Source: Vibrio penaeicida
Lineage (GTDB): Bacteria > Pseudomonadota > Gammaproteobacteria > Enterobacterales > Vibrionaceae
Assembly (NCBI RefSeq): GCF_019977755.1
Contig: NZ_AP025144.1
Location: 2,480,001 to 2,544,000, forward strand
Length of the DNA stretch: 64,000 nucleotides
Direction of reading: 5' to 3'
The position numbers and the translations under genes were made by a program. This document shows positions 1-64,000 of the stretch, one piece after another (within the stretch, counting starts at the first letter, position 1; every line of letters starts with the position of its first letter). Under the pieces are notes generated by a model. That model had not been told where the DNA came from. It did no database searches and saw only the letters and a list, made by a program, of their open reading frames with translations.

Positions 1-27
1 GTCATTGCAGGAGAAATCGTAGAATAA
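1..27 (+). CDS. Possible 3' end of an upstream gene
   Basis: Frame 1 reads VIAGEIVE followed by TAA at positions 25-27, and a strong terminator begins 18 bases later. This suggests the tail of a plus-strand gene whose body lies outside the window. Only eight codons are visible, so the product cannot be named. Confidence 0.3.
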   Translation, partial: VIAGEIVE

Positions 28-45
28 ACGAATGTGCCCAAACTC

Positions 46-91
46 AAAAAGCTCAATGCATCGGTTTTCATCCTCTGCATTGAGCTTTTTT
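46..91. terminator. Bidirectional rho-independent terminator
   Basis: A 15-base arm (AAAAAGCTCAATGCA, 46-60) is repeated inverted at 76-90, with a loop of about 15 bases and a T-run at 86-92. A-rich sequence on the other side lets it work in both directions. It would end the upstream plus-strand gene and the minus-strand amino acid transporter operon. Confidence 0.8.
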
Positions 92-138
92 TAATGCTTC
101 TGTTTTATACCCAGATACTTTTTGTTCGATAAGACCAG

Positions 139-816
139 TTAAGAAAGCGGGCGTAAGTATGCCAGAAATCTTTTCTCTGCGACTTTGAAGCAACCCAAAA
201 TGATAAAGGTTAGTCCCATATAGAACAGCCCAGCCGTTAAAAATGATTCGAAGGGAGCGTAATAACGAGAGTTCACCAACCTAGCCGCTCCCGTCAAATC
301 CATGATGGTAACGATGCCTGCTACTGCCGAGCCATGAAGCATAAATATCACTTCATTACTGTATGCTGGCAGTGCTCTTCTTAAGGCACTTGGTAAAATA
401 ATTCTCCGATATGTCTTCCAAGTACTCATTCCGTATGCTTTTGCGGCTTCAATTTCCCCTTTAGGGAGCCCATTTATCGCGCCACGTATAATTTCAGCAG
501 TATAAGCCGAAGTGTTCAAAACAAACGCAACAAGCGCACAGAACCAAGCGTGTTCCCACAGCGTATCTTTCACCGGAAAGAACTGGTCCATTCCATAATA
601 AATTAGATAGAGCTGAACCAAGAGCGGAGTTCCACGAAAGAAATAAATGACCCCCCAAGAAGGCGTACTGATCAGATAGTTCGTACTATTGCGTGCTACC
701 GCCAAAGGTATCGCAACCATCAACCCAATGATCAGTGCCAAACCGACTAACCATACCGTGGTCCACAAACCTTCTAAGTAAACCGGGAAACTTTCTATTA
801 TCAATGAAAAGTCCAT
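139..816 (-). CDS. hisM: Basic amino acid ABC transporter permease, HisM family
   Basis: This is an inner-membrane permease of a polar amino acid importer, probably for histidine, lysine, arginine or ornithine. The protein has 225 residues and several hydrophobic segments. It carries the cytoplasmic EAA loop (EIEAAKAYGMSTWKTYRRI, about residues 121-139) that contacts the ATPase, and the HisM-like stretch ALPAYSNEVIFMLHG. A GAGG ribosome site lies 7 bases before the ATG. It is the last gene of the operon, 4 bases after hisQ, and pairs with HisQ to form the channel. Family assignment is firm. The substrate is inferred from resemblance to HisM and from the ArgR-like box upstream of the operon. 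Confidence 0.88.
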   Translation of the reverse strand: MDFSLIIESFPVYLEGLWTTVWLVGLALIIGLMVAIPLAVARNSTNYLISTPSWGVIYFFRGTPLLVQLYLIYYGMDQFFPVKDTLWEHAWFCALVAFVLNTSAYTAEIIRGAINGLPKGEIEAAKAYGMSTWKTYRRIILPSALRRALPAYSNEVIFMLHGSAVAGIVTIMDLTGAARLVNSRYYAPFESFLTAGLFYMGLTFIILGCFKVAEKRFLAYLRPLS

Positions 817-820
817 GGGA

Positions 821-1561
821 TTACCTCGCGTGAATACTGAACTTACGCTCTACAAGCTTTAGGAAGCCAGTAGAAACGCTAGTAAAAATGAGGAAGATAA
901 CAGCAACAGTCATGTAAAAAGTGAAAGGCATTTTAGTTGAGCCCGCAGCCAAAGAGCTTACACGAACCATATCTTCTAAACCGATAATAGATACCAGAGC
1001 CGTCGTTTTGAGCAATACCAGCCAGTTATTACCGAAACCAGGCAATGCATGACGAATCATTTGAGGCAACAAGATACGTCGAAAGGCGAGAACACTACTC
1101 ATACCATACGCTTTACCGGCTTCGAGCTCACCTTTGTCCACTGCCATGATAGCGCCACGAAATGTCTCCGCCATGTAGGCCCCAAATATAAATCCTATCG
1201 TCAACACGCCAGCAACAAACGGGCTCACATCAATGTAATCCGGTAGGTAAGACACCCACTCATGGTCTGGGTTGCTAGACGTCATCCACTCGTTCAACCA
1301 TTCGTTGATCGAATACAAACTATTATTAAGAAGAATCTGACCACCGAAGAAAATCAACATCATCAGAACAAGATCAGGAATGCCTCGAATGACGGTTGTG
1401 TATAACGTAGCGATGGCGCGTGCCCAGCGATAAGGTGCGAGTTTGGCGAGTGCGCCTAGCATTCCTAATGCCATTGCAAGAATCAGTGACAGGATCGCAA
1501 CTTCAATTGTAAGTAACGCGCCCTTTAATATCGAGACTTCGTATCCTTGAAGATCCAGCAT
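821..1561 (-). CDS. hisQ: Basic amino acid ABC transporter permease, HisQ family
   Basis: This is the second inner-membrane permease of the basic amino acid importer, 246 residues, slightly longer than enterobacterial HisQ. It has a first membrane segment around residues 15-40 and an EAA loop (GELEAGKAYGMSSVLAFRRI). An insertion of about 20 polar residues (NSLYSINEWLNEWMTSSNPD region, near residues 79-98) lies in a periplasmic loop. The gene sits between the binding-protein gene and hisM on the same strand. An intercistronic hairpin separates it from the binding protein, which usually lowers permease expression relative to the binding protein. Confidence 0.88.
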   Translation of the reverse strand: MLDLQGYEVSILKGALLTIEVAILSLILAMALGMLGALAKLAPYRWARAIATLYTTVIRGIPDLVLMMLIFFGGQILLNNSLYSINEWLNEWMTSSNPDHEWVSYLPDYIDVSPFVAGVLTIGFIFGAYMAETFRGAIMAVDKGELEAGKAYGMSSVLAFRRILLPQMIRHALPGFGNNWLVLLKTTALVSIIGLEDMVRVSSLAAGSTKMPFTFYMTVAVIFLIFTSVSTGFLKLVERKFSIHAR

Positions 1562-1622
1562 ATTTACATCCAGTAATACAACGAGCTGAGAAGAAAAAAT
1601 AAGACCGTATTTTTTTGAAGTA

Positions 1623-1644
1623 GCAGAGGCTAAAAAGCCCCTGC
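1623..1644 (-). repeat. Intercistronic hairpin between hisJ and hisQ
   Basis: GCAGAGGC (1623-1630) pairs with GCCCCTGC (1637-1644) around a 6-base loop, with one G-U type mismatch. Read on the minus strand no T-run follows it. It therefore looks like an mRNA-stabilising or partial-attenuation hairpin inside the operon and not a full terminator. Similar structures between hisJ and hisQ in enteric bacteria keep the binding protein in excess. Confidence 0.5.
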
Positions 1645-1685
1645 TTTTGTCGTCTAATTTTCTTTATTGAAGAGAAAAGCGGAAA

Positions 1686-2453
1686 TTAATCGCCGTATAC
1701 GTCGTAATTGAAGTATTTAGCAGCAATATCTTGATAAATGCCTTTCTCGCGTAGAGACTTGATTGCTTTATCAAGTTTAGCCGTAAGATCTTTATCTTGT
1801 TTACGGACTGCGATACCAAAGCCTTCACCAAACCATTTTGGATCAGTTAGCGAAGGACCCACAAACTCATAAGCTTCCCCGCCGTCTTTGTTAAGCACGC
1901 CTTCTTCAAGTGCAGAGGCATCACCCAAAACCGATGCGATTCGACCATTTGCTAAATCTAAGTAAGCCTCATCAAAAGAACCGTAACGTACAATCTCAAC
2001 TGCCTTGTAGTTATCTGTTAGGTATTTGTCGTGCGTTGTAGCACGCTGAACACCAATCTTCACACCATCAAGGTTGTCGAAGTTAATGTTTGCACCTTTT
2101 TTGGCAATGAATTTGTTTGGAATCAGGGCGTATTTACCAGTGAAATCGATTTTCTTTTTACGTTCTTCAGTGATAGACATTGCCGCAATGATCGCATCGT
2201 ATTTGCGAGCGAGAAGCGAAGGAATGATACCATCCCAGTCTTGTGGAACGATTTTACATTTTACAGCCATCTCTTTACACAGAGCATTGGCCATATCCAC
2301 ATCAAAACCCTTCAACGAGCCATCAGCTTCCGTCCAACTAAACGGAGGATAAGCTCCTTCAATTCCAAAACGTACTGTCTTCCAATCCTTTGCTTGAACA
2401 GTACCAGCAATAGCCGTAGCTGCTAAAGTTGCAGCGAGTAACCATTTTTTCAT
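1686..2453 (-). CDS. hisJ: Periplasmic basic amino acid-binding protein, HisJ/ArgT family
   Basis: This is the substrate-binding protein that captures a basic amino acid in the periplasm and delivers it to HisQM. The N-terminus MKKWLLAATLAATAIAGTVQA is a classic signal peptide with likely cleavage after VQA. The mature protein shows the family pattern FGIEGAYPPFSW, GFDVDMANALC and AAMSITEERKKKIDFT, and ends KYFNYDVYGD much like HisJ. Two ATGs lie close together. The one at 2453 is 7 bases from the AGGAG ribosome site, while the one at 2459 is only 1 base away, so 2453 is chosen (255 residues). Ligand preference among His, Lys, Arg and Orn cannot be read from sequence. Confidence 0.87.
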   Translation of the reverse strand: MKKWLLAATLAATAIAGTVQAKDWKTVRFGIEGAYPPFSWTEADGSLKGFDVDMANALCKEMAVKCKIVPQDWDGIIPSLLARKYDAIIAAMSITEERKKKIDFTGKYALIPNKFIAKKGANINFDNLDGVKIGVQRATTHDKYLTDNYKAVEIVRYGSFDEAYLDLANGRIASVLGDASALEEGVLNKDGGEAYEFVGPSLTDPKWFGEGFGIAVRKQDKDLTAKLDKAIKSLREKGIYQDIAAKYFNYDVYGD

Positions 2454-2548
2454 TTCCATACTCCTGTGAATGGTTTCAAATATTGTGTTTACTTACTTTG
2501 GTGCTTAGTGACCAATTATTCTTAAATCAATACTTAAGCAAACAATGC

Positions 2549-3319
2549 TTAATAAATTGAAGATATAAACTGCTGAAGCCTTTCGGATTCAGGGTTTGTA
2601 AATAGTTTAGATGGATCTCCCTGTTCTTCCACCAAGCCTTGATGCAAAAACATGACATGATTAGAAACATCGCGAGCAAAAGCCATTTCATGTGTGACGA
2701 CAAGCATGGTTCTGCCCTCTTCCGCGAGATCACGCATAACCCCCAACACTTCACCAACAAGCTCCGGATCTAGTGCCGACGTCGGCTCGTCAAACAACAT
2801 AACTTCTGGATCCACAGCGAGTGCTCTTGCAATTGCCGCACGCTGTTGTTGCCCACCAGAGAGGTGACCAGGGTAATAATCTTTACGTTCGTAGAGACCC
2901 ACTTTTTTCAGCAGTTCTTCTGCCTTTTCTTTCGCTTCCGCTTTTGGCACACCCAATACATGAACAGGTGCTTCCATGACGTTCTCTAAAACGGTCATGT
3001 GTGACCATAGGTTAAACCCTTGAAAAACCATTGCTAAACGAGAACGGATTCGTTGCACTTGCTTTTCATTTGCAGGGAGAGATTCGCCGCGACGATTTTG
3101 TTTCATTTGGATCAACTCGCCGTTAACCCATATTTCGCCAGCAGTAGGCGTCTCAAGTAGGTTGATACATCTAAGGAAGGTACTCTTTCCTGAACCGGAA
3201 GAGCCGATAATTGAAATTACGTCCCCTTTATGGGCTTCTAGTGAAATGCCTTTTAAAACTTCGTTCTGTCCGAATGTTTTGTGCAGTTCTTTTATATCCA
3301 GCGCGATTACATCCTTCAT
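2549..3319 (-). CDS. hisP: Basic amino acid ABC transporter ATP-binding protein, HisP family
   Basis: This is the cytoplasmic ATPase that powers the importer. In its 256 residues the Walker A motif GSSGSGKST (39-47), the signature LSGGQQQR (153-160) and Walker B VMLFDEPTS (173-181) are intact. NLWSHMTVLENVMEAPVHVLG is almost the HisP text. It is the first gene of the four-gene operon hisP-hisJ-hisQ-hisM. An AGGGAG ribosome site lies 9 bases before the ATG, and an ArgR-like operator lies about 130 bases upstream. Confidence 0.92.
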   Translation of the reverse strand: MKDVIALDIKELHKTFGQNEVLKGISLEAHKGDVISIIGSSGSGKSTFLRCINLLETPTAGEIWVNGELIQMKQNRRGESLPANEKQVQRIRSRLAMVFQGFNLWSHMTVLENVMEAPVHVLGVPKAEAKEKAEELLKKVGLYERKDYYPGHLSGGQQQRAAIARALAVDPEVMLFDEPTSALDPELVGEVLGVMRDLAEEGRTMLVVTHEMAFARDVSNHVMFLHQGLVEEQGDPSKLFTNPESERLQQFISSIY

Positions 3320-3448
3320 GCGCTTTTACTCCCTGTATTTTTCCGACTGCAAGGTACTCCGACCTCTAATTGTGTTACAAGCTAGCATTCAAGAAACCTT
3401 CTTGCAACATATTATTAACTTTGAAATTTTCATTATTCAGACAATATA

Positions 3449-3466
3449 ACTGAATAAGTATTCATC
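3449..3466. promoter_or_regulatory. Candidate ArgR box
   Basis: The core TGAATAAGTATTCA (3451-3464) matches the arginine-repressor half sites TGAAT and ATTCA with a 4-base spacer; one spacer base is G instead of A/T. A much weaker second copy can be aligned 21 bases away (about 3428-3445), the usual spacing of paired ArgR boxes. It lies upstream of hisP in A/T-rich promoter-like DNA. This suggests arginine repression of the transporter, as known for enteric arginine and histidine transport operons. Confidence 0.5.
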
Positions 3467-3507
3467 GACCAGAGTTTATCATCGGTAAATCTGGATAATG
3501 ATGTAAA

Positions 3508-3538
3508 AAGAGCCTCTTTAATGAGGCTCTTAAAAGTT
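3508..3538 (-). terminator. Rho-independent terminator of the lipoprotein gene
   Basis: AGAGCCTC (3509-3516) pairs with GAGGCTCT (3523-3530) around a 6-base loop. On the minus strand the stem is followed by TTTTTA. It lies about 65 bases past the stop codon of the minus-strand lipoprotein gene and would end its transcript. Confidence 0.8.
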
Positions 3539-3601
3539 AACTTGAGTCACACATAAATACGAAATTAATCTTGCTAGAAAAACCCTCGTACGTTTAGCGA
3601 A

Positions 3602-5011
3602 TTACCTTGAGACTTTCGTATAGTTTGAGTGACGTAATGTATTTTCTTGCGAAACAACTTGGTTTGGTAACGCCAAGTCCCGAACCGTGTCACTGGCACT
3701 TGCACCAGTGTCTGTCATAACATAACGAGCAAAACTCAAATCTAAAGCCGCAACTTCGAACGCTGAAGTACTAACGCTGTTGCTGTTAGATGCACTGATG
3801 TTGGGTAAATTCAGTTGTGGAATTTTAGTATTACCATTTGTAGATACAGAATAGATCGCGTGAGTTAGTGTTGAACCAGTTACAGTCGAGTTGTATTGAG
3901 CTCGTGTAATCAGCGATTTACCTGATGTTGATACTCCAGCGTTAATGAAGCTGTGACCTAACGCATCTTGTTGTATGGTAGGTGCTGTATCGTTCAAGCT
4001 TAATGAGTCAGGCAACTGTATGTCTAAAGTGCTGCCTACCACACCATTTACTGTAAAATTCCAACTTGTAGAAGACGTTCCTTTTGCACGGTAATTAAAC
4101 GTTAAATCGGAATTCGATTTGATAGTGAACGCACTACCTGATGCTGAAGGGTTTTCCCAAGAATAGTTGTAAGGAGATTTGTGAAGGTTAACACCTATAG
4201 AATTCCATGTGTGACCAGATGTTTGTAAAGAGCCGTCCACACTTTCCGTAAGGGCCTGAATTTGCTTAACACTCCCAAAAGCCGCTGGCGTTAACTCTGT
4301 CACTTCAGCGTATCCAACAAGGTCAGTATTATTGTAAGCCCTCACCAATACTGGCTCGCTTGTTAACGCTTTTATTTCATGGGAAGTTGAATTAACTACC
4401 CCGCTATTGCCCTGTGTTGAAGCATAGTCATAACCCGTCACTGTAAGACCTAGTACCCCTACAGAGGCATACCCTTCCTTGGTGCTAGGCGACTGATTTG
4501 CCGAATAGCATTGAACGTTACCTTGGTTACGACCAACATTAATAGTGTGATTACTCAATAGATTACGTTGAATAGACAACGCTTTGTAATAGTGGTCCGT
4601 CTCGCTAGGTGAATCTATCACAGTTATGAAGCCACCCGTCGGTACCAATGTTTTATCAACTTTAAGATATCCTGAAGATGGCACCGTAAGCTGCCTATTA
4701 ATCGTTCCATCGGCATTGTTAATCTGTGCAGTTAGATCACTTGCAAGCTTGCCATAGGTGTAAGTTGTTGTTGAACCGCTCGTGCTTTCTGAAAAAACCG
4801 TACAACCGGCAACTTCACTTGCTGTTGTCGTTGTTAGAAGCTGTAAAAACTGAAAGTTAAAATACTCCGGTGCTGGCGGCGGAGTAGGCTCAGGGGCTGG
4901 AGGTGTAGGAGGCTTACTATTGCTGCCCGTGCTGCTTTTGCTCTCTGAGCCACAACCAGACAAGGCCACCAATGAGGCGACAACAATGGCGCTATACTTT
5001 ACTTTGTTCAT
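3602..5011 (-). CDS. Large lipoprotein of unknown function
   Basis: This is an exported lipoprotein of 469 residues. The start MNKVKYSAIVVASLVALSGC has a lipobox (LSGC, Cys20), and the next residues GSE do not include a retention Asp at +2, so outer-membrane placement is likely. A Ser/Pro-rich linker with repeated PTPPAP-like units follows at about residues 25-48, then a Ser/Thr/Asn-rich domain. A GTG 33 bases upstream (5044) gives a longer reading frame, but it would bury the signal peptide, so the ATG at 5011 is chosen. I do not recognise the domain. The composition resembles surface-exposed, beta-rich proteins. The gene stands alone between its own terminator and a decayed region. Confidence 0.7.
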   Translation of the reverse strand: MNKVKYSAIVVASLVALSGCGSESKSSTGSNSKPPTPPAPEPTPPPAPEYFNFQFLQLLTTTTASEVAGCTVFSESTSGSTTTYTYGKLASDLTAQINNADGTINRQLTVPSSGYLKVDKTLVPTGGFITVIDSPSETDHYYKALSIQRNLLSNHTINVGRNQGNVQCYSANQSPSTKEGYASVGVLGLTVTGYDYASTQGNSGVVNSTSHEIKALTSEPVLVRAYNNTDLVGYAEVTELTPAAFGSVKQIQALTESVDGSLQTSGHTWNSIGVNLHKSPYNYSWENPSASGSAFTIKSNSDLTFNYRAKGTSSTSWNFTVNGVVGSTLDIQLPDSLSLNDTAPTIQQDALGHSFINAGVSTSGKSLITRAQYNSTVTGSTLTHAIYSVSTNGNTKIPQLNLPNISASNSNSVSTSAFEVAALDLSFARYVMTDTGASASDTVRDLALPNQVVSQENTLRHSNYTKVSR

Positions 5012-5552
5012 TCTTTGTCCCCAAAAGTGGCAACCTATTGCCACTGCAAGTTCATTTCTCTGTATAGGGGGATTAAAGCAAATATCAAGCCATCTCTATT
5101 AGCTCATAAGAATTAGCATAAAAATCGAAACAACGAGCTTTCGAGAGCATATTGCCCACACAGGAAATGATTAAATTCCCTCTCGTCCCAACGCCTTAAT
5201 GATAAAAATCATGTTTTTATCATCCGAGCTGATAGATGCATCGCAATTCTTGTATCTTTCTAAAAATAACCGTAACCAACTTACGTATTCTATCCTGCTT
5301 CTCATGCTTACACCGCCGTATTGTAGTTTTATTTCATCTTTAGCCTTAAAGTGATCAAGATCAATCATTCTAAAGCGGCTGTTGATAAACTCGCATTAGA
5401 CGAAAAAACAAGAAATTAGTCTGAAATTTAGTTTCATATTATGCAAAACTAGCTCAATTATTTCGTGCTACTAATTAGACTGATGAATAGTGACATCTTT
5501 GCGCTAATTCATCGCTTTGAAGAATTACTAACTTTAAGAAAACGAGGATTCT
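5012..5552. other. Intergenic region with a decayed fragment
   Basis: About 540 bases separate the lipoprotein gene from the DUF3360 gene. It is A/T-rich and contains a GGDEF-like remnant on the minus strand (5171-5395). The last 100 bases must hold the promoter of the plus-strand gene at 5553, whose ribosome site is GAGGA. No RNA gene or clear operator was recognised. Confidence 0.5.
5171..5395 (-). pseudogene. Degenerate GGDEF-domain fragment
   Basis: The frame reads CEFINSRFRMIDLDHFKAKD and continues to ASISSDDKNMIFIIKALGREG before a stop. MIDLDHFK matches the conserved IDIDHFK strand of diguanylate cyclases. The distance of about 42 residues to SSDDKNMIFIIKALGREG is what is expected for the GGDEF loop and following strand, but the GGDEF motif itself is lost. 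A stop codon lies directly upstream and no ribosome site is evident. It reads as a worn remnant of a cyclase gene. An unrelated chance frame is possible. Confidence 0.35.
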
Positions 5553-7097
5553 ATGTCCGACGCCGTCCATAAAGACAACTCAGACGCGATAGATGAAAAA
5601 AGCTATAGCGAACTGCATAGACCAGCTTCAGAATTCGACAGTCGTTCCGATTATCTAGATCACGAGCTTCAAATTATGAAGCCTCGTCGCTACGGTTTGA
5701 ACCTACCAGGTCGCGATTTCAGATTTGAACTTGAGGATCTGGTCCCAGCACTAGCGGGCACCATTGGCATTATCGCAATGTACTCCGCTGTAATGATGTC
5801 GTGGGCAGACGGCCTAACTGCTGCTTGGGATCATGTCAATCTCGGTAAAGAATTTGCCATTGAAGTCGCACGAGTAGAAATGCTCATTCCCGCTCTTCTT
5901 TTTTGTATTCTGGCCTCTGGATTTATAAACCCTAGAGCAAACTTAGCCGGTAACCACGGTCCAATGATTCCGCTAATCGGTACGATTGCTCTTGCCGGTG
6001 CTCACCCTCTTGCTCTCGCAATTCTTCTTGGTGTCTTTGGTCTACTTCTCAGCTATTTCAAGGGAGGCTCAAAACTGGTTAACCTCACTTCAGAAGGTAC
6101 CGCTGGGGGTTTACTCATTTTCCTCGGCTTCACTGGAACCATGAGTCAAATTGGTTCTATTCAAAGCTGGGCGACAGGTCTACAGTCGGCAGATGTAGCA
6201 GCTGGCAGCATGGGATACGTTGGTTTAGTTGTGCTGGCGGTTACCATCGTTATTTACGCGTTTCTTGCGAAAATAAACATGCGTTGGTTAGCCATACCTG
6301 TGTGTGCCGCTGTCGGTTTGGTGATTGCGTTAGCGCTAGGTGCTAGTTTCGACCTTAAATTCGAAACCGAAATGGGCTTACCTAACCTTAACCCAGTTTA
6401 CTGGTGGGGCAGTACGGAAACAGGTTGGCAATTAGGTTTACCTACCATGCAGCATTTTATTGCTTCGTTGCCTTTCGCCATTCTAGCCGTTGCGATGTGG
6501 TCGCCAGACTTCCTTGGACACCGAATTTTCCAAGAACTGAACTACCCAAAACGTACAAACAGGGTGCTGATGGACGTAGATGACACCATGACCATGTGTT
6601 CAGTTCGCCAAATGGTTGGTACAGCAGTTGGTGGCGGTAACATCACTTCATCATGGGGTACTTACATGATCCCAGCAGCTATCGCCAAACGTCCAATTCC
6701 TGCTGGTGCTATTTTGCTTGGCTCACTGTGTATCATTGTTGCCATTCTTGGTTTCCCAATGGATGTAGCGGTTTGGCCACCAGTTATGCGAGTCGCACTG
6801 TTAGTCGGTGTATTCCTTCCGCTTCTTGAGGCAGGTATGCAAATGGTTAAGGACACCAAAGATTCACAAGCAGCCGGTATCTGTATTTTTGGCAGCGCTG
6901 TTGTTAACCCTGTACTTGCTTGGGCAATCACTATGTTACTAGACAACAACGGTCTTATCGGTGACAAAGAGCGTTCAAAGAAACTTTCGTTTATAGACAG
7001 AGTTGTGATCCCTGGCGGTGTACTCGTTATATGTCTAGTTGCTATGCTGGCAGTTGGTATGCTTGAAAGCCAATACGGTCTGACATCTTGGCTATAA
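5553..7097 (+). CDS. DUF3360 multi-pass membrane protein, putative transporter
   Basis: This 514-residue protein has a polar N-terminal tail of about 65 residues and then roughly a dozen hydrophobic segments. Motifs such as INPRANLAGNHGPMIPLIG and LTSEGTAGGLLIFLGFTG resemble the pattern in NCS2/SulP-type carriers, and I recognise it as the DUF3360 family common in Vibrio. The substrate is unknown. A GAGGA ribosome site lies 5 bases before the ATG. It has its own terminator at 7111, so it is monocistronic. It occupies the position next to pflB where many bacteria keep the formate channel focA, but it is not a FocA homologue. Confidence 0.75.
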   Translation: MSDAVHKDNSDAIDEKSYSELHRPASEFDSRSDYLDHELQIMKPRRYGLNLPGRDFRFELEDLVPALAGTIGIIAMYSAVMMSWADGLTAAWDHVNLGKEFAIEVARVEMLIPALLFCILASGFINPRANLAGNHGPMIPLIGTIALAGAHPLALAILLGVFGLLLSYFKGGSKLVNLTSEGTAGGLLIFLGFTGTMSQIGSIQSWATGLQSADVAAGSMGYVGLVVLAVTIVIYAFLAKINMRWLAIPVCAAVGLVIALALGASFDLKFETEMGLPNLNPVYWWGSTETGWQLGLPTMQHFIASLPFAILAVAMWSPDFLGHRIFQELNYPKRTNRVLMDVDDTMTMCSVRQMVGTAVGGGNITSSWGTYMIPAAIAKRPIPAGAILLGSLCIIVAILGFPMDVAVWPPVMRVALLVGVFLPLLEAGMQMVKDTKDSQAAGICIFGSAVVNPVLAWAITMLLDNNGLIGDKERSKKLSFIDRVVIPGGVLVICLVAMLAVGMLESQYGLTSWL

Positions 7098-7110
7098 ATT
7101 AAAATATTTT

Positions 7111-7141
7111 GTGGGTGGCAAGCTTTGCCACCCACTTTTTA
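7111..7141 (+). terminator. Rho-independent terminator
   Basis: GTGGGTGGCA (7111-7120) pairs perfectly with TGCCACCCAC (7126-7135) around a 5-base loop, followed by a T-run. It ends the DUF3360 transcript. Confidence 0.92.
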
Positions 7142-7151
7142 TCAACTTTTT

Positions 7152-7165
7152 TTGATATTTATTGA
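7152..7165. promoter_or_regulatory. FNR-like site upstream of pflB
   Basis: TTGATATTTATTGA matches the FNR consensus TTGAT-N4-ATCAA in the first half and keeps AT..A in the second. The first ten bases and the preceding T-run are the same as in the perfect site upstream of ndh at 43490. It lies about 240 bases before pflB, a gene known to be FNR-activated. The distance is long but acceptable given the long pflB leader. Confidence 0.4.
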
Positions 7166-7401
7166 TTTAGTTTAAGGTTTTCAAAAATTTTTTAGCCTAT
7201 TCTCAGAAACGAAGAAAAGAGAAAGTACTTTTCAAATTGTAGATAAAAATGAACAACCAGTAACAACATGTATGGTTTCATGAAGAAAAATCGAGACTAT
7301 TCATATTGTTATTAATTAGAGTGTACTGCTCCTTAAGAAAGGATAGCTGGCTCAACGGCGAAGACAGTACGGTTTTTTACTACTAAAAAGGTAGGTATGT
7401 C

Positions 7402-9678
7402 ATGGCAGAGCAATTTGCTAAAGCTTGGGAAGGTTTTGCTGAAGGTGACTGGCAAAACGAAGTTAACGTTCGTGATTTCATTCAAAAGAACTATACGCCA
7501 TATGAAGGCGACGAATCTTTCCTAGTATCTGAAGGCACTGAAGCAACAAATACGCTTTGGGCTAAAGTAATGGAAGGCATTAAGCTAGAAAACAGCACTC
7601 ATGCGCCTGTTGATTTCGACACTTCTGTTATCTCTACCATCACGTCACACGATGCTGGTTACATCAATAAAGATCTTGAGACTATCGTAGGTCTTCAAAC
7701 AGAAGCTCCGCTTAAGCGTGCCATCATGCCTAATGGCGGTGTGCGCATGATCGAAGGTTCTTGTAAAGCATACGGTCGTGAACTTGATCCACAAGTTTCA
7801 AAAATCTTTTCTGAATACCGCAAAACACACAACCAAGGTGTTTTTGATGTCTACTCTCCAGACATCCTAAAATGTCGTAAATCTGGTGTTCTAACTGGTC
7901 TTCCAGATGCATACGGTCGTGGTCGTATCATCGGTGATTACCGTCGTGTTGCATTGTACGGTGTAGATTTTCTAATCAAAGACAAAGTTGCTCAATTCCA
8001 CTCTACTCAAGATCAACTTGAGTCTGGTGAAGACTTGCAAATGACAATGCAACTTCGTGAAGAGATTCAGGAACAGCATCGTGCACTAGGTCAGTTGAAA
8101 GAAATGGCAGCTTCATATGGCTATGATATTTCTGCTCCAGCGACTACCGCTCAAGAAGCGATTCAGTGGACATACTTTGGTTACCTAGCTGCAGTTAAAT
8201 CTCAGAACGGCGCGGCGATGTCTCTAGGTCGTACTTCAACGTTCCTCGATGTTTATGTTGAGCGTGATATCGCAGCAGGCATCATCACAGAAGAACAAGC
8301 TCAAGAAATGATCGACCACTTCGTAATGAAGCTGCGTATGGTTCGCTTCCTACGTACTCCTGAGTACGATGAGCTATTCTCTGGCGACCCTATCTGGGCA
8401 ACAGAATCTATGGGTGGTATGGGCGTTGATGGTCGTACGTTGGTTACACGTACTAACTTCCGTTTCCTAAATACCCTATACACTATGGGACCTTCTCCAG
8501 AGCCAAACATCACTGTACTTTGGTCTGAACAACTACCTGAAGGCTTCAAGAAGTTCTGTGCGAAGGTATCTATTGATACGTCTTCTATCCAGTACGAAAA
8601 TGACGACCTAATGCGTCCAGACTTCGACAACGATGATTACGCGATCGCATGTTGTGTATCTCCAATGATCATCGGTAAGCACATGCAGTTCTTTGGTGCT
8701 CGTGCAAACCTTGCAAAAACACTTCTATACGTTATCAACGGTGGTGTTGATGAGAAATTGAAGATGCAGGTTGGTCCGAAAAGCGAACCAATGACTGAAG
8801 AGTACCTAGACTTCGATAAAGTTTGGGCAGGTCTAGACAACCTAATGGATTGGTTAGCAAAACAGTACGTAACGGCTCTGAATGCTATCCACTACTCTCA
8901 CGATAAGTACAGCTATGAAGCTGCTTTGATGGCACTTCACGATCGCGATGTTCGACGTACTATGGCTTGTGGTATAGCTGGTCTATCTGTTGCTGCCGAT
9001 TCTTTGTCTGCGATTAAGCACACTAAAGTTAAACCAATCCGTGATGAAGACGGCATTGCTATCGATTTCGAAATCGAAGGCGATTACCCGAAATTTGGTA
9101 ACAATGATTCACGTGTTGATGACATGGCATGTGAACTTGTTTCTAACTTCATGGCGAAAATCCGTAAGCTTAAGACTTACCGCGATGCAGTACCAACTCA
9201 ATCTATCCTAACTATCACTTCTAACGTGGTATACGGTAAGAAAACAGGTACTACACCAGACGGTCGTAAAGCCGGTGCTCCTTTCGCTCCTGGTGCTAAC
9301 CCAATGCACGGTCGTGACGAGAAAGGTGCCGTTGCCTCTCTAACATCAGTTGGTAAACTTCCGTTTGCTGATGCGAAAGATGGTATCTCTTACACATTCT
9401 CAATCGTACCAAACGCACTTGGTAAAGAAGAAGATTCACAACGTGCTAACCTTGCTGGTCTAATGGATGGTTACTTCCACCATGAAACAGGGATTGAAGG
9501 TGGACAGCACTTGAACGTGAATGTTCTTAACCGTGAAACGCTAGAAGATGCTGTTAAGCACCCAGAGAACTACCCTCAGCTAACAATCCGTGTATCGGGC
9601 TACGCTGTTCGTTTCAACTCTCTGACCACTGAACAGCAGAAAGACGTTATTGCTCGTACTTTCACTGAATCTCTATAA
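7402..9678 (+). CDS. pflB: Pyruvate formate-lyase (formate C-acetyltransferase)
   Basis: This is a glycyl-radical enzyme that converts pyruvate and CoA to acetyl-CoA and formate in fermenting cells. It has 758 residues, against 760 in E. coli. The catalytic pair Cys417-Cys418 lies in [19 protein letters not shown]. The radical glycine is Gly733 in [12 protein letters not shown], close to the C-terminus. The start codon follows AAGGTAGGT. The activase PflA is encoded about 3.4 kb downstream and not next to it; a chemoreceptor and an LpxR-like gene lie between. The roughly 260-base leader contains an FNR-like site, fitting anaerobic induction. A strong terminator follows. Confidence 0.98.
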
Positions 9679-9698
9679 TCACTGAGTTCTAAAAAACA

Positions 9699-9727
9699 AG
9701 CCCCCGAAAATTCGGGGGCTTTTTTTG
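9699..9727 (+). terminator. Rho-independent terminator of pflB
   Basis: AGCCCCCGAA (9699-9708) pairs with TTCGGGGGCT (9711-9720), followed by a run of T. It ends pflB. The gene on the other side (minus strand) also finishes here. Confidence 0.95.
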
Positions 9728-9755
9728 CGTTTCTAATAGGCATATACCCAAGTAA

Positions 9756-11636
9756 CTAAACTGCAAATTGATTGCATTCTTTAATTAATACACCAGATCG
9801 TTCATCTACTCGGCTGCTCGCCTCTCTAAGCTGGGTATTATTGTCTTCAATTGTGCTCATTGAGGAGGAAATTTGAGACATGCTATCCGCCATGGATTGA
9901 CTGGTAGTTGCCAACTCTTTAATCGATGATGAAATTCGCTCGGTTTGCTCCGTTGCCTCGCTGACTTGCTCAGTAATCAACTTCAACGCTTCCATCGCTT
10001 CATGCCCTTTTTCTCGGCCCTGCTGCATAGACGATTCGGACTGCCCAATGTATTGAATCACTTCAGCACTCTCTTTTTTCATGGTTTCAATCGTACCCGA
10101 TATTTCGGCGACAGCATCAACAGTTCTCACGGCTAAGCTTCGTACCTCGTCTGCAACAACTGCAAAACCTCTGCCTTGCTCACCCGCTCTAGCGGCTTCG
10201 ATAGCGGCATTCAGCGCAAGCAAATTGGTTTGCTCAGCAATACCATTAATAATATCCATAACGGAATCCACTTTTGAAGAAGCGTCCTCAAGAGCATTGA
10301 TGTGAGTCGCAGCATTACCAAGTATTTTCCCAATATCTTCAATTGAATCTATTGCGCTGGTAATGATCGTTGCCCCCTCTTGCGCCGACTCACTGGATTT
10401 CTCACTCACTTGCACCACCAAATCCAGACTGCTTGATACTTCTTGCGTAGTAACGCTTACTTCCTCCGTTGCCGAAGCCAGTACTTGAGTTTGCCCCACA
10501 ACATCGTGTTGACTTGCCACTAAGTCATCTAAGCCAGAGTTCAATTCATTCGCGTTAGATGCTAGCGCATGACTGCTGTGCTGCACGCCTTTAACCAACT
10601 TACCCAAGTTTTCACAAGCTTGGTTAATGTTGAGTGCCAAACGATTGAACTCATCATTTTTGTTGTTCGAAACAGGCATTCTTTGCGACAAATCCCCATT
10701 AGAGACAAGCTCGAGAATCTGCGTTACCTTTTTAAGCGCACGTGATATGGATATGTTCTGTGATACAAAAATAAACAAAGTAAACAGAGCTAAAACGAAA
10801 CATGCGATCAGTGTAGAAAGTTGCACTGTAGAAGACGTTTGCTGCGCTGCCTGTCCATACTCCGCACTGATCACATTCATTTTCGCGCCTAGCTGTCTAA
10901 CGACAGTTTGCACATCTTTCTGTCTTTGAAAGAGTGATTCTTCAACGGATTCTAGTTCAACAGACAGTTCACTCACACGAGCAGAATGCTCTTTAAATAG
11001 CTCCACTTCTTTTTCATATAAGTCGAGCATTGCGTATGAATTTGACATATTGATAAACATTGCCAACGCACGGTTGAAGTACTTTAGATTCTCTTCATTG
11101 GGTTGCAAAAGATAAGTTTGCTGCGTCTTCACCATATTCTGAAAATCGGAATTGATGCTCACCATTCCGGTTTCAGCAATCTTTGCCTCTATGGTATTGG
11201 CTAGCTGTTTTAGTTCACCTAGTTTTCCATCATCAACATTAAACCCCATCTCTTGCCTTATCGCTAACCATGGTGCCAATGCATCCTGATACGCCGAAAT
11301 AGACTCAACAAAGCTTTCCGCTCCATCGTGCAGCCCAACCTCAGCTAGCATCGTTTTTTTCCCCAATGCCTTTTGAGAGATATCTTCAAGCATGGCGTTA
11401 ATTTCTTCGACCTGCTCTCCAGTCATATTGTTTAAGCGCGCCGCTAAATCCAATAAACTGATTTGCGTTTGACCGATTTCGGCAACGCCTTCGTGAATAA
11501 ACCCCTGATTTTGATATTGATTAGTTACCGAGCTGATTTTTATTGAAATAAACACCGATAACCCAGCAAAACCTACCATCAGCGCTGCTAGGTATATCCA
11601 TACTTTTTGCTTCTGTGAGAGCGCAAAACTTGTCAT
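9756..11636 (-). CDS. Methyl-accepting chemotaxis protein
   Basis: This is a membrane chemoreceptor of 626 residues. A first membrane helix (about 13-32) is followed by a helical periplasmic domain of about 240 residues, a second helix (about 278-300), a HAMP domain and a cytoplasmic coiled-coil. The signalling tip reads [20 protein letters not shown] and [19 protein letters not shown] at 11639 and an ATG at 11636 compete; AGGAGG lies 5 bases before the ATG, so that start is chosen. The sensed ligand is unknown. Its place between pflB and pflA is shared with other vibrios, which hints at energy or anaerobic taxis, but that is inference. Confidence 0.95.
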
Positions 11637-11912
11637 CACTCCCTCCTCTACTTTGGAAATTCAGACTAATAAATCAATGTTGGTACATTCAATGTTCGAA
11701 AGTACTATTAAGTATCCGACGACACTTTAGGTTAATTTACAATTTTCTAACATTTGATTATTGACAAATGCATCATTAATTATTTCAAAATTCTACACAT
11801 GTCTCTTTTTGCAAAAAGTTATTCGCTTCCACTTACTTGATTTATTGCATAAAAGTTGGGAAAGTTTCACATTGCGTATATCGAGTTCACTTACTAAGGA
11901 GTCAGTATTGAT

Positions 11913-12890
11913 ATGAATGCTGTCTGGGTTCCTATTATTTTACTGTCGCTGTCTTCTTTGACTGCACAAGCCAAATCGCACTTATCTCTCACAATGGACA
12001 ATGACTCTTTAGTAAGGAGTGATGAAGATTACAGTAGTGGTATTCAGTTAGGTATTCTGTCTGAATTAGATAAAAACGAGTCCAGCGAACAAAGCCACTC
12101 CTTAAGCACAATAGGTTTTGGGGATAACAATGCTCGCTATTATTGGAATCTAAACATTGGGCAAAAACTATGGACTCCCACTGATATTGAATCCACAACA
12201 CCAAAGATAAATGAGCGCCCATACTCTGGAATCAGTTTCATCAGTGGCTCATTGATCGCAAGAACAACCGAAAAACACCAAACTCTCAACGTTATGCTTG
12301 GAACAATGGGAAAAAATGCCCAAGCCGATTCTGCACAAGTGTTTGTTCATGATCTAATTGGGTCTGCTCGCCCTCAAGGTTGGGCATACCAAATTGAAGA
12401 GCCTTGGGTTTACCAATTGGGTTACAGGCAGCAAAACTTGCTTCATAGAAACTCGGGTTATTTTGAAAATCACGAATCTGAGGTTAGTTGGATCAATCGA
12501 GTAGCATTAGGAAACTTTCGCTCCGAAATAGGCAGCGGCGTAATGTGGCGAATGGGCGAAGCGCTTGCCAATACTTTTGGTTCAGCCGAAATTAAATACG
12601 ACAACCCAGCACATCGACTTCATCTAGATTATGGTCGCAGCGGATGGTTTGTATTTACTGGGCTCGAAGCTCGATATCGCTTTAACGACATCACAATTAC
12701 AGGAAAGCGCCCCCCCCTCGTCCCACTCGTTTCTGTAACTCACTTACAGTCTACGGCTGTTTTAGGCGCTCTAGCGCATTACAAAGAGGTAGGGGTATCG
12801 CTCTCTTACTCCCTTAAAACACCAGATTTTAAGGAAGACCAAGCTCATTTCCATGCTAACGGGTCCGTTTCCCTGTTCTGGATATTCTGA
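11913..12890 (+). CDS. LpxR-like outer-membrane lipid A 3'-O-deacylase
   Basis: This 325-residue outer-membrane beta-barrel is expected to remove the 3'-acyloxyacyl chain from lipid A. A signal peptide ends at AQA (residue 20). The mature N-terminus gives TMDNDSL with Asn30 and Asp31, then DYSSGIQLG, ERPYSGISF, and His146 in VFVHDLIGSARPQGW. In mature numbering these fall near 10, 11 and 126, matching the LpxR catalytic Asn, Asp and His. The C-terminal residue is Phe (SLFWIF), typical of barrels inserted by BAM. An AGGAG site lies 11 bases before the ATG. It is monocistronic and not near other lipid A genes. Confidence 0.85.
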   Translation: MNAVWVPIILLSLSSLTAQAKSHLSLTMDNDSLVRSDEDYSSGIQLGILSELDKNESSEQSHSLSTIGFGDNNARYYWNLNIGQKLWTPTDIESTTPKINERPYSGISFISGSLIARTTEKHQTLNVMLGTMGKNAQADSAQVFVHDLIGSARPQGWAYQIEEPWVYQLGYRQQNLLHRNSGYFENHESEVSWINRVALGNFRSEIGSGVMWRMGEALANTFGSAEIKYDNPAHRLHLDYGRSGWFVFTGLEARYRFNDITITGKRPPLVPLVSVTHLQSTAVLGALAHYKEVGVSLSYSLKTPDFKEDQAHFHANGSVSLFWIF

Positions 12891-12977
12891 TGTTTTTTAT
12901 AACTTTATCATTGAAAGCCATTGTTAATAGGTATCATTCCTATCTCAAACACTCAGCAATTCAATTAGCGATGTTTT

Positions 12978-12995
12978 GCAAAATAATAATTTTGC
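12978..12995. repeat. Short inverted repeat upstream of pflA
   Basis: GCAAAAT (12978-12984) is repeated inverted as ATTTTGC (12989-12995) around AATA. It lies about 90 bases before pflA and 90 bases after the lpxR-like gene. It could be an operator for pflA or a weak transcript end for the upstream gene; no T-run follows. Confidence 0.3.
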
Positions 12996-13083
12996 CCTTA
13001 AGACCAAATAACCTCAGTTTTTCCTAGGGTACAGTGCCATTTTGTAATAAAATGACAGAAAATAATTCCTAAGAGATTAGCTC

Positions 13084-13824
13084 ATGTCTACTACTGGTCG
13101 TATTCATTCTTTCGAATCTTGTGGCACGGTGGATGGTCCGGGAATCCGCTTTATTGTGTTTCTCCAAGGCTGTCTAATGCGCTGTAAATATTGCCATAAC
13201 CGAGATACGTGGGACACCCACGATGGCAAGGTAGTGAGCGTGGACGAAATCATTAGCGAAGCAAAGTCTTATAAGCACTTCATGAGAGCTTCTGGCGGTG
13301 GGGTCACTTGCTCGGGAGGTGAAGCCATGCTTCAACCTGAATTCGTACGTGACTTTTTCCGTGCGGCTAAAGAGGAAGGGATGCATACCTGTTTGGATAC
13401 TAACGGGTATATTCGGAAACATACTGATGTTGTTGATGAAGTACTTGAAGCCTCAGATCTTGTCATGCTCGATATCAAGCATATGAAAGATGCCATTCAT
13501 CAAGATTTTATTGGTGTTTCCAACAAGCGCACTTTAGATTTCGCACGCTATCTTCACAAAATTGGGCAAAAAACTTGGCTTCGATATGTTGTTGTACCTG
13601 GTTACACCGACGACGAAGAGGCCGCGCATATGCTCGGTGAGTTTATTCAAGATATGGATAACATCGAAAAAGTGGAGTTGCTGCCCTACCACAAATTGGG
13701 CGCACATAAGTGGGAAGCGTTAGGGCACGACTACCCACTCGAAGGGGTTAACCCACCACCGAAAGAAACGATGGATGCGATAAAAGGAATACTTGAGCAA
13801 TATAACGACAATGTGAAATACTAG
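13084..13824 (+). CDS. pflA: Pyruvate formate-lyase activating enzyme (radical SAM)
   Basis: This enzyme uses S-adenosylmethionine and a 4Fe-4S cluster to place the glycyl radical on PflB Gly733. It has 246 residues, equal to the E. coli enzyme. The cluster motif CLMRCKYC gives Cys30, Cys34 and Cys37. The substrate-side motif [13 protein letters not shown] precedes it, and [14 protein letters not shown] follows. The gene is separated from pflB by two unrelated genes, so it has its own promoter. Its ribosome site is weak (AAGAGA). A hairpin terminator follows. Confidence 0.97.
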
Positions 13825-13871
13825 TTTTCATGTAAGCCTTATACTCAAGCTATACAAAGTAACCAATCATG

Positions 13872-13905
13872 AACAAAGCCAGCATTATGCTGGCTTTGTT
13901 GTATT
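13872..13905 (+). terminator. Rho-independent terminator of pflA
   Basis: AACAAAGCCAGCA (13872-13884) pairs perfectly with TGCTGGCTTTGTT (13888-13900). The T-tract is imperfect (GTTGTATTG). The AAGCCAGC core recurs in the terminators at 20529 and 22453. Confidence 0.75.
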
Positions 13906-14009
13906 GATAGCCAAGTTACCCTTGGGTATAGAAATAACAGAGCTAAACTCACGATCTTGGAACGTTCGGGTGTGTTTCCACAAAAGTTCGTGCCCTTAGG
14001 AATTACACT

Positions 14010-14666
14010 ATGTCAATACTTCAGTTTCTTTGTCTCGCCGTTACAGCCTTTGTCGTACAACGAAGTTGGGCTGATACAAAGCATGCCTTTATTCCTAAGT
14101 TTCTAAGCGAAAAATCTTTTCAGAACCTCACTATCATTTCCTTAGTAATACTCTTTTTTCTTTGGCAAACCAAAGCAGGGGTCAAAAGCGGTTTAGATAT
14201 TCACTTTCTTGGTGTAACGGCTTTTACTATGATGTTTGGCTGGCGAGTCGCCTGCCTTCTTAGCCTGCCTATTTTTGGCGCCCTCGCCATTTTCAATCAG
14301 TGGCCGTTAATAGATTTACCGGTACAAATTACCATTTCAGGCTTCATCCCTATTTTTTTAAGCTATTTCATATTTACTCTTAGCTATCACTACTTACCCA
14401 AAAATGTCTTTGTTTTCATTTTTGTTGCTGGCTTTTTTAATGCCATGTTTGTTGGGAGCACACACCTCCTGCTGAAAGGAAACTACTATCTTTGGCAGGG
14501 TTTGTATGATTTCACCACGGTAATGGATAACTTCTTCATGCTGATTCCCTTAATGGCATTTCCTGAAGGCCTCCTCAACGGAATGACATTAGCGGTACTT
14601 TGCGTATATCGACCAGAATGGTTGCGCGTATTCTCAGACAGACATTACCTTTTTCCTAACAAGTAG
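14010..14666 (+). CDS. CbiM-like integral membrane protein
   Basis: This 218-residue protein is almost entirely hydrophobic, with about six or seven membrane helices. The middle part (FLGVTAFTMMFGWRVACLLS) and the end (AFPEGLLNGMTLAVLCVYRPEW) look like the CbiM/energy-coupling-factor permease family, which takes part in cobalt or nickel uptake. The N-terminal Met-His metal loop of true CbiM is absent and no ATPase or CbiN gene is nearby, so a metal transport role is uncertain. A homologue sits at the same place, between pflA and yfbU, in other vibrios. Confidence 0.65.
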   Translation: MSILQFLCLAVTAFVVQRSWADTKHAFIPKFLSEKSFQNLTIISLVILFFLWQTKAGVKSGLDIHFLGVTAFTMMFGWRVACLLSLPIFGALAIFNQWPLIDLPVQITISGFIPIFLSYFIFTLSYHYLPKNVFVFIFVAGFFNAMFVGSTHLLLKGNYYLWQGLYDFTTVMDNFFMLIPLMAFPEGLLNGMTLAVLCVYRPEWLRVFSDRHYLFPNK

Positions 14667-14810
14667 AATTCCTGTCTAGCAGTAGCACGAAAATATCCGC
14701 TCAATCTCCAACCAAACCTTATTAAACATGTGTTGAGATCATGTTTCGATACAGATACTTGCTGTTACCCTGTTTCATAGATTAAGTAATAAAATTTAAG
14801 AGACCATGCT

Positions 14811-15311
14811 ATGGAAATGACCAACGCTCAACGACTCATTTTGTCGAACCAATACAACCTAATGTCGCAGATGGATCCGCAGAATGCCGAAAAGTATCAA
14901 CGCCTTCAAACGATTGTAGAGCGTGGATATGAACTACAAATGTTAGAGCTAAATAAGGACTATGGCTGCTTGGATGAAACGCAGTGTCGAGAGATTCTTG
15001 AGATTATGGAAATGTATCATGCGATGCAAGAATCGAACAAAATGCTCAACCATGATGAGAGAGAAAATGTTGATCAGCGCAGACTCAACTTTTTAGGGTT
15101 CGATATCGCTAGTGAATCACAGCTTGTTCACTATGTGCGTTTTCTCGTCGACTCCGAAGGGTTGTACACTCAATTCGACAAGGGTGAACATCACTTCAAC
15201 GCACAAATGCCAATGCTTGAAAAATACCAAAGAATGTTAGCATCTTGGAAGCGCTGTCCACGTCAATATCACCTCTCTGCGGCGGAATTTAATCAAATCT
15301 TCAACGCTTAG
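14811..15311 (+). CDS. yfbU: YfbU family protein
   Basis: A soluble protein of 166 residues that follows the E. coli YfbU pattern closely from the first residue ([20 protein letters not shown]) through [12 protein letters not shown] to [15 protein letters not shown]. The biochemical role is not established; overproduction of the E. coli protein has been linked to loss of viability. It stands alone with a weak terminator after it. Confidence 0.9.
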
Positions 15312-15356
15312 TCCTATTTTTGACCTAAGTCTCTCACATTGTTTGATATTTTTATC

Positions 15357-15384
15357 AAAGCACCGCTGTAATGTGGTGCTTTCC
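15357..15384 (+). terminator. Probable terminator of yfbU
   Basis: AAAGCACC (15357-15364) pairs with GGTGCTTT (15375-15382) around a 10-base loop, followed by CC and few T. It is a moderate terminator candidate. Confidence 0.5.
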
Positions 15385-15602
15385 TATTGCGACCGTAGGT
15401 TGCGCAACACTCCAGCCTGTTTGAATCACTTCTAGCACACTCATACAAACCCGTACTTGCTTCATACTTTTTTCTTAAAAATTTGAAATAAATACCGAAT
15501 TAATAAGCAGAATTCAAATTCTGGGTCTAACCTTATTTAGTGAAGGACGTGACATTTTCGCTGTTAATTAGTCGATTTGACAGGTTTAGAGGGGTATTCG
15601 CT

Positions 15603-17537
15603 ATGAGCATTTTTGACCACTACCAGGCTCGCTATGAAGCAGCCAAGGATGAAGAACTATCGCTGCAAGACTTTTTATCGCTATGTCGTGAAGACAAAAG
15701 CGCCTATGCCAATGCAGCTGAGCGCCTATTAATGGCGATTGGAGAACCTGAAGTCATCGACACCGCATTAGACCCGAGACTCAGCCGTATTTTCTCTAAT
15801 CGCGTGATATCCAGATACAAAACCTTTGAAGATTTCTACGGTATGGAAGACGCGATAGAACAAATCGTTTCTTACCTAAAACATGCCGCTCAAGGTCTAG
15901 AAGAACGAAAACAAATTCTATACCTTTTGGGTCCCGTTGGTGGCGGTAAGTCGTCACTCGCCGAAAAACTGAAAGCCCTAATGGAAAAAATGCCTATCTA
16001 CGTTCTTTCTGCTAATGGTGAACGTAGCCCAGTCAATGACCATCCATTCTGTTTGTTCAATGTGAACGAAGATGGTGATTTGCTAAAAGGCGATTATGGC
16101 ATTGAAAAACGTTACCTACGCTCCATCATGTCACCTTGGGCAGCAAAACGCCTAACTGAGTTTGGTGGTGATATTTCCAAATTTAAAGTTGTGAAGGTAA
16201 GGCCATCTATCCTTGGTCAGACTGCAATTGCAAAAACGGAACCGGGTGACGAAAACAACCAAGACATTTCATCACTTGTCGGTAAAGTCGATATCCGTCA
16301 ACTTGAGCACTTCTCACAAGACGACCCTGATGCGTACAGCTACTCAGGTGCATTATGTCGAGCTAACCAAGGCTTGATGGAATTTGTAGAGATGTTCAAA
16401 GCGCCAATCAAAGTACTGCACCCATTACTTACTGCTACTCAGGAAGGTAACTATAACGGTACAGAAGGGCTCTCGGCCTTGCCATTTGATGGCATGATTC
16501 TGGCGCACTCGAACGAATCAGAGTGGCAGACCTTCCGCAATAATAAGAACAATGAAGCCTTCCTCGATAGGGTGTACATTGTGAAAGTACCTTACTGCTT
16601 GCGTGTTTCGGAAGAAGTTAAAATCTACAAAAAACTGTTGGATCACAGTGAGCTTTCAAAAGCGCCATGTTCTCCAAGCACATTGGACATTTTGGCTCAG
16701 TTCAGCATTCTTTCTCGTATGAAAGATCCTGAGAACTCATCCATTTTCTCGAAAATGCGTGTTTACGATGGGGAAACCCTGAAAGATACCGATCCAAAAG
16801 CAAAAAGCTACCAAGAGTACCGAGATTTTGCAGGTGTCGATGAAGGCATGTCGGGTCTTTCTACTCGTTTTGCATTCAAGATCCTTTCTCGCGTATTTAA
16901 CTTCGATCAATCCGAAGTGGCGGCAAACCCTGTGCATCTTTTCTATGTTATTGAGCAACAGGTAGAAAGAGAACAGTTCCCACAAGACATGGCAGAGCGT
17001 TATTTAGAGTTCTTGAAAGGCTATTTAGTACCTAAATATGTCGAGTTTATCGGTAAAGAAATTCAAACCGCTTACCTCGAATCCTACTCTGAATACGGTC
17101 AGAACATCTTCGACCGTTATGTCACCTACGCCGATTTCTGGATTCAAGATCAAGAATATCGCGATCCGGAAACAGGGCAGTTATTCGACCGTGCCGCGCT
17201 TAATAATGAGCTAGAGAAGATTGAGAAAACGGCAGGTATCAGTAATCCGAAAGATTTCCGAAACGAGATCGTTAACTTCGTATTACGTGCTCGTGCAAAC
17301 AATAAAGGGCAAAACCCCGTTTGGACCAGTTACGAGAAACTCAGAACGGTCATCGAGAAGAAAATGTTCTCGAATACGGAAGAACTGCTTCCTGTTATTT
17401 CCTTCAATGCGAAAACTTCAACCGATGATCAGAAAAAACACGACGACTTTGTCGCTCGTATGATGGAGAAAGGCTACACCAAGAAACAAGTTAGATTGTT
17501 GTCGGAATGGTACCTACGAGTACGTAAATCCTCTTAG
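15603..17537 (+). CDS. yeaG: PrkA family serine protein kinase YeaG
   Basis: This is a stress-related kinase/AAA protein of 644 residues, the same length as E. coli YeaG. The N-terminal PrkA AAA domain carries the P-loop LGPVGGGKSSLAEKL near residues 110-124, and the C-terminal part is the PrkA kinase-like domain. A GTG at 15540 extends the frame by 21 codons, but GAGGGG lies 8 bases before the ATG at 15603 and MSIFDHYQARYE is the conserved start. It is first in the yeaG-yeaH-spoVR set. In enterobacteria yeaGH is RpoS-dependent and helps survival of nitrogen starvation. Its targets here are unknown. Confidence 0.95.
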   Translation: MSIFDHYQARYEAAKDEELSLQDFLSLCREDKSAYANAAERLLMAIGEPEVIDTALDPRLSRIFSNRVISRYKTFEDFYGMEDAIEQIVSYLKHAAQGLEERKQILYLLGPVGGGKSSLAEKLKALMEKMPIYVLSANGERSPVNDHPFCLFNVNEDGDLLKGDYGIEKRYLRSIMSPWAAKRLTEFGGDISKFKVVKVRPSILGQTAIAKTEPGDENNQDISSLVGKVDIRQLEHFSQDDPDAYSYSGALCRANQGLMEFVEMFKAPIKVLHPLLTATQEGNYNGTEGLSALPFDGMILAHSNESEWQTFRNNKNNEAFLDRVYIVKVPYCLRVSEEVKIYKKLLDHSELSKAPCSPSTLDILAQFSILSRMKDPENSSIFSKMRVYDGETLKDTDPKAKSYQEYRDFAGVDEGMSGLSTRFAFKILSRVFNFDQSEVAANPVHLFYVIEQQVEREQFPQDMAERYLEFLKGYLVPKYVEFIGKEIQTAYLESYSEYGQNIFDRYVTYADFWIQDQEYRDPETGQLFDRAALNNELEKIEKTAGISNPKDFRNEIVNFVLRARANNKGQNPVWTSYEKLRTVIEKKMFSNTEELLPVISFNAKTSTDDQKKHDDFVARMMEKGYTKKQVRLLSEWYLRVRKSS

Positions 17538-17628
17538 TACCAAGTGTCTTAGATATGGGGACTGGCAGATATTGCCAGTCACTCATGACACACAGTTCGA
17601 CACTTTGACGTTTCAGAGGGACTAACGT

Positions 17629-18897
17629 ATGGCGCAATTTATCGACAGAAGGCTCAATGGCAAGAATAAGAGCACAGTCAACAGACAACGCTTTTTACGC
17701 CGCCATAAAGAGCAAATTAAGGAATCGGTAGCCGATGCCGTGAATCGCCGATCTATCACCAATACAGAGACAGGTGAAGATATATCGATTCCACATAAAG
17801 ACATCAAAGAGCCAATTTTTCATCAAGGACAAGGGGGCGTTAGAGAACGCGTTCATCCAGGTAATGACCAATTCATCACTGGAGACAAAATTGAGCGACC
17901 AAAAGGCGGTCAAGGAGGCGGCTCTGGCGAAGGTGATGCAAGTGCTGATGGCGAAGGTCAAGATGACTTTGTTTTTCAGATTTCAAAAGACGAATATCTC
18001 GATATTCTATTTGAAGATCTAGAGCTACCTAACCTTCAAAAAAACCAAATCAATAAAATCACAGAATGGAAAACCCATAGAGCTGGTTTCCAAACCGCGG
18101 GTATTCCAGCCAATATCAGTGTAGTGCGCTCTCTTCAACAATCACTGGCACGAAGAACAGCATTAACCGCGGGCAAAAAGCGACTACTTGCAGAGCTAGA
18201 AGAAGAGTTAGAGCGAATTGAAAGCAACGAACCCGCTCAACCTTTAGAGGAAAAGAAACTTCAAGAGGAAATCATTGAACTTCGTCAGCGTATTGCGCGC
18301 GTTCCGTTTATTGATACTTTTGATTTGCGTTTCAAAAACTACGAAAAGCGCCCTATTCCTTCTAGCCAAGCGGTCATGTTTTGTTTGATGGATGTGTCTG
18401 GCTCAATGGACCAAGCAACTAAAGACATCGCAAAACGCTTTTATGTGCTTTTATATCTATTTTTAACAAGAACTTACGAGAATGTCGAAGTCGTCTTCAT
18501 ACGCCACCATACTCAAGCGAAAGAAGTCGATGAACATGAATTTTTCTATTCGCAGGAAACGGGTGGCACCATCGTATCCAGCGCTTTGAAATTGATGAAT
18601 GAAATCGTAAAAGACAGATATCCAACTAACGAGTGGAATATCTACGCAGCACAAGCTTCAGATGGGGATAACTGGGCAGATGATTCCCCTCGTTGTAAAG
18701 AGCTATTGGTGAACAATATTTTACCTGAATGTCAATATTACTCCTATATCGAAATAACAAGAAGAACCCACCAAACCTTATGGCATGAATACCAAAAACT
18801 CGAAGAAGCATTCGACAATTTTGCCATGAAAAATATTCGTACTGTGGATGATATTTTCCCAGTATTTAGGGAACTGTTTCAAAAAGAAACGGCATAG
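17629..18897 (+). CDS. yeaH: YeaH/YhbH family protein (DUF444, VWA-like)
   Basis: This 422-residue partner of the YeaG kinase has a charged N-terminus ([20 protein letters not shown]), a Gly-rich linker around residues 88-104, a coiled segment near 180-220 and a von Willebrand A-like domain. The metal-binding MIDAS motif [13 protein letters not shown] is intact (DxSxS). It lies 91 bases after yeaG and 11 bases before the spoVR gene. The three are almost always found together in proteobacteria, which suggests a kinase, an adaptor and an effector. Confidence 0.94.
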
Positions 18898-18908
18898 GGA
18901 GGCGCGCT

Positions 18909-20453
18909 ATGGCGACTAAAGCAGCTAAAAAAACAGCGACAAACAACAAGCGCTTGCCAGATGGTCCGGATTGGACATTCGAGCTTCTGGAGCGTTACCA
19001 CAAAGAAATCAAAAGGGTAGCCGAACACTATCGATTAGACACCTACCCTAACCAAATTGAAGTAATCACAGCGGAACAAATGATGGACGCATACTCAAGC
19101 ATTGGTATGCCCATCAATTACAACCATTGGTCATTTGGCAAAAAATTTATCCAAACCGAGCAAAACTACAAGCACGGTCAGATGGGTCTTGCGTATGAAA
19201 TTGTCATTAACTCAGACCCATGTATTGCGTACCTAATGGAAGAGAACACCGTAACCATGCAAGCCTTGGTTATGGCTCATGCTTGCTATGGTCACAACTC
19301 TTTCTTCAAAGGCAATTACCTGTTCCAAACTTGGACGGATGCAAGCTCCATTGTCGATTACCTATTATTTGCTAGAAACTATATTACCGAGTGTGAAGAA
19401 AAACACGGCGTAGACGAAGTTGAACAGCTGTTGGATTCCTGCCATGCGCTAATGAATTTCGGTGTCGATCGATACAAACGTCCAGAAAAGATCTCCATTG
19501 TGGAGGAGAAGGCACGGCAAGAAGCTCGCGAGGAATACCTTCAATCCCAAGTTAACGAGCTTTGGAAAACGGTTCCTAAAAGCGAGGAGAAGGAGCAATC
19601 TCAAAAAATTCGTTTCCCAACGGAGCCTCAAGAAAATATCTTGTACTTCATTGAGAAACACGCCCCACTTCTAGAGCCTTGGCAGAGAGAGATAGTACGT
19701 ATTGTCAGAAAAGTCAGCCAGTACTTCTACCCTCAGAAACAAACACAGGTCATGAACGAAGGTTGGGCAACATTCTGGCACTATTCCATACTGAATCATT
19801 TGTACGATGAAGGTTTGGTGTCTGAGAAGTTTATGCTTGAGTTTTTGCATAGCCACACCAATGTTGTCGCCCAGCCTCCATACAACAGCCCTTACTTTAG
19901 CGGTATCAATCCATATGCTCTTGGTTTTGCGATGTTCCAAGACATTCGTAGAATGTGTGAAGACCCAACCGATGAAGACAGAGAGTGGTTCCCAGATATC
20001 GCAGGAGCAGATTGGTTAGATACATTGCACTTCGCTATGGCAAACTTTAAAGATGAAAGCTTCATCAGCCAATACTTGTCGCCTAAGTTAATGCGTGACT
20101 TTAAACTCTTTGCTATCAGTGACGACGACAGAAAAAACCACATAGAAGTCAGCGCAATACACGATGAAGTAGGTTATCGCCAAATTAGGGAAAAACTGGC
20201 GGCACAGTATAATTTAAGTAACTTAGAGCCAAACATTCAGGTGTGGAATGTAGACGTACGCGGCGATCGTTCTTTGATCTTGCAATATGTCCCTCATGAT
20301 AGGATTCCATTAGGCGACAGCCATCAAGAAGTATTGAAACACCTTTATAGGCTTTGGGGGTTTGATGTCATTTTGGAGCAACGGAATGAATCTGGAAGAA
20401 AAGAAATTCTAGGCAGTTGCCCTGAGCGTGAAGACTACAACTCCGAAATCTAA
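18909..20453 (+). CDS. SpoVR/YcgB family protein
   Basis: This 514-residue cytoplasmic protein matches the SpoVR/YcgB family throughout: PDWTFELLERYHKEI at the start, GQMGLAYEIVINSDPCIAYL, HACYGHNSFFKGNYLF and NEGWATFWHYSILNHLY. The last two His/Glu-rich stretches look like a metal-binding site. Bacillus SpoVR affects spore cortex formation; in non-spore-formers the family goes with yeaGH. The first 13 residues are Ala/Lys-rich. GGGAGG lies 6 bases before the ATG, and the gene is the last of the module. Confidence 0.95.
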   Translation: MATKAAKKTATNNKRLPDGPDWTFELLERYHKEIKRVAEHYRLDTYPNQIEVITAEQMMDAYSSIGMPINYNHWSFGKKFIQTEQNYKHGQMGLAYEIVINSDPCIAYLMEENTVTMQALVMAHACYGHNSFFKGNYLFQTWTDASSIVDYLLFARNYITECEEKHGVDEVEQLLDSCHALMNFGVDRYKRPEKISIVEEKARQEAREEYLQSQVNELWKTVPKSEEKEQSQKIRFPTEPQENILYFIEKHAPLLEPWQREIVRIVRKVSQYFYPQKQTQVMNEGWATFWHYSILNHLYDEGLVSEKFMLEFLHSHTNVVAQPPYNSPYFSGINPYALGFAMFQDIRRMCEDPTDEDREWFPDIAGADWLDTLHFAMANFKDESFISQYLSPKLMRDFKLFAISDDDRKNHIEVSAIHDEVGYRQIREKLAAQYNLSNLEPNIQVWNVDVRGDRSLILQYVPHDRIPLGDSHQEVLKHLYRLWGFDVILEQRNESGRKEILGSCPEREDYNSEI

Positions 20454-20486
20454 GCCAATAACTCGAATTTGCCAATCCTCCTAATT

Positions 20487-20513
20487 GCCCACGAAATCTG
20501 TGGGCTTTTTTGT
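20487..20513 (+). terminator. Rho-independent terminator of the yeaG-yeaH-spoVR operon
   Basis: GCCCAC (20487-20492) pairs with GTGGGC (20500-20505), followed by TTTTTTG. It lies 34 bases after the spoVR stop codon. Confidence 0.85.
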
Positions 20514-20521
20514 GTCTAAAA

Positions 20522-20550
20522 AAAGAAAAGCCAGCTTAACAAAGCTGGCT
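20522..20550 (-). terminator. Rho-independent terminator of the metalloprotease gene
   Basis: AGCCAGCTT (20529-20537) pairs with AAGCTGGCT (20542-20550) around ACAA-like loop bases. On the minus strand it is followed by TTTTCTTTT. It ends the minus-strand gene at 20572 and faces the previous terminator. Confidence 0.85.
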
Positions 20551-20571
20551 AAATTGTTGCTGGTTTTTAAG

Positions 20572-22272
20572 TTACTTAAACACAAACTCGATTGTTTTGG
20601 CTTTTGGTCCCTTAGTTGAAACCGTCATTTCTACATTTTCGATTGTGTATTTGCCATTCTCAAACAAAGACTTGTCCGTCCTTAAGGTCGTGGGATCGTT
20701 TGCATTGCCTAACGAGTAATCATTAGGAATAATAATCAAGGTTTCATCTTTGTTAGTTGAAACCGTAGCTAAAGTAAGACCATCACCATATGTTGGTGCC
20801 AGCAATTCTATCCCTGTCATTATTCCAGATTGTTCCATCATCCAATCGAAGCGGCCATTTCCCGTATTAAACCATAGCCAGAAGTGACCATTTTTGGTGC
20901 TCAAATGAATCAGCTGTTCCGTATCCTTTTCCGGATCAAAGCCATACAATTCCACGGTTTTGGTAGTTTTTACTTCAACCACTTTCTTACTGTTCACAAC
21001 TCCAAGTCGATATTGGAAATATGGCAGAACTTCTTGACCAATATTGCCTTTTCCTCCCATCACACCATTGTAAATACCATAATTAAATACTGAGTAGTTG
21101 GAGTCTTCATGGAACTTATGCATAGTCTCTTTGTTCAACTCTTCGGTTTTCGTCCAATCACAAGACTGACCAAAGTCGAAAACTTTATCCCCATTAGTGA
21201 AGTGCTTATAGGAACAAGGAGAGACGGACGCATGACCTAAACCAAGACCATGTAGGTATTCATGTACAAATAAGACTTGGTCTGGTGCTAAACTTTTTTT
21301 CGTCGAGCCCAACCCCAATTTCTCTACATGAGACTTGCTGGATAAATCGCTATTTATGATAAATCGGTTTTTTAGGACTGTGCCATCGCTCAGTGTCTCG
21401 GTCTTATATATATTGCCGTAGCTAATGAGACCGGTATTGTTTCCTGCAATGTAGACAAACGCCAATTGGTCATACATGGATGAATCTAATTTAGAGCCAT
21501 TGAATTGGCTAAGCGACTGGTTAATAATCTGATTCTTGTAGGGTAATGAAACCTTATTATCGTCATCAGACTCAATACCACTCACGGCTAATTCCGATGC
21601 GACAGTAAGCTCAACATTTTTATTTAAAGTTGCTTCTAAATGTTTATCCACATTCGAGCCTTCACCGAATCTTGCTACCACCTCTTGCCGAATGCTGTTC
21701 GACTGTAGTGTGTAGCCATCAATAACAACTGGAATGACAGCAATATTAATTTTCGGTTTTGTCACACGACAAATCATTCGAAATCGGTTGCCATCACTCT
21801 GATACAGCTTGGTAAACAGCTTTTTGATTTCAGAACCACACGAAGAAAACTCATGAACTGTGTTTCCTGTAGTAATAGAGGAACACTGTCTTATTTCATC
21901 CTTCATTTTGGGAGTTATTGCACTAGGAGCCTGACTTAAAATAGCTTCCAGTGCCTGAGCAGAAGACATTCCTTGAATGAACTTTTGCATCTGAGAGTCG
22001 AGCACTGCATTATCTAGGATTTGTTGCTGAGGCAAGAATTCCATATGTTCAGGTAAATGCCACTCTCCGCACTCTGGTGCAGAATTCACCTGTTTTTTGT
22101 AAGCTTCGGCATCAAATGCGACTGGCTTATTATTGGTTGGAGTCGTCGGTGATGTTGTTGGTTTCGTCGGTAAGGTAGGCGATGACGCGTTAGAATCTTT
22201 GTTACAACCAGAAATCATAACGGTAAAAGCAGAGACCACTGCCATGGTCATCAGGGAACGATTAAATTTCAT
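20572..22272 (-). CDS. Secreted zinc metalloprotease lipoprotein (metzincin-type motif)
   Basis: An exported lipoprotein of 566 residues. The signal peptide ends in a lipobox (ISGC, Cys23; Asn at +2), followed by a Thr/Pro-rich linker (about 30-50). The key sequence is FVHEYLHGLGLGH: His337, Glu338, His341, Gly344 and His347 give the extended zinc motif HExxHxxGxxH of metzincins. A possible Met-turn (YNGVMGG, Met405) lies about 60 residues later. The mature part has several cysteines in likely disulphide pairs. No known family name was recognised. It is monocistronic with its own terminator, next to two other exported genes. The substrate could be host or prey protein, or cell envelope protein. 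Confidence 0.75.
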   Translation of the reverse strand: MKFNRSLMTMAVVSAFTVMISGCNKDSNASSPTLPTKPTTSPTTPTNNKPVAFDAEAYKKQVNSAPECGEWHLPEHMEFLPQQQILDNAVLDSQMQKFIQGMSSAQALEAILSQAPSAITPKMKDEIRQCSSITTGNTVHEFSSCGSEIKKLFTKLYQSDGNRFRMICRVTKPKINIAVIPVVIDGYTLQSNSIRQEVVARFGEGSNVDKHLEATLNKNVELTVASELAVSGIESDDDNKVSLPYKNQIINQSLSQFNGSKLDSSMYDQLAFVYIAGNNTGLISYGNIYKTETLSDGTVLKNRFIINSDLSSKSHVEKLGLGSTKKSLAPDQVLFVHEYLHGLGLGHASVSPCSYKHFTNGDKVFDFGQSCDWTKTEELNKETMHKFHEDSNYSVFNYGIYNGVMGGKGNIGQEVLPYFQYRLGVVNSKKVVEVKTTKTVELYGFDPEKDTEQLIHLSTKNGHFWLWFNTGNGRFDWMMEQSGIMTGIELLAPTYGDGLTLATVSTNKDETLIIIPNDYSLGNANDPTTLRTDKSLFENGKYTIENVEMTVSTKGPKAKTIEFVFK

Positions 22273-22452
22273 AAATTTTACTCAAAGCGATTAGATGAAA
22301 TAGTTATTTTTTAGGCAGATTTCAGTTCCCTTGAATGAGCTGCAAGCGCATATTACCAATTAACGCCCCAATCAAATGTAAGGTCGTGTAAGCATCGTAA
22401 TTTCTATTTACTTTGAATATTATCTCTTTCACCCATAAGTTATTAATATAAA

Positions 22453-22483
22453 AAGCCAGCAACCTTTCGTTGCTGGCTTACAA
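22453..22483 (-). terminator. Rho-independent terminator
   Basis: AAGCCAGCAA (22454-22463) pairs with TTGCTGGCTT (22471-22480) around a 7-base loop. On the minus strand the stem is followed by TTTTATAT. It ends the two-gene transcript 23880-22512. Confidence 0.85.
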
Positions 22484-22511
22484 ATTTCACTTTTCAGTTC
22501 AAATTTTTGAA

Positions 22512-23855
22512 CTATTTAATGCTTTCCCAAGCTTTTGAGTCCACATCATTTTGCTTGTAAGCAACGTCTGACAAAACCAGATCATTGATCGCTCTTAAGA
22601 TTTTCTTTTCTTCTTCATCCGTAATATTTGATTCAGTATGTACTATGTGATTGTTTGAATCGGAAGAGTCTGTAATCGTAAAGGAACCAAAATCTGGTGA
22701 GATAACAAACGATGTTGGGTTGTAAAGACCGCTGCCATTAAGGATATCGTTCAGCCCGAACTGACCAATTAGGTTCATTAGTTTTATGCCGTTTATATCG
22801 GTTGGGCTTATTGAAGCATTTCGACCCACTACGATCCCATTCTCAGTATCAAATAAGTCTATTGTGGATCCTGACGCACGGTACTCGACCAGATGAACCT
22901 TGTCTGTTTCACTAATAAAGCCAGGGGCAAGCTTTCCAGCGTTTTCAATTGCAGTGCCAGCTGAATATTCAAGCACACCATCAACAGTGCGTTTTGCCTC
23001 TATTTTAAATGACTCACTGTCCGAGCCACACTGCTTACAAGATACATTACTCGTAAATTCGTTGATCGAACCGTTTACCTCGTCACTCACACGGTATCTT
23101 CTAAAAATGCCATCATCCGGAACCCCTTCCGAGTTAGACTGATAGAAAGTAAACGTTTCGTAATTGGCTTTAAAGCCAGACTCTTCGTGGATACTGTTTT
23201 CAAAGATATAAACCAGCTCACCCTGTGAGTTACCCACCTCAGGCGAATAAGCAATGATGTTACTTGGCAAAGATTTGTAATCCGCTTCAGAGCCTGATTT
23301 CTTAAGATTGCCTACCCAGGAACTTGCTTGCCCACAATCGTCCCCAGATACAGGAGCGTGGATAACATCAACAATAACAGAGTCAAAGTCGTACTTGGCA
23401 GAAGCCCCATACTTAGACACGATGTCGTCTATCCCAGGCCAGTGTTTTGCTTCAATTCCTTGCGCTGAACAAAAGGTCAGTGTTTCGTTTACGATCCTCT
23501 TGGTCTCTTCGTTATCTGCAAGGTAATCAATAACCAATCCAACCTCATTAAACGCATCGGCTAGGTCCTGACGTTGCTCATCAGTGTATTTTGTCTCTTT
23601 ATAAGCGACTTCTAGCTGTTTTTTCAGTTCGATTGGGGTAGCTTTGTGGCTATTGACACTCAAAACATCCATGTACAGTGCTGCAGAAGAGAAAAATGAG
23701 GCCTGAAGCTTCGCCATGATCATCTCATCAATGCTCTCTTCCATCGCAGTATTGACTTTGTAAGCCCCAGCATATAAATCAGTTGCACTTGCTTGGTAAG
23801 CCGTCATTCCGCAGGCTACTAAAGCGGAAACCATTAGCGTATTCTTAATTTTCAT
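22512..23855 (-). CDS. Exported protein of unknown function
   Basis: This 447-residue protein has a signal peptide (MKIKNTLMVSALVACGMTAYQASA) and no lipobox in the right place, so it is periplasmic or secreted. After a helical N-terminal part (about 30-130) it has a domain with five or so cysteines, including a CxxC (Cys273, Cys276). No family was recognised. The ATG at 23855 is preferred over 23861 because it is 6 bases from AAGGAAG. It is preceded by a small lipoprotein gene only 24 bases away, so the two form an operon and may work together. Confidence 0.6.
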   Translation of the reverse strand: MKIKNTLMVSALVACGMTAYQASATDLYAGAYKVNTAMEESIDEMIMAKLQASFFSSAALYMDVLSVNSHKATPIELKKQLEVAYKETKYTDEQRQDLADAFNEVGLVIDYLADNEETKRIVNETLTFCSAQGIEAKHWPGIDDIVSKYGASAKYDFDSVIVDVIHAPVSGDDCGQASSWVGNLKKSGSEADYKSLPSNIIAYSPEVGNSQGELVYIFENSIHEESGFKANYETFTFYQSNSEGVPDDGIFRRYRVSDEVNGSINEFTSNVSCKQCGSDSESFKIEAKRTVDGVLEYSAGTAIENAGKLAPGFISETDKVHLVEYRASGSTIDLFDTENGIVVGRNASISPTDINGIKLMNLIGQFGLNDILNGSGLYNPTSFVISPDFGSFTITDSSDSNNHIVHTESNITDEEEKKILRAINDLVLSDVAYKQNDVDSKAWESIK

Positions 23856-23879
23856 AGTCATCTTCCTTATCGCAGCTTA

Positions 23880-24182
23880 CTACTTAGACTGTTGTTTCTT
23901 TTTCACAGCACTGAACTTGCTGGGTACTGATATCGATAGACTTGTCTTTCCTACCGGTAAATTGATAACGGATTCAATCGCATCAGAGCCGAGAGTTTTA
24001 CCGTCCGATTTAAGCAATGAAAGTTTTTGTTCTAGATCCGAGTTTTTAGGAGCAATTGTCGATACTTTTGGCGCAGTGGTTTTAGGGGCTACACTCTTCG
24101 TTGTTTCGTTTTTAGCGCTAAAACAACCTGCAAGTAGAAAAACTGAGATTATTGGGACTATTGTCGCTAGATTTCGTTTCAT
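23880..24182 (-). CDS. Small lipoprotein of unknown function
   Basis: This 100-residue lipoprotein has a clear lipobox (VFLLAGC, Cys20) and a Thr/Pro/Lys-rich stretch (about 25-47). The rest is predicted to be globular or peptide-like and ends in lysines. GAGGAG lies 6 bases before the ATG. It is the first gene of a pair with the exported protein at 22512. It may anchor or escort that protein, but this is only inferred from gene order. Confidence 0.6.
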   Translation of the reverse strand: MKRNLATIVPIISVFLLAGCFSAKNETTKSVAPKTTAPKVSTIAPKNSDLEQKLSLLKSDGKTLGSDAIESVINLPVGKTSLSISVPSKFSAVKKKQQSK

Positions 24183-24580
24183 ACCTTTCTCCTCATGAGC
24201 ACTTCACATATGAGCTATATGAAAAACAAAAACCTGACTCTATTGATGTCTTGGCTGCTTATCATTTCTCGTCTTGAAATCAATCTAATCGATTGCGTTC
24301 GCCAATTACATTGATGAGATTAAACAAATCAGGTCAAATAGTTAGGCGTAAGGATTTTCAAGGTGTTCAAGGCTATAGAAACTTCCAGTTCCATAATTGT
24401 TATCTTTGTTAAATTGAGCTTTATAGGAATAATTTTTCTCGCGAACAGACTCGATAAGCTGGAAGCAATACGAAATATCAAGTTGTGTTTATTTATTACT
24501 AAGGTCAAACCTGTTTATAATGGCGCGTTGTTGTCCTTTAGGTTAATTGCCGAAGGTAAATCCAGATTGGTGATAAAAAT
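24183..24580. other. Divergent intergenic region
   Basis: About 400 A/T-rich bases between the minus-strand small lipoprotein and the plus-strand glycosyltransferase. It must hold promoters for both. A TATAAT at 24516-24521 is the best -10 box for the plus strand. A GTG-initiated 73-codon frame (24363-24584) overlaps the next gene by ATGA, but it has no ribosome site and no recognisable domain; I do not call it a gene. Confidence 0.4.
24516..24521 (+). promoter_or_regulatory. Candidate -10 box for the glycosyltransferase operon
   Basis: A consensus TATAAT lies 60 bases before the ATG at 24581. A poor -35 (TTATTA) is 17 bases upstream, and TG lies just ahead of the -10. It is plausible but not proven. 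Confidence 0.3.
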
Positions 24581-25618
24581 ATGAGCGCTTCAAACGCCCC
24601 TCGCACAGAAAGCCAAAATCGTCGTGATCTTCCTAATATGATCACATGTTTATTGCCTGCTTATAATGAAGCAGAGAATCTTCCGCATGTCGTGCCAGAA
24701 ACATACAATTACTTGAAGCAGTTTTGCCAAGAAGTTGAAATTCTTATTGTTGACGATGGCAGTGCAGATAACACAGTAAGCGTCGCTCAAGAGCTTGCGA
24801 ATAGTTACCCTATTTCTGTCGTGAAGTTATCCAGAAATTTTGGTAAAGAAATTGCTCTTAGCGCCGGTTTGGACAATGCCCGTGGGGACGTAGTCGTTAT
24901 CATGGATTCGGATGGTCAACACCCGTTACCTGTCATCGAACAGTTCATTGAGCACTGGCGTGAAGGTTTCGACATGGTTTACGGGGTTAGAGCAAATAGA
25001 GACGACGAATCTTTTGCGAAAAGAGCGTTCACTAAAGTCTATTACGGGCTTTTAAACCGAATCTCAGATGTGGATATACACCCAGACGCGGGTGACTTCA
25101 GACTGTTAAGCCGAAACGTTGTTAATGCGTTGGTTTCATTACCTGAACGGACCCGCATGATGAAAGGTCTGTACGCGTGGGTTGGTTTTAAGAGTAAAGC
25201 TGTGTCGTTTGATGTTGAAGAGCGATTAAGCGGAACCAGCACCTTTCGTTTCAGAGATCTTACTTCCCTAGCGATAACCGGACTAACGTCATTCAGTAGC
25301 ATCCCTCTAAAAATATGGATGGTGGTTGGTGCGATGATATCTGCCATGTCGTTTGGATATGGAATGTTAGTACTGCTTCGCACCCTTTTCTTTGGGACAG
25401 ATGTTCCTGGCTGGCCATCTCTGATTGTTTCTATTTTCTTCTTAGGAGGCATTCAATTACTGTCTATCGGGATCATGGGTGACTACCTAGCCCGAGTGTT
25501 CTCAGAAGTTAAAAAGCGCCCTCTTTATATTGTTGAAGAATACCAAAAAAGCGTAGATAAAGGCGCAGATGGACATGATGCAGCTGATACGTTTCAAGAC
25601 GAAAAAGTAGAAAAATAA
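24581..25618 (+). CDS. GT2 family glycosyltransferase, undecaprenyl/dolichol-phosphate sugar type
   Basis: This 345-residue membrane-linked glycosyltransferase probably moves a sugar from a nucleotide donor to undecaprenyl phosphate. The GT-A domain (about 20-240) shows LLPAYNEAENLP, IVDDGSADNTV, RNFGKEIALSAGLD and the metal-binding MDSDGQHP. Two C-terminal hydrophobic helices lie around 240-265 and 285-310, as in ArnC, GtrB and DPM1-like enzymes. It is followed 3 bases later by a YdjC/ChbG deacetylase gene, so the pair could make or trim a modified sugar for lipid A or another glycan. The precise sugar is unknown. Confidence 0.85.
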   Translation: MSASNAPRTESQNRRDLPNMITCLLPAYNEAENLPHVVPETYNYLKQFCQEVEILIVDDGSADNTVSVAQELANSYPISVVKLSRNFGKEIALSAGLDNARGDVVVIMDSDGQHPLPVIEQFIEHWREGFDMVYGVRANRDDESFAKRAFTKVYYGLLNRISDVDIHPDAGDFRLLSRNVVNALVSLPERTRMMKGLYAWVGFKSKAVSFDVEERLSGTSTFRFRDLTSLAITGLTSFSSIPLKIWMVVGAMISAMSFGYGMLVLLRTLFFGTDVPGWPSLIVSIFFLGGIQLLSIGIMGDYLARVFSEVKKRPLYIVEEYQKSVDKGADGHDAADTFQDEKVEK

Positions 25619-25621
25619 TTA

Positions 25622-26392
25622 ATGAAAAGCATCATAGTTTGCGCAGACGATTATGGCATGTCTCAGGAAGTTGACGACGCCATTCTAGAGTTAATTGAGA
25701 AAAAACGTATTTCCGCCACCAGCTGCATGACATTAATGCCGAATTGGAAATCGTCTGCGAATCGATTGAAAGAACTTGAAGGACAGGCGGCTTTCGGCTT
25801 GCATTTCGATTTGGGTCACGTTGCAAGCTTAGGCAAATTAATGCTGAGTGCAGTACTGCGCACGTTGGATAAGTCAGCCATTGAAACAACACTTAATCAG
25901 CAACTGGATAACTTTGAAAACGAAATGAGCAGAGCACCAGACTACATTGATGGTCACCAGCACGTTCACGCATTTCCAGTCATCCGTGACGTTTTAGCCT
26001 CCGTCGTTAACCAACGCTACGCAGTTGAGACTCCATGGATTAGAAGACCATCAGTGCCGCTAACAGGACACGACTCCGCTTTAAAAGCCGTTGTGATACA
26101 AGGATTGAATTTGGGTTTTGATTCAGTCATAGGTAAACACACCGATGCGCAAACCAATTCCAGTTTTGCTGGCTTGTATTCCATTAGCGAAACGGCAAAC
26201 TTTCCCGAGCTAATGGAAGGTTGGGTCAACAATCTCGATAATCACGGATTAATTATGTGTCACCCAGCCGTAGAAGGGGCAAACGTGGAGCACAGTTTAG
26301 CGAGGATTAAGGAATATGATTACCTTCGAAGTGATCGTTACATCTCGTACCTTGAAGCAAATAATGTAACGCTCGTTACTCACCCAGAATAA
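25622..26392 (+). CDS. ChbG/YdjC family carbohydrate deacetylase
   Basis: A 256-residue enzyme of the ChbG/HpnK family, metal-dependent deacetylases acting on N-acetylated sugars. The metal ligands are visible in VCADDYGMS (Asp-Asp near residue 8) and DGHQHVHAFP (two His near 122-126); GLHFDLGH supplies another His. The gene follows the GT2 glycosyltransferase by 3 bases, so the two are translated together. By analogy with other lipid-linked sugar deacetylases it may remove an acetyl from the sugar its neighbour transfers. That is inference. Confidence 0.82.
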   Translation: MKSIIVCADDYGMSQEVDDAILELIEKKRISATSCMTLMPNWKSSANRLKELEGQAAFGLHFDLGHVASLGKLMLSAVLRTLDKSAIETTLNQQLDNFENEMSRAPDYIDGHQHVHAFPVIRDVLASVVNQRYAVETPWIRRPSVPLTGHDSALKAVVIQGLNLGFDSVIGKHTDAQTNSSFAGLYSISETANFPELMEGWVNNLDNHGLIMCHPAVEGANVEHSLARIKEYDYLRSDRYISYLEANNVTLVTHPE

Positions 26393-26423
26393 AAAATAGC
26401 AGCGATTTAGCTGCTATTTTTTT
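26393..26423. terminator. Bidirectional terminator between the deacetylase and kdsB
   Basis: AATAGCAGC (26395-26403) pairs with GCTGCTATT (26410-26418), with A-run before and T-run after. It serves the plus-strand deacetylase transcript and the minus-strand kdsB transcript. Confidence 0.88.
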
Positions 26424-26439
26424 AAAACGCTAAAGTAGT

Positions 26440-27189
26440 CTAACGAGATAGTAGTTTTCTAACCACTTCTAAGTCTTCTGGAGTATCAACCCCTGCTGCG
26501 GGTGTTTCTTTGGCAACTTCTACGTGGATCTTCTCACCGTACCAAAGCACTCTCAATTGCTCTAAATATTCGATTCGCTCTAGCGCGCTCGGTTCCCAGT
26601 TTATGTAGGTTTTTATGAAACCCGCTCTATATGCGTAGATGCCAATATGACGTTGTACTGGCTGGCTAATAGACGGCTTGGGTTTCGAAAAGTCATCTCT
26701 GTCCCAAGGAATTGAAGCGCGGCTAAAATACAGTGCGTACCCTTTTTCATCCGTAACTACTTTAACAACATTAGGGTTAAACACTTCATGTTCGTCTTCA
26801 ATTTCTACTGAAAGCGTTGCCATAGGTGCATTGCTTTGCTGAAGGTTTCGCGCCACTTGCGAAATGATAGCTGGGGGAATCAAAGGCTCATCGCCTTGCA
26901 CATTAACGATAATGTGTTCAGGCGGAATATTCATTAAATCAACCACTTCAGCCAAGCGCTCAGTACCCGACTCATGTTTGTCCGATGTCATGCACACCGT
27001 CGCACCAAACCCTTCAGCCGCTTGTTGAACGCGATTGTCATCGGTAGCAATAATGACGTTTTCAGCACCAGCTTGAATAGCTTGCAGGTAAACCCATTCA
27101 ATCATAGGTTTACCCGCTATATCTGCAAGAGGTTTACCTGGTAATCTCGTCGATTGGTATCGAGCAGGAATGACAACTGTAAATGCCAT
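26440..27189 (-). CDS. kdsB: 3-deoxy-manno-octulosonate cytidylyltransferase (CMP-KDO synthetase)
   Basis: This enzyme activates KDO with CTP to give CMP-KDO for lipopolysaccharide inner core synthesis. It has 249 residues. The N-terminal nucleotide-binding motif [14 protein letters not shown] is intact, and [10 protein letters not shown] and [13 protein letters not shown] are typical. Its ATG directly follows the ycaR stop codon with no gap. It is the last gene of the comEC-msbA-lpxK-ycaR-kdsB run on the minus strand. Confidence 0.97.
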
Positions 27190-27369
27190 TTACTTGCCCT
27201 CATCCATTGAAATAGTGCGAGCTTCCGGCTCAAGCAGAACAGGAATGCCTTCTTTAATTGGGTAAGCAAGGCGGTCGATTTTACAGATAAGTTCTTGCTT
27301 ATCTTTATCAAAAGTCAGTTTACCTTTGCATACAGGGCACGCCACAATCTCAAGCAGTCGATGATCCAT
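27190..27369 (-). CDS. ycaR: Trm112/YcaR family small zinc-ribbon protein (UPF0434)
   Basis: A 59-residue protein beginning [20 protein letters not shown] and ending RTISMDEGK. The CPVC pair (Cys11, Cys14) and a further Cys29 give the zinc-binding look of the Trm112 family. Its start overlaps the end of lpxK by 20 bases, and its stop touches the kdsB start codon, the normal lpxK-ycaR-kdsB order of gammaproteobacteria. The protein is short and easily missed. Its exact role in bacteria is unsettled; Trm112 activates methyltransferases in eukaryotes. Confidence 0.93.
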
Positions 27370-28357
27370 ATTCTTTCATTACCTCATTTATTCTTTGTAA
27401 TATCTTATCAGTATCTTGTGCAGGTAGGGTTGCAGAGACCGGTAGATACCACCAGTTATCCTTTGCAAAAGGCAAACATTTGACAGCATCTTTTTCTGTC
27501 ATAATAAGCGGCTTACCTGCCAATTCAATGGCACTAATCTGTTGTTCTGTCATTGCCTGATGATCAGCAAAACCATGTTCCGCTAAAACATTCAATCCCA
27601 TACTCTTCAAGGTTTCGAAAAAGCGAGGAGGATGACCAATTCCCGCCATTGCCACTGCACATTCGAGTTCAACAGCACTTTTCTGTTCATTCGTTACCAA
27701 GTTGATGGCTTTAGAAGGCTCTAGAATCATTGGAAATTCGTTTGCACGAGCACTGCCACCGTTGGTGATAACAAAGTCCACTTCATCTATCCGTGAAACA
27801 GGCTCACGTAGTGGTCCCATAGGGATAAGCTTCTCATTTCCCATACGCCTAACACCATCGACAACAACAATTTCAATGTCTCTGTTTAATGCGTAGTGCT
27901 GCAAACCATCGTCAGTGACAACAATATCGACCCCTGAATCCAAGAGCGCTTTTACAGCATTGCTTCGGTTCGGATCGACGACAACAGGGGCATTTGTACG
28001 ACGATGAATTAAAAGAGGCTCATCGCCACAATGGTCTGGGCTAGAATCCAGCGTTACCAAAAACGGATAACTTGGCGCTTTAGCTCCATAGCCCCGTGAT
28101 ACCACCCCTGGCTTAAGCCCTTTAGCCTGTAGCATTTCCACAAGCCATACCACGACAGGTGTCTTGCCATTCCCACCCGCGGTAATGTTACCAACGACGA
28201 CGACAGGAATGGGGGCGTGGTAACGTGCTTTTTTTTGGCTCAAGAAATCTTGTTTACGCTTTGTACTGACAAAACCAAACAACAGGCTGAGCGGCCATAA
28301 TATGGGCCAAAGCAAAAAGCTCAGCCAATGTCGCTCAAACCAGATCTTCTCTACCAT
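27350..28357 (-). CDS. lpxK: Tetraacyldisaccharide 4'-kinase
   Basis: This membrane-associated kinase phosphorylates the 4' position of the lipid A disaccharide. It has 335 residues. An N-terminal hydrophobic segment (about 10-25) is followed by a P-loop in [17 protein letters not shown] (about 56-72). [12 protein letters not shown] contains a conserved Asp-Asp-Gly-Leu-Gln-His block. Its ATG overlaps the msbA stop codon by one base (TAATG), showing translational coupling, and its end overlaps ycaR. Confidence 0.96.
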
Positions 28358-30111
28358 TAATTTGACTCACTAAATTGAATGTAGTAAAGCGACGCATAAG
28401 CTCCGTCTTCCGACATCAATGCATCGTGCTGACCACGCTCTATCACTTTCCCATCTTCAATAACTAATATCTCATCGGCATTTTCAATGGTAGACAAACG
28501 GTGTGCAATCACCAAGACTGTCTTATCTTTTTGCAACACATCCAACGCAGCTTGAATTGCGCGTTCAGATTCAGTATCCAAAGCAGACGTGGCTTCATCA
28601 AGAATCAAAACTGGAGCATCACGCAGCAATGCACGTGCAATGGCGAGCCTTTGCCTCTGCCCACCAGATAGAGTCGTTCCATTCTCACCGATAACCGTGT
28701 CGTACCCGTTATCTAGTGCCTCGATAAACTCATGCGCATACGCGAGCTTGGCCGCTTCAATGATTTGTTCTTTTGTAAACTTATCTTCCGCAGCATAAGC
28801 AATGTTGTTTGCTACCGTGTCGTTAAACAAGTGAACGTGCTGAGACACGATACCAAAATGGGTGCGAAGATTCTGTAAGTCATAATCTCGTACATCATGT
28901 CCATCTAGAGAAATTGAACCTGAATCTAAATTGTAGAATCGCGTAAATAGGCTCGCTATCGTACTTTTTCCGGAACCTGAGCGGCCAACCAATGCCACTG
29001 TTTTCCCCGACGGTATATTGAAGCTGACATCTTTTAACGCGGGAGTATCTTTTGTTGGATAAGTAAAAGTGGCGTTTCGTACCTCTACATCGCCTTTCAC
29101 CTTTTCTTTAACTAACTTACCTTCATCATTTTCTGTTGGCATATCCATTAAGCTAAACAACGTTTGGCAAGCCGCCATACCGCGCTGGAAGTCGGACATA
29201 ACCGAAGTTAATCCACGAAGAGGTCGAAGCATACTTAACATCGCAGAAAAGACGACTGTAAACGTACCCGCGGTCAACTCTGCGCGAATAGAATCAACAG
29301 AAGCTAGGAACAACACAGTAACTAACGCAGAAGAGCCGATCATTTGTATTACAGGGCTCGAGAGTTGTGAGACCACGACCATCTTCATATTTTGCTGACG
29401 CATCGCATTGCTGACGTGATTGAATCGCTCTTCTTCTACCGGTTGACCACCGCAACTCAATACAACTTTGTGACCGTTCAACATCTGCTCCGAAGAAGAG
29501 GTGAGGTTCCCCATTTCAGTCTGCATATTTTTAGAAATTTTGCGGAATCGACGAGACACAACACCAATAGCGATCGCAACAATTGGTCCCACAACCAACA
29601 GCACTAAAGAGAGCTGCCAGCTGCTCCATACCATCAAACCGATCAGCCCTAACAAGCTTGCAGTTTCGCGGACGATATTGACCAATGCTTGACTCGTTGC
29701 CCCTGCCACTTGCTCCGTATCATAAGTAATGCGAGAAAGTAGTCGACCAGTAGACTCCCTGTCGAAAAAGGAGACTGGCATTTGCATAAAATGATTAAAC
29801 ACCTGCCGGCGAAGCTTCATTACCACATTATTGGAAACCCAGCTCATAAAATACGCTGACACAAACCCACTTCCGCCACGGACGATCATTAACACCAGAA
29901 TGATGATCGGCATTGTGCGTAAAAACTCAGAGTCCGACTGACCAAAGCCTTCGTCTAGTAAAGGCTTAAGTAAAGAAAGCATGTATGTATCGCTGAGCGC
30001 ATTAATCACCAATGCAATAATCGCGATGAAAATACCGGCTTTGTATGAGGAAATATAAGGCCATAAGCGCTTAAAGGTTTGAAAGGTCGATTGATCTATT
30101 TCTTGCGACAT
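28357..30111 (-). CDS. msbA: Lipid A export ABC transporter/permease MsbA
   Basis: This homodimeric inner-membrane flippase moves core-lipid A to the periplasmic leaflet. With the start at [19 protein letters not shown] it has 584 residues, close to the 582 of E. coli. The frame extends 6 codons further to a TTG, but the alignment favours 30111. Six membrane helices lie in the first 310 residues. The ATPase part has [25 protein letters not shown] and [12 protein letters not shown]. It is coupled to lpxK by a one-base overlap. Confidence 0.97.
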
Positions 30112-30139
30112 AAGAAAGGTCATTGTCAAAAAATTCCGC

Positions 30140-32401
30140 TTATTCTACTCCTTTCCTTACTATCTGCCTATACCAGCGAGGGGAATGTTCAGCTCTAGCG
30201 GTTTTAATGTCCCATTTGTCCTTGTAAATCAGGATTGATATTTGTCCTTCTTCCCCCGTATCCATCCATTTTATGCCTTTTGATTCGTACACTTTGCGGA
30301 CTTGCGCCGATGGCAAATTCCATCGATTCCCTTTTGCCAACGAGGCAATTGCAATATCTGGTACAACACGGTCAACAAACAAACTCTTAGACGATGTGCT
30401 TGACCCATGGTGAGGAACGATAAGAATATCTGAAGCTAAGTGTTCGCCCTGTTGAGATAATATAAACTCGCTGATGGCATCAATGTCACCCGTTAATAAT
30501 ATCGATGTTTTGCCATCGCTGACCCTAATAACGCATGAATGAGGGTTATATGCTCGACGCGTTAAGCGAGGAGGCCACATCGCCTCAAAACGCAGTCCCT
30601 GCCAATACCATTGTTCCCCGCGAATACAAGGCTGATAGCCCTCAAGACTTTGGCTTGCTCTACGCCAATTCGGTTGTATTTCCGATTCAACATAACCTTT
30701 CCCACCAGCATGGTCCGCATCTAGATGGCTGAGAACAAAACCATCTAAGTATTTAATTCCTCGATTCTTAAGCACTGGGTGAATCACGCTTTTCGCGTAG
30801 CTCCCTCCTTCCCACCCCATGCCAGTGTCATACAAAATACCTTTACCATTCTTCTCAATAAGAACCGCGAGCCCATGACCCACATCCAACATATCCACAC
30901 GCCATATTGGCTTGGGTTCGTGAGGAAACCGCCATAACATCGTCACAACTAAAAACATCACAGGAATGACAGAGCGAAATTGAAATGACAAAACCAATAA
31001 AGTAACCAAGGCACAAACGAAAAAAGCGTAACGAGAGGAAAGAGATAGCCAACCATATTCTCCCCATTCTAAAGACCAAATAATCGGGCTTAGTGACCAG
31101 TCCGCAACTTGCCAAAACGGATAAGCAAGATTTGGTGAAGCCGCGGTGAACAACAAAGCAAGGCTAATAAAAGGTAATGTCACCAAGCTTACTAACGGTA
31201 AAAAGACAAAGTTGTATATGGGTGAAAGAACGCTGAAGCCTGAAAATACAAAAATCGAAACTGGCGCAAGTGCGATGAGCAACCAAAATTGCATTTCAAG
31301 CAAAACACGGGCTTTTTGCCATTTATTACTTTGTTCTGAACGCCTTAGACCGATAAAGATAAAAATCACTGAAACAGCAGAGAACGAGAGCCAGAAGCTG
31401 GCTGAAAGTACAGCAAACGGATCCAATAATAAAAGAATCGAACAAACAATCAGTAGCAGACGCCAATTGCTAAAATGAGCACCCGCTAGTTTTACGGTTG
31501 TGAGAATAATACACGCGACAAGTGCACGCTGAGTCGGTATAGAGAAACCCGCTAGGCTGGCGTAGATTGAGGCAGCTATTAACCCAGCTACAATCGGTAA
31601 CCACACTCTCACCGAAGGTTGTGGCAGAACAAGTGCAATAACTCGACCAAAAAACCACCCTAGTCCAAATATCAAACCAATATGCAATCCGGAAATCGCC
31701 ATCAAATGAAGAAGACCACTGCTTTGTAGGTACCGCCAATCTGAATCCGTTAAACCTCGTCTGTCTCCAAAACTGAGTGCGAGCAGATATGGTGCACTTT
31801 TGAAATCGTTCACAAGATTAAAAACACGGCTGTGAAGGCTTTGTCTATACTGAGTGGTGTTGTAAAGAAGTGTCGCTTGCTTAACCACCGCTTTCCCATG
31901 CCAACGATTCGCTACGTAATGTTTTTCTTGGTCTCTGCCTGCTTCATTTAACCGACCATAAACCGGTTTGAGAGCGGCGTCTAAGGTTAAAAATTGGCCC
32001 AGCAATGGCAGCTCGCCATCAATAGACCAAATAACTCTAACGGTCGGTCGGAGCAAATATGGAATTTTCCTGCCGTTAAGTTGATGCACCACAAAAGACG
32101 CTTCATATCCATGACTTATTTGTTTAAAAAAGCTGTCAATCTGCCCAGTTATGGTACTATTCTGACCTTCAGAAAAAAGCAAACGTTGCTGGTGTTGAAA
32201 TAGGCTGGAATGGACGACTACCACTATTAAACCGAGTAACATGCCTTTCAGGCAATCAGTATAAGGTCTATTCCAAACGAGCAAGCATAGGATAATTGCA
32301 GGAAAGACCCAGTAAACACTCGGCATTATTGTCCAAAGTGCGGACGAAGCAATCAATGTCGTGAAAGAAGTTAGTGTCCAGTTAGATAAGTGAGTTTTCA
32401 T
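30140..32401 (-). CDS. comEC: DNA internalisation protein ComEC/Rec2
   Basis: This inner-membrane channel carries single-stranded DNA into the cytoplasm during natural transformation. It has 753 residues. Multiple N-terminal helices lead to the Competence domain (about 200-480, with [18 protein letters not shown]). The C-terminal metallo-beta-lactamase-like domain has [31 protein letters not shown] and VPHHGSSTS. Both the membrane core and the metal-binding His/Asp residues are present, so it looks functional. It starts only 5 bases from the divergent DUF2062 gene, so its promoter lies inside that gene's coding region. Confidence 0.95.
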
Positions 32402-32406
32402 ATCCT

Positions 32407-32922
32407 ATGCCAAAAAAACTAATCCGACGTTTCTTGCCCGATCACGAATTAATCAAACGTCAAAAAGCCCTTAAAATCTTTGGCAACGTTCTATATAACC
32501 CAAACTTGTGGTGCCTAAATCGTCGTTCTGCCGCTGGTGCATTTGCCGTTGGTTTGTTTATGGCATTTGTTCCACTCCCTAGCCAGATGATCATGGCAGC
32601 CGGTCTTGCAATTGCTTGCGGGGTGAACCTGCCACTTTCTGTCGCTCTCGTTTGGGTCAGCAACCCTATTACCATGCCCGTTTTGTTCTACTTCGCGTAT
32701 AAAGTAGGCGCAGTCGTTATGTCTGTTCCACCGCAAACCTTTCACTTTGAGCTGTCTTGGGATTTTATTGTTGCTCAAATGTCGACCATCGGTCCCCCGT
32801 TTATTCTTGGATGCGCCATCTGCGGTGTGGTCAGTGCCATGGCGGGCTACTTTGGCATACGCGGGATTTGGCGTTACTCCGTTGTCCGTAGCTGGCAAAA
32901 ACGCGGAGTGCGTGTACGTTAG
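32407..32922 (+). CDS. DUF2062 membrane protein
   Basis: This 171-residue protein has a basic start (MPKKLIRRFLPDHELIKRQ), three or four hydrophobic helices and the motif FVPLPSQMIMAAGLAIACGVNLPLS characteristic of DUF2062. It has no known function. It is divergent from comEC with only 5 bases between start codons, so its promoter must sit within the start of comEC. No clear ribosome site was seen. Confidence 0.85.
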   Translation: MPKKLIRRFLPDHELIKRQKALKIFGNVLYNPNLWCLNRRSAAGAFAVGLFMAFVPLPSQMIMAAGLAIACGVNLPLSVALVWVSNPITMPVLFYFAYKVGAVVMSVPPQTFHFELSWDFIVAQMSTIGPPFILGCAICGVVSAMAGYFGIRGIWRYSVVRSWQKRGVRVR

Positions 32923-33026
32923 AAGATTTTTCTAACAATAAGTAACTGGAAGTCTAACGCTCCGAGCCGATATACAGCTAAATGTAATCACGCTGTTTCT
33001 CACAATTAGATTTAGTTACTACCATC

Positions 33027-33054
33027 AAAAAAGGGCTCACATTGAGCCCTTTTA
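33027..33054. terminator. Bidirectional terminator
   Basis: AAAAGGGCTCA (33029-33039) pairs with TGAGCCCTTTT (33043-33053) with a 3-base loop. It separates the plus-strand DUF2062 gene from the minus-strand lol operon and can serve both. Confidence 0.9.
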
Positions 33055-33082
33055 AGTTCGTCACTTTCCAATTCAAATCGGG

Positions 33083-34324
33083 TTATTTACCACTCAGCAC
33101 TTTCGCGGGGTTAGTCTGACTGGCTCTAGATGCAGGATAAAGCGTAGCGAATAGACTTAAGATAACTGCGGTGCCAGAAACCAGCGCTACGTCTTGCCAA
33201 ATAATCTCGGAGGGTAAGAAGTCGATAAAATAGATATCTCCCGACAAAAATTGATGGCCAACGAGACTTTCAAGCCCTTTAATTAAAACGGTCAAATTAC
33301 TCGAAACGAGCACCCCTAAAGCACTGCCAGCAAGACTTCCCGTTATTCCAGAAAACACTCCTTGCCAAACAAAAGTACGACGAATAAGCCCATCCGTCGC
33401 ACCCATCGTTTTTAGAATAGCAATTTCTGAAAGCCTGTCTTTTACCGCCATCATCAAAGTAGACACGATGTTGAAACAAGCAACGCTGATCACCAATACC
33501 ATTACTAGGTACATGATGGTTCTAACCAGTTGTATATCTCGGTACAAGAAGCCAAACTTTTGCTGCCAGCTTTTTAGGTACACCTTTACTTGCAGCGTGT
33601 TACCCGCTTCTCGCACAATCATTTGAGCATTAAGGACATCGGTCGTTTTAATGGAAACACCCGTAACACCTTCAGTAATATCAGAGTATTTCTGTGCATC
33701 TTCTAAAGGCAGCAATACCAGCCCATGATCGATTTGCCCCCCTAAGGACAGAAGCCCAACGATTTTCAAGCGGACACGCTTTGGAGAGCGCACTTTCAGC
33801 GAATTACTCGTTTGAGGAATCAACAAAGTAATGCTCTCACCCAGCGTTACTCCAAGATGGTCGGCAATCCCCTTTCCTAATATCACTTGATTACTGCCGG
33901 AGCGAAAATTCTGCCACGCTTCCTCCCCAATGTAGTCAGATAGATTCGACACTCGTGATTCCAATTGAGGGTCGACGCCTCTTATCTCCACTGCCTTTAG
34001 TGTTTGCCCTTTCTCCGCTAAACCAGTTAGTCGAATATAGGGGGCAGCCGCGATCACTTTTTCATGCTCTTCTGCTGTTCTCGCGACAGTTTGCCAATCT
34101 GAAATAGGGGCATTAAACCCTTCAAACTCACCATGAGGAATAACCGCAAGCACACGGTTTTCAAGTTCGCGTTCAAAACCGTTCATCGCAGATAAACCGA
34201 TAAGTACAACAGCCACACCGACAGCAATACCAATCGTAGAAGACAAAGAGATAAACGAAACTAATTTGTTCCGTTGTTTAGCACGGCTAAAGCGGCTTCC
34301 AATAAGTAAGGAAAGAGAAAACAT
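33083..34324 (-). CDS. lolE: Lipoprotein-releasing ABC transporter permease LolE
   Basis: This is one of the two permeases of the LolCDE complex that extracts outer-membrane lipoproteins from the inner membrane and gives them to LolA. It has 413 residues, four membrane helices (one N-terminal, three C-terminal) and a large periplasmic domain. GIAVGVAVVLIGLSAMNGFERELENRVLAVIPHGE is more like LolE than LolC. It starts 12 bases after lolD and ends the operon before a terminator. Confidence 0.93.
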   Translation of the reverse strand: MFSLSLLIGSRFSRAKQRNKLVSFISLSSTIGIAVGVAVVLIGLSAMNGFERELENRVLAVIPHGEFEGFNAPISDWQTVARTAEEHEKVIAAAPYIRLTGLAEKGQTLKAVEIRGVDPQLESRVSNLSDYIGEEAWQNFRSGSNQVILGKGIADHLGVTLGESITLLIPQTSNSLKVRSPKRVRLKIVGLLSLGGQIDHGLVLLPLEDAQKYSDITEGVTGVSIKTTDVLNAQMIVREAGNTLQVKVYLKSWQQKFGFLYRDIQLVRTIMYLVMVLVISVACFNIVSTLMMAVKDRLSEIAILKTMGATDGLIRRTFVWQGVFSGITGSLAGSALGVLVSSNLTVLIKGLESLVGHQFLSGDIYFIDFLPSEIIWQDVALVSGTAVILSLFATLYPASRASQTNPAKVLSGK

Positions 34325-34336
34325 CTGGTCAGCCTC

Positions 34337-35035
34337 TTAGTGCGCGACGCGCATTTCATTTTCGTGAACCAGTAGCCCATCTTGCATGTGCAGCTTTCGG
34401 TCCATCTTGTCAGCAAGTTCATTGTCATGGGTAACAACAAGAAATGCCGTACCAGACTCTCGATTTAATTCACGCATAAGGTCATAAATAGCCAAAGCCG
34501 TAGTATGGTCTAGGTTACCAGTTGGTTCATCGGCAAGTACCAGTGCAGGCTCATTCACTAAAGCTCTGGCGATAGCCACTCTTTGCCGTTCGCCACCAGA
34601 AAGTTCCGCAGGTCGGTGCGCCAACCTATGTGCTAACCCTACTTTAGTGAGCAAGCTCTCTGCTTTTGATTTCGCCTGCTTTGGAGATGAACCGCCAATC
34701 ATAAGAGGCATAGCGACGTTTTCAACTGCGGTAAAATCAGCTAGAAGGTGATGAAATTGATACACAAAACCAATGTGTTGATTACGCAGCTTCGCTTGCT
34801 GATTGCCCGATAACTTCTTTAGGCTTTGCTCTTGAAACGAGACTTCTCCCTCAGAAGCATCATCTAGCGCTCCCAAAACATGCAATAAAGTGCTTTTTCC
34901 AGACCCCGAAGAACCTACAATAGAGACCAGCTCTCCTGCGTCCAATGCAAAGCTCACCCCTTTCAGAACTTCGGTTTCCACACTCCCTTCGCGATAGGTT
35001 TTACAGACAGAATCACAAAGAAGTAATTTACTCAT
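34337..35035 (-). CDS. lolD: Lipoprotein-releasing ABC transporter ATPase LolD
   Basis: This is the ATPase of the LolCDE lipoprotein-sorting machine. The conserved start [17 protein letters not shown] at 35035 gives 232 residues; a longer frame reaches 35098 inside lolC but is not needed. [18 protein letters not shown] (Walker A), [15 protein letters not shown] (signature) and [12 protein letters not shown] (Walker B) are intact. Its start codon overlaps the lolC stop by 8 bases (ATGAGTAA), which couples translation. Confidence 0.95.
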
Positions 35036-36236
35036 AACGAAGTGCCTCAGCAGGTTTGACGGACGAAGCCCGATAAGAAGGATACAACGTGGCAACAATA
35101 CTCAATGCCACTGCAAGTATGATGATGGTGAAAACTTGCGAATAATTGATAAGAACGGGCAGTTCACCACCGACGGCAAACAAGCTCAAATTAAACGTTT
35201 CTAATACACCGTTTATGTTTGTCGCAAGCGCTATACCTAACAAGCCCCCCACCAAAGAGCCAATAATTCCGCTACTCGCCCCCTGAACAATAAAGACAGT
35301 CATTACCTGAAAATTGGATAAACCCTGCGTTTTTAGAATGGCGACTTCAGCTTGCTTCTCCATTACCACCATAATCAACGCAGAAATAATATTAAATGCC
35401 GCAACAGCAACAATAAGCCCTAGCATCAGACCCATCATATTTTTTTCCATCTTAACGGCTTGGAATAGCTCACCTCTTTGCTCGCGCCAATCGCTCCATT
35501 TCCACCCACTAGGTAATGAGAGCGAGGCATATTCAGACACGATGAACGGATCATCAAAACTCAGTCTCCAACCCGTAATCGTGTCGGAAGAATATCGAAG
35601 CAGGCGACCGGCATCATTAATATTCGCAACCATCAACTGTGCATCCACATCGGATCCCGTATTAAATACGCCGGCCACAGTAAAATTTCTTTGGCTAGGA
35701 ATTCGTCCTAAAGGAGTGAATCGGCTCGCACCTGTCACCATGATCCTCACTTTATCGCCAACCCTCGATTTTAATTGACGAGCCAAGGTATGCCCCAAAA
35801 ATACTCGGTATTCCCCCTGCTCCAGCTGCTCTAGTTTTCCACCAAGCAAATGTTTTCCTATGGGATCATTTAACGCAGGGTCAATGCCTAACAGCATACC
35901 AGCACTTAACTGAACTGGGCTTTGTATAACCGCTTCAGACCGAACAATTGGGGAAGGTTTGGAAGATAATGAATACTGAGACAGAAATTCTGGTGGTGCA
36001 TCAGTTTTTTCCGCTTTTCCGGAATCCTGACTAATAACTGCATGAGGTAATACCCCCAAGATTCGTCCTTTCAATTGCCCTTCAAATCCATTCATTACGG
36101 ATGTGACCGTAATTAGCGCCAGAACACCAATCGTTATGCCAGCTGTCGACATAAAAGAAACAAAGCGACTGAAGCGATCTCCTGACCTTCCGCGCAAATA
36201 ACGCAACCCGATGTAAATTGAAATGGGATGGAACAT
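35028..36236 (-). CDS. lolC: Lipoprotein-releasing ABC transporter permease LolC
   Basis: The partner permease of LolE that docks the chaperone LolA. Starting at [20 protein letters not shown] it has 402 residues. Frames extending to 36287 add 17 codons with no ribosome site; an AAGG 10 bases before 36236 supports the shorter start. It has the four-helix layout with [22 protein letters not shown] in the first helix and a large periplasmic region. It opens the lolC-lolD-lolE operon. Confidence 0.94.
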
Positions 36237-36413
36237 ATTAAGGGAACCTTGATAAATCTCTGGTCGGTAATGTAACGAGAAAGACACTGATTTAGTAGTC
36301 TTTACTGAGATTTGCAGAATTAAATTGACGAAAAAACGACATATACGAGGGGTTTTCTTGATTCATACGCCTACATGACGATAATCAAAAGGTTAACAGA
36401 AAGGAATTGCCGT

Positions 36414-36983
36414 ATGAGCCAGCAAGAGTATTTTACCGTCCAACATGGACTATCAGTCAACATTGAACCGCTAGAATCCGAGTTCATTTTACCGGATTTA
36501 GAGCAGTTTGTTACTGAGATCCCGGCACCTTTCTTGGTCGCAAGCGAATTCAGTTCCCTCGACACCGTAACGGAGAAAGCCATTGGAGAACTCCGCAGTA
36601 GCGACCTATCTCATGTCGTTCAATTGCTGGAAACTCAGAACAGCAAGCTGAATTTATTACTCACCTATATGCTTTCTCAACAAAATGACCCTGCATTCAG
36701 CCATACCACGACTTCTTTTGGCGCTAGCCAGTTCACGTACTTCTCTAAAAATGCATTACCGTTAGGGCGACAGGTACGAACCAAAATTTTTCTGGAATTT
36801 CCAGCAGCAGCCATTTACTGTTACGGCGAAGTCGTGGAGTGTGAAGAGAATGAGCAATCCCATAAAATCACGATATCATTCTCTCTCTTGCGTGAAGAAG
36901 ATCAGGATTTGCTGATCAAAGCCGCACTTCATCAACAACAAAAACTACTAAGACAACGTTCACTGGAACGTGACCGAAAATAA
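36414..36983 (+). CDS. PilZ-domain-like protein, PlzB type
   Basis: This 189-residue soluble protein precedes mfd by 5 bases. An AAGGA ribosome site lies 8 bases before the ATG at 36414; the frame runs 13 codons further upstream but without a site. The C-terminal half (about 90-185) has the strand pattern of PilZ domains, but the c-di-GMP-binding RxxxR and D/NxSxxG motifs are not evident. In Vibrio cholerae the gene just before mfd is the PilZ-family protein plzB, which fits. Ligand binding is doubtful from the missing motif; it may act as a degenerate adaptor. Confidence 0.65.
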   Translation: MSQQEYFTVQHGLSVNIEPLESEFILPDLEQFVTEIPAPFLVASEFSSLDTVTEKAIGELRSSDLSHVVQLLETQNSKLNLLLTYMLSQQNDPAFSHTTTSFGASQFTYFSKNALPLGRQVRTKIFLEFPAAAIYCYGEVVECEENEQSHKITISFSLLREEDQDLLIKAALHQQQKLLRQRSLERDRK

Positions 36984-36988
36984 ACGTT

Positions 36989-39900
36989 ATGCCTAATTCA
37001 AATCTTCTTTCTCTGGCGTTACCAAGTAACGCGGGAGATAAAAAGCACGTCGGTAACCTTAAAGGTTCGGCACTATCGATCGCGATCGCACAGCTTGCAG
37101 AGCAACATCAAGGGCACCTGTTACTTGTTGTCCCAGACCCTCAATTAGCGCTCAAGCTTTCCGCTGAGGTCGAACAATTTTCACAGCGAGATGTCCACCT
37201 GTTTCCCGATTGGGAGACATTGCCTTATGATAATTTTTCACCACATCAGGACATCATTTCTGACAGAATCGCGCACCTTTATCAAATGCCAAGTCAAGGC
37301 GATGGCATCACTGTCATCCCCGTAAGTACCCTGCTCCAACGTCAGTCTCCTCGTAGTTTCTTACTTCAACACACATTGATGGTGAAGAGTGGAGATAATT
37401 ATTCTCTGGATGCATTGCGGCTTCAGTTGGAGAAATCTGGTTATAGACATGTGGACCAAGTGTTTGGGCCGGGTGAATACGCAAGCCGTGGCTCAATCAT
37501 CGATTTGTACCCAACCGGGGCAAGTGACCCTTATCGAATTGATTTTTTCGATGACGAAATAGACAGTATTCGTACATTCGATCCTGAAAATCAACGTTCG
37601 ATCGACGACATTCAAGAGATTCGACTACTACCTGCTCACGAATTCCCTACCACCGAGCAAGCCATTGAAGACTTTCGTGGGCGTTGGCGCCAGAAATTTG
37701 AGGCACGCCGAGAACCCGAATCCATTTACATGCAAATCAGCAAAGGGACATGGCCAGCAGGTATTGAATATTGGCAGCCGCTGTTCTTTGAAGAAACAGA
37801 GACGCTGTTCGACTACCTTCCTGACAATACGCTACTTGTTACCGTCGGTGACTTAGACAGCGCAGTGGACACATTTCTAACGGATGTGGATTACCGATTT
37901 GATCAACGTAAAGTCGATCCACTTCGTCCTTTGCTTGAGCCTGAAGCTCTGTGGCTTAAAAAAGATGAATTGTACACTCGCTTCAAGTCATTGCCTCAAT
38001 CACTGCTTAGTATCGAAGCCATTTCAGAAAAAGCAGGTCGTTCAAACGAAAATATATGTGCCCTACCTGAGTTGCACGTTCAGCACCAACACAAAGAACC
38101 TATGGCATTGCTTCGCCAGTTCATTGAACAATTCAGCGGTCAAGTTGTGTTTTCGGTTGAATCCGAAGGTAGACGCGAAGCTTTGTTAGAACTGCTGCAA
38201 CGAATCAAGCTAAAACCCGTCGAGCATAATCATCTTACTCATGCCATCGAGTCTAAAGACAAAACCACATTGATTCTCGGTGCTGCCGAACATGGTTTCA
38301 TCCATGAATCCGCCAATCTCGCGATAATTTGCGAAAGTGATTTACTCGGCGATCGAGTCATTCAAAGGCGTAAAAAAGATCGCAAAGCGGTCAATTCCGA
38401 TACCGTTATCCGCCATTTAGCAGAGCTGAAACCGGGTCAGCCCGTCGTTCATTTGGATCACGGTATTGGTCGCTATACTGGGCTTCAAACCCTTGAAGCG
38501 GGTGGTATGCAAACGGAATACGTCACACTCGAATATCAAAACGGTGCAAAGCTTTACGTTCCGGTATCTTCACTCAACCTAATCAGCCGATATTCAGGTG
38601 GTGCAGAAGACAGTGCACCTCTGCATAAGCTTGGTGGAGAAGCGTGGGCAAAAGCGCGAAGAAAAGCAGCGGAAAAAGTTCGTGATGTCGCTGCTGAACT
38701 ATTGGATGTATACGCCAAGCGTGAGCTCAAACCTGGCTTCAAATTCAAGCTAGATAGAGAGCAATACGCTACCTTCAAAGCAAGTTTTCCTTTTGAAGAA
38801 ACCGATGACCAAGCAATGGCTATTAACGCCGTACTGTCTGATATGTGCCAAGCGAAAGCGATGGACAGATTGGTCTGTGGCGACGTAGGTTTCGGAAAAA
38901 CGGAAGTAGCGATGCGTGCAGCGTTTGTCTCTACCGACAACAGTAAGCAAGTCGCAGTGCTCGTTCCGACAACATTGCTGGCTCAACAGCACTTTGAAAA
39001 TTTCCGAGACCGCTTTGCTAATCTCCCAATTCGCGTGGAAGTGCTGTCTCGCTTCAAATCAGCGAAAGAACAAAAGCAAATACTTACCGATGTCGAAGAA
39101 GGCAAAGTCGATATCATTATTGGCACTCACAAACTCCTACAAAACGACATCAAGTTCCGAGACTTAGGCTTGCTCGTTGTTGATGAAGAGCATCGCTTTG
39201 GTGTGCGCCAAAAGGAAAAAGTAAAAGCCATGCGTGCCGATGTGGATATATTAACGCTTACCGCAACGCCTATTCCTAGAACACTGAATATGGCAATGAG
39301 TGGTATGCGTGATCTTTCTATCATTGCAACCCCACCCGCGCGCAGACTGGCGATTAAAACGTTTGTTCGCGAGCGAGAAGATAGCGTGACGCGAGAAGCG
39401 GTACTGCGTGAAATCATGCGTGGTGGACAGGTTTACTTCCTGCACAATCAGGTTGAAACCATCGATAAAGTTGCGGCTGATCTTGAAAAATTGATTCCAG
39501 AGGCTCGAATTACCGTCGCTCATGGTCAAATGAGAGAAAGAGAGCTGGAACGTATCATGAATGATTTCTATCATCAGCGTTTCAACCTTCTCGTCTGTAC
39601 GACCATCATCGAAACGGGTATCGATGTACCAACGGCAAACACCATAATCATGGATAGAGCAGACAATCTTGGTTTGGCACAGTTGCACCAATTAAGAGGA
39701 CGCGTTGGTCGTTCACACCATCAAGCCTACGCCTATTTGCTCACACCACATCCAAAAGCCATGACAAAGGATGCCATTAAACGGTTAGACGCAATCGCAT
39801 CACTTGAAGACTTAGGTGCTGGCTTTACTCTCGCCACGCACGACTTAGAGATTCGTGGTGCTGGTGAACTATTGGGTGATGATCAGAGTGGTCAGATTCA

Positions 39901-40447
39901 ATCCGTTGGCTTTACCCTTTACATGGAAATGCTAGAACAAGCGGTAGAAGCACTAAAAGAAGGGAAAGAGCCGTCTCTGGATGAACTTCTCCGAGATCAA
40001 ACCGAAGTGGAACTGCGCTTACCTGCACTATTGCCCGATGAATACATCCCTGACATCAACACACGTTTATCGATGTACAAACGCATTGCAAGCGTGAGTA
40101 CAGAGAATGAATTGGCAGAAATGAAAGTCGAACTCATCGATAGATTTGGCACGCTTCCAGATGCCGCTAAGAACTTACTGGCAATAAGCGAAGTGAAGCT
40201 GACAGCTGGCAAAATGCACATCAAGAAAATCGAAGCACATGCTAAAGGTGGATTTATTGAATTTTATCCTACCGCTGACATTAACCCTGCATTTCTTGTT
40301 AAATTGCTGCAATCAGCACCGCAAAAATATGGAATGGAAGGTCCAACCAAGCTGAAGTTTGCGATACCATTAACAGATCGCCGTGAAAGAGTGCGTTTTA
40401 TTAACGACTTACTTCAACAGTTTGCTGAGAATCGCCTGCCAAGTTAA
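36989..40447 (+). CDS. mfd: Transcription-repair coupling factor
   Basis: This large DNA translocase removes RNA polymerase stalled at lesions and recruits UvrA. It has 1,152 residues (E. coli 1,148). A UvrB-like N-terminal module (FPDWETLPYDNFSPHQDIISDR) comes first, then the RNA polymerase-binding domain around 480-550 (PVVHLDHGIGRYTGL). The helicase part has CGDVGFGKTEVAMRAAF near 630 and DEEH at 732-735. A TRG motif region and a C-terminal UvrA-binding domain follow. It is co-directional with the PilZ-like gene and csiV. Confidence 0.98.
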   Translation: MPNSNLLSLALPSNAGDKKHVGNLKGSALSIAIAQLAEQHQGHLLLVVPDPQLALKLSAEVEQFSQRDVHLFPDWETLPYDNFSPHQDIISDRIAHLYQMPSQGDGITVIPVSTLLQRQSPRSFLLQHTLMVKSGDNYSLDALRLQLEKSGYRHVDQVFGPGEYASRGSIIDLYPTGASDPYRIDFFDDEIDSIRTFDPENQRSIDDIQEIRLLPAHEFPTTEQAIEDFRGRWRQKFEARREPESIYMQISKGTWPAGIEYWQPLFFEETETLFDYLPDNTLLVTVGDLDSAVDTFLTDVDYRFDQRKVDPLRPLLEPEALWLKKDELYTRFKSLPQSLLSIEAISEKAGRSNENICALPELHVQHQHKEPMALLRQFIEQFSGQVVFSVESEGRREALLELLQRIKLKPVEHNHLTHAIESKDKTTLILGAAEHGFIHESANLAIICESDLLGDRVIQRRKKDRKAVNSDTVIRHLAELKPGQPVVHLDHGIGRYTGLQTLEAGGMQTEYVTLEYQNGAKLYVPVSSLNLISRYSGGAEDSAPLHKLGGEAWAKARRKAAEKVRDVAAELLDVYAKRELKPGFKFKLDREQYATFKASFPFEETDDQAMAINAVLSDMCQAKAMDRLVCGDVGFGKTEVAMRAAFVSTDNSKQVAVLVPTTLLAQQHFENFRDRFANLPIRVEVLSRFKSAKEQKQILTDVEEGKVDIIIGTHKLLQNDIKFRDLGLLVVDEEHRFGVRQKEKVKAMRADVDILTLTATPIPRTLNMAMSGMRDLSIIATPPARRLAIKTFVREREDSVTREAVLREIMRGGQVYFLHNQVETIDKVAADLEKLIPEARITVAHGQMRERELERIMNDFYHQRFNLLVCTTIIETGIDVPTANTIIMDRADNLGLAQLHQLRGRVGRSHHQAYAYLLTPHPKAMTKDAIKRLDAIASLEDLGAGFTLATHDLEIRGAGELLGDDQSGQIQSVGFTLYMEMLEQAVEALKEGKEPSLDELLRDQTEVELRLPALLPDEYIPDINTRLSMYKRIASVSTENELAEMKVELIDRFGTLPDAAKNLLAISEVKLTAGKMHIKKIEAHAKGGFIEFYPTADINPAFLVKLLQSAPQKYGMEGPTKLKFAIPLTDRRERVRFINDLLQQFAENRLPS

Positions 40448-40527
40448 ACCGTAATTTGGTACGCTTACCGAATGCCTATTTACAGCCGAAGAGTGGCACG
40501 CCGCCGCTCTTATCTGACGGAGCAACA

Positions 40528-41292
40528 ATGAAAAAACTGATCCCATTACTGCTGTGCCTGTTTTCATTTGAATCTATGGCAGCCCGACAATTTGATATAG
40601 AAGTCATTTTGTTTAAACGCGCAGTGGATCCCGAAATTCTGAACGAAGCTTGGCCCAATCAAAACCCTCAAGTTAATTTGGAGGGTACTTATTCTTTCCA
40701 AGATTCAGAGGGCATGCGTCGTAAAGGGGCCGCCTTGCTGCCCAAATCAAGCTACGCGCTCAACGCCCAATACAACGCATTAAGAAAACACGCGGCATTT
40801 ACCCCTCTTCTTCATGTTGCTTGGCGACAAGGAGACAGAGGCAGTCACAGTGCGCCAGTATTTAAAATTAACGCGGGCAAAGATTATTCTCAGCAGTTTG
40901 ATGAAACAGGCAAAGCTCGTACGAAAAACCAGTTAGTTGCAGATTTAGGTGATGGGATTACCGAAGAAACCCATTTCCAACCAAACTATGAACTGGAAGG
41001 AAAACTTCAAGTTTACGTACAGCACTACCTATTTGCAGACATTAAACTTGATTTAAAAAAGCCAAGTATTCGTGATGTAACATTCGAAGAAAAAGCTCTA
41101 GAGCTAACACCCGAAGAAGGTAACGATACTGTTCAAGTTGGTAACTTGGAGTCCGTTTCCCCAACATTGCAAGTTGAAGAGTTCCTTAAGTCTTACCGCA
41201 TGGACCAGAAGCGACGTATGCGCAGCACAGAAACCCACTATTTGGATCACCCATTAATGGGTATGATAATTCAAGTTCGTCGTGTTGATTAA
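40528..41292 (+). CDS. csiV: Peptidoglycan-binding protein CsiV
   Basis: This exported protein of 254 residues starts at MKKLIPLLLCLFSFESMAARQ, a signal peptide cleaved after SMA. A GGAG site is 6 bases upstream. The mature start RQFDIEVILFKRA is the family signature. In Vibrio cholerae CsiV binds peptidoglycan at the septum and works with LpoA to activate PBP1A. It lies 80 bases after mfd. The window also has lpoB, the activator of the other bifunctional synthase. Confidence 0.88.
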   Translation: MKKLIPLLLCLFSFESMAARQFDIEVILFKRAVDPEILNEAWPNQNPQVNLEGTYSFQDSEGMRRKGAALLPKSSYALNAQYNALRKHAAFTPLLHVAWRQGDRGSHSAPVFKINAGKDYSQQFDETGKARTKNQLVADLGDGITEETHFQPNYELEGKLQVYVQHYLFADIKLDLKKPSIRDVTFEEKALELTPEEGNDTVQVGNLESVSPTLQVEEFLKSYRMDQKRRMRSTETHYLDHPLMGMIIQVRRVD

Positions 41293-41331
41293 GCCCGACG
41301 TATTGATTAAGTCATTTGGTCTCTACTGACT

Positions 41332-41877
41332 ATGCACTTTTCACCTGATTTTTGCATCATCACTCAACGACTCGTACTTCGTTTGATTAAAAATGAAGAA
41401 GTCGGGTCGTTTACGCAAGCGATTCAAACCTCCCCATCTCTCCATCAATGGCTCGACTGGTGCGACAGCGATTTTTCGACGGAAGACGGTTATGACTTCC
41501 TCATAGCCAATCGACTGAACTGGTTAAAAGGTCTGGCTTTTGGCTTTGGTGTCTTTGATAAAGAGACTAACCAATTTATGGGAATGGTCGCTCTCACTGA
41601 ACGCTATTTATCTTTCAATATGGGGTGTTTGGGCTATTGGATTTCTGATTCACATCAACATCAAGGTTATGGGAAGGAAGCGCTAGAGGCTTTAATTGAA
41701 TGCTGTTTTAGTAAGATGAAACTGACTCGGCTAGAAATTGTGTGTGACCCTGAGAACATCATCAGCCACAAAATTGCTGAAAAGTGCGGAGCCATCTGCG
41801 AGGGAGTTGCACGAAACCGTTTCGTTCATAACGGTAAACCCAAAGATGGCATCGTATATTCGATCATTCCTGAATAA
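41332..41877 (+). CDS. GNAT acetyltransferase, RimJ/RimL-like
   Basis: A 181-residue N-acetyltransferase. The acetyl-CoA-binding region SDSHQHQGYGKEALEALIE (about 108-126, Q-x-x-G-x-G/A type) and the RLEIVCDPENIISHKIAEKCG stretch are typical of the RimJ/RimL subgroup that modifies ribosomal proteins or small amines. The substrate is not known. No clear ribosome site is visible. It is followed by a terminator. Confidence 0.88.
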   Translation: MHFSPDFCIITQRLVLRLIKNEEVGSFTQAIQTSPSLHQWLDWCDSDFSTEDGYDFLIANRLNWLKGLAFGFGVFDKETNQFMGMVALTERYLSFNMGCLGYWISDSHQHQGYGKEALEALIECCFSKMKLTRLEIVCDPENIISHKIAEKCGAICEGVARNRFVHNGKPKDGIVYSIIPE

Positions 41878-41960
41878 CGACTTTTTTCTGAGTATTCGTC
41901 GCATCTGAAAATGGTTGGATTAATAAAAGAGAAATCTCGAATAAAGATGAATTTCAAACA

Positions 41961-41988
41961 GAAAGGGCTCATACGAGCCCTTTTTATT
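41961..41988 (+). terminator. Rho-independent terminator
   Basis: AAGGGCTC (41963-41970) pairs with GAGCCCTT (41975-41982), flanked by T. It lies between the acetyltransferase and ndh ends and may serve both strands. Confidence 0.85.
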
Positions 41989-42008
41989 GAATAGTAAAAA
42001 ACACCGAA

Positions 42009-43298
42009 TTAATGCAGTTTTAAGTTTGGACGCAACACGCGATTAATTCGACCAACGAGCATCATAAGCCCCGTTTTAATCACACCGTGTAAGGCCATTT
42101 GGTGCATTCTGTACAATGATATGTAAACCACCCTAGCAATCCTACCCTCAACCATCATTGAGCCTTTGGTAAGATTACCCATCAAGCTACCTACTGTAGA
42201 GAATCGGCTCAACGAAACCAGTGAACCATGGTCTTTGTATATGTATGGCTTAATATCACGTCCGTTCAATTTCGCCACAATATTGGTAAACGCTTGGCTT
42301 GCCATTTGGTGGGCAGCTTGCGCACGTGGTGGCACGAACTTCCCATCAGCTTGCGTACATTGCGCAAGATCGCCGATAACAAAAATGTCATCATCACGCG
42401 TGGTTTGGAGTGTGTCTTTAACGACCAACTGATTTATGCGATTTGTTTCCAAGCCAGCGATGTCTTTAATGAAATCTGGGGCTTTGATTCCCGCAGCCCA
42501 AACCATAATTTGAGCATGAATCTTCTCGCCTTCCTTGGTCGTTAAGCCGTCTTCGTCAGCTTGAGTAACCATCGTTGCCGTACGTACATTAACACCAAGC
42601 TTGGTTAACTCTTGATGCGCTGCGGCTGAAATACGAGGTGGTAGTGCAGGAAGAATTCGCTCGCCCGCCTCAACAAGGTTTACATTGAGTTTGCTAGAGT
42701 CCAAGTCCCCAAAACCGTAAGTTCGGAGTTCTTTGACAGCATTGTGAAGTTCGGCAGAGAGCTCTACTCCAGTTGCACCAGCACCAACAATCGCAATATC
42801 AACTGTGCCTTGGCCGTTTTTCGCGTGTAGCTTCAAGAACTCATTGTTCATTTCAGTACGGAAACGGTGAGCTTGCTCTGGGCTATCAAGGAAAATACAG
42901 TTGTCTCGAACACCTGGCGTGTTGAAATCATTTGAGGTAGAACCGATGGCCATAACGAGAATATCGTACTCAAGTTCTCGCTCCGGCATCAAAAGTTCAT
43001 CTTGCTCATCTCGAAGCTCGGTTAAGAAAATAACCTTACGCTCTCGATCAATGTCTTTTAGGCTGCCCATTTGAAAATCAAAGTGATGATTTTTAGCATG
43101 AGCTCGGTAGCTCAATGCATCGACACCTTCATCCAAAGAACCCGTTGCCACTTCATGCAACAAAGGTTTCCACAAATGGCTGGCTTTACGGTCTACCAAA
43201 GTCACGTTTGCACGCCCTTTTCGACCCAAAGTACGCCCTAGCTTGGTTGCAAGTTCAAGTCCACCTGCGCCACCGCCTACAACTATAATACGCGTCAC
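42009..43298 (-). CDS. ndh: Type II NADH:quinone oxidoreductase
   Basis: This non-proton-pumping NADH dehydrogenase feeds electrons to the quinone pool under aerobic conditions. A GTG start at 43298, 7 bases from AGGAG, gives [21 protein letters not shown], the conserved FAD-binding start, and a 429-residue protein (E. coli 434). A second dinucleotide fold appears at [19 protein letters not shown], and FVIGDLAQC is also typical. A longer frame to 43358 only adds a non-conserved hydrophobic tail. An FNR box lies about 190 bases upstream, consistent with anaerobic repression. Confidence 0.96.
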
Positions 43299-43820
43299 AA
43301 CGACACTCCTATGTAATATGAAAAATATTTGCTCCCGCTGATAAAACAGCCAAAGCATTGAATTCTTTTGGGCTTGTATTGAAGCCTCATATCAACGAAG
43401 TGAAGGGAACCTAAGGAATCACAATTTGGATCAAAGTGTGCTCTAGCACATATATATTGGGCAAGTTTCTTACTCGCTCTCAAATTTTTTTGATATTTAT
43501 CAAAAATATCTTTAAAAATCATTATAAAGCCCCGCACCAACTTGGCAACTTATGTTTGTAAGAAATCCTTTGTTTTCAGACTAATTGACGAGTTTTTGAG
43601 CCGTTAGATATCATCCTTTATGCGGTAGTACTCCATAGGAATTGGTTAGGCATAAGTCTTTCATGCCTTTGAGCACTGTAGAGGAAAGAAACTTAAGTGA
43701 GCATTAACTTAATATATCGATGCTTTCGTTTAACCTTTACACTCGCTCGCCATAAAAAGCTTCTGTACGGTAGGCAACAAATTTTGAACATTCCAGAGTT
43801 TATACAAATTGAGTACGAAT
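43299..43820. other. Divergent regulatory region between ndh and the pilin gene
   Basis: About 520 bases without a convincing gene. It contains the perfect FNR box at 43490-43503 in a T-rich tract and must hold the ndh promoter and the promoter for the plus-strand pilin. A GTG-started 67-codon frame at 43697-43900 overlaps the pilin in another frame and is rejected. Confidence 0.5.
43490..43503. promoter_or_regulatory. FNR binding site of ndh
   Basis: TTGATATTTATCAA is a perfect match to the FNR consensus TTGAT-N4-ATCAA. It lies about 190 bases before the ndh start. ndh is a classic FNR-repressed gene in E. coli, so repression in low oxygen is expected here too. Confidence 0.85.
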
Positions 43821-44303
43821 ATGCAGCGAGGGTTTACTCTCCTCGAAATGATCGTTGTCATCGCGATTCTAGGAGTACTAGCATCCGTTGCAACGCCTAG
43901 ATTCATTGAAGTAATTGATACATCGAAAACAAGTGTTATTGAAAGTGCGGGTAGTGCCGTACGTAGCGCAAACACATTTGTGCGAGGTATCGCACTCACC
44001 GAGAATATTCACCTTCGCTCCGACGCAACGATTGAGGTTGAAGGAAAAGAGCTACGTATAACTAAGGGAAATATTGTCACAACTTCCGACAACTTAAAAA
44101 ACGCCATCGACACATCAATAACAATGACGGATTACGTACCCCGCGGAGAGGTTAACGGTAAGAATGGGGTTATCTTCCACTTTGGGCTGAAAGACGACAA
44201 TATAGAGAGTATTAGAGCAAAAGGGTGCTATCTAGATGTAAGGAATAACTCGCGGGGCTACATTGAATACTCATCAAAGACTTGCAAAAACGGTATGAAT
44301 TAA
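43821..44303 (+). CDS. Orphan type IV pilin-like protein (MshA-like)
   Basis: This 160-residue prepilin starts MQRGFTLLEMIVVIAILGVL: a short leader cleaved after Gly4, a mature N-terminal Phe and Glu5, and the usual hydrophobic helix. A TTG at 43809 is an alternative start 4 codons upstream. The next part (TPRFIEVIDTSKTSVIESAG) resembles the MSHA and pseudopilin family. Two cysteines near the end (GCYLDV and KTCKNG) could form the D-region disulphide. No assembly genes are nearby, so it must use a pilus or type II secretion machine encoded elsewhere. It has its own terminator. Confidence 0.82.
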   Translation: MQRGFTLLEMIVVIAILGVLASVATPRFIEVIDTSKTSVIESAGSAVRSANTFVRGIALTENIHLRSDATIEVEGKELRITKGNIVTTSDNLKNAIDTSITMTDYVPRGEVNGKNGVIFHFGLKDDNIESIRAKGCYLDVRNNSRGYIEYSSKTCKNGMN

Positions 44304-44340
44304 GAGCCCAACGTTCCACTACCATCTAAGATATCCAAAA

Positions 44341-44370
44341 AAAAATGCCACTTTAATGTGGCATTTTTTC
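44341..44370. terminator. Bidirectional terminator
   Basis: AAAAATGCCAC (44341-44351) pairs with GTGGCATTTTT (44358-44368) around TTTAAT. It ends the pilin transcript and probably the ycfP transcript from the other side. Confidence 0.92.
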
Positions 44371-44434
44371 TAGAAAAACCAGATGCTTATTGGGTTCTAA
44401 GTGCATGAAGTAAAAAATTTCGTCGATTCGATTC

Positions 44435-44983
44435 TCAACCTCCGCTTTGCTCTTTAAACTGCTTCATCATCTGTAAGTGTTGCGAAATTTTTTTAAACTT
44501 ATGGGTTTCAGATTCATCCCAAACAACTTGATAGTATGGTTCAAGCTCGTCAGCTGAGATTTGGTTGTTTCGGATTTCATCCTCTCGTGACAAGATCACA
44601 AGGCAATTATCTTTATTTTTTGTTCTGAATTTCTCTACGCATTTAGTCGCGATGTCTTCATATTCTTCGGGACGATCAATACGACCTTGCATGTTGTCTT
44701 CTGGGTGTAAATTTGGGTTAAAAATGACTTGTTTAATACCAGACAAGAAACCAATACGCTCGGACCAATATCCACCTAGCCCTACCCCACAGATCAGCGG
44801 GTTTGGATCGGAAGACATTTCCATTGCTTTGTGGACTTCTTTTAATAAATGCTGCATGTCATGCTTTGGGTGCAAAGTGCTGTAGTTTACAAATCGAATA
44901 TCATCGTCAATAAACTGAAGTTGAAGTACTTTCTCGTGATTTCCGGGGCTAGTTGAGTCAAAGCCGTGCAAATAGATAATCAT
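44435..44983 (-). CDS. ycfP: YcfP/UPF0227 alpha/beta-hydrolase-like protein
   Basis: This 182-residue protein has the alpha/beta-hydrolase fold of the YqiA/YcfP family. It starts [16 protein letters not shown] and contains [16 protein letters not shown]. In true esterases the elbow is GxSxG, but here it is GVGLG, as in E. coli YcfP, so the usual serine nucleophile is missing. The function is unknown. It belongs to the ndh-ycfP-thiK-lpoB-ycfL-hinT neighbourhood conserved in gammaproteobacteria. Confidence 0.9.
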
Positions 44984-45091
44984 GGAACCTCCTACGGTGC
45001 CATTTTATGTTGTTATTCAACAAATCTACCACGAACATTAGGGTTTTAAAGAATCAATAAAAGAGAATGTTTAGGAAAGTGATCCTTCTAG

Positions 45092-45109
45092 CAGTTTTAT
45101 ACAAAACTG
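45092..45109. repeat. Inverted repeat downstream of the thiamine kinase-like gene
   Basis: CAGTTTT (45092-45098) and AAAACTG (45103-45109) flank a 4-base loop, 19 bases past the stop codon of the gene at 45128. No T-run follows, so it may be a weak transcript end or an mRNA-stabilising stem. Confidence 0.3.
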
Positions 45110-45127
45110 TCCTCAGTGCGCTTACGC

Positions 45128-45994
45128 TCAATTAAGTGTTTTCAACAACTCCATTTTAAGCTGCTGGAATCGTTCATAATACAAATCGTCGCCCCACAAC
45201 TGGTAACCTATTTGATACCACAACATCCCTAACAGTCGGATTTTAGGTAACCACAATTCTACATTCTGTTGCCACTCACCCATATCGGACAAATCGATCC
45301 CGCGATAATGACAATACATTGCTACCGCGATTTCAGGGCTAAGACCGGAAACTTCAATCGTCATTGCAAGATCCATCCTAGGATCACCAATAGCCGAATA
45401 TTCCCAATCGATGACACCAATCCCATCGCGCGCTCGAATTAAGTTATAAGCACCTAAATCCAAATGACATAAGGTTTTGAGTGATTCAGGTAAATACAGT
45501 GGTTCACGATGCTTTTTATATAGACTAACTAAGGCTTCGTCTTTCTGTTCGTTAGCAAGTTGCATCCACAAGTGATCAACTTTTTCGGAAAACAGCAGTT
45601 TTTGAATGGGCTTATCGTTTATCTGGACGTTATGAATCGTTGCGAGAGTATTCAAAAGTTCATCTTGAGAAATTTGATCGCCAACTGGTTGCCCGTCAAT
45701 CCAATTGACGAGTAATCCACGATCATTGTTTAGAACTGGATTTGGTGAGAATTGATAAGAGGAAAGCGCCACTAGAAGGTGGTATTCGTTAGCACGTGAA
45801 ATACCGAAAACTGACGTACTTTTTGAAACTGGTCGCCATACATATTGGCGATCCTGATGGGATATTTTCCAACATCTATTGCTAAGCCCACCAGAGAGAA
45901 GTTCCATCTCTTCTGGTGGGTCAGGAAAGTAGTCGGTAAGTGATACTAAGGAATCATCGAGTTGAACTGCCTCTTGCCATCCCATTTTTGCCAC
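45128..45994 (-). CDS. Phosphotransferase-fold kinase, thiamine kinase (ThiK)-like
   Basis: A 288-residue kinase of the APH/choline kinase fold. LSGGLSNRCWKIS is the nucleotide-binding strand, and LCHLDLGAYNLI and VIDWEYSAIGDPRMDLA are the catalytic loop and Mg-binding motif. In E. coli the equivalent place between ycfP and lpoB is held by thiK, the thiamine salvage kinase, which supports that role. The sequence does not prove the substrate. The first codon used is GTG; an ATG three codons in is an alternative start. Confidence 0.7.
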   Translation of the reverse strand: MAKMGWQEAVQLDDSLVSLTDYFPDPPEEMELLSGGLSNRCWKISHQDRQYVWRPVSKSTSVFGISRANEYHLLVALSSYQFSPNPVLNNDRGLLVNWIDGQPVGDQISQDELLNTLATIHNVQINDKPIQKLLFSEKVDHLWMQLANEQKDEALVSLYKKHREPLYLPESLKTLCHLDLGAYNLIRARDGIGVIDWEYSAIGDPRMDLAMTIEVSGLSPEIAVAMYCHYRGIDLSDMGEWQQNVELWLPKIRLLGMLWYQIGYQLWGDDLYYERFQQLKMELLKTLN

Positions 45995-46052
45995 TTAACA
46001 CTACCCCTTCATTTAGCGTTTTTAATCCTAGAGCGTATAGAATCAATGCTTA

Positions 46053-46075
46053 TAGGTCTATAGCTTATAGACCTA
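46053..46075 (-). repeat. Hairpin spanning the lpoB stop codon
   Basis: TAGGTCTATA (46053-46062) is perfectly inverted as TATAGACCTA (46066-46075) with a 3-base loop. The lpoB stop codon (46065-46067) lies in the stem. No T-run follows on the minus strand, so it is an intercistronic mRNA hairpin between lpoB and the kinase gene. Confidence 0.6.
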
Positions 46076-46655
46076 GGAAGCTCTTAGATTTTTGCTTACG
46101 GATTTCAGTTTCATCAGCCCATTCAATTAGACCTGTCTCTAGGTCCATTAAACGCATCGTCATTTTGTAGTAAACGTCTTGGTCGCTTCCAGCGTTCTTA
46201 ACGATACTTGCTAGGTTTCCGTAAAGCATGTACTGAGCACCTACCATTTTACCAAACTGGATAGCGCTGCTTTGATTTACAAGTTCGTCATTGTTTTGGA
46301 AGTTCAGTTGTTCACGTACCGATTCAACACGATCCATATCAACGAAGCGGAACTTACCAGAATTCAGCATTTTAGTACTGATTGAATCCGTGATGGATTC
46401 TGTATCGATATGCTCACTGGTTTTGTTCTTAATTCGCTCAACAAAAACAATTGGACGGCTCTCACGAGTGATTGCCGCTACAGAACCTGACATCAGCATA
46501 CTGTCTACCATTTGACCTGCAATTGTTTGTAAGTCAGTAGAACCAAAATCTATAGTAGTCGTTTCAACGGCTTGAGCGTCACCATAAGACACTTGGTTTG
46601 AACAACCACCCAAAATTGCAGCGAGTCCAAGTAGGGCAATAGCACTTTTTTTCAT
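46065..46655 (-). CDS. lpoB: Penicillin-binding protein activator LpoB
   Basis: This outer-membrane lipoprotein crosses the periplasm and switches on PBP1B. It has 196 residues. The signal peptide ends in a lipobox (ILGGC, Cys18) followed by SNQ, with no Asp at +2. The C-terminal domain has RPIVFVERIKNKTSEHIDT and MLNSGKFRFVDMDR, typical of LpoB. It is shorter than E. coli LpoB because the Pro-rich linker is nearly absent. It starts 9 bases after ycfL. Confidence 0.9.
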   Translation of the reverse strand: MKKSAIALLGLAAILGGCSNQVSYGDAQAVETTTIDFGSTDLQTIAGQMVDSMLMSGSVAAITRESRPIVFVERIKNKTSEHIDTESITDSISTKMLNSGKFRFVDMDRVESVREQLNFQNNDELVNQSSAIQFGKMVGAQYMLYGNLASIVKNAGSDQDVYYKMTMRLMDLETGLIEWADETEIRKQKSKSFLGL

Positions 46656-46664
46656 AATGTTTCC

Positions 46665-47057
46665 TTAGTTATTAGCTTGGCGAATTTGAACACGGTATTG
46701 AGTCGCATTAGGGTTCACAGAGACTTCTGAAATCGAAATCGTCTCAAAACCTCTAACAATGACTTTGCGCCAAGCGCCAGGTTTACTGTTTACTTCTAAG
46801 CCTTTGTCATCGTACCAATAAAAGCGATATTGAACATGCTGGTCGCCTTTGTATTGGCTTGCCAGACGAACAATGCCACGTGCGTGACCATTCACTTCAT
46901 CCGTATCAATATTGTCGATATCTAAACGACCGCCTAACGCATTGTCGCTCATAATCACTCTTTGCGATTGTCCATCGATACTCAAGCCAGCGGTAGGTGC
47001 CTGAGCACAACCGAACGCTGCAATCGCAGACAATAATACAATCGATAATCTTTTCAT
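46665..47057 (-). CDS. ycfL: YcfL family lipoprotein (DUF1425)
   Basis: A 130-residue lipoprotein, starting at MKRLSIVLLSAIAAFGC (lipobox Cys17). The longer frame to 47117 lies inside the upstream gene and is not used. RVIMSDNALGGRLDIDN and QYRFYWYDDKGLEV match the YcfL family. The ATG shares a base with the stop of the COG3014 gene (TAATG), so translation is coupled. Function unknown; always next to lpoB. Confidence 0.9.
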   Translation of the reverse strand: MKRLSIVLLSAIAAFGCAQAPTAGLSIDGQSQRVIMSDNALGGRLDIDNIDTDEVNGHARGIVRLASQYKGDQHVQYRFYWYDDKGLEVNSKPGAWRKVIVRGFETISISEVSVNPNATQYRVQIRQANN

Positions 47058-48466
47058 TAGATAGCCCCTAATTGTTTGTGCCACACTGACGATCCTGTCC
47101 CTTGTCGTGATACCCAAACCAAAGTAGTTTGTCCGGCTTTAACATTGAAAGTATAGTTTTGACCGTTCACAACGAGAGTATGTTCCCCTGAATTCACTTG
47201 TTGACTGCTACTGTACACCTTGGCAGGTAATGTTTGCCAACTGCGGGTGTCAGCTTGCTCTGTAAGTGCATTCCAAATACTGAATAATGCGTTACCGACA
47301 TCATCACCTTTTGCTGCTTCTCTTCTAAGCTGATCTTTTGCAACAACACGCAACGCTTGACGAATCACAATGCTTGGCATCCGCTCGTTAAGATTGTTTT
47401 GTGCCATAAGATTGACATCCACTAGCTCCGAACCGTTTAGAGACCGACCATTTAGCATCAAACTTGCCGATGGGTAGCTTTCAATATTCGGGTAATAGGG
47501 TAAAGCCAAACTATAGATGGATGTCAGATCATCTCTAGAACTGTAAATGGGTAGAGAAAAGTTCCAAGAGTCCATCGCCTTCACGATACGTTGCTCATCT
47601 AAAACAATCACTCTAGCTTTATCTTTCGATGGTTTAGAATATTTGCCGTAGCGCGCTTCGTACGTTTTTAAATCTTGCCTCATGCCGAGCTTATGACCGA
47701 CTCGCAACACACCATCAATGACTTCCTCATTCTCAGGCATAACAGCTAATGCACGCTTGTAGTCAATATAAGCGCTGTTTAAATCATTATCTGTTTCATA
47801 AAGTAACGCTGACAAATAGAGTAAGTAACCATTTTGAACAGCTTGAAGCGTTTTACCTGCGTCTGGATAATTAGCCATGATTGAGGCAATGTTTGGCGAG
47901 ACACCTTGCTGTACTGCTGATTCTTGCGCAGACTCAAGCTCGGACTGCCTGCGTTTTTTTGCCTGCTCTTGAACTTGATTGGCCCTGCGCATTTCAACGA
48001 GAGCACCGGACAAGTCATTTTTCTTAAGGTAATTCAGCCCTAAATATAAATGTAAAAAGCCCAGTTCATAATCTGCTGGTTCATAGGTCGTAAGGTTGTC
48101 ATTGGTAGCCAATGCCCCTACCGATGAAGCCGTCTCACTGACAGAAATAATGGCTCTATCGTTTAATACCTTTACCGCGTTATCACTTACTTGGAAAAAC
48201 GATAAACTTTGTGGGTAGTCTTCTGCCAAAAAAGACACCCTGCCTTTTTCCATATTATCTAAAATCGGACCAGCAATATCCTGATTTAGACTGGCTTGGG
48301 CTTCAAGATAATTTCCGTTACGAACTGCAAAATACACTTCTTTTGTTTGCGCACTATAGTGGCTAAACAGGTTTCCGGCAGACATCGTCGCACAAGCACT
48401 CAAGAGAGCACTTGAGCCAATAACTGCCGCTTTCTGGATTAAACTTGTTTTTCGAACAAAAAACAC
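47057..48466 (-). CDS. COG3014 TPR-like lipoprotein
   Basis: A 469-residue lipoprotein (lipobox LLSAC, Cys25) with a predicted helical-repeat part (about 40-270) and a beta-rich C-terminus. Repeats such as LGFLHLYLGLNYLKKNDLSGALVEMRRA look like tetratricopeptide units. It is translated from GTG with AGGGG 5 bases upstream. It is coupled by TAATG to ycfL and lpoB. A structural role alongside the LpoB-PBP1B system is plausible from context alone. Confidence 0.85.
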   Translation of the reverse strand: MFFVRKTSLIQKAAVIGSSALLSACATMSAGNLFSHYSAQTKEVYFAVRNGNYLEAQASLNQDIAGPILDNMEKGRVSFLAEDYPQSLSFFQVSDNAVKVLNDRAIISVSETASSVGALATNDNLTTYEPADYELGFLHLYLGLNYLKKNDLSGALVEMRRANQVQEQAKKRRQSELESAQESAVQQGVSPNIASIMANYPDAGKTLQAVQNGYLLYLSALLYETDNDLNSAYIDYKRALAVMPENEEVIDGVLRVGHKLGMRQDLKTYEARYGKYSKPSKDKARVIVLDEQRIVKAMDSWNFSLPIYSSRDDLTSIYSLALPYYPNIESYPSASLMLNGRSLNGSELVDVNLMAQNNLNERMPSIVIRQALRVVAKDQLRREAAKGDDVGNALFSIWNALTEQADTRSWQTLPAKVYSSSQQVNSGEHTLVVNGQNYTFNVKAGQTTLVWVSRQGTGSSVWHKQLGAI

Positions 48467-48529
48467 TCCGGCCCCTAACGTTTGCTTTGTTTTTTTAATT
48501 GATGATGAATACTATCAAATCCATCTTAA

Positions 48530-48880
48530 TTAGCTGATAAGCATAGGACCAAGTGGTTGCCCACCAACCAAATGCATGTGTATATGGTACACCTCTTGAC
48601 CGCCGTGAGCATTGCAGTTCACGATGAGTCGGTAGCCATCTTGTGCCACGCCTTCTTGCTCTGCGATTTTTCTCGCTGCGGTAAACATACGCCCCATCAT
48701 CGCTTCATCTTCAGCTTCTACGTCGTTCGTGGTAGGGATAAGTTTATTGGGAATGATAAGAATATGCTTAGGAGCGCGAGGGTTAATGTCGCGAAATGCC
48801 GTTACCAAATCGTCTTGGAATACAATATCTGCTGGAATTTCTTTATTGATAATCTTTGTAAATATGGTTTCTTCAGCCAT
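48530..48880 (-). CDS. hinT: HIT family purine nucleoside phosphoramidase
   Basis: A 116-residue histidine-triad protein that hydrolyses adenosine phosphoramidates and adenylated lysine products. The triad reads [11 protein letters not shown] (His-x-His-x-His). The ATG at 48880 with AGGAG 10 bases before gives the conserved [20 protein letters not shown]. An extended frame to 48910 is not needed. It opens the minus-strand hinT-lpoB cluster. Confidence 0.95.
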
Positions 48881-49239
48881 GGTCGCGAGCTCCTGAGTGA
48901 TTGACCGCAATAATGAATACTAAGTTCATTGATATACTACAAATATCTTTTTGATATAGAAACAATAGTATGGCGGAACCCAATACATATAACAATAAAA
49001 AACACTGTACATAACACTCGCATTATATAGTATGCCGTAATGATAATTTTGTTACCTAAAGTGCTTTTGAACCCATATCACATACGGAAACTTTAAAGCT
49101 CGTCAAAGTAAATTTTTGATACTCGTCGTAGAATACGTCGGCAATATTTATTTATTTTTTGGCTCAGTCGATACCTCAATTAGAAGAATAATTGTAGGTT
49201 CTGACATTTTGCGAGCTTTTTTGATCTGGGAGAGAACGT
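48881..49239. other. Divergent intergenic region between hinT and the chemoreceptor
   Basis: About 360 A/T-rich bases hold the promoters of hinT (minus) and the chemoreceptor (plus). No operator was recognised. A 93-codon frame starting at 49116 overlaps the chemoreceptor in another frame and is rejected. Confidence 0.5.
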
Positions 49240-51231
49240 ATGAAGGGTTCAGTCATACGGCGCATGTATGCGGGCTTTGCACTCATTGTAGTGCTCTTCA
49301 TTGCGACCATCACTATCATGATGGGTGGAATGGAAAAAATACACACCAACTTCGAGACGGTTTCCAACACGTCTTTACCTTTAGTTTCAATGTCTAACCA
49401 AACCAGTGTTCGGTTACTTTCTGCTGATAAAGCATTTAAGGATTATCTGACCACACAAAGTCAATCTCGAATGGACAGCTCCAAAGCAGCGTTCATCGAG
49501 GCTCAAAATAATTTCCAAGAAGCTTTGATCGCTTTGGAAAAAGCCAGCCGTACTATTCCTGAAATCGCTCCTAGAATCGAGGAGTTACGCCAGATGGAAG
49601 GTCAATACTTTGAGGAAGCCATCGAAGCGATGGACAACTACAAAGCCATGTTTTCGGCTCAAGAAGATGTGCAAAAATCATCTCGCAACTTCCAAAGATT
49701 GCATACAGAGCTCAGCGTTCGCATGAAGGAGTATGTGAACAAGCAAGATAACATCGCTGTAAAAGTCATGTCAGGGAGCTATTTCGATAAACTGAAAGAC
49801 TCTCAAACAGTCACGTCTGATGCACTTGCGAGCAGTGATACCGAATTTGTAAAAGCAGCCGTAAACAAGAATAAAAAGGCCGTTACTCATTTAAATTACG
49901 CATACCGTGGGTTGGTAAATCAACTTCCTTCTTTAAAAGAAGTCTTCGATGAATCCGTTAGCCAGTTTACTCGCGATGTAGGAAAAGCGGGCGGCGTACT
50001 TGATCAGCACTATACCTATTTAGTTGCACGTCAAAAGCTTTACGACAATATTGCTAATTTAGCAATTAAAGTCGATGACTCGATGCAGCTACTTGAATCA
50101 TTCAATGAAACCGCTTCAAACCAGCTTGGAAAGTCGCTTGAAGAAGCGGGAACAGTGTACGAAGAAGGCTATGTTAAGGCTATTGGTATCGGTGTCATTG
50201 TCTGTGCCATCGCCCTTGGAATTGGCTACCACGTTGCACACAGTGTTCGAGAACCGCTAACGCGAATTTTGGCAACATTAGAAAGCCTCACTGCTGGAGA
50301 CATGACAAAACGGATCGACATCCGCTACAACAATGAATTCAGCCGAGTAAGCCGCCATATAAACTCACTGGCCGACAATCTTCACGATATCTTGCAAGAA
50401 CTCAATGAAGCTGCCGATGAACTAACCGAAGTGGCGTCTGCAAATAGAAGTACCTCTGTCGGAGCTCAAAGCCAACTGAATACTCAAAGAGAGCAAACCG
50501 CAGGAGTTGCTACTGCGATGACGGAAATGGAACACTCGGTTACCGAAGTTGCGCAAAGTGCACAAAGCTCATCTGATATGGTTCATAAAGTTGAGTCTGC
50601 ATCCGAGTCTGGCAGAAAGATTATGAATGCGAATATTTCAACGATCAATCAGCTTGAAACCCGTTTAAATGACTCGGTTAATGCCGTTTCTCAACTTCAA
50701 CAAATGAGCAGTGAGATTGGCTCTATATTGGATGTTATTAGAAGTATTGCTGAGCAAACTAACTTGCTTGCTCTAAACGCAGCCATTGAGGCTGCTCGCG
50801 CTGGAGAACAGGGTCGAGGCTTTGCCGTGGTTGCGGATGAAGTTAGGGTGTTAGCTCAAAAAACAACGCATTCCACCAGTGAAATTGAAAGCATGATCAG
50901 CAACCTCCAAAGCAGCTCTCAATCAGCCAATGAAGTGATAAAAAGCTGCATGAGTGATATGGAGCAATCTGTTACTCAGGCCTCCGATGCGAACAGCGCC
51001 ATGGAAGAAATTCAGGCTCTGATTTTAGAGATTAGCCATATGAGTAATCACATTTCGCAAGCGGCAGCAGAGCAACAAGCGACATCCAGCAGTATTGCTA
51101 GAAGCTTAAACGACATCAACAGCATAGCGAATCAAAGCTATGAAGCAATGTCGGAAATTGCCACGGTAAGCCAAGATCTAACGCGTCTTTCCAGTCAGCA
51201 AGGTGATATTGTTCACCGCTTTAAGCTTTAA
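49240..51231 (+). CDS. Methyl-accepting chemotaxis protein
   Basis: A 663-residue chemoreceptor. Helix one spans about 10-32, the large helical ligand domain about 33-310, helix two about 311-330, then HAMP, then the signalling coiled-coil. The tip reads [20 protein letters not shown] and [22 protein letters not shown] lies 6 bases before the ATG. It is monocistronic. The signal sensed is unknown. In Vibrio cholerae a chemoreceptor also precedes the DUF1887 gene, so the pairing is conserved. Confidence 0.95.
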
Positions 51232-51255
51232 GGCTGAGCATTCAAATATCAACCT

Positions 51256-51284
51256 CTAGCCCACTTTCAAAGTGGGCTTGCTTT
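51256..51284 (+). terminator. Terminator of the chemoreceptor gene
   Basis: AGCCCACTT (51258-51266) pairs with AAGTGGGCT (51269-51277) with a very short loop, followed by TGCTTTAT. The T-tract is weak. Confidence 0.65.
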
Positions 51285-51466
51285 ATCGATAAGAACCGTT
51301 TTATCAACAATGCAAATGAACCGTTCTTATTTTCTCTTCTAAGCTTTAAAGGATGCAGTTTTCAATGCATAGCTCTTGTTATTTATTTACCCCATCCCCA
51401 TAACTTAGTTACTTGCTGATTTTTCAACTCTCATTTTCCAGCAGGTCCGTTTATTGAGGACATGAA

Positions 51467-52630
51467 ATGGCCGTACATGTAGGTATTATCGATCAAGATC
51501 CTGTGCGACTGGTGACGCCACTTTTGGATCACAGAACAGTAAGTACGCATATCGTATTCATTGGTGATAAGAACCAAGAATCAATGTACCAAAGACTCTA
51601 CTCGATACTAGCGCCTAGAGGCATAACTTCCGAATTTTACGAAATACCAAGTGCGGTTAATACATCAAAAATTAAAAAATCCATTCAAGCACTTGCGGAA
51701 GATTTACAAACTCGAAATGTGGAAGTAAAACTCAATGCCAGTTGTGGATTAAGGCATCGATTACTGTCTGTTTACGAGGTTTTTCGCACTTATCACTGGC
51801 CAATTTTTGTGGTTGAACCTTTCAGTGACAAGCTTTGTTGGCTATACCCAGACGGTCGCGAAGATGCCCAAGTACAAGATCATATAAAAATTGAAGATTA
51901 CCTCACCATTTTTGGGGCGAGAAGCGAGTTTTCTGAACAAGTCATTCCAGAGCAGCTCGATCAAAAACTGTATCAATTAGGTGAACGCTGGGCAGGAAAT
52001 GCCCTTGAACTTGGTCCTGGTCTGGCTACCCTCAACTACTTAGCGACGACCTGTCGTAAAGAACAGAGACTGGATGTATCCCTGACTGAAAAGCAACAAG
52101 GTTACCGAGAGCTAGACATGCTCATTTCTGATCTTGTTGATACTGAACTGGCTACCTATGAAAATGGAATCTTAACGTTTGCCAACGAAGACGCACGGCG
52201 CTTTTCAAATGGTGAATGGTTGGAAAACCTAGTACACAGCACCGTAAAACAAATTCAGGATGAACTTCCTACCATTCAAGATCGCTCATTGAACGTTCAG
52301 GTCTATCGCCAATTGGGTGAAAAAGAAGTACGGAATGAATTAGATGTCGCGACAGTCGTCAATAACAAGTTGCACATTATTGAATGTAAAACGAAAGGCA
52401 TGAGAGACGACGGAGATGACACACTTTACAAATTGGAGTCACTCAGAGATTTGCTGGGAGGCTTGCAAGCTCGTGCTATGTTGGTGAGCTTTCGACCGCT
52501 TCGTCACAATGACATCACTCGTGCGGAAGATTTAGGGTTAGCATTAATCGGACCCGATGAGTTAAAAGATCTAAAGTCAAACCTCACTCATTGGTTTAAA
52601 GATGCTGGTGGGCACGAAGATTTAGACTAA
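51467..52630 (+). CDS. DUF1887 protein: CARF-like sensor fused to PD-(D/E)xK nuclease
   Basis: A 387-residue cytoplasmic protein. The N-terminal third (1-130) has a Rossmann-like strand pattern and LNASCGLRHRLLSVYEV near 89-105, where CARF domains have their ligand-contacting loop. The middle (about 160-250) resembles a winged-helix linker. The C-terminal part has the full restriction-nuclease signature: Glu253 in GEWLENLV, Asp293 in NELDVATV, and Glu306-x-Lys308 in IIECKTKG. Family knowledge: the Vibrio cholerae homologue has a solved CARF-wHTH-nuclease structure, and the related Card1/Can2 enzymes are cyclic oligoadenylate-activated nucleases. No cas genes or arrays are present, so the activating signal here is unknown. 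Confidence 0.85.
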   Translation: MAVHVGIIDQDPVRLVTPLLDHRTVSTHIVFIGDKNQESMYQRLYSILAPRGITSEFYEIPSAVNTSKIKKSIQALAEDLQTRNVEVKLNASCGLRHRLLSVYEVFRTYHWPIFVVEPFSDKLCWLYPDGREDAQVQDHIKIEDYLTIFGARSEFSEQVIPEQLDQKLYQLGERWAGNALELGPGLATLNYLATTCRKEQRLDVSLTEKQQGYRELDMLISDLVDTELATYENGILTFANEDARRFSNGEWLENLVHSTVKQIQDELPTIQDRSLNVQVYRQLGEKEVRNELDVATVVNNKLHIIECKTKGMRDDGDDTLYKLESLRDLLGGLQARAMLVSFRPLRHNDITRAEDLGLALIGPDELKDLKSNLTHWFKDAGGHEDLD

Positions 52631-52657
52631 AGCTCGCTAAGCCTCTCTCCCAATACT

Positions 52658-52686
52658 CAAAAAGGGCATCATTGATGCCCTTTTTC
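52658..52686. terminator. Bidirectional terminator between the DUF1887 gene and udp
   Basis: AAAAGGGCATC (52660-52670) pairs with GATGCCCTTTT (52674-52684). It has A-run on one side and T-run on the other and ends both convergent genes. Confidence 0.9.
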
Positions 52687-52706
52687 GTTTCATGTGTTTG
52701 CTGGTT

Positions 52707-53465
52707 TTACAGCATTTTACGTGCAGCCTCGACTACAATTTTGATCGATTTCGCTTCTGTCTCTTTCAGTGTGCTGTGATCAGGCGTTTCTTTTTGAGTA
52801 CGGTTAATAATAACACCTGCGACGCAGCCCGCTTTAAGCCCAGAGCTCGCACACATGGTTAGCAGTGTGGCAGATTCCATTTCAAAGTTTAGAACCCCCA
52901 TGTCCTGCCACTCTTGCATAGAACCTTGGAAGCGCTTAACAACACGACCAGAAAACGTATCGTAGCGCTCTTGCCCTGGGTAAAAAGTGTCACTTGATGC
53001 CGTTACACCTGTGTGCGCAGTCGCGCCAGCTTCAACAACCGCTTCCTTCATCGCTGTCGCGATGTCAAAGTCAGCTACAGCTGGGAATTCCATTGGTGCA
53101 AAATGAAGGCTAGCACCGTCTAAGCGAACAGACCCGGTGGTTACAATCATATCGCCCACATTCACATGCGGTTGAATTGCACCAGTAGTCCCTACACGTA
53201 GGAAGGTGCGGACACCCAGTTGAGCAAGCTCTTCAACAGCAATAGAAGTTGAAGGACCGCCTATACCTGTAGAACAAACAACAACAGGCTTTCCATCTAA
53301 TTCTGCACGGTACAACGTATATTCACGGTGGCTTGCCAAAAATACAGGGTTTTCCATTTGCTCAGCAATTTTTTGAACTCGAGCAGGATCACCAGGGATG
53401 ATAGCCAATGTAGAACCAGCAAGAGCTTCTTTGGTAACACCTAAGTGAAATACAGCTTCAGACAT
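52707..53465 (-). CDS. udp: Uridine phosphorylase
   Basis: This enzyme splits uridine with phosphate into uracil and ribose-1-phosphate. From [19 protein letters not shown] it has 252 residues. AAGGAG lies 6 bases before the ATG at 53465; the frame runs 23 codons further without support. [14 protein letters not shown] and [16 protein letters not shown] are the nucleoside phosphorylase motifs, and [15 protein letters not shown] carries the active-site Glu-Met-Glu. It is monocistronic and ends at a shared terminator. Confidence 0.97.
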
Positions 53466-53568
53466 AAAGGACTCCTTTGTTGTCGTTTTGTTTCTGTCAC
53501 CCCAATAAATTATAAAAGGAATTCTATCCTTCACTTTATTTTTTCACTTTCTCCAGAAAAAAGGAGAA

Positions 53569-53596
53569 CAAGCCGAACTCATTCGAGTTCAGCTTG
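53569..53596. terminator. Hairpin, possible terminator
   Basis: CAAGCCGAACTC (53569-53580) pairs with GAGTTCAGCTTG (53585-53596) with one mismatch and a 4-base loop. On the minus strand it is followed by a pyrimidine tract with TTTTTT. That polarity would end a minus-strand transcript running towards udp from the gene-free region. Confidence 0.4.
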
Positions 53597-53724
53597 ATAA
53601 AAGCTTTGGGGATATTTAGATTGATTAATGGGTACAGGTTTACTGTAACTGACTGGAAGCCAACAATTGGTGATCAAATTCACGTATTCATTTAGCAATT
53701 AACAACGAATTTCACATTTTATCG

Positions 53725-53749
53725 ATTTGCATCACACTAAAATGCAAAT
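53725..53749. repeat. Perfect inverted repeat
   Basis: ATTTGCAT (53725-53732) is repeated inverted as ATGCAAAT (53742-53749) around a 9-base centre. It has the size of a dimeric regulator site. It lies about 260 bases upstream of udp, which is read away from it. Confidence 0.35.
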
Positions 53750-53944
53750 TTTCATGAGGATTACCGGATAAGAATCAAATACACAGCTGCTGTATCGTTT
53801 CAATTCAAGGAAAAAACGCAGTGGAATGACTCGCTCTTTCAAAGTTCTTCGACGAGAAAGTGGAACAGAATATGAGCCCCCAAGGTCGAGTTTAACTAAG
53901 TATCTTGAGGTTATTTAGGTATGGAGCACTTAATAGGATGGAAG

Positions 53945-53973
53945 AAGGATGGTTCAAACAACAAACCATCCTT
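53945..53973. repeat. Inverted repeat with ten-base arms
   Basis: AAGGATGGTT (53945-53954) pairs with AACCATCCTT (53964-53973) around a 9-base loop. Followed by AAAAAG, so it is not a good terminator for the plus strand. It could be the end of a small transcript or simply a repeat. Confidence 0.4.
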
Positions 53974-54015
53974 AAAAAGTTATGAATTGAGTAAGTACCT
54001 AGGGCACTAAATCTA

Positions 54016-54049
54016 AAAAGAAGTATCAAGAAGCCCTTTCAAGGGCTTC
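54016..54049 (-). terminator. Probable terminator of zntA
   Basis: GAAGCCCTT (54030-54038) pairs with AAGGGCTTC (54041-54049) and begins 2 bases after the zntA stop codon on the minus strand. A T-rich tract (TTGATACTTCTTTTT) follows. Confidence 0.65.
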
Positions 54050-54051
54050 CC

Positions 54052-56340
54052 TCAAGCCTGCGGTTTAAATCGTAGCAGACGCAAGGCGTTTAATGTCACT
54101 AATGCTGTTGCTCCGCTGTCAGCAAGTACAGCAACCCAAAGACCAGTAATGCCCAATAAGCTAGTAACCAAAAATACGCCTTTAAGCCCTAACGCTAGTG
54201 CGACATTTTGCTGGATATTTCTTAACGTTGCTCTAGATAGCTCAATCATTGCAGGTAATTCTACCAGTCGGCTATGAGTTAAAGCAGCATCAGCTGTTTC
54301 AAGGGCAACATCCGTTCCACCTCCCATTGCAATACCGACTGACGCGGCTTTCATCGCTGGGGCATCGTTAATACCATCTCCAACCATTGCGGTATTTTTT
54401 AGAGAAGCCATCTGATTTACGTAAGTGACTTTATCAGCAGGTAATAGACTCGCTTTGTAATCCATTGATACTTGTTGTGCCATCTCCTTAGCCGCTAATG
54501 GATTGTCACCAGTTAGCATTATCGAGTCGATACCTAGACTTTTTAGCTTTTGAATGGCTTCAGCTGCATCGGAACGCAGTGTGTCTTGCCATGCAACTAA
54601 CCCTTCAAGTACGTCATCGATAATAACCAATACAACTGTTTTTCCTTTGGACTCGAGGGATTCCACCCGCTCTCTATCGACTTCAGCAACAGTACCTTGA
54701 AACTTGGAAGGTGAAATCAAGGATAAAGATTTCCCATTCACAATACCGGTTATCCCACTTCCCACCAGCGCTTGCTTATTTTCAGCCTCTGGCAGTGCTA
54801 TACCAGCAGCTTCCGCTTTCTTTACTAACGATTTTGCCAATGGGTGTGATGACCCTACTTCTACCGAAGCGGCGTCTCTAAGGAGAGATTCCTCTGAAAG
54901 CTCGTTTAAAGAAATGATATCCGTCACTTCAGGTTTGCCTTGGGTCAGCGTGCCTGTTTTATCGAACGCTATAGATTCAATATTGCCAAGTTGTTCGAGA
55001 GCCGCTCCCCCTTTTATCAGCGCACCACGTTTGGCTGCAGTGGCCAATCCCGAAGTAATAGCTGCTGGCGTTGAAATTACCAAAGCGCAAGGACATGCAA
55101 TCAATAGTAAAGCTAATCCGCGATACACCCATGTTTCCCAAGGCTGCGAAAAGAATAAGGGAGGCGTAATAATAACTAATAGAGAAACCAGCATCATCAG
55201 TGGCGTATACCAGCGACTGAATTTATCTAGAAAACGTTCTAGAGGCGCTTTTTGGGACTCTGCTTCTTCAATTAGATGGAGAATGCGGTCTATCGCATTT
55301 TCGCCTTGTGCGGAAGTAATCGTTAGCCTAATCACTTTGTCAGCAACGACAGATCCCGCCATCACTTGCTCACCTGTCTGCTTTTCGACGGGTACCGACT
55401 CGCCAGTTAGCGCACTTTCATCAATACTGGCACTACTGCTTAACAACTTTCCATCAGCAGGTAAACGATCGCCAGGTGCGACTTCGATAACATCTCCAAT
55501 GACCAACTCGGAGGCAGCCACTTCAACACGAGCATCGCCTTCAATGCGAATCGTCGTTTCAGGGACTAACGCCATGAGAGACTGAACCCCGCTTCTCGCT
55601 CTCGAAGCGGCATACGCTTCCAACCTTTCACCGAGCAAGAACAGCAGCAATACCATCGCCGCTTCGACGGTTTCACCGAGATAGAGAGCACCAATTGCGG
55701 CGACACTCATCAAGGTCTCGATTGCAAAAGGCGTCCCACTTCTCGCTAACTGAACCGCTTTTTTAGCTACGGGATAAAGACCGGCAAGGCAAACCAGCGT
55801 AAATAGCCACGAGGCTATGACTGGAGAAGTTTGATTGATGATGGCTGAAATCGCCATTGCGCTGGATAACGCAATAATATTTAGGTTACTTTTAAAAACC
55901 GATGACCATTTGTTTTCATTTGAATTGGACGGCTTAGAACTTTGAGACTGTTCGAATTGAAAGCCAGCTTTGAGAACGGCTTGCTCAACCAGAGCCAAGG
56001 TTTCCGTTTTTGAATATTGCACCACCAGTTTCTCTGTGGCGAATAGAACCTTTGCTTTTGAAATGTCAGAAAGTGAAGAGACCGCATTTTCAACTTTACG
56101 AGCGCATGATGGGCAGTCCATACCCAATATTTTCCAACTGCCAGAAAGTGTATCACCTTCTGGCAGCCGCTCACTTTCCTCTTCTATCGAAGAAATTTCG
56201 CCTCCACCAGAACATGCATCGCTGTCACAACAGCTTCCAATTTTGGTATTACTGTCTAATGGAGCGATAGGAGCGCAACTGCTAATAGACAGAGTAGTAG
56301 CAGTATTTTTGTTACTGCAGCCTTCGTGTTTTATGCACAT
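54052..56340 (-). CDS. zntA: Zinc/cadmium/lead-exporting P1B-type ATPase
   Basis: This heavy-metal pump exports Zn, Cd or Pb. The ATG at 56340 is 8 bases from AAAGGA and gives 762 residues. A Cys-rich N-terminal leader (Cys37, Cys38, Cys43) precedes a heavy-metal-associated domain with GMDCPSC (73-79). The metal channel motif is CPC (416-418), the phosphorylated Asp is Asp460 in DKTGTLT, HP is at 499-500 and the hinge is GDGINDAP (654-661). Asp741 in ADSGATALVTLNALR is the ZntA-specific metal ligand. It has a MerR-type promoter. No zntR gene is seen in the window. Confidence 0.94.
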   Translation of the reverse strand: MCIKHEGCSNKNTATTLSISSCAPIAPLDSNTKIGSCCDSDACSGGGEISSIEEESERLPEGDTLSGSWKILGMDCPSCARKVENAVSSLSDISKAKVLFATEKLVVQYSKTETLALVEQAVLKAGFQFEQSQSSKPSNSNENKWSSVFKSNLNIIALSSAMAISAIINQTSPVIASWLFTLVCLAGLYPVAKKAVQLARSGTPFAIETLMSVAAIGALYLGETVEAAMVLLLFLLGERLEAYAASRARSGVQSLMALVPETTIRIEGDARVEVAASELVIGDVIEVAPGDRLPADGKLLSSSASIDESALTGESVPVEKQTGEQVMAGSVVADKVIRLTITSAQGENAIDRILHLIEEAESQKAPLERFLDKFSRWYTPLMMLVSLLVIITPPLFFSQPWETWVYRGLALLLIACPCALVISTPAAITSGLATAAKRGALIKGGAALEQLGNIESIAFDKTGTLTQGKPEVTDIISLNELSEESLLRDAASVEVGSSHPLAKSLVKKAEAAGIALPEAENKQALVGSGITGIVNGKSLSLISPSKFQGTVAEVDRERVESLESKGKTVVLVIIDDVLEGLVAWQDTLRSDAAEAIQKLKSLGIDSIMLTGDNPLAAKEMAQQVSMDYKASLLPADKVTYVNQMASLKNTAMVGDGINDAPAMKAASVGIAMGGGTDVALETADAALTHSRLVELPAMIELSRATLRNIQQNVALALGLKGVFLVTSLLGITGLWVAVLADSGATALVTLNALRLLRFKPQA

Positions 56341-56434
56341 AGTCATTATCCTTTTTATCGTTTGTACCCAATAGCTCATGGCTAATTTTTTGGGCTCGCA
56401 TATGAACAGTAAGTCGTATGCGTTAACTGATATC

Positions 56435-56466
56435 GACTATACACCTTGGAGTCGAGTCTAAGGTCA
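56435..56466 (-). promoter_or_regulatory. MerR/ZntR-type promoter of zntA
   Basis: On the minus strand -35 TTGACC and -10 TATAGT are separated by 20 bases instead of 17. The spacer holds an imperfect palindrome (arms ACCTTGG and CTAAGGT at 56442-56463, centred on GTCGAGTC-like bases). An overlong spacer with a dyad is the hallmark of promoters activated by MerR-family metal sensors such as ZntR and CadR. It sits 95 bases before the zntA start. Confidence 0.85.
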
Positions 56467-56500
56467 AGCTTATTTTTGGCAAAGGTTGTTTTTGTGAAAA

Positions 56501-56974
56501 TTACCTCAAACGACTGAACACTGTTTGTTGATCCAATTGTAATTGATACGATTCGTATTCCATTCCTGCATCAAAAATGTATTCCGTTACCAGCCTTCGA
56601 GCACAGTCGACCAACTCGGTTCCATTCCACGGTTTTTCGAAGTAGCTTTCTATACGTGCTTTGTTAATGGCACTGATGGTGTCTTGGTGTGTGGCTTGCC
56701 CTGTGAGAAGTACCTTTTTTGTATGAGTAAATCGTCTATCCTCAGAGATCTCCGTGAGTAGTTCGACACCCGACTTACCGGGCATAACGTGATCAGAAAT
56801 GATCAGTGCTATATGTTCTCCCTTTGCGTCCAAATCATCGATGAGTTCAAGAGCCTCTTCTGCGGATTCGCAGTCCTCTATCTCTAACCAGTCCTCCAAT
56901 GGCGCAAGGTCTTGCACCACAGCACTCAGCACTTCTCGTTGGTCATCTACGCAAATAACATTAATTTTTTCCAT
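56501..56974 (-). CDS. Response regulator receiver protein
   Basis: A 157-residue CheY-like protein with a short C-terminal extension but no DNA-binding output domain. MEKINVICVDDQREVLSAV supplies the acidic pocket; the phosphoryl Asp is in LIISDHVMPGKSG and the conserved Thr/Lys near KVLLTGQA and EKPWNG. GGAGG lies 6 bases before the ATG at 56974, inside the end of the kinase gene, so the two overlap by 14 bases. It is last in the transporter-kinase-regulator operon and ends just 35 bases before the zntA promoter. Confidence 0.9.
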   Translation of the reverse strand: MEKINVICVDDQREVLSAVVQDLAPLEDWLEIEDCESAEEALELIDDLDAKGEHIALIISDHVMPGKSGVELLTEISEDRRFTHTKKVLLTGQATHQDTISAINKARIESYFEKPWNGTELVDCARRLVTEYIFDAGMEYESYQLQLDQQTVFSRLR

Positions 56975-58298
56975 TACCAACCTCCATGGGTAATTTGATT
57001 CTGAAAATGGTTTTTTCAGGGTCACTTTTTACCACCACCGTTCCCTGATAACGGCTCACAATTCGTTTCACTATTGAAAGCCCTAGCCCTAACCCAAACG
57101 ACAACCCGCCTTTCTTGGTCGTAAAGTTGGGGTGAAAGATTTTTCTACGGATACTTTCTTCTATTTCAGGTCCATTATTGGCGATCGTCACCTTGATGTG
57201 TGCGTCGCTCACACGAGTAATAATATCGATTCCAGGATTATTGGTAGGCGTTAAGGCATCGCAGGCATTCTTCAGTATGTTTGCCCAAACTTGAACCAAC
57301 TCACTTTCACTTCCGGCGATCACCGCTGTCGCAGCTGGGCTAAAACGAACATCTATTCGGCGCAAGTCATTTTGAAGTAGGGCAAGCGCTTTATGAATAC
57401 TTTCGTTCACGTCAACAGGCTCGCTTACTTCAGAGTCTCCCCTTCCAAGCTGCTTAACCGATTTAACAATGCTAACCGCATGGCGAGAAGCCACTCTCAT
57501 GTCATGTAAATCGCGCCCAACTCCCCAATATTTCACCGCCTCTTCCGGTGTATTAAGCCAATCTTGGTTTAAGTCGTTAACCGACAAAGCTCTGGCTAAG
57601 GATTTCGCGATCTTTCTATCTAAGCCGTGTTTGTCAATAATCTCTTTTGCCCGTGCGCGAACTTCTGCTGAACCCACGTTTTGACCTTTCATTAACCCTG
57701 CATCGACGAACTGACTGGCTCCGGGATGCAGCTCTTCGAGTAAGGCAAGAATTACATCTTGTAGACGCTCCGTTTTGCTGCTTAATACACCCACCGCATT
57801 ATTCAACTCATGAGAAATCCCCGCGGCCAGCTGCCCCAATGTTGTCATCTGCTCAGCGGTATGAAGTTGGGTAAGAGCTTGTTCTTTTTCTACGGATTCT
57901 TGCATTGCCCGTTTTTGGCGACGAGATAACTCATTCAATATAACGGGTGTGAATTGTTGGGTTAATGACCCCAAGCAGTCTTCGTCTATCGGGCGTGTGT
58001 CGTTGTCAATCCAAGCCAACACACTTGGGGATCGAGAAACAACACTGGATGAGGCTAGGTAATTACCAGAAAAAAAACTATGAACGCCAATAAATGCCCC
58101 TTCTGACGCACTAAAGACCTTCGTGTTTACATTGGTCTCGGCAAAAGAAACTAAGCCTTCTAATTCCCCAGAAACCACATAAAAAAGCCTGCGATTTTCT
58201 TCACCTTGCACCAGTAATGGTTCACCTGCTTCTAAAGATAGATAGCATTGAGGATTAGAGAAATAGTGTTCAACAATCTTTTCTACACTGTTATGCAT
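56961..58298 (-). CDS. Soluble histidine kinase with cyclic-nucleotide-binding-like sensor
   Basis: A 445-residue cytoplasmic kinase with no membrane helices. The N-terminus (about 15-110) is a cNMP-binding-like beta barrel (YLSLEAGEPLLVQGEENRRL). A coiled linker leads to GQLAAGISHELNNAVG, where the His is the phosphorylation site. The catalytic domain has NILKNACDAL (N box), IANNGPEI (G1), FHPNFTTKKGG and GLGLGLSIV (G2). The gene begins 4 bases after the SLC13 transporter, whose stop overlaps its AGGA ribosome site. The pairing suggests that the transporter and kinase act on one substrate pathway. Confidence 0.88.
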   Translation of the reverse strand: MHNSVEKIVEHYFSNPQCYLSLEAGEPLLVQGEENRRLFYVVSGELEGLVSFAETNVNTKVFSASEGAFIGVHSFFSGNYLASSSVVSRSPSVLAWIDNDTRPIDEDCLGSLTQQFTPVILNELSRRQKRAMQESVEKEQALTQLHTAEQMTTLGQLAAGISHELNNAVGVLSSKTERLQDVILALLEELHPGASQFVDAGLMKGQNVGSAEVRARAKEIIDKHGLDRKIAKSLARALSVNDLNQDWLNTPEEAVKYWGVGRDLHDMRVASRHAVSIVKSVKQLGRGDSEVSEPVDVNESIHKALALLQNDLRRIDVRFSPAATAVIAGSESELVQVWANILKNACDALTPTNNPGIDIITRVSDAHIKVTIANNGPEIEESIRRKIFHPNFTTKKGGLSFGLGLGLSIVKRIVSRYQGTVVVKSDPEKTIFRIKLPMEVGNGKN

Positions 58299-58302
58299 CC
58301 AT

Positions 58303-59721
58303 TTATCCTATGTGTCCAACTGCATGAAGGATCCAGACCAACACAAAGCTTAATAAAACACCAACAACTCCGAGGATAACGCCCACTTTCGCCATTTGAC
58401 GACTCTCCACATTACCTGTCGCATGAGCCAGCGCGTTCGGGGGCGTGCTAATAGGCAAAGACATGCCAAGCGATGCCGCGAAAGTAACAACGAGTATAAG
58501 TGTTACCTCCCCTCCTAACGGTGCCAACGAAGTCATAGACATACCTAATGCAGCCATGATTGGCATAAGCAAGTTTGCTGTCGCGGTATGAGACATAAAG
58601 TTTGCCATTAACAAACATAAGAAGGCGGCTCCAACAAGTACAACGTAGGGAGAGAACTCATCGAATGGGATACTGTGCACAACTAATCGAGCTAACCCTG
58701 TTTTATCGAGAGCAAGACCCAGCGCAATACCGCCAGACACTAGCCACAAAACATCCCAAGAAATCTTCTTAAGATCTTCTTTATTGATAATTCCAGTTAA
58801 AGAGAATGCGGCGACAGGAATAAGTGCCACGGTATAGGAATTCATCCCATGAGACGATCCCATTAGCCATAGTAGAATGGTTAACGCGAACACTACGTAA
58901 ACGGTTATGGCTTTGGGGGTTTTAAGGAATTTTCCTTTAATATTCAGGTTAATCTTCTTTTCATTGGCTGGGTAAAACCGACCGATTACAACCCATGCTA
59001 GTGCCATCATGACAACCACAAATGGCACACCAAATACCATCCATTCGCCAAAAGCAATCACGTTATCACCTGTTAGGTATTTCAAAGCAATGGCGTTGGG
59101 TGGCGTACCAATAGGGGTACCGATTCCACCAATATTTGCAGCAACGGGGATGGACAAAGCAAATGCGATTCTACCAGGATCCTTCGGACCGAAGACTGCA
59201 ATTACCGGAGCTAAAATAGATAGCATCATCGCTGTTGTCGCGGTATTAGACATGAACATGGAAAAGACACCAGTGATCAACATTAACCCTAACATCACGT
59301 TATTTGGGCTGCTACCAAATGGTTTGAGCAGAACACGAGCTAAATTCACGTCTAAACGATATTTCGTGGCGGCCATTGCCAAAAAGAACCCGCCAAGAAA
59401 CAACATGATGATAGGGCTAGCAAACGTTGCCATTATATCGCTGTGTTTGAGCAGTTCACCAAAATGCGGCTGGTCTTGATCCATTCGAAAAAAGATGAGC
59501 CCTTTATCGGAAAGCAATAACAACTCCAATACAATAATGACGACTGATGTGGCGTAAATAGGAATGGGCTCAAAAACCCAACATAGTGCGGCAAGCAAAA
59601 AGATAGCAATGACACGTTGCTGAAGTATGGTCATCCCCTCAAATGGAAACGCCGTCAAAGGCAACATCCAAACGAGGAGGGGAATAAAAATTGGAACGAA
59701 ATACTTGATGTACTGACGCAT
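58303..59721 (-). CDS. SLC13/DASS family sodium:dicarboxylate (or sulfate) symporter
   Basis: A 472-residue inner-membrane carrier with about eleven helices. The SNTATTAMM motif after helix 4 and a second, altered SHTATANLL, plus PPNALAHATG, place it in the divalent-anion:Na+ symporter family; substrates are succinate, citrate, malate or sulfate. The second usual motif is SNT, so the SHT here is a possible specificity change. A start 22 codons further (59787) lacks a ribosome site and would run through a strong hairpin, so 59721 is preferred, but its AGGAAG is 12 bases away. Confidence 0.85.
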   Translation of the reverse strand: MRQYIKYFVPIFIPLLVWMLPLTAFPFEGMTILQQRVIAIFLLAALCWVFEPIPIYATSVVIIVLELLLLSDKGLIFFRMDQDQPHFGELLKHSDIMATFASPIIMLFLGGFFLAMAATKYRLDVNLARVLLKPFGSSPNNVMLGLMLITGVFSMFMSNTATTAMMLSILAPVIAVFGPKDPGRIAFALSIPVAANIGGIGTPIGTPPNAIALKYLTGDNVIAFGEWMVFGVPFVVVMMALAWVVIGRFYPANEKKINLNIKGKFLKTPKAITVYVVFALTILLWLMGSSHGMNSYTVALIPVAAFSLTGIINKEDLKKISWDVLWLVSGGIALGLALDKTGLARLVVHSIPFDEFSPYVVLVGAAFLCLLMANFMSHTATANLLMPIMAALGMSMTSLAPLGGEVTLILVVTFAASLGMSLPISTPPNALAHATGNVESRQMAKVGVILGVVGVLLSFVLVWILHAVGHIG

Positions 59722-59732
59722 ATGACGACTGT

Positions 59733-59779
59733 GCTTCCTTATACTGCGGATGTAGATATTATCCGCGATATAAGGAAGC
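59733..59779 (-). promoter_or_regulatory. Large imperfect palindrome at the ribosome site of the SLC13 gene
   Basis: GCTTCCTTATA (59733-59743) is exactly inverted as TATAAGGAAGC (59769-59779), with an inner GCGGAT/ATCCGC pair (59746-59751, 59761-59766). In the mRNA the 3' arm contains AAGGAAG, the only ribosome-site-like sequence before the ATG at 59721. The hairpin would therefore hide the ribosome site. A dimeric regulator site is an alternative. Confidence 0.55.
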
Positions 59780-59865
59780 AAGCTCATGGCGTTAGATCAA
59801 TGAATATGCAAACTTATTCGTTAGGGTCCTTAGGTCCTAATTATCTTCCAAGCCAATTCTGAAAA

Positions 59866-61371
59866 TTACACCTCTGGTAAGTGCGAGTTACGCTGCTGTG
59901 TCGCCTTCGCCATTTCACAAACAGGTTTCTGAGCGGTGACTTCTTCCATCATGACTGGATCACAGTTACAAAAGGGGGCCATATTAACGGTTGTTGTTGC
60001 TGGGTCGATCTCCTCAGGGATGATTTCTGGTGTTGATTTTTGAGATGCAAACATCGATTGAACATGATGCTGTAACACGCCAATGCCCAATATGCCAAAT
60101 ACAACAGCACCTACTGCCTGCCCATACAACACACCTAAAGCGCCAAACCACTCGGCACCTAAGTATACAAATGGAATTGTCCCTAAAGTCGCTTTACCTA
60201 AATTCAAAGCGGTCGAATAAATCGGTTTTCCCAAATTATTGAACGAGGTATTCGCTACAAACAGTGCTCCATTGAAAACAAAGCTAAGCGATACTACGGT
60301 GCAAAATGCAGCTACTATGATTTGTGCATCACCAGTAAGGCTAAACCCAGAAATGATGAAATCTTGTACGAGATACAAAATCCCTGACACAAGCAAACAG
60401 TAAACCGTTACAAATAACAAAGAGTTACGCAGAGTATCCCTTACTCTATCTACCCTTTCTGCGCCATAATTCTGCCCAATAATCGGTCCTACGGCGCCCG
60501 ATAGTGCAAAAATCACCGCAAAAGCGACCGGTATGACACGACCTATCACCGCAAAACCCGCGACATAATCTTCGCCAAATTGGGCAATATTGGCTGTAAC
60601 TACAGCATTCCCAATGGGCGTTGCAGTGTTTGTGATAACAGCAGGAAGTGCGATAGTTAAAATGGTACGTAAGTCCTTTCCAACCTCGGTTACATTTGGC
60701 CATTTCACCAATTTATGAACTTTAATTAAAGGCACGAATGAAACGTATAGAACCGTGAATCGTGCTACAACGGAAGCAGCCGCAGCGCCTTCGACGTTCC
60801 AGTCGAAGCCAAAAATGAAGATAGGGTCCAATATCGCATTCACTATACCGCCAGACAGTGTTGCCCACATGCTTCGCTTTGCATCGCCGCTTGCGCGTAA
60901 ACCTGCTCCACAGGCCATTGCCAACGCTAAGAATGGACTGCTTGGCAACATGATCTGCAAATAAGCCTTGGCACGCTCCAACGCCATTCCTTTTGCGCCC
61001 ACAGTACTGAGCAACTCATCCAAATACGCGTACATGAACAAGGTAACGACCAACGTTATAAAGAAAGAAACCACCAGCGTATTGCTAGCAAGCCTCACAG
61101 CCTTTTCATGCTGCTTAGCCCCCAAAGCTTTCGATACCAACGCTCCCATTGCAATAGAAGAACCAATGGAGACCGAGGTAGAGAAAAACAGTAATGTTCC
61201 GGCAAACCCAACTGCAGCAGCTAGCTCAACTTGCCCCAACATACTGATAAACAGCATATCAAGAAGATCGACCGCAAATAATGCCAATAAACCCACCGAG
61301 CCTGCACCAGACATAGTAAGTATGTGCTTCATCGTCGAACCAGTTACAAACTTAGCTTCTCCCTCTGCCAT
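59866..61371 (-). CDS. MATE family multidrug/sodium antiporter
   Basis: A 501-residue inner-membrane exporter with twelve hydrophobic helices in two bundles. MAEGEAKFVTGSTMKHILTMSGAGSVGLLALFAVDLLD is the typical start, and DLLDMLFISMLGQ resembles the first MATE helix. AAGGTG lies 6 bases before the ATG at 61371. A hydrophilic tail of about 60 residues at the C-terminus contains cysteines (CNCDP, PVCEMAK), which is unusual. It is flanked by a terminator on its upstream side. Confidence 0.9.
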   Translation of the reverse strand: MAEGEAKFVTGSTMKHILTMSGAGSVGLLALFAVDLLDMLFISMLGQVELAAAVGFAGTLLFFSTSVSIGSSIAMGALVSKALGAKQHEKAVRLASNTLVVSFFITLVVTLFMYAYLDELLSTVGAKGMALERAKAYLQIMLPSSPFLALAMACGAGLRASGDAKRSMWATLSGGIVNAILDPIFIFGFDWNVEGAAAASVVARFTVLYVSFVPLIKVHKLVKWPNVTEVGKDLRTILTIALPAVITNTATPIGNAVVTANIAQFGEDYVAGFAVIGRVIPVAFAVIFALSGAVGPIIGQNYGAERVDRVRDTLRNSLLFVTVYCLLVSGILYLVQDFIISGFSLTGDAQIIVAAFCTVVSLSFVFNGALFVANTSFNNLGKPIYSTALNLGKATLGTIPFVYLGAEWFGALGVLYGQAVGAVVFGILGIGVLQHHVQSMFASQKSTPEIIPEEIDPATTTVNMAPFCNCDPVMMEEVTAQKPVCEMAKATQQRNSHLPEV

Positions 61372-61412
61372 ATTGACACCTTTATAATTTATTCTTGGTA
61401 GGAAACAATAAC

Positions 61413-61441
61413 AAAAAAGGCGCAATATGCGCCTTAATAAT
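61413..61441 (-). terminator. Rho-independent terminator of the CBS-domain gene
   Basis: AAGGCGCA (61417-61424) pairs with TGCGCCTT (61428-61435); on the minus strand TTTTTTG follows. It separates the CBS gene from the MATE gene. Confidence 0.88.
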
Positions 61442-61478
61442 TCATTTCATTATCGAGATTTCACACATTCGCGATAAT

Positions 61479-61898
61479 TTAGACCGGATGTTGGAAACAA
61501 TCTTTTAAGTTTACGCCAATAGCTTTAAGCACTTCGGTTCGCGTTATGATCCCTAAAAATTTTCCATCAACGTTAACGACGGGATAAACTTTGGGCTTTC
61601 CAACTTTCATCATATCTGCCAGCTCAATGACGGACATTTCAGGTGTCACCGTTAGCACATCTGAACTCATACAATCTCCGACTATATGTGTATCTTGGCA
61701 GTAGTAACTTACCTTTACGAGCTTATCGAGCAAATCTTGTTCAGAAAGAAATCCGATGACCTGCTTTCGCTCGTCAATAACGGGTCCGCCCATATGCTGT
61801 GAGCTCATTACCTTATCGAGTGCTGCGGTCAAAGACATGTCCTTAGAAAAGGTAACTGCATGGTGCACCATGTAATCTTTCACTTTTAATGATTCCAT
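61479..61898 (-). CDS. Stand-alone tandem CBS domain protein
   Basis: A 139-residue cytoplasmic protein made of two CBS repeats (about 8-60 and 75-130) with no other domain. MESLKVKDYMVHHAVTFSKDMSL and VIGFLSEQDLLDKL are the first repeat; LTVTPEMSVIELADMM and FLGIITRTEVLKAIG are the second. Such proteins bind adenine nucleotides and regulate partners. AAGGAG lies 5 bases before the ATG. It has its own terminator. Confidence 0.9.
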   Translation of the reverse strand: MESLKVKDYMVHHAVTFSKDMSLTAALDKVMSSQHMGGPVIDERKQVIGFLSEQDLLDKLVKVSYYCQDTHIVGDCMSSDVLTVTPEMSVIELADMMKVGKPKVYPVVNVDGKFLGIITRTEVLKAIGVNLKDCFQHPV

Positions 61899-62068
61899 CT
61901 TCGCTCCTTATATGTCCCTAAGCGCAGTTAACCTAGGTAACATTTGCTCTTAAATTCCAATTGTATCCCGACCCGCCACCACGAGACTCTTAAGCTGCTC
62001 TATTGTGGGGGTATAGATCAAGTGTCGTCCAATTTCTTGTAATTACTAAATGGAATTCAACTATTTTG

Positions 62069-62203
62069 TTAATAGGTGCCACCTATCTCACTAATAATAC
62101 GTTTCAGTTCAGGATAAATCGTGATGACACGCTCAGAAATACTCCACTTTAAGGCCAGTAACATTGCTTCCATATCAATATCTTTATTAAGGGTATTTCG
62201 CAT
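62069..62203 (-). CDS. Possible small protein of unknown function
   Basis: A 44-codon frame begins MRNTLNKDIDMEAMLLALKW and ends RIISEIGGTY before TAA. The composition is protein-like (amphipathic helices) and no stop occurs in the frame. An AAAGG lies directly next to the ATG, which is too close to be a good ribosome site; the Met at residue 11 is another possible start. I do not recognise it. It could be a real small gene or a decayed end of a larger one. Confidence 0.35.
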   Translation of the reverse strand: MRNTLNKDIDMEAMLLALKWSISERVITIYPELKRIISEIGGTY

Positions 62204-62629
62204 CCTTTAACGCATGTATCCCAAGGCTTAGAAGCAATAAGTCACTTAATAAACATTCACTTAAAAAAAATCGAGTTAACTCATTAAAATCTATTACACT
62301 TTTTAATAGCGCTAATAAAGATTAACAATATGACTGAATGGCAGAAAATTTGAACTTTGTTCCAGCTTTCTCTCGCCTCGCTAATGAAATCAATATTGTG
62401 GTCGAAAAGAGTTCCTCTAAGCCTTAGTGATAATTAAGTTACTAATTTATCACTTGAGCGCAAGCGAACAATACCGATATGCACATTGGTGCGTTATCTT
62501 TATGTTTTTTATGGTAAAGCCCAACATAGGTGTATCACTATTGAAGATCCGACCAAAAAAACAAAGGTGTGAGAACTTTTTGGTTAGCCTAGAACATATA
62601 ACAAGCTAGCATAATGACAAGTCAACGTA

Positions 62630-62651
62630 ACTTCCTGAAATAGCAGGAAGT
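62630..62651. repeat. Hairpin in the leader of the GGDEF-EAL gene
   Basis: ACTTCCTG (62630-62637) pairs with CAGGAAGT (62644-62651) around a 6-base loop, 32 bases before the start codon. There is no T-run. It may be an mRNA structure or an operator. Confidence 0.35.
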
Positions 62652-62683
62652 GATGTTAGGGATTATCCACGGACAAGAGGTCT

Positions 62684-64000
62684 ATGCGAAAAGAATTTGT
62701 ATCCATAGCCAGTAAAGTTGCTACTCAAGTTAAGAAGCCTCTTCTTTGGCTTACGTTGGCAGCATTGCTTATGCTTTCTGCTACCAGCTACTACTTATCG
62801 TTAACTGAGATGAAAAAAAATGCGTACTCGCGTGTTAATTCAGTTGAGCGTTCTACTGCTTCTGCTATTTACAACTTCGATTTTGAACAACTTTCCGCTA
62901 TCACCGCTACTTTCGATAACGACCATCTTTTCCTGCATTTTTCTATTTGGTCTGAAGGTGAAATGCTGGCTCAAACTCGTGAGCTAGGCGTCCCAACAAA
63001 AGAGTTAATATGGAATGAATGGGAACACAAATTTCCATTAAGCTACGTCAATACCTATGGCGAGGAGATGAGCGTGGGTCATATAGAGGCTTACGTAAAC
63101 CCAGAGTATCTGCTGAACTTCTTTGCGCTGTCCATATCGATCTTCCTTGCTTCACTCCTTCTTATATCTCTGTTGATACTGATTATAGTTAGGCGCTCAT
63201 TCCATAAAACAGTCGCACATCGACTGAAACACCTCTCTTCTCAATTTAATCTTCAGAGAGAGCAAAACGAATATGAGCACTTAACAAAAATTGAAGACTA
63301 CCCCCAAAAAGAACGAGATGAGATTTCCGATCTTGTGGATGCTTATAATCTTTCCTCGTTACATGCGGCCCGATACATCGAAGCTATAAACAAAAACAAC
63401 GAGTTATTAACGACTTTGGCACAAAAAGATCCGTTAACGGGTAACCTTAACCGTCAAGCATTTCTAGAAAATATGAATAAGACGTTAGAAAAGCTCGGTA
63501 CCTACGGAACCCTCGTCAGGATCAATATCCTCAACTTTTCCTCGATAAACCTAAAGTACGGGCAACAGCACGGTGATGACATTCTAAAGAGAACCAGCCT
63601 TGCTCTTACTCAACACAGCCCAGCAAACGCATCGGTATGCCGATTGGGTGGCGATGACTTCTTTCTATTCTTGCCTGCTTGTGAGCTTTCGGATAGCAAG
63701 TCAATCTTCTCAAACATACAAGATAGCCTCACCCCTTTAGACGTTAACATTAACATCGGTATATCTAGGCACCCCGAAGACGCATCAGAAGCAGAGCTCC
63801 TCATACATTGTGCGGAAATTGCTCTGCTCGAAGCGACAGAGCTTAAGCTGGATTATTGTGAATACCATGAGGAATTCGAAAGTGCTCTTAAGCACACGAT
63901 ATACATTGATTCTTTTATCGAAGAGCTTATTGCCACCCAAAAATTCCACATGCATTACCAGCCTCAGATGCACCTTACAACATTTGATATCTTTGGTGCT
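62684..64000 (+). CDS. GGDEF-EAL domain protein, cut at the window end
   Basis: The first 439 codons of a membrane c-di-GMP protein. Helices lie near 20-40 and 150-172, with a periplasmic sensor loop between them. The GGDEF domain (about 245-405) is degenerate. DPLTGNLNR and RLGGDDFFLFL are present, but the metal-binding DxD strand reads INILNFSSINLKYG, so the first Asp is lost. It is probably catalytically dead. The EAL domain begins with FHMHYQPQM near 428, and the EAL motif itself lies beyond the window. The protein is likely a phosphodiesterase regulated by its GGDEF part. GAGG is 3 bases before the ATG. Confidence 0.88.
   Translation, partial: MRKEFVSIASKVATQVKKPLLWLTLAALLMLSATSYYLSLTEMKKNAYSRVNSVERSTASAIYNFDFEQLSAITATFDNDHLFLHFSIWSEGEMLAQTRELGVPTKELIWNEWEHKFPLSYVNTYGEEMSVGHIEAYVNPEYLLNFFALSISIFLASLLLISLLILIIVRRSFHKTVAHRLKHLSSQFNLQREQNEYEHLTKIEDYPQKERDEISDLVDAYNLSSLHAARYIEAINKNNELLTTLAQKDPLTGNLNRQAFLENMNKTLEKLGTYGTLVRINILNFSSINLKYGQQHGDDILKRTSLALTQHSPANASVCRLGGDDFFLFLPACELSDSKSIFSNIQDSLTPLDVNINIGISRHPEDASEAELLIHCAEIALLEATELKLDYCEYHEEFESALKHTIYIDSFIEELIATQKFHMHYQPQMHLTTFDIFGA

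Follow-up and report, generated by a model that had tools for sequence, protein, structure and literature searches.

What does a nuclease do when it carries a CRISPR-type signal sensor and its gene is found away from every CRISPR locus? CARF domains have a known role in receiving ring nucleotides produced by CRISPR systems. An open frame of this kind, with an ATG start and encoding 387 amino acids, occupies positions 51467..52630 (+ strand) of the 64-kb stretch of DNA analysed here, referred to hereafter as the window. The initial annotation had regarded it as the best local candidate for an undescribed system, perhaps in defence.

The VC1899 orthologue and its active site

The 387-aa protein matched Pfam PF09002 (Card1_endonuc) with 208 bits (cut-off 26.4; residues 240-378), and its top PADLOC model was CARF4--CARF_PDDEXK (488 bits, residues 1-378). 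No NCBIfam family matched it, and a viral structure library gave weak matches, with a top TM-score to the query of 0.27 among the 50 matches listed. Compared with VC1899 of Vibrio cholerae (PDB 1xmx; DUF1887, PF09002), about one residue in five differs, and no difference was seen at the named functional residues. VC1899-type sequences formed a single clade (support 100/98, 27/27 rows) with a common pocket signature, in a tree built without the V. cholerae sequence itself, which was compared by phmmer and structure. The frame is thus the local copy of VC1899, in which nuclease and CRISPR-type signal sensor are joined in one protein. As the orthologue, VC1899, is a known orphan whose structure has been solved and for which assays have been published, the idea of an undescribed system is not supported. 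The protein shares a family with the CRISPR ancillary nucleases Can2, Card1 and Cdn1, whose entry titles report cyclic oligoadenylates in the crystals. The features of the gene are as follows.

51467..52630, + strand: VC1899 orthologue, 387 aa, CARF, winged helix and PD-(D/E)xK nuclease (Pfam, PADLOC, phmmer, structure comparison)
51467..51916, + strand: CARF (Rossmann-like) sensor domain, residues 1-150 (AlphaFold2 model and VIA-align; the border at 150 is our choice)
51491..51508, + strand: pocket segment D9-Q-D11-P-V-R14, with D9, D11 and R14 invariant in 109/109 (alignment; pocket role from PMC7969007)
51734..51757, + strand: pocket loop N90-A-S-C-G-L-R-H97, in place of the TGGTK-like text of relatives (alignment)
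51917..52183, + strand: middle region, residues 151-239, including the winged helix-turn-helix reported in 1xmx (PMC1462988; model helices)
52184..52627, + strand: PD-(D/E)xK nuclease domain, residues 240-387 (PF09002)
52223..52225, + strand: Glu253, invariant in 109/109 (alignment)
52337..52390, + strand: active site E291, D293, E306 and K308, each invariant in 109/109 (alignment)

Invariance was scored on the 109 distinct sequences among 128 full-length orthologues (>55% identity, at least 370 aa), an alignment that leans to close relatives, the named loci being the best 80 of 210. Structural alignment of the AlphaFold2 model with VIA-align made residues ~1-130 correspond to CARF chains. Asp293, Glu306, Lys308 and Glu253 were found where the initial annotation had placed them, Glu253 within model helix 241-266, and the first three did not show the variation among homologues that the initial annotation had named as grounds for doubt. 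Glu291, which was changed together with Asp293 in the VC1899 active-site mutant described in PMC7969007, is also present and invariant (109/109 orthologues). Judged from the sequence, the PD-(D/E)xK residues are intact.

CRISPR-linked relatives and the CARF pocket

The window contained no direct repeats of at least 22 bases with copies no more than 120 bases apart, and the PADLOC matches (E <=1e-10) of the remaining frames of 170 aa or more, 40 of 43 being covered (all except a nested frame and a two-component pair), included no cas model. The earlier reading, that the 64 kb holds neither a cas gene nor an array and that the gene lies outside any CRISPR locus, was borne out. Three frames (2549-3319, 28357-30129 and 34337-35098 (-)) matched PADLOC mad3 with E values of 1e-31 to 1e-37, most likely through a shared general domain.

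The initial annotation had proposed a whole-genome search for type III systems and CBASS synthases, and had named a type III system elsewhere in the genome as grounds for doubt. The genome gave 0 RAMP matches and 0 SMODS synthase matches. Can2, Card1 and Cdn1 are tied to CRISPR, whereas the genome of the window has no RAMP gene. Neither the RAMP-bearing locus nor the Can2 cA4 contacts of a type III effector were found, nor, by the SMODS search of the same genome, the CD-NTase that goes with a CBASS effector. A Cas10 palm model gave six weak matches (best E 6.3e-5), which we read as GGDEF proteins because the model also matches E. coli and 253/296 genomes of the family. Across the Vibrionaceae, RAMPs occurred in 19/296 genomes and SMODS synthases in 28/296 (22 above cut-off). 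One of the genomes with RAMPs, G663, encodes a VC1899 protein nearly identical to that of the window.

Outside the Vibrionaceae, 18 of the 23 genomes with a relative had RAMPs. In 11 of the 23, relative and RAMP lay on one contig no more than 20 kb apart, a count that takes one place per genome and 32 of the RAMP places, and excludes a second G009 gene piece on another contig ~4 kb from a RAMP; several of the remaining genomes are fragmented assemblies. Type III-linked members of the family also occur in the same cells as the VC1899 type: 3 of 24 re-searched Vibrionaceae genomes carried four distant PF09002 copies (G570 twice, G637 and G381; 24-29% identity), each with a RAMP gene no more than 8 kb away by coordinates. 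These fell outside the VC1899 clade, three of them joining it in a wider group (99/95) on long branches. A weak partial second match in G496 (E 2.2e-4), a genome without a RAMP match, was excluded from the four. As the distant copies are RAMP-linked and lie outside the VC1899 clade, the CRISPR-linked form can be distinguished from the core form even within one cell. In the copies L162, L163 and L164 (from G570, G637 and G381), the CARF loop reads NLSEGRPG, NLTQGNTG or NVSEGRAG instead of TGGTK-like text, possibly reflecting a further class of ligand among type III systems.

The pocket of the window protein departs from that of its relatives at two segments. As the initial annotation had noticed, NASCGLRH (Asn90-His97) takes the place of TGGTK-like text, which most relatives outside the Vibrionaceae carry there (lnvtggtk in Can2); ASCGLRH replaces that text, and IDQDPVR replaces the VSxQPxPN-like segment of most relatives in the class. 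Many of the latter read VSAQPTPN / LNATGGTK, for which the Vibrionaceae equivalents are IDQDPVRL / LNASCGLRH. The N90-H97 loop was invariant in 109/109 apart from C93 (108), and among pocket-region residues D9, D11, R14, N90, L95, R96, H97 and V115 were invariant in 109/109. Q10 was conserved in 96/109 and P118 in 108/109; a further pocket position, D34, varies (D in 72, V in 28 of 109). The G369 copy (43% identity), which lies outside the alignment, retains NASCG followed by HRKY instead of LRHR.

In PMC7969007, nine CARF residues surround a modelled cA4. Six of the nine were invariant, as compared with 34/150 across the CARF domain (P 0.005, treating residues as independent, although most pocket residues sit in two short segments). 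By the correspondence given there, the Can2 cA4 contacts Ser19, Thr42, Lys99 and Tyr118 become Asp9, Asp34, Arg96 and Val115, and character is retained by Lys to Arg alone. Ser19 of Can2 holds phosphate according to the same source. Of the four conserved contacts, two that hold phosphates are gone (Ser19 to Asp9, Tyr118 to Val115) and a third survives (Lys99 to Arg96), which suggests an endogenous ligand that is smaller or less acidic than cA4. These substitutions indicate that the pocket is not of cA4 type, and that it has been altered yet held under constraint. The invariance of its residues could serve folding or the dimer instead of a ligand. The presence of D9/D11 together with R14 was a reason for considering a guanine-type ligand such as c-di-GMP; this is not claimed, because by the correspondence above D9 occupies the phosphate-holding position of Can2 Ser19.

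These results bear on the possibility that the protein is a defence effector for nucleotides of systems that come and go, either CBASS-type molecules or type III rings other than cA4. Its kinship to Can2 and Card1 fits such a role, as does Cdn1, which has the same fold and was solved both with cA3 and with cA4 (entry titles). The scarcity of SMODS and RAMP genes across the family, and the absence of both from the protein's own genome, argue the other way. In addition, the window protein had no match in phage records and one in plasmid records (29.5% over half of the query), although both collections may lack the records closest to this genome. We therefore regard a defence effector as improbable.

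Distribution, constraint and neighbourhood

VC1899 matches were found in 290/296 Vibrionaceae genomes, covering 12/13 genera, with every best E value <=4e-106. Five of the six genomes without a match are small: G537 (3.1 Mb), G561 and G562 (1.0-1.1 Mb), G370 (2.1 Mb) and G389 (2.6 Mb). The sixth, G371 (4.4 Mb, 94% complete), comes from the sole genus without a match. Beyond the family, relatives occurred in 2/56 other genomes of the order and 23/368 of the class, with 24-43% identity over the matched stretches; the best 80 of 210 loci all had Vibrio, Vibrionaceae or Vibrionales titles. A second VC1899-type copy, 60% identical and with the same pocket loop, lies on another contig of G655 (contig 2; L160 / L187).

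Median identity of the window protein in Vibrio loci was 82.6%, as compared with 82.6 for hinT, 80.7 for the ycfP-like gene, 91.3 for lpoB, 69.1 for the MCP gene and 60.9 for the TPR gene. Median dN/dS was 0.019 and the maximum 0.057 in the 122 unsaturated close pairs (of 5886; 46 sequences), with values of 0.026 for the CARF domain and 0.010 for the nuclease domain. Because the gene is present in 290/296 genomes, has a fixed place in the genus Vibrio and shows a very low dN/dS, we conclude that it is a vertically inherited, strongly constrained core gene and not of the defence-island type; neither patchy distribution nor a mobile context was found. The suggestion that it acts perhaps in defence is not upheld by this pattern.

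In PMC7969007, VC1899 is viewed as what remains of a type III CRISPR effector after degeneration, adrift and functionless, in keeping with its weak activity in vitro, its lack of response to cA4 and a pocket unlike that of Can2. A relic would be expected to decay. Retention of the gene across the family, catalytic residues intact in 109/109 and the dN/dS of 0.019 are hard to reconcile with decay, and among the frames looked at a single one was split, into two pieces in different frames, in G384 (L157 / L165), which is possibly a broken gene or an assembly error. The published view of a degenerate leftover therefore does not fit the evolution of VC1899, and we consider it scarcely credible.

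The gene is flanked by the following features.

49240..51231, + strand: methyl-accepting chemotaxis protein (MCP) gene, upstream neighbour, adjacent in 63/67 Vibrio loci with at least 20 kb (Pfam, locus comparison)
51258..51278, + strand: terminator-like hairpin 3' of the upstream MCP gene (consensus match only)
52659..52685, + strand: terminator-like hairpin separating the gene from its converging neighbour (consensus match only)
52707..53534, - strand: uridine-phosphorylase-like (PNP_UDP_1) gene, converging downstream neighbour (Pfam, locus comparison)

With a terminator-like hairpin on either side, the gene is probably transcribed alone, as its own transcription unit, and no partner gene is at hand. 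Among its 300-base upstream stretches (n = 80), CRP-like boxes (<=2 mismatches) occurred in 13 and LexA-like boxes (<=3) in 5, too few for a consistent site. Upstream, hinT, a TPR gene, ycfL and lpoB were present in 67/67 Vibrio loci with at least 20 kb (drawn from the best 80 of 210). The names ycfP, thiK, ycfL and hinT are labels for what we take these neighbours to be, Pfam support being for LpoB, UPF0227 and an APH-type kinase. The upstream block was found in 1 of 14 further family loci, itself of the genus Vibrio, and in none of the 12 from other genera (one with only ~3 kb upstream). The udp-like gene adjoins downstream in 25/67 Vibrio loci and lies downstream in 10/14 further family loci, nine of which are from other genera (9/12). 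The upstream block is thus a feature of the genus Vibrio; the place of the gene is old and its left-hand neighbours vary among genera. The APH/choline-kinase-type gene at 45128-45994 (- strand; median identity 41.7%) evolves far faster than its neighbours of the fixed block. At 56501-58298, a response regulator gene overlaps that of a histidine kinase with an N-terminal cyclic-nucleotide-binding domain; both members of the pair lie near the locus in 3/67 Vibrio and in 3/14 further family loci (other genera).

A core gene that is probably transcribed alone would also suit a constitutive repair or processing nuclease, whose Rossmann domain serves as dimer platform or binds a common metabolite without being a true signal receptor. 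The nuclease domain is more tightly constrained than the CARF domain, and it is likened to the nuclease EndoMS in PMC7969007. Against this, CARF pocket positions taken from that source are invariant more often than the domain as a whole, with the reservation that neighbouring residues are not independent, and the crystals of Can2, Card1 and Cdn1 contained cyclic oligoadenylates, by their entry titles. On balance we find this explanation rather unlikely.

Since the gene is under strong constraint although most members of the family lack a matching CRISPR system, the signal is probably endogenous, and it is a fair inference that the protein answers another nucleotide signal, as the initial annotation had supposed. 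The reading that we favour, by a modest degree of probability, is that the VC1899 orthologue is a family-core, CARF-gated PD-(D/E)xK nuclease that is independent of CRISPR and responds to an endogenous ligand. The protein, with CARF, winged helix and intact nuclease domain, would be expected to act as a dimer. In the model for this family (background and PMC7969007), the pocket is shared by the two CARF domains of a dimer, and the nuclease domains change their arrangement when ligand is bound. With its cA4-binding residues exchanged for another, mostly invariant set, that pocket would most likely accept a small cellular ligand with less phosphate than cA4, and binding between both CARF domains would switch on cleavage of nucleic acid. 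RNA would be the more likely substrate than DNA, solely because VC1899 gave weak RNase and no detected DNase activity in the assays of PMC7969007. The role may lie in house-keeping or in a stress response. It counts against the favoured reading that the activity reported there was weak and cA4-independent, and not strong. A constrained CARF domain throughout a family mostly lacking type III systems and SMODS synthases suggests that domains of this type may also respond to everyday signals of the cell.

The leader stem-loop

A stem-loop precedes the gene and is unique within the window.

51412..51445, + strand: leader stem-loop with CTTGCTG / CAGCAGG arms and a 20-nt loop, the 3' arm ending 21 nt before the ATG (comparison of leaders)

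The typical Vibrio stem consists of GGCTTGC, a mostly pyrimidine-rich loop of 17-54 bases and GCAAGCC, and ends 16-21 bases before the ATG; in many named Vibrio loci it sits directly 5' of the ribosome site. A 7-pair stem was present in 69/77 distinct leaders, as compared with a mean of 3.8 and a maximum of 8 in 20 rounds of dinucleotide shuffling. Among 16 further family leaders (13 from other genera and three more divergent ones of the genus Vibrio), two had such a stem (shuffles 0.55), both from other genera, and the three divergent Vibrio leaders had none.

Covariation was assessed in 66 of the 77 leaders after removal by hand of 11 whose loops were long or odd (L088, L089, L093, L098, L102, L111, L112, L115, L122, L123, L125). 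Eight of ten pairs showed changes on both sides, a number reached in 0/500 shuffles, and the covariation score was 0.159; shuffling gave 0.127 (the observed score was reached in 0/500) and sliding 0.029-0.094. There were 33 cells with changes on both sides vs 26.1 in shuffles (21/500) and 22 further pair types vs 18.9 (18/500), and 79.2% vs 77.1% of cells were paired (1/500); the kinship of the sequences alone may exceed these shuffles. The stem is mostly plain conserved, and the pairs at its two ends are often open. The covarying stem-loop, recorded among the upstream stretches L056-L135 and at window positions 51412-51445, is conserved in the closer Vibrio loci.

The folding energy of the window leader was ordinary (z -0.38), so that the stem is supported by comparison and not by energy. 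Three other leaders gave z values of -3.54, -1.47 and -0.54, the last from a piece without the first bases of the 5' arm.

In many Vibrio species, the stem-loop may also set the output of the gene. A fuller account, which we put forward tentatively and would call possible, is that the Vibrionaceae, at an early stage, turned a CRISPR effector to a domestic use, that its CARF pocket was rebuilt for an endogenous ligand and that the nuclease became permanent in physiology; the leader stem-loop may let the nuclease tune its own mRNA in many Vibrio. If this were true, a CARF receptor would serve a second-messenger pathway beyond immunity. In the literature searched, we found no description of the constrained, family-wide core status, of the altered but held pocket or of the structured leader of many Vibrio.

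A search of the leader against Rfam gave no match up to E 1. The stem was considered as a genome-wide element and rejected: of 27 genomes, one had the exact pattern nine times and the other 26 had it 0-4 times. Seven of its places lay just upstream of the VC1899 gene and the rest were scattered, partly in repeats, while a reversed control pattern was found once in each of four genomes.
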